DNA from: a virus
DNA length: 20,528 nt
Virus record (IMG/VR): IMGVR_UViG_3300008448_000841
Span: 1-20,528 of that record
Reading direction: 5' to 3' (one strand)
Positions 1 through 20,528 of the stretch are shown piece by piece. A program made the position numbers and the translations under genes. Numbering within the stretch: position 1 is the stretch's first letter; each line of letters begins with the position of its first letter. The notes under the pieces were generated by a model. The model was not told where the DNA came from. It saw nothing but the letters and a program-made list of their open reading frames with translations, and did not search any database.

Positions 1-244
1 GGTGCGCTCATTTCGTTTTTCAAACCCATTTAAATAGACAAATAAATAGAAAACGATCACGCAAAATTGCGCTTGCGCCCAAATCCCAATTCCAAATCGA
101 TTTATGCGCCTGGTTTTCATGCCCTTACCCCAATTGAAAAACCCGCTTTCTGTAGCGCCCTGATTGTGGCTATCTCTCCCCAATTCGCTTTAACCCCCAA
201 TCCTATCTATAAGCTATCTACTACATTCCTATACATACTATATA

Positions 245-286
245 TATAGATATATATATCTATAGACTATAGAAAATAGACTATAG
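245..286. repeat. 20-bp perfect palindrome plus 11-bp direct repeat
   Basis: Bases 245-264 form a perfect palindrome whose arm is TATAGATATA and its complement. The 11-mer ATAGACTATAG begins inside its right end (262-272) and recurs at 276-286, a 14-bp period. The tract is nearly all A+T. Such an arrangement would suit DNA unwinding or a dimeric binding protein, but no function is shown by the sequence. Confidence 0.7.
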
Positions 287-332
287 CTATCTATATACGA
301 TAGTTGATAGAAATATATCATAGCGTAAATGG

Positions 333-390
333 TTGCATAACCTAGATTTATGTATAATCACTCTATGCAAACTAATTGCATAACCTAACT
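333..390 (+). promoter_or_regulatory. Early promoter/leader module, copy 1
   Basis: TTGCAT lies at 333-338 and a perfect TATAAT at 353-358. The spacing is 14 bp, short for a normal sigma70 -35/-10 pair, so TTGCAT may be an activator or operator half-site instead. The block ends in ATAACCTAACT (380-390), just before the ribosome site AAAGGATC of the first gene. The same order of elements recurs at 3155-3214, which supports a real regulatory module over chance. Confidence 0.6.
364..382. promoter_or_regulatory. Candidate operator, inverted repeat
   Basis: Perfect 7-bp arms TATGCAA (364-370) and TTGCATA (376-382) flank the 5-bp spacer ACTAA. A third half-site TTGCATA lies at 333-339 on the other side of the -10-like box. 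Binding of a dimeric regulator here would sit over or just downstream of the transcription start. No regulator gene is visible in the window. Confidence 0.45.
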
Positions 391-405
391 TAAAAGGATC
401 ACATC

Positions 406-618
406 ATGGAAAAAACATACGGCAATTTTACTCAAGAGAATGACGGGCGCTTAAGCGGTCATGTACTTCACATAAAATCAATTCGTAAAGACGGTAAATT
501 TTGCGTCACTCATGCATTCGGATCAGGTAAGCGAATTAATAAAATTTATTCGCATGAACAATTACAGGATCAAATTGCTAAATTTAATGGCGACATTAAA
601 AACACAATCAAGCTCTAA
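406..618 (+). CDS. Small hypothetical phage protein
   Basis: This is a 70-residue protein that I do not recognise. It is polar and rich in Lys, His and Asn, with no membrane segment or signal peptide, and looks like a small beta-rich cytoplasmic protein. The ATG at 406 has a ribosome site AAAGGATC at 393-400. It is the first gene after the early promoter module. The ArdC gene follows after 25 bp with its own ribosome site, so the two probably share a transcript. The position suggests an accessory early function, but nothing in the sequence identifies it. Confidence 0.75.
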   Translation: MEKTYGNFTQENDGRLSGHVLHIKSIRKDGKFCVTHAFGSGKRINKIYSHEQLQDQIAKFNGDIKNTIKL

Positions 619-636
619 ACCTAACCTAACGGGAGA
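619..636 (+). promoter_or_regulatory. Leader with CCTAACCTAACGGGAGA ribosome site
   Basis: A doubled CCTAAC (620-630) runs directly into the ribosome site GGGAGA, 7 bp before the ATG at 644. It decides the start of the ArdC gene against the longer open frame that begins at 512. Related CTAACGGG leaders occur at 1567-1576 and 6266-6276. Confidence 0.65.
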
Positions 637-643
637 ATTAATC

Positions 644-1498
644 ATGCAACAATCAATTTATGACAATGTAACGAATAGAATTATCGAAGAATTAGAGCGT
701 GGCGCTGCGCCCTGGGTTAAGCCCTGGAATGCTAGCTCTAGCGAAGATCAAAATATTGTGAGCCGTAAACCATACCAGGGCATTAACAGGATCATTCTAG
801 GTATGTCAGGCTATACCATGCCTTTATGGGGTAGCTTTAAACAATGGCAGCAATTAGGCGGTATGGTAAAAAAAGGCGAAAAAGGCACGCAAATTGTTTT
901 CTACTCTCCAATTAAAAAAGAAGGCGTTAACCCTGAAAATGGGCAGCTTGAGAGTAAGGCATACCATTGCTTAAAGAGCTATTTCGTATTCAATGCAAGC
1001 CAGGTTGAGGGCATCGATTTCGTGCAGCCTAAGCCAGCTATTGAGCAATTTAACCCTGTACCAGCATTAGATGATCGTATTCAAAAAACGGGCGCTATCA
1101 TCAAACATGGGCATAACCAGGCATTTTATCGCCCTGGTGATGATTTTGTTGGTATGCCTGATAAAAACATATTCAAAGGCGAGGAGCATTACTACGCTAC
1201 TGTATTGCATGAGTTAACGCACTGGTCAGGCGCTAAACATCGTTTAGATCGTACTAAGGGCGCTAGATTTGCGGATGCTGCTTATGCTTTCGAGGAATTA
1301 GTAGCCGAAATGGGCGCAGCATTCCTATGCCAGGATTACGGGATTAGTGGAGATTTGCGCCATGCCGATTATATTGGTAGCTGGCTTAAATGCTTGCGTG
1401 CCGATAATAAAGCGATATTTAACGCTGCAGCACTAGCGCAAAAAGCAGCCAATTATATCAATGAGCTAGATTGTTTAGCTAACCAGGCAGCAGCTTAG
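644..1498 (+). CDS. ardC: ArdC-type anti-restriction protein (ssDNA-binding + zincin)
   Basis: A 284-residue protein with the two-part ArdC layout. Residues 1-125 form the N-terminal ssDNA-binding domain (DUF1738 type), with the family-typical YDNVTNRIIEELERG start, the segment YQGINRIIL, and FKQWQQLGG followed by KKGEKGTQIVFYSP. The C-terminal half carries a zinc-metalloprotease-like domain with HELTH at 189-193 followed by SGAKHRLDR, and a downstream Glu-rich helix (FEELVAEMGAAF, 216-227) that could give the third zinc ligand. ArdC proteins of plasmids and phages protect incoming DNA from type I restriction and bind single-stranded DNA; whether the peptidase domain cleaves protein is less settled. 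The start at 644 is chosen for its ribosome site CGGGAGA, and the length is near the family norm. Early position fits a role immediately after DNA entry. The gene sits in a stretch unusually dense in CCWGG and GGCGCT sequences. Confidence 0.88.
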   Translation: MQQSIYDNVTNRIIEELERGAAPWVKPWNASSSEDQNIVSRKPYQGINRIILGMSGYTMPLWGSFKQWQQLGGMVKKGEKGTQIVFYSPIKKEGVNPENGQLESKAYHCLKSYFVFNASQVEGIDFVQPKPAIEQFNPVPALDDRIQKTGAIIKHGHNQAFYRPGDDFVGMPDKNIFKGEEHYYATVLHELTHWSGAKHRLDRTKGARFADAAYAFEELVAEMGAAFLCQDYGISGDLRHADYIGSWLKCLRADNKAIFNAAALAQKAANYINELDCLANQAAA

Positions 1499-1508
1499 TG
1501 CTAACTGG

Positions 1509-1532
1509 TAAGCGCTTAGAAATAGGCGCTTA
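1509..1532 (+). terminator. Hairpin downstream of ardC, no U-tract
   Basis: TAAGCGC (1509-1515) pairs with GCGCTTA (1526-1532) across a 10-base loop, 11 bp after the ardC stop. No T-run follows, so this is not a classical intrinsic terminator. It may be an RNA-processing or attenuating hairpin. Confidence 0.45.
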
Positions 1533-1535
1533 TCG

Positions 1536-1553
1536 GATTATCACTAGATAATC
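1536..1553. promoter_or_regulatory. Inverted repeat GATTATC-ACTA-GATAATC
   Basis: Perfect 7-bp arms at 1536-1542 and 1547-1553 surround a 4-bp spacer. The element follows the TAAGCGC hairpin by 3 bp and precedes the ATAACCTAACT leader of the next gene by one base. It could be a second RNA hairpin or an operator. Confidence 0.45.
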
Positions 1554-1576
1554 ATAACCTAACTAACCTAACGGGG
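1554..1576 (+). promoter_or_regulatory. ATAACCTAACT / CCTAACGGGG leader
   Basis: The exact 11-mer ATAACCTAACT (1554-1564), also present at 380-390 and 3204-3214, runs into CCTAACGGGG (1567-1576), the ribosome site of the gene at 1582. Confidence 0.6.
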
Positions 1577-1581
1577 ATTTT

Positions 1582-1812
1582 ATGGATCATACAAAAATAC
1601 TTAATGCTTACTTATCCCGCTTAACTACAGCGGATTTAGAAAATATCTTAAAGCATGATAAGCAATGCCTGGCTGCAATGCTTAACGGTAATAACAGGGC
1701 GCAATTAGATGCACAAGCGGGTTTTTATGCTGCTGTAGCTAATGCTGTAAACAATATGGCAGCTTATGACATTGCGCTAATTGAGCGTGCCATTGAGGGC
1801 GTAACAGCATGA
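1582..1812 (+). CDS. Small hypothetical protein
   Basis: A 76-residue, mostly alpha-helical and Ala/Asn-rich protein that I do not recognise. It has no membrane segment and no recognisable motif. It starts at an ATG 5 bp after the ribosome site CGGGG and ends in ATGA, whose ATG starts the next micro-gene, so the two are probably translationally coupled. It lies between ardC and the terminator at 2033, so it belongs to the first early operon. Confidence 0.7.
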   Translation: MDHTKILNAYLSRLTTADLENILKHDKQCLAAMLNGNNRAQLDAQAGFYAAVANAVNNMAAYDIALIERAIEGVTA

Positions 1813-1922
1813 GCGCCAGGGCAAAATATAGCGCTTACTGTTATTGGGCAGCTAAACAAGGCATCCAGGCGCTTAGTTTTAACGCCTGGCTTTCTACTGT
1901 TAAACCAGGGAGATTAGATTAA
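1809..1922 (+). CDS. 37-residue micro-protein
   Basis: Starting at the ATG of the ATGA that ends the upstream gene, this frame encodes 37 residues beginning MSARAKYSAYCYWAAKQ and rich in aromatic residues and Ala. No family is recognised. The stop-start overlap and the close fit between neighbouring frames favour a real gene, but the small size leaves doubt. Confidence 0.5.
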   Translation: MSARAKYSAYCYWAAKQGIQALSFNAWLSTVKPGRLD

Positions 1923-2009
1923 ATGATTACTTATAAAGATAGTTTTCTCGATAAGGTGATAGCTATTCTATCCTGGATAGCTCTATTATCGTTTTTAATG
2001 CTGTTTTAA
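1923..2009 (+). CDS. 28-residue membrane micro-protein
   Basis: The frame begins directly after the stop at 1920-1922 with ATG at 1923, preceded by the ribosome-like CAGGGAGA (1906-1913). It encodes 28 residues: a short polar start (MITYKDSFLDK) and then a hydrophobic stretch from about residue 12 to the end that could span a membrane. It is the last frame before the terminator at 2033. A role in the membrane is inferred from hydrophobicity alone. Confidence 0.45.
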   Translation: MITYKDSFLDKVIAILSWIALLSFLMLF

Positions 2010-2032
2010 GCGCTTTTCTCGCTTAGTTTATA

Positions 2033-2059
2033 GGGTAGCTTATAGCTGCCCTTTTTTTT
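2033..2059 (+). terminator. Intrinsic terminator of the first early operon
   Basis: GGGTAGCT (2033-2040) pairs with AGCTGCCC (2044-2051), including one G-T pair, across a TAT loop, followed by eight T residues (2052-2059). It lies 24 bp after the last micro-gene and closes the operon that begins near 406. Confidence 0.88.
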
Positions 2060-2433
2060 GCCTTAAAACCCGTTTAAATCGGTTTTAAAAAATGCTTGTC
2101 AAAAACACTTTAGGCAATTGATCCCCGCTAATTGTGGTAAATCGATTGGCTGCGGTTTGCCAAGAAGTAAGCTAGTCAAAAGCACCTGATTGTTCCCACG
2201 CCTGGGCGCATGAAAACAACCTGATTGGCTGCCATTCTGAAGCTACCTGACACACCTAGGTCATTCTGGACCTCATCCGTCATGCCCTGGAGATCGTGAA
2301 CCCCAACGATACCCCAAGAACCCCATACATAGATGTTACTAGACGATGTATAACTCCGATGTATATACTACCTCTATGTCTATTAGAACTACTATGTCTA
2401 TTCTACGAAGTTATATGATAGAGATAGTATAGG

Positions 2434-2451
2434 CGTATAACTCGTATAACT
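2434..2451. repeat. Tandem CGTATAACT x2
   Basis: Two perfect adjacent copies of the 9-mer CGTATAACT (2434-2442, 2443-2451), followed immediately by ACGAA, a word also found at 2404-2408 and 2467-2471. They sit in the AT-rich tract before the methyltransferase-like gene. Confidence 0.75.
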
Positions 2452-2523
2452 ACGAAATATATTTTACGAAGAATAGTCTATTCGTATATATATATATAGA
2501 AGTATATAAGTATCTATGTATGC

Positions 2524-2552
2524 TTTACATGATTATTTAGATATGGTATGGT
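2524..2552 (+). promoter_or_regulatory. Sigma70-like promoter, nearly leaderless
   Basis: TTTACA (2524-2529) and TATGGT (2547-2552) are separated by 17 bp. The expected start of transcription, about 2559-2560, falls one or two bases before the ATG at 2562, and no Shine-Dalgarno sequence precedes that ATG. The message would therefore be leaderless or nearly so. Confidence 0.5.
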
Positions 2553-2561
2553 TATGCCATT

Positions 2562-3146
2562 ATGAAAATACTAATTGCCTGTGAATATTCTGGAGTTGTG
2601 CGTGATGCGTTTATTAAGCGTGGACACGATGCCATGAGCTGCGACATCTTGCCTACCGATGCGCCTGGACCACATTACCAAGGCGATGTTATGGACATCA
2701 TTAACGATGGATGGGATCTCATGATTGCACATCCACCATGCACTCACCTAGCGGTTAGCGGTGCTAAACATTTTGCAAAGAAACGGGCTGATGGCAGACA
2801 GCAGCAAGGCATTGATTTCTTTATGAGTTTAGCTAATGCGCCAATTGATCGTTATGCCATTGAAAACCCTGTTTGTATTATGTCCACGATTTGGAGAAAG
2901 CCAGACCAAATTATTCAACCTTACCAATTTGGACATACATCCCGCAAAACTACTTGCTTATGGTTAAAGGGATTGCCTGATCTTATCCCTACTCAAATTG
3001 TTGAACCAGAACTATATGTTTGCAAGAACGGCAAAACATTTAGCAAGGACTACATGGTAGCCCTAAGCGCTGGAGAAAAGCGTGGGCATTTACGAAGTAA
3101 AACATATCAAGGTATTGCTGATGCTATGGCGCAACAATGGGGTTAA
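2562..3146 (+). CDS. Reduced cytosine-C5 DNA methyltransferase-like protein
   Basis: A 194-residue protein with the key parts of a Dcm-type methyltransferase in order. An S-adenosylmethionine-site-like start (KILIACEYSGVVRDAF, 2-17) is followed by an acidic turn SCDILP. The catalytic-loop motif HPPCTHL carries the presumed nucleophile Cys60, and AIENP (99-103) matches the ENV motif. K-T-T-x-L-W (129-134) is typical of this phage family. Bona fide C5 methyltransferases are usually 300-400 residues long; this one lacks room for a full target-recognition domain and a clear C-terminal motif set. It may methylate DNA with help, act on another substrate or be degenerate. Such short proteins are common in phages and usually carry only this label. 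It stands alone after its own promoter, with the recombination operon starting 84 bp downstream. Confidence 0.65.
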   Translation: MKILIACEYSGVVRDAFIKRGHDAMSCDILPTDAPGPHYQGDVMDIINDGWDLMIAHPPCTHLAVSGAKHFAKKRADGRQQQGIDFFMSLANAPIDRYAIENPVCIMSTIWRKPDQIIQPYQFGHTSRKTTCLWLKGLPDLIPTQIVEPELYVCKNGKTFSKDYMVALSAGEKRGHLRSKTYQGIADAMAQQWG

Positions 3147-3154
3147 TAAATTAG

Positions 3155-3214
3155 TTGCATGAATTAAATTAATGTAGTAATCTGTAGTTGCAGTACTAAT
3201 CAAATAACCTAACT
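3155..3214 (+). promoter_or_regulatory. Early promoter/leader module, copy 2
   Basis: TTGCAT (3155-3160), an ATGTAGTAATC block around 3172-3182, TGCA, ACTAAT and finally ATAACCTAACT (3204-3214) repeat the order and spacing seen at 333-390, with one-base length differences. It lies between the methyltransferase-like gene and the recombination operon and probably drives the latter. Confidence 0.6.
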
Positions 3215-3229
3215 ATGAGGACAATTCGT

Positions 3230-3439
3230 ATGAAACTATGCACTAGCTGCATTCATTTACGCTCAGGAGATGAGTGTTCTGTATTACCCCAAGTTAACCC
3301 TGTTAACGGCAAACCAATATATTCGTTTGCATACACCTATCGCATGAATGAAGAACGATGCGGTATAGATGCCAAGTGGTTTGAAGAAGTAGACCACGAA
3401 GCACTTGATGAACTATCCACAATTCCATTCGGGAGATAA
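3230..3439 (+). CDS. Small Cys-containing (zinc-ribbon-like) protein
   Basis: A 69-residue protein starting MKLCTSCIHL. The pair C-x2-C (residues 4 and 7) plus two later Cys (Cys16 in GDECSV and one in EERCGIDAKWF) could bind one zinc ion. Similar short phage proteins with C-x2-C near the start and a Cys-Gly toward the end are widespread but have no settled function. I take ATG 3230 because an ATG at 3215 would place the ribosome site TGAGGA inside the coding frame. It is the first gene after promoter module copy 2, which makes a regulatory or nucleic-acid-binding role plausible, though this is inferred. Confidence 0.7.
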   Translation: MKLCTSCIHLRSGDECSVLPQVNPVNGKPIYSFAYTYRMNEERCGIDAKWFEEVDHEALDELSTIPFGR

Positions 3440-3442
3440 ACC

Positions 3443-3646
3443 ATGGCACGAACCAAAGGTAGCACCAACACAACCACAACCCTACAAAAGCGTATTACAG
3501 CGTTAGAAGGATTAGTAGAGCGCCAAGATGAAGCAGTCGAGCAAGGGCTAGATGAGATAGCAGAGCTACGCAAGCAAGTGGACTTCTATCGCAAGCAAGT
3601 TAATCATCTAATTGCACTACTCAATATCATTACTAGGGGTGCATGA
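3443..3646 (+). CDS. Small coiled-coil protein
   Basis: A 67-residue protein. After a basic start with a Thr-rich stretch (MARTKGSTNTTTTLQKR), residues 18-60 show a regular heptad pattern of Leu/Val/Ile with charged residues between, as in a dimerising coiled coil. The ribosome site CGGGAGA overlaps the end of the upstream gene. Its TGA overlaps the ATG of the exonuclease gene, so the two are likely coupled in translation. It may be a partner of the exonuclease or an unrelated small regulator. The family is not recognised. Confidence 0.7.
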   Translation: MARTKGSTNTTTTLQKRITALEGLVERQDEAVEQGLDEIAELRKQVDFYRKQVNHLIALLNIITRGA

Positions 3647-4548
3647 TGGCTAATGCTCAAACAGACTTTGCGCCAGAGGTACGCAATAGCGCCTGGTGGT
3701 CTGGTGATTCCCGCATGGCTGCCAATGGTCGTGCGGTGGATGCCATACTCACTAAGCAAGGAAAACGGGAAGCGCCAGACTTATCCAATGTGGAAGCGGT
3801 GCAGATGGGTCATGTCATGCAACCCGTCATTGGGCGCTTATTTCAAGACAAACATAAGATGGAGTTAAAGGAAGCTGACTATGCCATCACTCACCCCAAA
3901 CACGATTGGATGCGTTCTCATTTTGATTTCATTAGTGCAGATGGTCGTGTGCTTGTTGAAGCAAAAAACTATAACGCTGGAGTTCGCAATAAGTTTGATG
4001 CCGATGCTAATCGGATTCCTGATGCTGATCTTGCCCAGCTCATACACGAATGTGCTTGTCATTCTATCGATCGTATATTTCTGGCTGTTCTATTTGGTGG
4101 AAGCGAATTCGTAACCATTGAGTTTGAGATCACCGAGGGTATGAAAGATGACCTAGTACAGCGTATGGCTAAGTTATGGGCATATTGCAAGACCGATAGC
4201 CTACCACCCGCAGAAACCATAGAGCAGACGAAGCTCATTTACCCCAATAGCACCGATGAGAGCATTGTTGCAACGCAAAATATTGAGTTAGCCGTAGCAC
4301 AACTCAAGCAATTTAAGGCAAACATCAAGGTCATGGAAGAACAGAGCGAAGCCCTAGAGGTAGCGATCCGTAACACCATGGGGGATAAGAGCGAGATCAT
4401 TTCTGTATCAGGGGAAACCTTAGTGACCTGGAGATCCGCTAAGACTTCCAAGCGCTTCTCTAGTGATCTCTTTAAACAAGCCATGCCAGATATTTACGAG
4501 CAGTTCGTGATTGAGCAGCCTGGTAGCCGTAGATTTTTAGTGAAGTAA
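3643..4548 (+). CDS. YqaJ-type (lambda-exonuclease-like) phage recombinase nuclease
   Basis: A 301-residue member of the PD-(D/E)XK phage exonucleases (YqaJ/lambda Exo type), which resect double-stranded DNA ends so that the partner annealing protein can load. Visible signs: an N-terminal segment with R14-N-S-A-W-W, the GHVMQPVI helix near 57-63 that takes the place of the usual G-x-x-x-E-P, Asp95 in SHFDF, the catalytic E106-A-K108 within LVEAKNY, and Gln132 in the following helix. Residues 210-250 form a coiled-coil-like helix, and the C-terminal 50 residues (WRSAKTSKRF...) match the tail often seen in phage YqaJ proteins. The ATG at 3643 overlaps the previous stop; an ATG at 3646 is spaced better from AGGGG and would drop one residue. 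The recT gene follows at once, the usual exonuclease-annealase pair. Confidence 0.87.
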   Translation: MMANAQTDFAPEVRNSAWWSGDSRMAANGRAVDAILTKQGKREAPDLSNVEAVQMGHVMQPVIGRLFQDKHKMELKEADYAITHPKHDWMRSHFDFISADGRVLVEAKNYNAGVRNKFDADANRIPDADLAQLIHECACHSIDRIFLAVLFGGSEFVTIEFEITEGMKDDLVQRMAKLWAYCKTDSLPPAETIEQTKLIYPNSTDESIVATQNIELAVAQLKQFKANIKVMEEQSEALEVAIRNTMGDKSEIISVSGETLVTWRSAKTSKRFSSDLFKQAMPDIYEQFVIEQPGSRRFLVK

Positions 4549-4569
4549 AGCCTAATGAAAGGGGATAAG

Positions 4570-5427
4570 ATGAGCAATATAGTCAGCTTTACGGATATGT
4601 CGCAGATGGCAGAAGCAATAGCCAAAAGCGGTTTATTCGGGATGAAGGACACCAATAGCGTATTAGCGCTAATGGCAGTAGCACAAGCGGAAGGTATGCA
4701 TCCAGCAACAGCAGCAAGGGATTTTCATATCATCCAAGGCAGACCAGCATTGAAAGCCGATGCCATGCTAGCAAGGTTTCAAAATGCGGGTGGAAAAGTA
4801 GATTGGAAGGACTATACCGATGAGAAAGTTACAGGCGTATTCAGTCACCCCAACGGTGGAGAGCTTGCCGTTACATGGACAATTGAACAGGCAACCAAGA
4901 TCGGGCTTGTCAAACCAGGTTCGGGCTGGCAAAAATTCCCAAGAGCCATGCTCAGATCCAGATGTATTTCAGAGGGCATACGAAGCGTGTTTCCAGGATC
5001 GGTTACGGGATTCTACAGCCCTGAAGAAGTGGCAGACTTTGAACCAAGCTCAAATGCAAAAACGATTACTTTGGAAGCAACACCTAAAACAATCGAAAAC
5101 CTAGAGAGTGATGACCTAACCGTTGATGTTAATAGCGGTGAGGTTACCGTATCCAAGCCTGGTAATTTCGGGAACATGGTTCATAAACTGCACTTGTATG
5201 TGCCAGGTCAGCAAGATCCTTACGCTACTTACTTCAACCTAGAGGATTGGATCGAAGGATTCCTGGATATTTTTAAGCGCATTCAAGATTCAACCAAGTA
5301 TGACGACCGAGAAAAAACCATGAAGTACAACCAATTGCGTGCTGCCAATGATGCTTTTACTAAGACATGGAGTGGTATGCAGACATCAAAGTTTTTAACC
5401 CGCATAGCTGAACTAAGGAGAGATTAA
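4570..5427 (+). CDS. recT: RecT-family ssDNA-annealing protein
   Basis: A 285-residue RecT/Bet-type annealing protein that coats resected single strands and pairs them with complementary DNA. Typical stretches are visible in the first 170 residues: an Ala-rich start, the segment QAEGMHPATAARDFHII, then RPALKADAMLARFQNAGGKV, and the signature WQKFPRAMLRSRCISEGIRSVFPG, followed by GFYSPEEVAD. The C-terminal third (from about 190) is less conserved and has a helical region around EDWIEGFLDIFKRIQ. ATG 4570 is chosen because AAAGGGGATAAG at 4558-4569 is a strong ribosome site. The frame could also open at 4555, but that would swallow it. It lies directly between the exonuclease and the mini SSB-like gene. 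Confidence 0.9.
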   Translation: MSNIVSFTDMSQMAEAIAKSGLFGMKDTNSVLALMAVAQAEGMHPATAARDFHIIQGRPALKADAMLARFQNAGGKVDWKDYTDEKVTGVFSHPNGGELAVTWTIEQATKIGLVKPGSGWQKFPRAMLRSRCISEGIRSVFPGSVTGFYSPEEVADFEPSSNAKTITLEATPKTIENLESDDLTVDVNSGEVTVSKPGNFGNMVHKLHLYVPGQQDPYATYFNLEDWIEGFLDIFKRIQDSTKYDDREKTMKYNQLRAANDAFTKTWSGMQTSKFLTRIAELRRD

Positions 5428-5694
5428 ATGGCTAATGGACATATTGCCCAAATGGGCAAAGGCGTATTGTTTGGTAACGCTGATAAGAAGCATGAGAAAG
5501 CACCTGATTGGAAAGGCACGATGTTGCTGTCTGAGGACTACAAAGCGGGTCAAACGCTCAAGATTGCTGGCTGGACTAAGAACACCCCAAAAGGGCAGCT
5601 CATTAGTCTATCCGAGGATAACTGGAAGCCACAAAACACCCAGGAATATCCAAGAGAAGTAAACCATGTTAAAGATTCAGATGTACCCTTTTAA
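5428..5694 (+). CDS. Mini SSB-like protein with SSB-type C-terminal tail
   Basis: An 88-residue protein that begins immediately after the recT stop, with ribosome site AAGGAGAG. The body (GVLFGN..KAPDWKGTMLLSED through TLKIAGWTKNT and LISLSEDNW) resembles the small beta-rich DUF736-type proteins with an OB-like strand pattern. The last residues read DSDVPF, an acidic-hydrophobic ending that matches the SSB C-terminal tip (consensus DDIPF). In SSB proteins that tip recruits partner proteins to single-stranded DNA. Together with its position after recT this supports a ssDNA-binding or partner-recruiting role. The fold assignment is by eye; the tail is direct from sequence. Confidence 0.7.
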   Translation: MANGHIAQMGKGVLFGNADKKHEKAPDWKGTMLLSEDYKAGQTLKIAGWTKNTPKGQLISLSEDNWKPQNTQEYPREVNHVKDSDVPF

Positions 5695-5704
5695 GGAGAT
5701 CACC

Positions 5705-5848
5705 ATGAAAAAAGCAATTGCTATTGTTTTACTGTCGATGATGTCGCTTTCCGTATCAGCTCAGGTCAAATGCCAGCCTGATGGTCGAGGTGGAATGTGC
5801 TGTTGGGATGTAGGCACGCAAGGACCATTTAAGCCTATTGGCTGTTAA
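5705..5848 (+). CDS. Secreted Cys-rich small peptide
   Basis: A 47-residue precursor with a clear signal peptide: MKKAIAI, a hydrophobic core (VLLSMMSLS) and a SVSA cleavage site after about residue 19. The mature part of about 28 residues starts QVKCQPDGRGG, contains four Cys (one adjacent pair, CCW) and ends IGC, so two disulfides in the periplasm are possible. The ribosome site TAAGGAGAT is one of the best in the window. The frame opens a few bases after the SSB-like gene and its TAA overlaps the ATG of the RusA gene. A longer in-frame start at 5666 lies inside the upstream gene and is unlikely. It is not a recombination protein by sequence, so its place in this operon is odd. Superinfection exclusion or envelope modulation are guesses. 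Confidence 0.75.
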   Translation: MKKAIAIVLLSMMSLSVSAQVKCQPDGRGGMCCWDVGTQGPFKPIGC

Positions 5849-6225
5849 TGATTGTCTTAGAACTACCCTACCCACCTTCAATCAATAACTACTGGATTGC
5901 TAGTGGACACCGCAGATTTATCAGTAAGCGTGGTGTCCTCTTTAGGCAAGCCGTCATGGAATATGTAATGGAACATGGAGTGCCAAAGCTAGGAGAGCAA
6001 GCGTTGAGTGTGCATATCGTATTAAGACCACGCAGCAAAAAGCTCATGGATATTGATAACTGTGCCAAAGCAATTTTAGATGCTTGCGAACACGCTGGTA
6101 TTTTTGATTCCGATGTCCAGGTGGAAAAGCTATTGATTGAGCGAGGGCTACCCAAAAAGGGTGGAGGGTGTGTCGTAATGATTGAATTAATCCCCTTTAG
6201 CTCAGAGGAGAATCCGCAAGGATAG
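5848..6225 (+). CDS. rusA: RusA-family Holliday junction resolvase
   Basis: A 125-residue protein of the usual RusA size, an endonuclease that cuts four-way DNA junctions as a dimer using metal ions. The conserved start LPYPPSINNYW (5-15) is present. The catalytic set is visible as Asp68 and Asp70 in MDIDNCAKAILDA, Lys74 in the following helix, and Asp89 in GIFDSDVQV. These correspond to the acidic triad plus lysine of the family. It follows the Cys-rich peptide with a TAATG overlap. It completes a resection, annealing and resolution set with the YqaJ nuclease and RecT. Confidence 0.92.
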   Translation: MIVLELPYPPSINNYWIASGHRRFISKRGVLFRQAVMEYVMEHGVPKLGEQALSVHIVLRPRSKKLMDIDNCAKAILDACEHAGIFDSDVQVEKLLIERGLPKKGGGCVVMIELIPFSSEENPQG

Positions 6226-6276
6226 TTAGGTAAGGTGCGCCAGCCACCTATCTGAGCTGCTGGCACTAACGGGAGA
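6225..6276 (+). promoter_or_regulatory. Imperfect hairpin and CTAACGGGAGA ribosome site
   Basis: GTGCGCCAGC (6235-6244) can pair with GCTGGCAC (6259-6266), bulging two bases. GTTA (6225-6228) can pair with TAAC (6267-6270) across a bulge. The stem ends at the Shine-Dalgarno GGGAGA of the gene at 6282, so it could modulate initiation. It is not followed by a T-run. Confidence 0.35.
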
Positions 6277-6281
6277 TAACG

Positions 6282-6485
6282 ATGAATGTTCCATATAACA
6301 CAGGCAAGATCAAGATTGGCAGCAAGTATGCGCCACCACCAGTCAACTACATGGATGAGGATTCTGAACTAATCCAGAGCGCCATGTTGGGATTGTGGGC
6401 TAAAGAGCGCAGATTCCAAGTGAAGTTATGGGTTTACTTCATCCTTTTAATTGCTGGTATTTCACTTCTAATGGCTTCCAAATGA
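6282..6485 (+). CDS. Small single-pass membrane protein
   Basis: A 67-residue protein. Residues 1-45 are polar (MNVPYNTGKIKIGSKYAPP...), and residues 47-65 (KLWVYFILLIAGISLLMAS) form one transmembrane helix at the C-terminus. The ribosome site GGGAGATAAC precedes the ATG. Its TGA overlaps the ATG of the next small gene. No family is recognised; a tail-anchored inner-membrane topology with the bulk in the cytoplasm is inferred. Confidence 0.65.
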   Translation: MNVPYNTGKIKIGSKYAPPPVNYMDEDSELIQSAMLGLWAKERRFQVKLWVYFILLIAGISLLMASK

Positions 6486-6598
6486 AAGACTTTAACGAGC
6501 CAGACGATGACTTTCTGGCAATTGTTTCCAAGGGTTTAATCATCTTTATGATGGTGCTGATTGCCTTCTTGCTTGAATGGCTAGTCAAAAAGATATGA
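6482..6598 (+). CDS. 38-residue membrane micro-protein
   Basis: The ATG at 6482 overlaps the TGA of the upstream gene (ATGA). The frame encodes 38 residues: an acidic start MKDFNEPDDDF and one hydrophobic helix (about residues 19-33, LIIFMMVLIAFLLEW) with a Lys-Lys end. Its own stop at 6596-6598 overlaps an ATG of the nuclease-like gene. Coupling on both sides and a clear membrane helix make this a probable gene despite its size. Confidence 0.6.
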   Translation: MKDFNEPDDDFLAIVSKGLIIFMMVLIAFLLEWLVKKI

Positions 6599-7095
6599 TC
6601 TATTTCTTATCAAGTTTGGATACTTATGAGATTGCATGGGCAGCAGCAGACCGATGCAAATATAAGAAAGATCAGGGATTAGTCAACTACAAGCGGGTTG
6701 ATAAGAAGCGAGATAACTTCGGCACTTGTCGGGAAGGATTAACGGGCGAGTGGGCAGTTAGCAAGTACCTAGACATTCCCGTAAATCTTGAAAATTATTT
6801 GGGGGGTGACCCAGGTTGGGATTTTGAATACAAGGGCTTGAAGGTCGATGTCAAGACGACTAGGGCTAAGTACCTACTGTTTCAATCCCATGCTCATTTC
6901 AAAGCCGATGTAGCGATCCTAGTGCGCTATCACCAAGACTTCCTAGTGGAGATCCTAGGCGCTATTACACGGGAAGAATTTTTTAAGGTGGCAGAGATTA
7001 AAAACCTAGGCTATCACGATAACTATGTTGCAACGCAAGATCAACTAACACCAATTGAGGAATTTAAAAATGCAAGAGAACACCAAGAAGCCTAA
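6595..7095 (+). CDS. PD-(D/E)XK-fold nuclease-like protein
   Basis: A 166-residue protein (172 if begun at ATG 6577). Counting from 6577, Glu58 in LTGEWAV starts a helix, Asp78 and Asp82 lie in GGDPGWDF, and D91-V92-K93 lies in LKVDVKTT. This E...D...(D/E)xK order in a short alpha-beta-beta layout is typical of restriction-endonuclease-like folds, and the downstream strands AKYLLFQ and ADVAILVRY fit the core. ATG 6595 is preferred because it overlaps the previous TGA; no ribosome site supports either start well. The fold call is good but the substrate (DNA repair, host DNA breakdown, junctions) is unknown. Confidence 0.6.
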   Translation: MIYFLSSLDTYEIAWAAADRCKYKKDQGLVNYKRVDKKRDNFGTCREGLTGEWAVSKYLDIPVNLENYLGGDPGWDFEYKGLKVDVKTTRAKYLLFQSHAHFKADVAILVRYHQDFLVEILGAITREEFFKVAEIKNLGYHDNYVATQDQLTPIEEFKNAREHQEA

Positions 7096-7828
7096 GATTT
7101 TTATTGCTACGCCAATGTATGGCGGGATGTGCGCTGGCTTTTATACGCAGTCCATCATTCAACTCTTGACCACTTGCCAGGCTAATGGCGTGGATGCGGA
7201 GTTTAGCTTTATGTTTAATGAGAGCCTGATTACCAGGGCTAGGAACTCATTGACTAGCACATTCCTAAAGACCGATTGCACCCACTTGATGTTCATTGAT
7301 TCGGATATTAAGTTTAGGGCAGAGGATGTGATCCACATGATCCGAGCAAATAAGGATGTGCTGTGCGGTATCTATCCAAAGAAAGAGATCAACTGGTATT
7401 CAGTCAAAGCTGCCATGGATCGTGGTGTGCCATTCGATCAACTCAAGAGCCATACGGGTAGTTTTGTCGTAAACCTAGTGAACTATGTGGGCGAGGTCAC
7501 CGTACCCATTGGAGAGCCAGTCGAGATATTCAATGGTGGTACAGGATTCATGCTGATTAAGCGTGAGGTGTTTGATAAGTTAGGAGAGGTAGTGCCAAGC
7601 TATTCCAATGATGTGGTGGATCTAGGCGGTAAGATGGCGCAGTCTGAGCCAATCAAGGAATTCTTTACCACTTCCATTGAACCAGGCACAAATCGCTTAC
7701 TGTCTGAGGACTATCACTTTTGCCGTATTTGGAGAGAATCAGGCGGTCAAGTCTTTGCAGCGCCATGGTGTCAGCTAGCACACATCGGCACATATACATT
7801 TGAAGGTCAACTAACACCAGCGAGTTAA
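7070..7828 (+). CDS. GT-A-type glycosyltransferase
   Basis: A 252-residue protein. The N-terminal strand KIFIATPMYGGM, the stretch ESLITRARNSLTSTFL and the strand-acid motif HLMFIDSDI (72-80), with the D-S-D at 77-79 as the likely metal/nucleotide-sugar site, match GT-A glycosyltransferases found in phages. GGTGFMLIKREVFDKLG and SEDYHFCRIWRESGG are typical of the acceptor half. The ATG at 7070 is chosen for the ribosome site TGAGGA just upstream; the longer frame from 7055 would contain that site. It overlaps the end of the nuclease-like gene and is followed one base later by the FkbM gene. The two probably add and methylate a sugar. The acceptor (host surface, virion protein or DNA) cannot be told from sequence. 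Confidence 0.78.
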   Translation: MQENTKKPKIFIATPMYGGMCAGFYTQSIIQLLTTCQANGVDAEFSFMFNESLITRARNSLTSTFLKTDCTHLMFIDSDIKFRAEDVIHMIRANKDVLCGIYPKKEINWYSVKAAMDRGVPFDQLKSHTGSFVVNLVNYVGEVTVPIGEPVEIFNGGTGFMLIKREVFDKLGEVVPSYSNDVVDLGGKMAQSEPIKEFFTTSIEPGTNRLLSEDYHFCRIWRESGGQVFAAPWCQLAHIGTYTFEGQLTPAS

Positions 7829-7829
7829 C

Positions 7830-8543
7830 ATGAAAAAACATACCGTGAATGGAAAAGAACTTGAGTTTAATGATGAGAACTTGGTAGCGGTTTACCAAAA
7901 CCAATACCGTTTGTATGACCGTTTTTTGCCACACCTGGCTAGTTACATAGAGGGTACAGTCGTGGATGTTGGTGCGAACTGTGGTGCATTAGCCGTAGCC
8001 ATGGGCGTAAACAATCCAGCCCTAGAGTTTGTCTGCATTGAGCCAGAGGATAAGCACCTACAGCACTTGCATAAGAATGTGTTGCAAATTAGCAACAAGG
8101 TTCAAGTGGACAAGGCTAAGATCGGTACGCAGTTCAAGCTGCTCGATAAAGTGCTTGAGGAGTTTGAGGTCAAGGACATTGGCTTACTCAAGGTGGATGT
8201 GGATGGGTATGATTGGGATGTGCTAGATAGCTATTCGTTTGCGCAGAAGCCACCCATTTACATTGAGGAAGATTTTAAAGAGCCATGGCAATACGAGAAA
8301 TACTTTGCCATGAACCAGCGCTTATCCAATCTGGGCTACAACAACATCTGGATGTTTGACAACTTTGGTTGCCTAATTGGGTTTACAAAGGACTGGGATG
8401 TAGTCAATAGTCTTAATGCGTATGTTAATCGCATGAAAACTGGACAGTCAGCCATTACATTGTGGTACATGGATTTGCTGCTATGCCAAGACCAGGATGT
8501 TGATAATCTAGGTCAAGGCGTAATCAGCTATATCAGCGCTTAG
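7830..8543 (+). CDS. FkbM-family SAM-dependent methyltransferase
   Basis: A 237-residue protein with FkbM features. The S-adenosylmethionine loop is VVDVGANCGALAVAMG (44-59), the acidic end of the second strand is VCIEPED (68-74), and the family signature follows at LLKVDVDGYDWDVL (119-132). FkbM enzymes usually O-methylate sugars or polyketides. The gene begins one base after the glycosyltransferase stop, with only a weak ribosome site, so coupled translation is likely. The C-terminal 100 residues (KPPIYIEEDFKEPWQYEKYF onward) complete the Rossmann fold. Its stop lies inside the last - strand gene, an 11-bp convergent overlap. It is the last + strand gene of the window. Confidence 0.85.
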   Translation: MKKHTVNGKELEFNDENLVAVYQNQYRLYDRFLPHLASYIEGTVVDVGANCGALAVAMGVNNPALEFVCIEPEDKHLQHLHKNVLQISNKVQVDKAKIGTQFKLLDKVLEEFEVKDIGLLKVDVDGYDWDVLDSYSFAQKPPIYIEEDFKEPWQYEKYFAMNQRLSNLGYNNIWMFDNFGCLIGFTKDWDVVNSLNAYVNRMKTGQSAITLWYMDLLLCQDQDVDNLGQGVISYISA

Positions 8544-8679
8544 TCTTGCGCTTTGCAGTCTTAGCAGAACGGACAAAGGCTTCCTTGGTTGGATAGCCTT
8601 TCTGTCCTGGCTCTTTAGGTGGTAAGCCCTTCTCTCTGCGCTTATTGATGTTGTAGTACAAACCCTTCTTTATCGGCAT
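8533..8679 (-). CDS. Small Lys/Arg-rich protein 4 of cluster
   Basis: A 48-residue basic protein beginning MPIKKGLYYNINKRREKG and ending KTAKRKTKR, with a Gly/Pro-rich middle (KEPGQKGYPTKEAFV). Ribosome site AAGGAGAT sits 6 bases before the ATG; an in-frame ATG two codons upstream is also possible. Short proteins with this MPIKKGLYYNIN start and a PGQKGYPTKEAF centre occur in many aquatic phages without known function. A virion-DNA or nucleic-acid-binding role is suggested only by charge. Its 3' end overlaps the FkbM gene. Confidence 0.75.
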   Translation of the reverse strand: MPIKKGLYYNINKRREKGLPPKEPGQKGYPTKEAFVRSAKTAKRKTKR

Positions 8680-8933
8680 TTCCATCTCCTTAACGATGCT
8701 TTAGCCCTAGTCGCTGGTCCTTTAGCCTTACGCACAACTCCAGACATACGGGCGCAGAATGATGCCTTACGACCTTTTTCAGACTTGGTACGGGGGTTAG
8801 GTGCTGGTGCTTGGAGATTGCTGCCTGTAGCTCGATTTAGCTTGGCTCGACCTTTAGCAGTCAAACCAGCGCCAGCCTTAACAGATAGCTTCTCTCCACG
8901 CCCAACAGACAGACTAGGATTCTTCTTAGCCAT
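8670..8933 (-). CDS. Small basic protein 3 of cluster (DUF6321-like)
   Basis: An 87-residue basic protein starting MAKKNPSLSVGRGEKLSVKAG with a Gly/Lys-rich N-terminus, then FCARMSGVVRKAKG and a Cys-Arg ending. This layout (GRGEKLSVKAGxGLTAKGRAKxN, SFCARMSG, ASLxRWKC) matches a small family that I recall as DUF6321, seen in phages and metagenomes; function is not known. Three Cys are present. The start ATG overlaps the upstream TAA (TAATG), so translation is probably coupled. The next gene's ATG lies inside the last ten bases. Confidence 0.8.
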   Translation of the reverse strand: MAKKNPSLSVGRGEKLSVKAGAGLTAKGRAKLNRATGSNLQAPAPNPRTKSEKGRKASFCARMSGVVRKAKGPATRAKASLRRWKCR

Positions 8934-9100
8934 TAACGCTTCATCTTGCGACCAGAAGCCTTCTTCATGGCATCACGCTTCATGGCTGCATCGGAGTACA
9001 TACGACCAGCAGCAGCTTCACGCTCACCACCTTCCATCTCCATTTGACGGGCAGACTTGTTGCGATCCTCAATGGGTTGCAATACTTTTTTGTTTTCCAT
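8933..9100 (-). CDS. Small charged protein 2 of cluster
   Basis: A 55-residue protein beginning MENKKVLQPIEDRNKSARQ, then an acidic-to-basic helical stretch (EMEGGEREAAAGRMYSDAA) and a Lys/Arg-rich end (KRDAMKKASGRKMKR). No family is recognised. Its ATG overlaps the TAA of the gene upstream, and its own TAA overlaps the ATG of the DUF6321-like gene, so it is locked into a translationally coupled string. Confidence 0.7.
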   Translation of the reverse strand: MENKKVLQPIEDRNKSARQMEMEGGEREAAAGRMYSDAAMKRDAMKKASGRKMKR

Positions 9101-9252
9101 TATCTAGTTCCTTTTCTCATTTGACGGGGTTTTGGTTTTCCAGCAGTTCTTAATGCAATGGCAATGGCTTGCTTTTGAGGGCGACCTTCCTTCACCATTT
9201 TGCTGATATTGGATGAAACTGTCATGTCACTACTACCTTTTTTAAGCGGCAT
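9100..9252 (-). CDS. Small basic protein 1 of cluster (KQAIAIAL type)
   Basis: A 50-residue protein starting MPLKKGSSDMTVSSNISKMV, with the stretch EGRPQKQAIAIALRTAGK common to many tiny phage and viral-metagenome proteins, and ending RQMRKGTR. The frame could open further upstream with TTG at 9345, but the ATG at 9250-9252 overlaps the end of the endolysin gene, has AAGGAA upstream, and gives the family-type N-terminus. Function unknown; possibly nucleic-acid binding by charge. Confidence 0.75.
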   Translation of the reverse strand: MPLKKGSSDMTVSSNISKMVKEGRPQKQAIAIALRTAGKPKPRQMRKGTR

Positions 9253-9679
9253 ACGGGCGTGTTCCTTGTTTGTCAATAATGAGGGCTTGCTGTCTAGGCT
9301 TGTCCTCTGGGTTGTTAGGGATCGAGATATGTGTCCAACGGTCAAACTCTCGAATGATTTGATCGTATCCTAAGCCAGCAGCAATTACAGTCTTAACCAC
9401 CTCATCAGGTGTCATTCCAGGTACACGAATGTCGGCTGCACAGCCAACACGGTGCTGACTAGTGTCCTTGCTACCAACGGCATCATTGACTTGTTTTGAG
9501 CGAAATGCGCTGTTAATCATTACTGGCTTATCACCCAACACATTCCTGACTTGCTCTAGAAATTTGGCAAGGCGAACCAGGTTGGCTAACTCATCCGTGC
9601 TTGGCGTGTTGTCAAACTGCCGATGATCGGTATGCGTTAACTCCTCAAGCGTAAAGTGCCTACTAAGCGGGGTTATCAT
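9242..9679 (-). CDS. M15A-family peptidase, endolysin
   Basis: A 145-residue zinc peptidase of the M15A (D-Ala-D-Ala carboxypeptidase-like) type used as a compact phage lysin. The family signature S-x-H-x-x-G-x-A-x-D is read at S74-Q-H76-R-V-G-C-A-A-D83, and the second metal-binding histidine lies in WTHIS (His117). The N-terminus LSRHFTLEELTHTDH and the segment MINSAFRS are also typical. It has no signal peptide, so release would depend on the holin encoded directly upstream (overlap 17 bp). Expected target: peptide cross-links of host peptidoglycan. Confidence 0.9.
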   Translation of the reverse strand: MITPLSRHFTLEELTHTDHRQFDNTPSTDELANLVRLAKFLEQVRNVLGDKPVMINSAFRSKQVNDAVGSKDTSQHRVGCAADIRVPGMTPDEVVKTVIAAGLGYDQIIREFDRWTHISIPNNPEDKPRQQALIIDKQGTRPYAA

Positions 9680-10076
9680 TTCGCTTAGACCTCATATCCA
9701 TGATCTTTTCTAGCGTGCGCCCACCAAAGTAAAAGCTCATTATGAGCATTCCCCAGTCACCTAATAAACGCACATAGCTTTCATTAGCGTTCATATTGAA
9801 GGCGCTCATCATGGCAAATACAAAGTAACCGACTAAAATAGCAATTAAGGTCATAGGGCGAATGTTTTTAGATAGCCAGCTATCACTAGACATATCCGAT
9901 TGTTGACGCTTGGTTAGCTCTTGAGCTTCAATATTATCTGCATTGAGTTCAGCCAATCTGCCTTCTTGTTGCATCTTGAGCAGTTCTTGTTGGGCTTTAG
10001 CTTTGGCTTCTGGATCAGGAATGAACTTGTCTAAGACTTTCATTCCAACATCAAACAGAGCTGTTAACGGAAACAT
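9663..10076 (-). CDS. Holin (GTA/3TM-type family)
   Basis: A 137-residue membrane protein. Residues 22-65 form a charged helical cytoplasmic region (DPEAKAKAQQELLKMQQEG). A hydrophobic stretch (about 75-95, MTLIAILVGYFVFAMMSAF) and a second (about 103-119, RLLGDWGMLIMSFYFGG) are followed by GRTLEKIMDMRSKR. The ending FYFGGRTLEKI is characteristic of the small phage/GTA holin family. The gene sits directly before the endolysin and overlaps it, the usual lysis-cassette order. No spanin pair was recognised in the window. Confidence 0.82.
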   Translation of the reverse strand: MFPLTALFDVGMKVLDKFIPDPEAKAKAQQELLKMQQEGRLAELNADNIEAQELTKRQQSDMSSDSWLSKNIRPMTLIAILVGYFVFAMMSAFNMNANESYVRLLGDWGMLIMSFYFGGRTLEKIMDMRSKRNDNPA

Positions 10077-10078
10077 GA

Positions 10079-10594
10079 TTATCGTATTTGCTGTGCAGTA
10101 ATAATTACAGATGGTACTGCTGGTACTGTAGCTGTCGCATCAATATGCTCAAGCCTAATGTTTGAATTATCGACAAGCCAATAAATCTCCATGTATTGTC
10201 CAGCAGCTACGCTTGTAATAAAGTTCCAGGCTGCCACGACAAAAGGTGCGTTAGATGGAATGATTAGTTTTGTGGATGAATCAGCAATGTTGCTACCGTT
10301 TAGAGCAAACCATATTGTTGCTGTTTGCCCAGATCCACCACCACCCGTGTTGTAAAACTGCGCTGAGAATTGAATGTTATATGTGCCAGCATTAGCAAAT
10401 GTAATTCTAGTTTTATTTCCAGAGCCATTAGCTACTGCGCTTACTCCGCTTGCATCGGCAGTCGATTCAACAATCATCGCTACCGCTGTATTTGCAGTAG
10501 CAGTTTGATCGACAGAGCTGTAGAAAGACCCGTAGGCTAAATTACCACCAGCTCCAGTAACATTAATTGTGACACTACCAGATGATCTGAGCAT
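10079..10594 (-). CDS. Beta-rich tail or fibre-tip-like protein
   Basis: A 171-residue protein rich in Thr, Ala, Ser, Gly and Asn with alternating hydrophobic strands. The order TRITFANAGTYNIQFSAQF, then ATIWFALNGSNIADSS and AAGQYMEIYWLVD, is that of jelly-roll (C1q/TNF-like) tips found at the ends of phage tail fibres. No catalytic motif is seen. It is read just after the paralogous small beta-rich protein, which fits a receptor-binding or decoration role. The fold call is by strand pattern only. Confidence 0.6.
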   Translation of the reverse strand: MLRSSGSVTINVTGAGGNLAYGSFYSSVDQTATANTAVAMIVESTADASGVSAVANGSGNKTRITFANAGTYNIQFSAQFYNTGGGGSGQTATIWFALNGSNIADSSTKLIIPSNAPFVVAAWNFITSVAAGQYMEIYWLVDNSNIRLEHIDATATVPAVPSVIITAQQIR

Positions 10595-10920
10595 TAATAT
10601 CCATCTCCAGGCGTAATATACACAATGGAAGTTCCACTTGATGTTGCGCCTGTAAAGTATTGATTTACATTAAAAGTAAATACTTCAACACTATTTGGAT
10701 TCATCACAATAGTCGAGTTCTTAATGGTTACATTTGCCGTTGCAGTTGCAGCAGCAGCGGTATCACCATAGCCGATAAAAACAGCAGCATTGCCAGTATT
10801 GTTAATTCGATACTGCGTTCCACCAATGGTTGTTGACAAGGCTTGTACAGGCGTTGGCGGTGTTACAGCAGCAGTAAAGACAACGGTGTTCCCCATCGGG
10901 GTAAAAGCCATGATTCCCAT
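10594..10920 (-). CDS. Small beta-rich virion protein, paralogue A
   Basis: A 108-residue protein starting MGIMAFTPMGNTVVF and ending YITPGDGY. It is a clear paralogue of the 108-residue protein at 18821-19147: same length, TPVQ..TTIGG.QYRI in the first half, a GYG turn, an ANVT strand and the YITPGDG ending. By eye roughly half of the residues match. It is all-beta in character with no signal peptide or membrane segment. It starts at a TAATG junction with the gene upstream and ends in one with the gene downstream. A virion surface or tail role is inferred from neighbours. Confidence 0.7.
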   Translation of the reverse strand: MGIMAFTPMGNTVVFTAAVTPPTPVQALSTTIGGTQYRINNTGNAAVFIGYGDTAAAATATANVTIKNSTIVMNPNSVEVFTFNVNQYFTGATSSGTSIVYITPGDGY

Positions 10921-11159
10921 TAGATGATGTCCTTTCCACCAGCGTTACCAGGCTTAGATGTTGGAGAGCTACGCTGATCTTGGCTACCAGAAAAGCATTG
11001 CATCGACATATAACCCATTGGATTGGTGCGACTTGGCTTGCCACGCATCATGGCATCTGTAATGGTGGTAGAGCGCATTGGCTTACCAACAGAGCTACGG
11101 GGTTCGTTCTCATCCTCAGAAAGTTCTTTAGTTAGATATTGCTTCATCAGATTTTTCAT
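10920..11159 (-). CDS. Small polar hypothetical protein
   Basis: A 79-residue polar protein with a helical acidic start (MKNLMKQYLTKELSEDENEP) and a Ser/Arg/Pro/Gly-rich, probably disordered remainder. No motif is recognised. The ATG lies inside the 3' end of the upstream membrane gene (32-bp overlap), and the TAA overlaps the next ATG. Tight packing with the neighbouring frames supports it. Confidence 0.6.
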   Translation of the reverse strand: MKNLMKQYLTKELSEDENEPRSSVGKPMRSTTITDAMMRGKPSRTNPMGYMSMQCFSGSQDQRSSPTSKPGNAGGKDII

Positions 11160-11352
11160 TTGTTTCTCTCTTTCGTGTGTTGAGTAGAAGATAGCTGAAA
11201 AGGCAGAAAAACGCCATAGTTCCCAGTCTTTCCAGGGTTGGTTCGTACATTGTCCAGCACGCTAGACTGAACGATAAGGCTAGAGCCAGAATCACCATCA
11301 AACGGTCTGAGATGACCTTTAATGCTAGACGAATAAGTGCTACTGCTTCCAT
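11128..11352 (-). CDS. Small two-segment membrane protein
   Basis: A 74-residue protein. Residues 1-15 form an amphipathic helix (MEAVALIRLALKVIS), followed by hydrophobic stretches at about 19-33 and 44-58 around an acidic turn with MYEPTLERLG, and a charged C-terminus KRETNEKSDE. A ribosome site CAGGGGAT precedes the ATG. The frame that overlaps it at 11156-11383 was set aside because it is Ser-rich without structure. It might be a second holin or a virion-associated membrane protein; nothing decides this. Confidence 0.6.
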   Translation of the reverse strand: MEAVALIRLALKVISDRLMVILALALSFSLACWTMYEPTLERLGTMAFFCLFSYLLLNTRKRETNEKSDEAISN

Positions 11353-11386
11353 GTGTATCCCCTGAGTGATTAAACAAGTTCATAGT

Positions 11387-11593
11387 TTAACCTTCCTCAT
11401 CATCTGTTGCAATAAACCCGCTACCCCATTCATCATCAGAAATCTTTTGTTTCAGCTTTTCCACATTAATTGCACGATCTAGTACCTTGCACTTATCGGT
11501 CAGGCTAGCCATTGGATCAGCCATGACATCTGCCAATAGCTTCTCAATAGCGGTTTCTAGTTCGGGGTTTAAGCCCTTTTGTTTCTTAGCCAT
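11387..11593 (-). CDS. Small acidic helical protein
   Basis: A 68-residue protein with a basic start (MAKKQKG), two amphipathic helices (about 9-27 and 31-55) and an acidic end DDEWGSGFIATDDEEG. The family is not recognised, although small proteins with this helical middle and acidic end are often found beside phage virion genes. It starts one codon away from the stop of the 813-residue protein upstream, so translation is probably coupled. Confidence 0.7.
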   Translation of the reverse strand: MAKKQKGLNPELETAIEKLLADVMADPMASLTDKCKVLDRAINVEKLKQKISDDEWGSGFIATDDEEG

Positions 11594-14035
11594 TTAATCT
11601 CCAGCAACCATGCCAGCAGCAGTTGTTAAGCCATTTCTGATAATCCAGCGAGCAGTTTGAGCTGAAGTTGTTGGATCTAAAGTCATCTCAACAATGCGAA
11701 TTCTGTCTGAAATTTCTTTGGATCTAGCTGGCGTAATCAAATTATTGTTTTCCAATGCTGGCTTAATTAAACGATTCCAGTTATCGCCTACTGTACCTGG
11801 TGCAGCTCTAGATAAAGTAATATTAATGGCTTCATTAAACGCTGTTTGAACCTCTTTATCAGCCCGTATAAGCGGTGCAATTTGATTTAATTTCTCAGTT
11901 TGACCACCAAGTATTAGCTTTTCAATCTCTTTGACTGGATCGCCAGTAAGCCCTAAAGATCGTAGTTTTCCAGCAGCGCCAGTCAATTCCTTGGCTTTTT
12001 GCTCACCTTCCTTAGTAAGCTGTTTAGCTGTCTTTTGACCTTCAACAATAGCTGCTTTAGATGCCTTATCTGCTTCTGCTCTTGCTTTATCAGCAGCAGC
12101 CTGAGAAGTGCCAGGCAATGCTTTTATCTCAGTTTTAAGCGCTTCTGATAACGCCTTAGTCTTTGGAACAACCGATTCTGAACGGGTAATAGCATCCAAA
12201 TGATTCTTTACTCTGCTAGACAAACCAGGAAACAAGTTAATCCATTCCCCATTTTCATAAGCAAACTTCTCAACTTGTCTAGCGTTACTGTCACGCAAGG
12301 TTCTAGCAACATAATCGGATGCTGCTTTTTCTACCAGAGCTGGATCTTTTGTTAAATTAATTAAATCTCGCACCTTTTTTTCAGAAGAGAAAAACTCTCC
12401 AGGCAAGCCAGATGGATCATAGGTTAAATATTCTGGATTGATTTGATCCGTTCTAATTAGCTTCTTGCCAGGCGGTATCTTGAGAGCATTTAATAAATCT
12501 TTGCCTTCAGAGTAGGTTTTTAGCAAAGTATCAAACTCTCCACCTACTCCACCCGCATACTCTACCTGAGCTTTACGGATCATTTTATATAGGTTAACGG
12601 CTTGTTCTTTCTGTAATCCCTTAAAACCTTCTACTTCTTTGCCACTAAATACTTCACCTAGCTTTCTACGGATATGATCCATTGCTTCAAACGAGCTTGG
12701 AACTTTACGGGCAATAGCTTCACCAGTTTGAGCATCAACACCTTCAAAAATAACCTGGTCATCAATCGATTTGCGGATATTCTCCAAGGTACTTTTTAGT
12801 TGGCTTTCAGTAACGGGTGCAAACTTTAACTCTTTACCAGGCTTACCACGGACTAATTGCTTATCAAGAAAGTCTTTAAGCTCACCAAACGCCTTTGAGG
12901 ATTGAATACCAACCCCTTGCGCTTCCTTACTTCTTACTAAGTTATCCACATTAGTTTTGGCTGCTTGGTAAGCGGTATTTAAGGCTTTTTGCTCATCATC
13001 GACTACTTGGATTACACGGCTTTGTAAAGTTGATCCAATGTTCGATAATGGAACATTAAGGTCACCAATCTGCCCTAGTGTTTGAGTTGCCTGTGTTGCA
13101 GCTCTTTCTCCAGCAGCCTTGGCACGACCTGAGATTCCTAGCTTGCGTTGAGCATCCATCACGGCATTATCAATAATGGATTTTGCTCTTACATCGCCTT
13201 CATCAACAATGCGCTTTGCTTCATCACGGCTAACAAACAATGCTTTTTCTGCCCTGGTTTTGTAGTCTGCTAGCACCCTATTGGCTTCATCCTGTGCTTT
13301 TGTAATGTTTCCAGTAATGTCTGCCTGAACCTTTTGATCGGCTGACTTTAAAGTATCAAATACTTGGCGGTACGCATCGGTATCTGTTTTAGACACCCGT
13401 AAACGATCTGATTGTAGGAATTGGTTTAAAGAAATTTTATTTCTAAAGTTAGCTAACTCTCTAGTTGCAGCTTCAACAAACTCACTTTCCCCGCCAACGG
13501 TTCTTTTTGCGGCTTCCCAAAGTGTTTTTACTCCAGTAGGAGCTTTCATAAGGGCTGTTGCTGTTGTAAATGCGCCTGGTCCTAAGAATCCACCGACTGT
13601 TTCTGCAACATCTTTACGAGTTATCTGTGCGCCAGGAATATCGGCAACGACCTTTTCGCCACCAGGCACTATCTTTCCAGCTACTTCTGCACCGCCACCC
13701 GACACAACACCAGCAGCAGTACCACGCAATCTTGCACCTCTAGCTAGTTGACCGCCAGCAAGCAAAAATGGAGCAACGGCAGCACCGCCAGGAACGGCTG
13801 GAGCTACCATTCCAGCACCAGTAAGGATTTCTGGCATGGCATAACCAACGACACCACCAGCACCCATAGCGCCTAAAACATCTTTTCCCTTATCAAGCAA
13901 TGTTTTTCTTGGTTTTGGTGGTTCTTCAATCTTAACTTCTGGCACTTTTTCTATAGTTGGAACTGAATCATCCTTCTGAACATCAGAAAGTTTTAATGAT
14001 TTTGGTTCTTCTACAGAAATTTCAGATAGTTTCAT
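11594..14035 (-). CDS. Large coiled-coil virion-internal/ejection protein
   Basis: An 813-residue protein. Residues 1-45 are acidic and Pro/Lys-rich. Residues 50-120 are Gly/Ala/Val-rich and hydrophobic (AMGAGGVVGYAMPEILTGAG and following), possibly membrane-active. Residues about 190-340 and 620-690 form long Ala/Lys/Glu/Gln coiled coils (for example KAQDEANRVLADYKTRAEKA and ADKARAEADKASKAA). The rest is helical. This layout suits the internal virion or DNA-ejection proteins of podovirus-like phages, which leave the capsid and build a conduit through the host envelope. No lysozyme or transglycosylase motif was found. It overlaps the upstream gene by four bases (ATGA). Confidence 0.6.
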   Translation of the reverse strand: MKLSEISVEEPKSLKLSDVQKDDSVPTIEKVPEVKIEEPPKPRKTLLDKGKDVLGAMGAGGVVGYAMPEILTGAGMVAPAVPGGAAVAPFLLAGGQLARGARLRGTAAGVVSGGGAEVAGKIVPGGEKVVADIPGAQITRKDVAETVGGFLGPGAFTTATALMKAPTGVKTLWEAAKRTVGGESEFVEAATRELANFRNKISLNQFLQSDRLRVSKTDTDAYRQVFDTLKSADQKVQADITGNITKAQDEANRVLADYKTRAEKALFVSRDEAKRIVDEGDVRAKSIIDNAVMDAQRKLGISGRAKAAGERAATQATQTLGQIGDLNVPLSNIGSTLQSRVIQVVDDEQKALNTAYQAAKTNVDNLVRSKEAQGVGIQSSKAFGELKDFLDKQLVRGKPGKELKFAPVTESQLKSTLENIRKSIDDQVIFEGVDAQTGEAIARKVPSSFEAMDHIRRKLGEVFSGKEVEGFKGLQKEQAVNLYKMIRKAQVEYAGGVGGEFDTLLKTYSEGKDLLNALKIPPGKKLIRTDQINPEYLTYDPSGLPGEFFSSEKKVRDLINLTKDPALVEKAASDYVARTLRDSNARQVEKFAYENGEWINLFPGLSSRVKNHLDAITRSESVVPKTKALSEALKTEIKALPGTSQAAADKARAEADKASKAAIVEGQKTAKQLTKEGEQKAKELTGAAGKLRSLGLTGDPVKEIEKLILGGQTEKLNQIAPLIRADKEVQTAFNEAINITLSRAAPGTVGDNWNRLIKPALENNNLITPARSKEISDRIRIVEMTLDPTTSAQTARWIIRNGLTTAAGMVAGD

Positions 14036-15408
14036 GGCTGTATTACTTCCTCAACATCTGGATCGTTTGGATTATTTGGATCTATTTTTGTAACTTTGTA
14101 TCGTTTACCGCCAGAATTAATAATTTGACCGACTTGGTACTTTGGAGCTGGAGCAGCAGCCGTAGTTTGCGTTTGAGTTGTAGTAGGTGCTGCGCCTGGA
14201 GTGGCTGGAGCTGGTACTGGAGCTTCAGTTTCAGGGCGCAAGTTTGGATACTGTCTTTCCAAGCGTAATTGCTCCTTACGCATTTCCATCAAACTTTGCT
14301 TCATAGCATTGTCAATTGCTTCGTATGGTCTAAATCCAGACTGATATAAAGGAGCAAGAATCTTGTTTTCTACCTTTGTCAAAGCCTTACCAGCAGTTTC
14401 AAATTCTGAACTTCTGAACAATGCCAAGGTACGAATTAAACGGATAGCTTCTGGATCATCCCTAAAGTTATATTCAGCAAGACGGTTATCAACCCCAATC
14501 AAGCCAGATAGCTCATCCCATTTGCCTTCTCGTTGTAATCTTGCTAAAACTGGTAGAGCTTCTTCAAGCTGGGGAACTATTTTTTCTCTAAGACTATGCG
14601 CCTGGATCATCTCTTTAGGAATCTTTCCACCAGTACCACCAGATGAACGCATTTCGGCAATCTTTAATTGATTTGCACGATTTAAGTTTTGGTTTGCTAC
14701 ATCAACGGCTTGTTTGAGGATTGAATTAGCTCTGGTGATACCTTGCTTGGCATCAACGGCAGTAATAATGTCGCTATTTAGCCTAGCAAGAGCTGTATTT
14801 TTAATCTTTTGAGCTTCAGCCATGTTGTACGGCATCATCGCAATAGCACGATCAAACTCCTTGCTAGCACGATCTAACTTGCCAGTCATAATCTTGTACT
14901 GCTTATCAAACTCAATTTGATCTCGTCTGAACTCATCGGCACGACCTTTTTGGTATCCAGCCATCATGCCAGTCATGGACTTAATAGCACCTAAACCAGC
15001 TTGTCTGCCACCCGTATTACCAGCTAAAGATCCTAAAACACCAATAACGCTGGCTAAAGTAGCCATACCACCAAGGGTTTCCTTGCTAACGGTAAATTGG
15101 CTCATAGCTTGCTCTGCTTCAGCCATCATATCTTGTTCACGGGTTCTGGCTTCTTTGACTAAACGACCTTCTTCAGCTTTAAACGCAGCTTCAATCTCAG
15201 GCATTTCCTTTTCTTTTTTAATTTTGGCTGCTGTTTCTCTTTCTTGTAATCGTCTTTCTTCGCCAGCTAATTCAACGGCTACGCCAATACCTTCTTCTGG
15301 AGATTTGATCCTTGATGCTTTTTGAAGCAATGGATCAACACCACCCATTTGAGTATTTAAGTCTGGATTAAACTTTCCAGGACCAAAACCGATGTCGATT
15401 TCTGCCAT
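14032..15408 (-). CDS. Helical virion-internal protein with Pro/Thr/Ala linker
   Basis: A 458-residue protein. The first 110 residues carry a highly charged helix (EERRLQERETAAKIKKEKE and further), followed at about 112-145 by a Gly/Ala hydrophobic segment (LGGMATLASVIGVLGSLAG). Residues 150-250 are mixed charged helix. From about 395 a Pro/Ala/Thr linker (PAPATPGAAPTTTQTQTT) leads to a small beta-like end (KYQVGQIINSGGKRYKVTKI). The start overlaps the upstream stop as TAATG and the end overlaps the downstream start as ATGA, so it belongs to a coupled set with its two large neighbours. An ejection or internal core role is inferred from context and layout. Confidence 0.6.
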   Translation of the reverse strand: MAEIDIGFGPGKFNPDLNTQMGGVDPLLQKASRIKSPEEGIGVAVELAGEERRLQERETAAKIKKEKEMPEIEAAFKAEEGRLVKEARTREQDMMAEAEQAMSQFTVSKETLGGMATLASVIGVLGSLAGNTGGRQAGLGAIKSMTGMMAGYQKGRADEFRRDQIEFDKQYKIMTGKLDRASKEFDRAIAMMPYNMAEAQKIKNTALARLNSDIITAVDAKQGITRANSILKQAVDVANQNLNRANQLKIAEMRSSGGTGGKIPKEMIQAHSLREKIVPQLEEALPVLARLQREGKWDELSGLIGVDNRLAEYNFRDDPEAIRLIRTLALFRSSEFETAGKALTKVENKILAPLYQSGFRPYEAIDNAMKQSLMEMRKEQLRLERQYPNLRPETEAPVPAPATPGAAPTTTQTQTTAAAPAPKYQVGQIINSGGKRYKVTKIDPNNPNDPDVEEVIQP

Positions 15409-16439
15409 TACCCTCTCCTACCTGGTGTGGTTACTTGGTAAACGGGTGCTTGACCAAGAATAAACGGAGCAGCCATCTGTGCCAATTGGCTATAGAACTG
15501 TGAATTTGCAGAGTTAATAGCTTGATCTGCCTGTAAACCAGTACGAATAGCACCTTGAATGTATTGATCTCCAATATTGCTAATCCGTAATCCAAGGTCA
15601 AATTGGTTTTGAATTAAACGCTGAGTTAAATCGGCTATTTGGTTTTGAGCTTGAGCTGCGCCAACACCACCACGGGTTGCAACACCTTGTTGAAGTTGCG
15701 CTCTAGCAGCATTTAATATCTGACGATTGACTGGGGTTAACTCACCCCGCTGTGCAGCACTTTGTAGCTGTGCGCCAGTTTGTTGATATGGTCTGCCAAG
15801 GGCAGCCAATTCTTCCCTAGAAGCCTGTGCCTGTCCTTGAGCTTGGCGAGTTCTTGCTAAGTTGGCAGCGGTCAAGCCACCCGTTAACAATGTGCCTAAG
15901 CCAAGGCGGGGTAAATCTTTTTCTGTAATTCCAAGACGATCCATGACACTTTTAGAGGATGGCTCTAATTGTGATCTTTCAATTCCCATGGCTGCTGGAG
16001 GTGCTTGACCGCCACCAGGATACACACCACCAACATCTAATTGGCTAAATGGCTGGTATCCCTGATCTTGCACTTGGAAAATATCTTGTGCCATGCCTGG
16101 AGCTGGCTCAAATCCACCGCCACCACCTTCAAAACCTCTATAACTAACGGTTTCTTGTGGTGCTGTATATCCTTGGTATGCTCCATAATCAATTTCAGGT
16201 ACTTGTACATCAGGTGGCGTATAACCCAATTCCTGATAAGTAGGACCAAATTCTTCTTGGAATTCAGGCAAGCCAGTAGCGGGATTCATTGTTCCAGATC
16301 CACCACGCTTCTTTAAAAGGGCTGCTTCTTGAGGGGTAATGTGGGCTAAAACCGTATCCCTTCCACGACCTTGAGAACGGATCAACTCTGCTAGTGCTGG
16401 TAAATCAGCACTCAGAGATTTCATTAAAAGTTTAGCCAT
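15408..16439 (-). CDS. Virion structural/internal protein with Gln/Gly-rich region
   Basis: A 343-residue protein. The start MAKLLMKSLSADLPALAELI with GRGRDTVLAHITPQEAALLKKRGGSGT is a layout I have seen in many phage proteins of unassigned function encoded next to internal virion proteins. Residues 75-170 are Gly/Pro/Tyr-rich and probably disordered. Residues about 195-300 are Gln/Ala-rich helices (AQGQAQASREELAALGR and following). No enzymatic motif is visible. It overlaps the next gene as TAATG. Confidence 0.6.
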   Translation of the reverse strand: MAKLLMKSLSADLPALAELIRSQGRGRDTVLAHITPQEAALLKKRGGSGTMNPATGLPEFQEEFGPTYQELGYTPPDVQVPEIDYGAYQGYTAPQETVSYRGFEGGGGGFEPAPGMAQDIFQVQDQGYQPFSQLDVGGVYPGGGQAPPAAMGIERSQLEPSSKSVMDRLGITEKDLPRLGLGTLLTGGLTAANLARTRQAQGQAQASREELAALGRPYQQTGAQLQSAAQRGELTPVNRQILNAARAQLQQGVATRGGVGAAQAQNQIADLTQRLIQNQFDLGLRISNIGDQYIQGAIRTGLQADQAINSANSQFYSQLAQMAAPFILGQAPVYQVTTPGRRG

Positions 16440-16441
16440 GA

Positions 16442-17245
16442 TTAACTCCCTGTTTCGTCTTTAACACGCAATGAAGCAATATTCCATACTGGGCGACCAG
16501 TAGTTTGTTCTCCACCACCACCGATTACGGGAGAGCCAGCTCTTAGCGCTTGGGCTAATGCTGATGATCCTGGTGATGGTTGCCCTGTAGTGGTTGCATC
16601 CCCCATGGGTGGAGGGGTTGACACTTGACCTGATGGTGGTTGAGCTTGTCTGCCTGTTGGGGATGGTGCTAAGTTTTGCGCTGTTAATTGAGCTGCTGTA
16701 GTACCAGCAGCGCTACCAATAAAACGGGCTAATTCTGGGCTAAGTCCTGTGCTTGTGCCAGCAACGCCTTCTTCTCCATAAAATCCACCTTCTTGAGCTT
16801 CTACATCTCCAATACTGGTATCGGTTAGCCCTTCTCTTACTCCAGCGCCAACACCGCCAGCAACACCGCCAATAACAGCGCCACGCCCAACATTTTGACC
16901 ACGCAAAGATGCTCCCGCTGCACCTGAAGTAGCGCCTTGTACAGCACCTCTAGCAGCAGCGCTTGTTCCAGGTGGTAGTTGTGCGCCAGCAACACTTCCA
17001 GCAGCGCTTGAAGCAGCTCCAATTGCGCCCGCTTTTAGGACATCCTCGACATTTCCACCAGCTATAGCAGCATTAACAGCGCTAGTTGCGCCACCAATGG
17101 CAGCAGCACCAACGGCAGCAGTAGTCGCTGCGCTAGCTCCAGCAACGCCCATACTGTTCATAATGGCAGCTCCTACCTGTGGACCAGCATAAACTGTAGC
17201 AACTACAGCTACTACTGTAATAATGACGGGTGTAGCTTGTCCCAT
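16442..17245 (-). CDS. Gly/Ala-rich membrane-active-like virion protein
   Basis: A 267-residue protein. After a hydrophobic N-terminus (VIITVVAVVATVYAG, 7-21, possibly a membrane helix) come about 140 residues of Ala/Gly/Ser with repeated small-residue spacing (AAAIGGATSAVNAAIAGG and similar), as in glycine-zipper helices that pack in membranes. The C-terminal half is Pro/Gly/Gln/Ser-rich and probably disordered. Proteins of this type next to large coiled-coil virion proteins are often ejected with the DNA. It is reached through a TAATG overlap from the gene upstream. Confidence 0.58.
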   Translation of the reverse strand: MGQATPVIITVVAVVATVYAGPQVGAAIMNSMGVAGASAATTAAVGAAAIGGATSAVNAAIAGGNVEDVLKAGAIGAASSAAGSVAGAQLPPGTSAAARGAVQGATSGAAGASLRGQNVGRGAVIGGVAGGVGAGVREGLTDTSIGDVEAQEGGFYGEEGVAGTSTGLSPELARFIGSAAGTTAAQLTAQNLAPSPTGRQAQPPSGQVSTPPPMGDATTTGQPSPGSSALAQALRAGSPVIGGGGEQTTGRPVWNIASLRVKDETGS

Positions 17246-17625
17246 TAGAGCGCTCCTTCATCTAATAACTCTTGTGTTAACTTACCAGCCGTAATACCAG
17301 CAGCTAATAGGTTGTAATTAATCCCACCTGGTTGTATGTCGTTCTCTGATATAAGATTTTCTCTAATTGCTACCTCAATAGCAATAGGGTACATGGATGG
17401 GTTTGTTAAGGCTTCTTCAGCATATTTACCAGCCATAATGATGCGCTGCGGATCAATATTCACTTCTTTAATAATTCTGCGTAAATCGTTCTTTGCCTTT
17501 ATGACTTCAGGAGATTGTTCTGGTGATGATTTACGCTTAATAAGATCCACCATTTCAACATCCATTTGTTGCGATGCATCATTTTCCATTTTTTCTGGTG
17601 GGGGGGAGAGTGGTTTCGTAGCCAT
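17245..17625 (-). CDS. Conserved-looking helical virion-region protein
   Basis: A 126-residue protein with a Pro-rich start (KPLSPPPEK), a charged helix, then DLRRIIKEVNIDPQRIIMAG and a C-terminal region with repeated alpha helices (PIAIEVAIRENLISENDI, AGITAGKLTQELLDEG). No motif is recognised. It lies within the block of internal virion-like proteins and may be a structural adaptor, by position only. Confidence 0.65.
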   Translation of the reverse strand: MATKPLSPPPEKMENDASQQMDVEMVDLIKRKSSPEQSPEVIKAKNDLRRIIKEVNIDPQRIIMAGKYAEEALTNPSMYPIAIEVAIRENLISENDIQPGGINYNLLAAGITAGKLTQELLDEGAL

Positions 17626-17628
17626 AGT

Positions 17629-17967
17629 TTATAGTCCAAGTCCAGCAGCAATTTGTTGATGAATATAGAGGTGTGAAGCGATCCAATCGTAGAAATCTTC
17701 CTCATTATTGAAGTCCACATCGAGCATATTGAAGGGATTATTAAGCCCTAAAAGGGTTGAAAACGCTTGATGTTCTACTTGGTGAGCCAATAACCAGTCA
17801 TCTAGGTTATCAACGCTAGCATCGGTGATTGGATAGACTGGTACTGAAATTCCTAAGTCCATAAAGGTTTCTTGGAATAGCTTATGTTGCGTACCGTTCT
17901 CAAAAAGAAACTCTCCTAGGGAATCAACATCCCCAAACTTAACGGTAGAGAGAGTTTCAAAGTTCAT
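17629..17967 (-). CDS. Three-repeat helical protein
   Basis: A 112-residue acidic protein built from three copies of a helical unit. The units are about 12-36 (VDSLGEFLFENGTQHKLF...), 51-75 (VDNLDDWLLAHQVEHQAF...) and 86-110 (EEDFYDWIASHLYIHQQI...). Each has an acidic turn, an aromatic-hydrophobic pair, and a His followed by a Lys or Gln and two residues later a hydrophobic residue, ending in a Leu-Gly-type turn. The invariant His and the regular spacing are visible directly. The function is unknown; repeats of this kind usually make a stacking scaffold or binding platform. Confidence 0.7.
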   Translation of the reverse strand: MNFETLSTVKFGDVDSLGEFLFENGTQHKLFQETFMDLGISVPVYPITDASVDNLDDWLLAHQVEHQAFSTLLGLNNPFNMLDVDFNNEEDFYDWIASHLYIHQQIAAGLGL

Positions 17968-18149
17968 TAGTGTATTTTGAACGCAATAGTTACCAAAGAA
18001 GCCACAATAAAAGCTGCTGAACCAATTAAGATTGTTTCAATGCGTTTTAATCTGGCACAAATGCTGTCATAGCGTAATTCACATACCGCTTCATGGGTAT
18101 TGAGTTTTGCCCGTGTTTCGTCAATTAGTAGGTTTGCTGTTGTGTCCAT
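17967..18149 (-). CDS. Tail-anchored small membrane protein
   Basis: A 60-residue protein with a charged helical N-terminal part (TRAKLNTHEAVCELRYDSI, CARLKRIETI) and one C-terminal transmembrane helix (about 41-57, LIGSAAFIVASLVTIAF) followed by KIH. The topology resembles XhlA-like lysis-associated proteins, but sequence alone cannot confirm it. It overlaps the downstream start as TAATG. Confidence 0.6.
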   Translation of the reverse strand: MDTTANLLIDETRAKLNTHEAVCELRYDSICARLKRIETILIGSAAFIVASLVTIAFKIH

Positions 18150-18151
18150 AA

Positions 18152-18817
18152 TTAGACCGAGTAGTAAGGAATCTTTTTAGCTACGCCATTCAGAGTAATA
18201 ACAACATACCCCTCTGGATCAAGCGGTAAGCTAGAAGTTAAAAAGGTAGCGTTAGCAGTTACATTGGCTGTGCTGTTAATAATAGACACATTCATTGTTC
18301 CGCTAGGAATTGTGACATTTGATAAAGTTAAGTTACCAAGGCTAGTTGCCGTGTTTCCTAGACCAACAGTTGTATTGCCTAGGGTAATGTTGCCATTGGT
18401 AATAGCGGTATTAGAAATAGCAATTGCTACATTGGCTGCTGTGGTTATTCTTCCTTTTGCATCAATCGTAACTTGGCTAACAGTTGTTGCATTGCCATAA
18501 ATACCCGCAACAACGCCAGAAGTGTTAAGCGAAGGATTTGGATAAGTACCAGAAAGGTCACCGCCAGCAGCGCCACCAGGAGAAGTGCCGCTAATCGTAA
18601 CATTAGATGCTCCTGTAATTTGTCCTTGAGCGTTTACGATTACCTGAGAAACGCTTGTTGCATTGCCATAAGTTCCAGCCGTTACTGTAGTATTTGCAAG
18701 TGCAACAGTACCAGTAGTAGTAATTGGACCGCCAGTTAATCCAGTACCAGTATTGACCTGAGTTACTGTTCCTGTACCACCACCGCCCGATCCGCTTGTA
18801 ACGACTTTAAGAACCAT
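18152..18817 (-). CDS. Tail-fibre shaft-like protein with internal repeats
   Basis: A 221-residue protein rich in Thr, Ala, Gly, Asn, Ser and Val. After a Gly-rich start ([18 protein letters not shown]) come two copies of a 30-residue unit (46-75, [19 protein letters not shown].., and 103-132, [19 protein letters not shown]..). They are joined by [17 protein letters not shown], a linker motif common in phage tail fibres. A series of beta-strand repeats ([19 protein letters not shown] and similar) leads to a short globular end. The pattern fits a trimeric fibre shaft. Located among other tail genes and read from the right. Confidence 0.75.
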
Positions 18818-18820
18818 GTT

Positions 18821-19147
18821 TTACACTCCATCGCCAGGTGTGATGTAAATTGTTGCGTTTGCTGTGCTTGTACCAGTAAAGTACGCATTAGGTACGAAAG
18901 TCAAAATCTCATCCGTTCCAGCTAGTAGCGGAAAGGCAGAACCGCTAGTAGTCACATTAGCAGATGCAGCAGTCGCTTCAGCAGCCGTTGTGCCATAGCC
19001 TAAAAATACTATGCTAGTGCCAGCATTAATAATGCGATATTGGTTACCGCCAATCGTGGTATTTGTAACTTGAACTGGGGTTGGTGCAGTTGCAGCAGCA
19101 ATAAATGTGACTGTGTTACCAGTTTTGGTAAAAGCATTAATTCCCAT
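18821..19147 (-). CDS. Small beta-rich virion protein, paralogue B
   Basis: A 108-residue protein, MGINAFTKTGNTVTF... to YITPGDGV, paralogous to the one at 10594-10920 (see there for shared motifs). It lies between the fibre-shaft protein and the DUF4376-like protein. A fibre-associated or decoration role is inferred. Confidence 0.7.
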   Translation of the reverse strand: MGINAFTKTGNTVTFIAAATAPTPVQVTNTTIGGNQYRIINAGTSIVFLGYGTTAAEATAASANVTTSGSAFPLLAGTDEILTFVPNAYFTGTSTANATIYITPGDGV

Positions 19148-19706
19148 TATTTTGCTCCTCGGCAGCTAATCTAGCAGCTTCTTGTTCTGCTTCTAATGAA
19201 ACTTGCGATGGTGATTTAGCCCAAACAATACTGCTCATAATGGTTTGCACCACAGCAACATTAGCAGCACCAGTAACCGCAGTTCTGGTTTGATCCGCAG
19301 TAGCTCGAATGGATGCTCTCCATGTATTCCAATCTGGACTAATGGGTGTGCTAGTTTCTACCGATTTAACCACCATCCAATCGGTAGGAAAAAGAATGGA
19401 GTATGCAATTTGATTAACTTGGTTAAACGCATTAGACTTAATTTGTGTTAAATCTTTAGGTGTGCAAGTAAAGGTAATATCAACCTGATTCGTTTCTGCG
19501 TTGTAAACGGGTGCGTTTTGCTGAATCCAGTAGTATTGATCGTTTTCTTGAGGACCATAAACCACATCGCAAATACCGATAGAATCTCTTTGCTGTTGGT
19601 CAGCTAACTGAATCCAGTTACCAGGATAATCAACCCCATTCCAACTAAACGGTATTCCAGGATTTATTAAAAATTGAATAATTCCGTTTTGAACTAAAGC
19701 AAACAT
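19137..19706 (-). CDS. Tail/fibre-associated protein (DUF4376-like N-terminus)
   Basis: A 189-residue protein. The first 85 residues (MFALVQNGIIQFLINPGIPF with PGNWIQLADQQQRDSIG and VDITFTCTPKDL) resemble the small beta domain often found at the start of phage tail and fibre-assembly proteins. From about residue 86 (QIKSNAFNQVNQIAYSILFP) to the end it is helical with Ala, ending in an acidic-basic coiled stretch (LEAEQEAARLAAEEQN). Such DUF4376-like proteins are commonly tail-fibre assembly or tail components. It overlaps the paralogue-B gene by 11 bp. Confidence 0.6.
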   Translation of the reverse strand: MFALVQNGIIQFLINPGIPFSWNGVDYPGNWIQLADQQQRDSIGICDVVYGPQENDQYYWIQQNAPVYNAETNQVDITFTCTPKDLTQIKSNAFNQVNQIAYSILFPTDWMVVKSVETSTPISPDWNTWRASIRATADQTRTAVTGAANVAVVQTIMSSIVWAKSPSQVSLEAEQEAARLAAEEQNNGN

Positions 19707-19717
19707 TTTTAATTCTC

Positions 19718-20528
19718 CTATCGAGCGTTAGCGTATTTAAAGGGGTTTTCGGCAAATGCCATGTATATGTAAGTACCGCCTGATGCGTTTAAATAAACAC
19801 CACCAGACCTAATTTTAAATCCGTTAGACAAGAAATCTTCTGCCCTGTTTGTAACATTTGAATCTTCTGCGTAAGCTCCGTTTGCGTACAAAGTCAAGAT
19901 CGCCACATTGTAAGTGCTTCTTGAAGAATCCATCATAATCCAGTCATCTGATGAATCGCTACGCTTAATCATTACAAACTTAGGTCTAAACCCTGTATAA
20001 ACAAACGGACCATCAGTAGAATTATTCCCTGTGTATGAGCCAAATGCAGAGTATCCAGAAACTGCTGTAAAACAGTAGGCTACATAAGTAATTCCGCTTC
20101 CATTTACATTGTTTTGTGTTATTCCACCTTGGGCAGTAGTAAATGTTGTACTTGAAACTGGGTTTATTCCGCCATTGTCATAAGTAGTAATTGCTTGTGA
20201 TTGACCTGATGTATTTAAAAACACCATATTGCCAGCAGTTAAACTTGAATGATATACCGCCCAATCGTTAGTGCTAGTTCTAGATTTAACAATCACCATA
20301 TTTGGGGAAACACCCAAACCATGACCAACAGTTGAGCCGTTAGTTCCATTACCTGTATAAGTAACAACACTAAATCCAGCAGTTGTACTAGCACGAACCT
20401 GAGAATTTATAGAGCCTGTTGTATTTGTTACAGTTGAACCACCAGCGTTCCAGTTCCACGCTACAAATGTAGCCGCATTTAAATTCCAGTTTTCTGAACT
20501 TGTTGAACCAGCTTGGATTGTAAAACCA
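19718..20528 (-). CDS. Lectin-like tail protein, 5' end outside window
   Basis: The frame is open past the right edge: from 20528 inward it reads through 70 codons before the first listed start, without a stop, so at least 269 residues are present. Two copies of a beta-sandwich layout are seen: PNMVIVKSRTSTNDWAVYH (upper part) and PKFVMIKRSDSSDDWIMMD (later), each followed by aromatic and Ser/Gly-rich strands, and the ending FLSNGFKIRSGGVYLNASGG with YIYMAFAENPFKY. This pattern matches phage tail proteins in the DUF7483-like/concanavalin-like group. A receptor-binding or tail-tip role is inferred. Confidence 0.72.
   Translation of the reverse strand, partial: GFTIQAGSTSSENWNLNAATFVAWNWNAGGSTVTNTTGSINSQVRASTTAGFSVVTYTGNGTNGSTVGHGLGVSPNMVIVKSRTSTNDWAVYHSSLTAGNMVFLNTSGQSQAITTYDNGGINPVSSTTFTTAQGGITQNNVNGSGITYVAYCFTAVSGYSAFGSYTGNNSTDGPFVYTGFRPKFVMIKRSDSSDDWIMMDSSRSTYNVAILTLYANGAYAEDSNVTNRAEDFLSNGFKIRSGGVYLNASGGTYIYMAFAENPFKYANAR

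Follow-up and report, generated by a model that had tools for sequence, protein, structure and literature searches.

A small, probably exported four-cysteine peptide encoded as an accessory cassette in phage replication and recombination operons, and its possible role in superinfection exclusion

Why would a gene for a short and apparently exported cysteine-rich peptide be placed in the middle of a phage DNA recombination operon, and what might its product do? Such a gene is found in the window, i.e., the whole 20,528-nucleotide stretch of viral DNA analyzed here. The initial annotation described a signal-bearing, four-cysteine reading frame of 47 residues, and the translation of window positions 5705-5848 on the + strand (MKKAIAIVLLSMMSLSVSAQVKCQPDGRGGMCCWDVGTQGPFKPIGC) matches this exactly. 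The precursor consists of the start residue, Lys-Lys, a hydrophobic core, SVSA, the predicted cut, Q and then the 28-residue four-cysteine part. Its cysteines are at positions 23, 32, 33 and 47, which places the first of them fourth in the predicted mature part.

The ribosome binding site had also been ranked among the strongest of the window, and this holds: AAGGAG lies 6 nt ahead of the ATG, and its duplex with the anti-Shine-Dalgarno sequence (-9.2 kcal/mol) is second among the 37 starts tested. The frame is open further upstream to an ATG at 5666, which would give 60 aa, but the start at 5705 is favored because both the relatives and the Shine-Dalgarno sequence support it. The Shine-Dalgarno sequence of rusA itself is almost nil (-1.6) and its start overlaps the stop of the peptide gene, and rusA is therefore probably translated by coupling to the peptide gene. 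Profile matches bear out both proposed neighbors, the SSB-like gene and rusA (Table 1), within a codirectional operon ordered YqaJ-RecT-SSB-[peptide]-RusA. For the RecT-like gene, the start with the best score is 4570. The SSB-like protein has a C-terminus (DSDVPF) resembling the acidic tip of cellular SSB, and its sole match is a weak one to one small phage family.

Table 1. Features of the peptide gene and its operon in the window.
Feature	Position	Strand	Basis
YqaJ/RecE-like exonuclease, same operon	3643..4548	+	PF09588 E 1.8e-5; phrog_434 E 1.8e-42
RecT-like annealing protein, same operon	4555..5427	+	PF03837 E 4e-9; phrog_561 E 1.6e-26
SSB-like gene, upstream neighbor	5428..5694	+	phrog_18154 E 2.7e-7
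Shine-Dalgarno AAGGAG	5693..5698	+	Overlaps SSB stop codon 5692-5694
Four-cysteine microprotein gene, probably exported product, 47 codons, with stop	5705..5848	+	Relatives, purifying selection
Predicted signal peptide, residues 1-19 (MKKAIAIVLLSMMSLSVSA)	5705..5761	+	Rule-based; predicted SPase I cut after SVSA
Predicted mature 28-residue peptide QVKCQPDGRGGMCCWDVGTQGPFKPIGC, C-x8-CC-x13-C	5762..5845	+	Invariant residues, predicted beta-hairpin 21-25/31-35
TAATG, peptide gene stop/rusA start overlap	5846..5850	+	Sequence
rusA-like Holliday junction resolvase, downstream neighbor	5848..6225	+	PF05866 E 3.4e-10; phrog_34 E 1e-26

Relatives of the peptide were found in IMG/VR, 51 in one scan and 144 in another, and more sequences were added by neighbor-gene scans and a divergent-group scan. 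This gave 81 distinct precursors before the last, divergent-group scan; with that scan included, the distinct genomic contexts number 122. In an alignment of 57 members with 28-96% identity to the window protein, eight positions do not vary (C23, G29, C32, C33, W34, G40, P44 and C47), and conservation reaches at least 90% at M1, K22 and A19, the last being the predicted -1 residue. The pattern of this CCWD microprotein family, which the window protein fits, is a signal-like N-terminus followed by C-terminal K-C-x(6-8)-C-C-W-[DEN]-x(4-5)-G-x-x-x-P-x-x-C. For 60 gapless homologues, the dN/dS estimates are about 0.10 for the mature part and about 0.30 for the signal part; the raw ratios, from pairs with 80-97% nucleotide identity, are 0.12 and 0.23, respectively. 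Purifying selection on the mature part is strong, and we regard this as almost certainly a real, selected gene with a signal sequence.

The N-terminal sequence is variable across the family, yet the signal-peptide-like pattern is kept. By home-made rules, all 81 precursors combine a hydrophobic core with a permissive SPase-I type (A-x-A) site, and a stricter rule, also home-made, passes 75 of the 81 family members compared with one of 57 short ORFs taken at random from the window. A lipobox is found in none of the 81. Conservation of the signal peptide and the cysteines, on which the proposal of an exported cysteine-rich phage factor had been made to depend, thus extends to divergent relatives, and that proposal is well supported by the conserved signal-like N-terminus, the SPase-I type site and the four cysteines. 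Based on the former two features the peptide is very likely exported, and the invariance of all four cysteines points to two disulfides in it. AlphaFold2 with the 57-member alignment gave a mean pLDDT of 79 and a pTM of 0.43, with blocks of the mature part at 84-88. In the model the signal is helical and strands 21-25 and 31-35 pair as a hairpin, suggesting that the mature part forms a beta-hairpin; the disulfide pairing is beyond the model's resolution. In one subgroup (L170:1995-2145), the peptide gene begins at a GTG inside the coding end of SSB, so that the SSB tail, in a different frame, also encodes part of the signal peptide.

Outside IMG/VR the family is scarce. Among 50,697 GenBank phage records, one has a member (MW202753.1, Bacteriophage sp., Manatee Spring); its product UOF81604.1, annotated as hypothetical/uncharacterized, shows 62% identity across the mature part and is encoded directly upstream of a resolvase gene. 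BFVD likewise holds one member, the uncharacterized A0A6J5SYK8 of an uncultured Caudovirales phage (51% identity over 49 residues, Foldseek E 1.7e-4). No match to the family was found in plasmids. A search of about 85,000 prokaryote species genomes with near-consensus patterns, which distant cellular relatives could escape, gave no true match, and therefore this appears to be a phage family that is rarely if ever present in sequenced prophages. A match in Pedobacter (L054) covered 15 residues of a repeat stretch without a matching gene, and was judged to be chance. We take the carriers to be largely freshwater phages, going by the IMG sample numbers and the Manatee Spring source of MW202753.1.

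Searches for a known relative returned no match in Pfam or NCBIfam and only sub-threshold matches in PHROGs. The best of these, phrog_19904 (function unknown), gave E 0.056 with the window protein and at best 0.003 over the 57 members, which is not significant, and the profile, run against the window record, gave no hit even at E 10. Sequence and fold searches of the PDB gave nothing usable, the fold matches being noise. The likeness of 'C-PDG...CC...G' to a granulin motif was supported by no search, and a literature search for this type of peptide found only general papers on exclusion.

That such a gene lies among recombination genes had been considered odd by the initial annotation. The position is correct, but such a setting is typical of the family: DNA-replication/recombination genes are near the peptide gene in 121 of the 122 contexts, where a context is a distinct 250-base surrounding on contigs that are often fragmentary and partly redundant, and not an independent acquisition. 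The order SSB-[pep]-RusA accounts for 84 contexts, PDDEXK-[pep]-ERF for 14 and serine resolvase-[pep]-YqaJ for six, while the others are of DUF3310/PolA/Hjc-like type or have mixed orders (Pfam names). In most contexts the peptide gene directly adjoins SSB, RusA or RecT. Between the window and a contig of the DUF3310-PolA type (L019), the mature peptide is identical at 28 of 28 residues, and the 200-base flanks are 48% identical against a random baseline of 47.6%. The mature peptide recurs in at least four unrelated types of replication/recombination operon. Five carriers (G013, G014, G015, G017 and G022) have only one to four ORFs of at least 100 aa in common with the window, compared with 15 in G012, whose operon is of the window's type; as the window is a 20.5-kb fragment, some common genes may go unseen in these counts.

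A possible companion of the peptide was considered in the tail-anchored 'KIGS' protein encoded at 6282-6485 of the window. It occurs at 74 of the 154 peptide-bearing loci and at 34 of the 57 that lack the peptide, and the two are unlinked. This small protein carries the motif 'PYNTGKIKIGSKY...' and has a membrane segment at its C-terminus. Its 55 distinct relatives are spread over 164 of 329 loci and again lie close to these replication modules. It has no match in Pfam or PHROGs.

The same SSB and RusA genes are found with the peptide gene between them in many phages, and in others SSB is joined straight to rusA. Peptide-free junctions of this kind are seen in L266, L279, L166 and others, with the sequence ...GATGTACCCTTTTAATGG... 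in L266 and L279. In L266, L279 and L250, SSB is joined directly to rusA by TAATG, the same TAATG that joins the peptide gene to rusA in the window. Nine relatives with a peptide-free junction (records of 12.6-36 kb) have the peptide nowhere in the record. One window protein, of 813 aa, has 77-80% identity to its counterparts in the non-carriers G001, G002 and G007 and 80% to that in the carrier G029; the peptide gene has therefore been either gained or lost between close relatives. In L170, L144 and L145 the slot is occupied by strongly diverged members, some of them GTG-started inside the SSB tail. The peptide gene is an exact, dispensable and self-contained cassette.

What, then, might the cassette do? 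We propose that it is expressed together with the replication and recombination genes, presumably early given this operon setting. The precursor would pass through the Sec system and be cut after SVSA, and the 28-residue peptide would fold in the envelope or periplasm with two disulfides. There it might bind a host envelope component, and the bound peptide would block or weaken the entry of further phages, as T4 Spackle or T5 Llp do. We think it likely that the peptide is an accessory factor acting in the envelope; superinfection exclusion specifically is our leading mechanism, and is put forward tentatively on the basis of analogy. The initial annotation had suggested superinfection exclusion or envelope inhibition, and either would suit a gene of this type, with a product that is probably early, exported, likely rich in disulfides, accessory and distributed among phages. 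A target on the host side is preferred because the mature peptide is near-identical in phages with little else in common, and a host component is thus more likely than the tail protein of one phage. Against exclusion, the tie to replication and recombination could mean a role in DNA metabolism or mere co-regulation, and the peptide has no fold match among solved structures and no characterized homologue. It is also smaller than mature Spackle, and unlike the exclusion proteins known to block receptors (Llp and Cor) it is not a lipoprotein.

The closest functional parallels differ from the peptide in structure. In T4, the Spackle gene is situated among DNA-replication genes. Spackle (Sp, gp61.3) is an early, signal-bearing product that is cleaved, periplasmic and disulfide-bonded, acts in superinfection exclusion and is understood structurally (PMC7677548). 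Its mature part, an alpha-helical bundle of 75 residues containing a single disulfide, targets the tail lysozyme of T4 relatives. The window protein shares with it a predicted, rule-based N-terminal signal peptide and a small exported mature domain, but this domain has 28 aa, a predicted beta-hairpin and four cysteines, and Pfam and PDB sequence searches found no similarity to Spackle. T5 Llp, which is small, exported and disulfide-bonded, blocks FhuA, a receptor of the host, and the peptide resembles Llp and T1-type Cor as a small exported phage protein with a disulfide that would target a host component from the periplasmic side (PMC9586334). However, Llp and Cor are lipoproteins with a lipidated cysteine at +1, whereas the lipobox is lacking throughout the peptide family, and no similarity to either was found. 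The family is therefore not a member of the Spackle type, given its fold and length, nor of the Llp type, given its lack of lipidation. It may possibly represent a new class, although this is doubtful at present, of non-lipidated exported peptides of about 28 residues with two disulfides, which many unrelated, freshwater-type phages exchange as a single-gene cassette within their replication operons and which block an envelope component common to the hosts of these phages.

Other functions would also be compatible with parts of this evidence. An exported peptide of the same anatomy as an exclusion factor could inhibit an enzyme or process of the host envelope and so favor phage production in the infected cell, with secondary phages unaffected; a cell-wall hydrolase, a periplasmic protease or nuclease, or a sensor of envelope stress or defense would be candidate targets. 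That a compact Trp/Cys/Gly-rich peptide is so strongly conserved among unrelated phages suggests that its target in the host is conserved too, whereas the lack of a match to any solved fold speaks against this explanation, which we consider possible but rather unlikely. A factor that times lysis by acting on the phage holin or endolysin, in the way of T4 RI or of a lysozyme inhibitor in the periplasm, would also be exported to that compartment, and T4 Spackle mutants additionally show a collapse of lysis inhibition (PMC7677548). The window holin is moreover 60-89% identical in several otherwise unrelated carriers. However, the holin occurs in seven of nine non-carriers and in less than half of the carriers, and the M15 endolysin in eight of nine non-carriers and few carriers, while the peptide gene and the lysis genes are in different operons on opposite strands. 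Because presence of the peptide does not track holin or endolysin, lysis control is improbable.

The near-constant presence of DNA-metabolism genes nearby, with SSB, RusA or RecT mostly adjacent, might instead suggest a non-exported protein that is anchored in the inner membrane and works with the SSB/recombinase machinery. This is at odds with the SPase-I type site in every precursor and with four invariant cysteines, which suit an oxidizing compartment; in the usual orientation, an anchored protein would still have its cysteine part on the periplasmic side. The DNA enzymes alongside also change between operons while the peptide stays constant. On this ground a role as recombination partner was rejected and a dedicated function in recombination is considered less likely, and we give the membrane-anchored helper little credence. 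In form, a signal followed by a short cysteine-rich mature part resembles secreted antimicrobial peptides, and the product might act on neighboring cells as a bacteriocin-like or communication peptide. In arbitrium-type systems the receptor gene lies beside the peptide gene; here, no immunity, receptor or exporter gene was recognized alongside, and the genome search described above found no cellular homologues, which makes action on neighboring cells very unlikely.

If superinfection exclusion is correct, the peptide would be among the smallest periplasmic exclusion (or anti-envelope-defense) factors known. The family is present in more than 100 phage contigs, yet in a single GenBank phage record, which suggests that a widespread interaction between phage and host has gone unseen in laboratory phages. 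Because close relatives differ in having or lacking exactly this gene, its function could be tested in natural or engineered pairs, and a peptide of 28 residues with two probable disulfides is within reach of synthesis. Should it block secondary infection, it would provide a minimal tool to find envelope targets of phage entry.

Some other genes of the window can be assigned. The holin, encoded at 9663-10076, has three transmembrane segments (PF11351), and its identities across otherwise unrelated phages of the set suggest that lysis genes are swapped within a common host pool. The gene at 512-1498 encodes an ArdC-type antirestriction protein (ArdcN, PF08401, E 6.6e-34) with a zincin-like metallopeptidase domain (PF18818, E 1.5e-47). 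The region 7055-8543 encodes a glycosyltransferase-like protein, with a weak Anp1 match and relatives in large phages, followed by an FkbM-type methyltransferase (PF05050); the two are possibly a modification pair.
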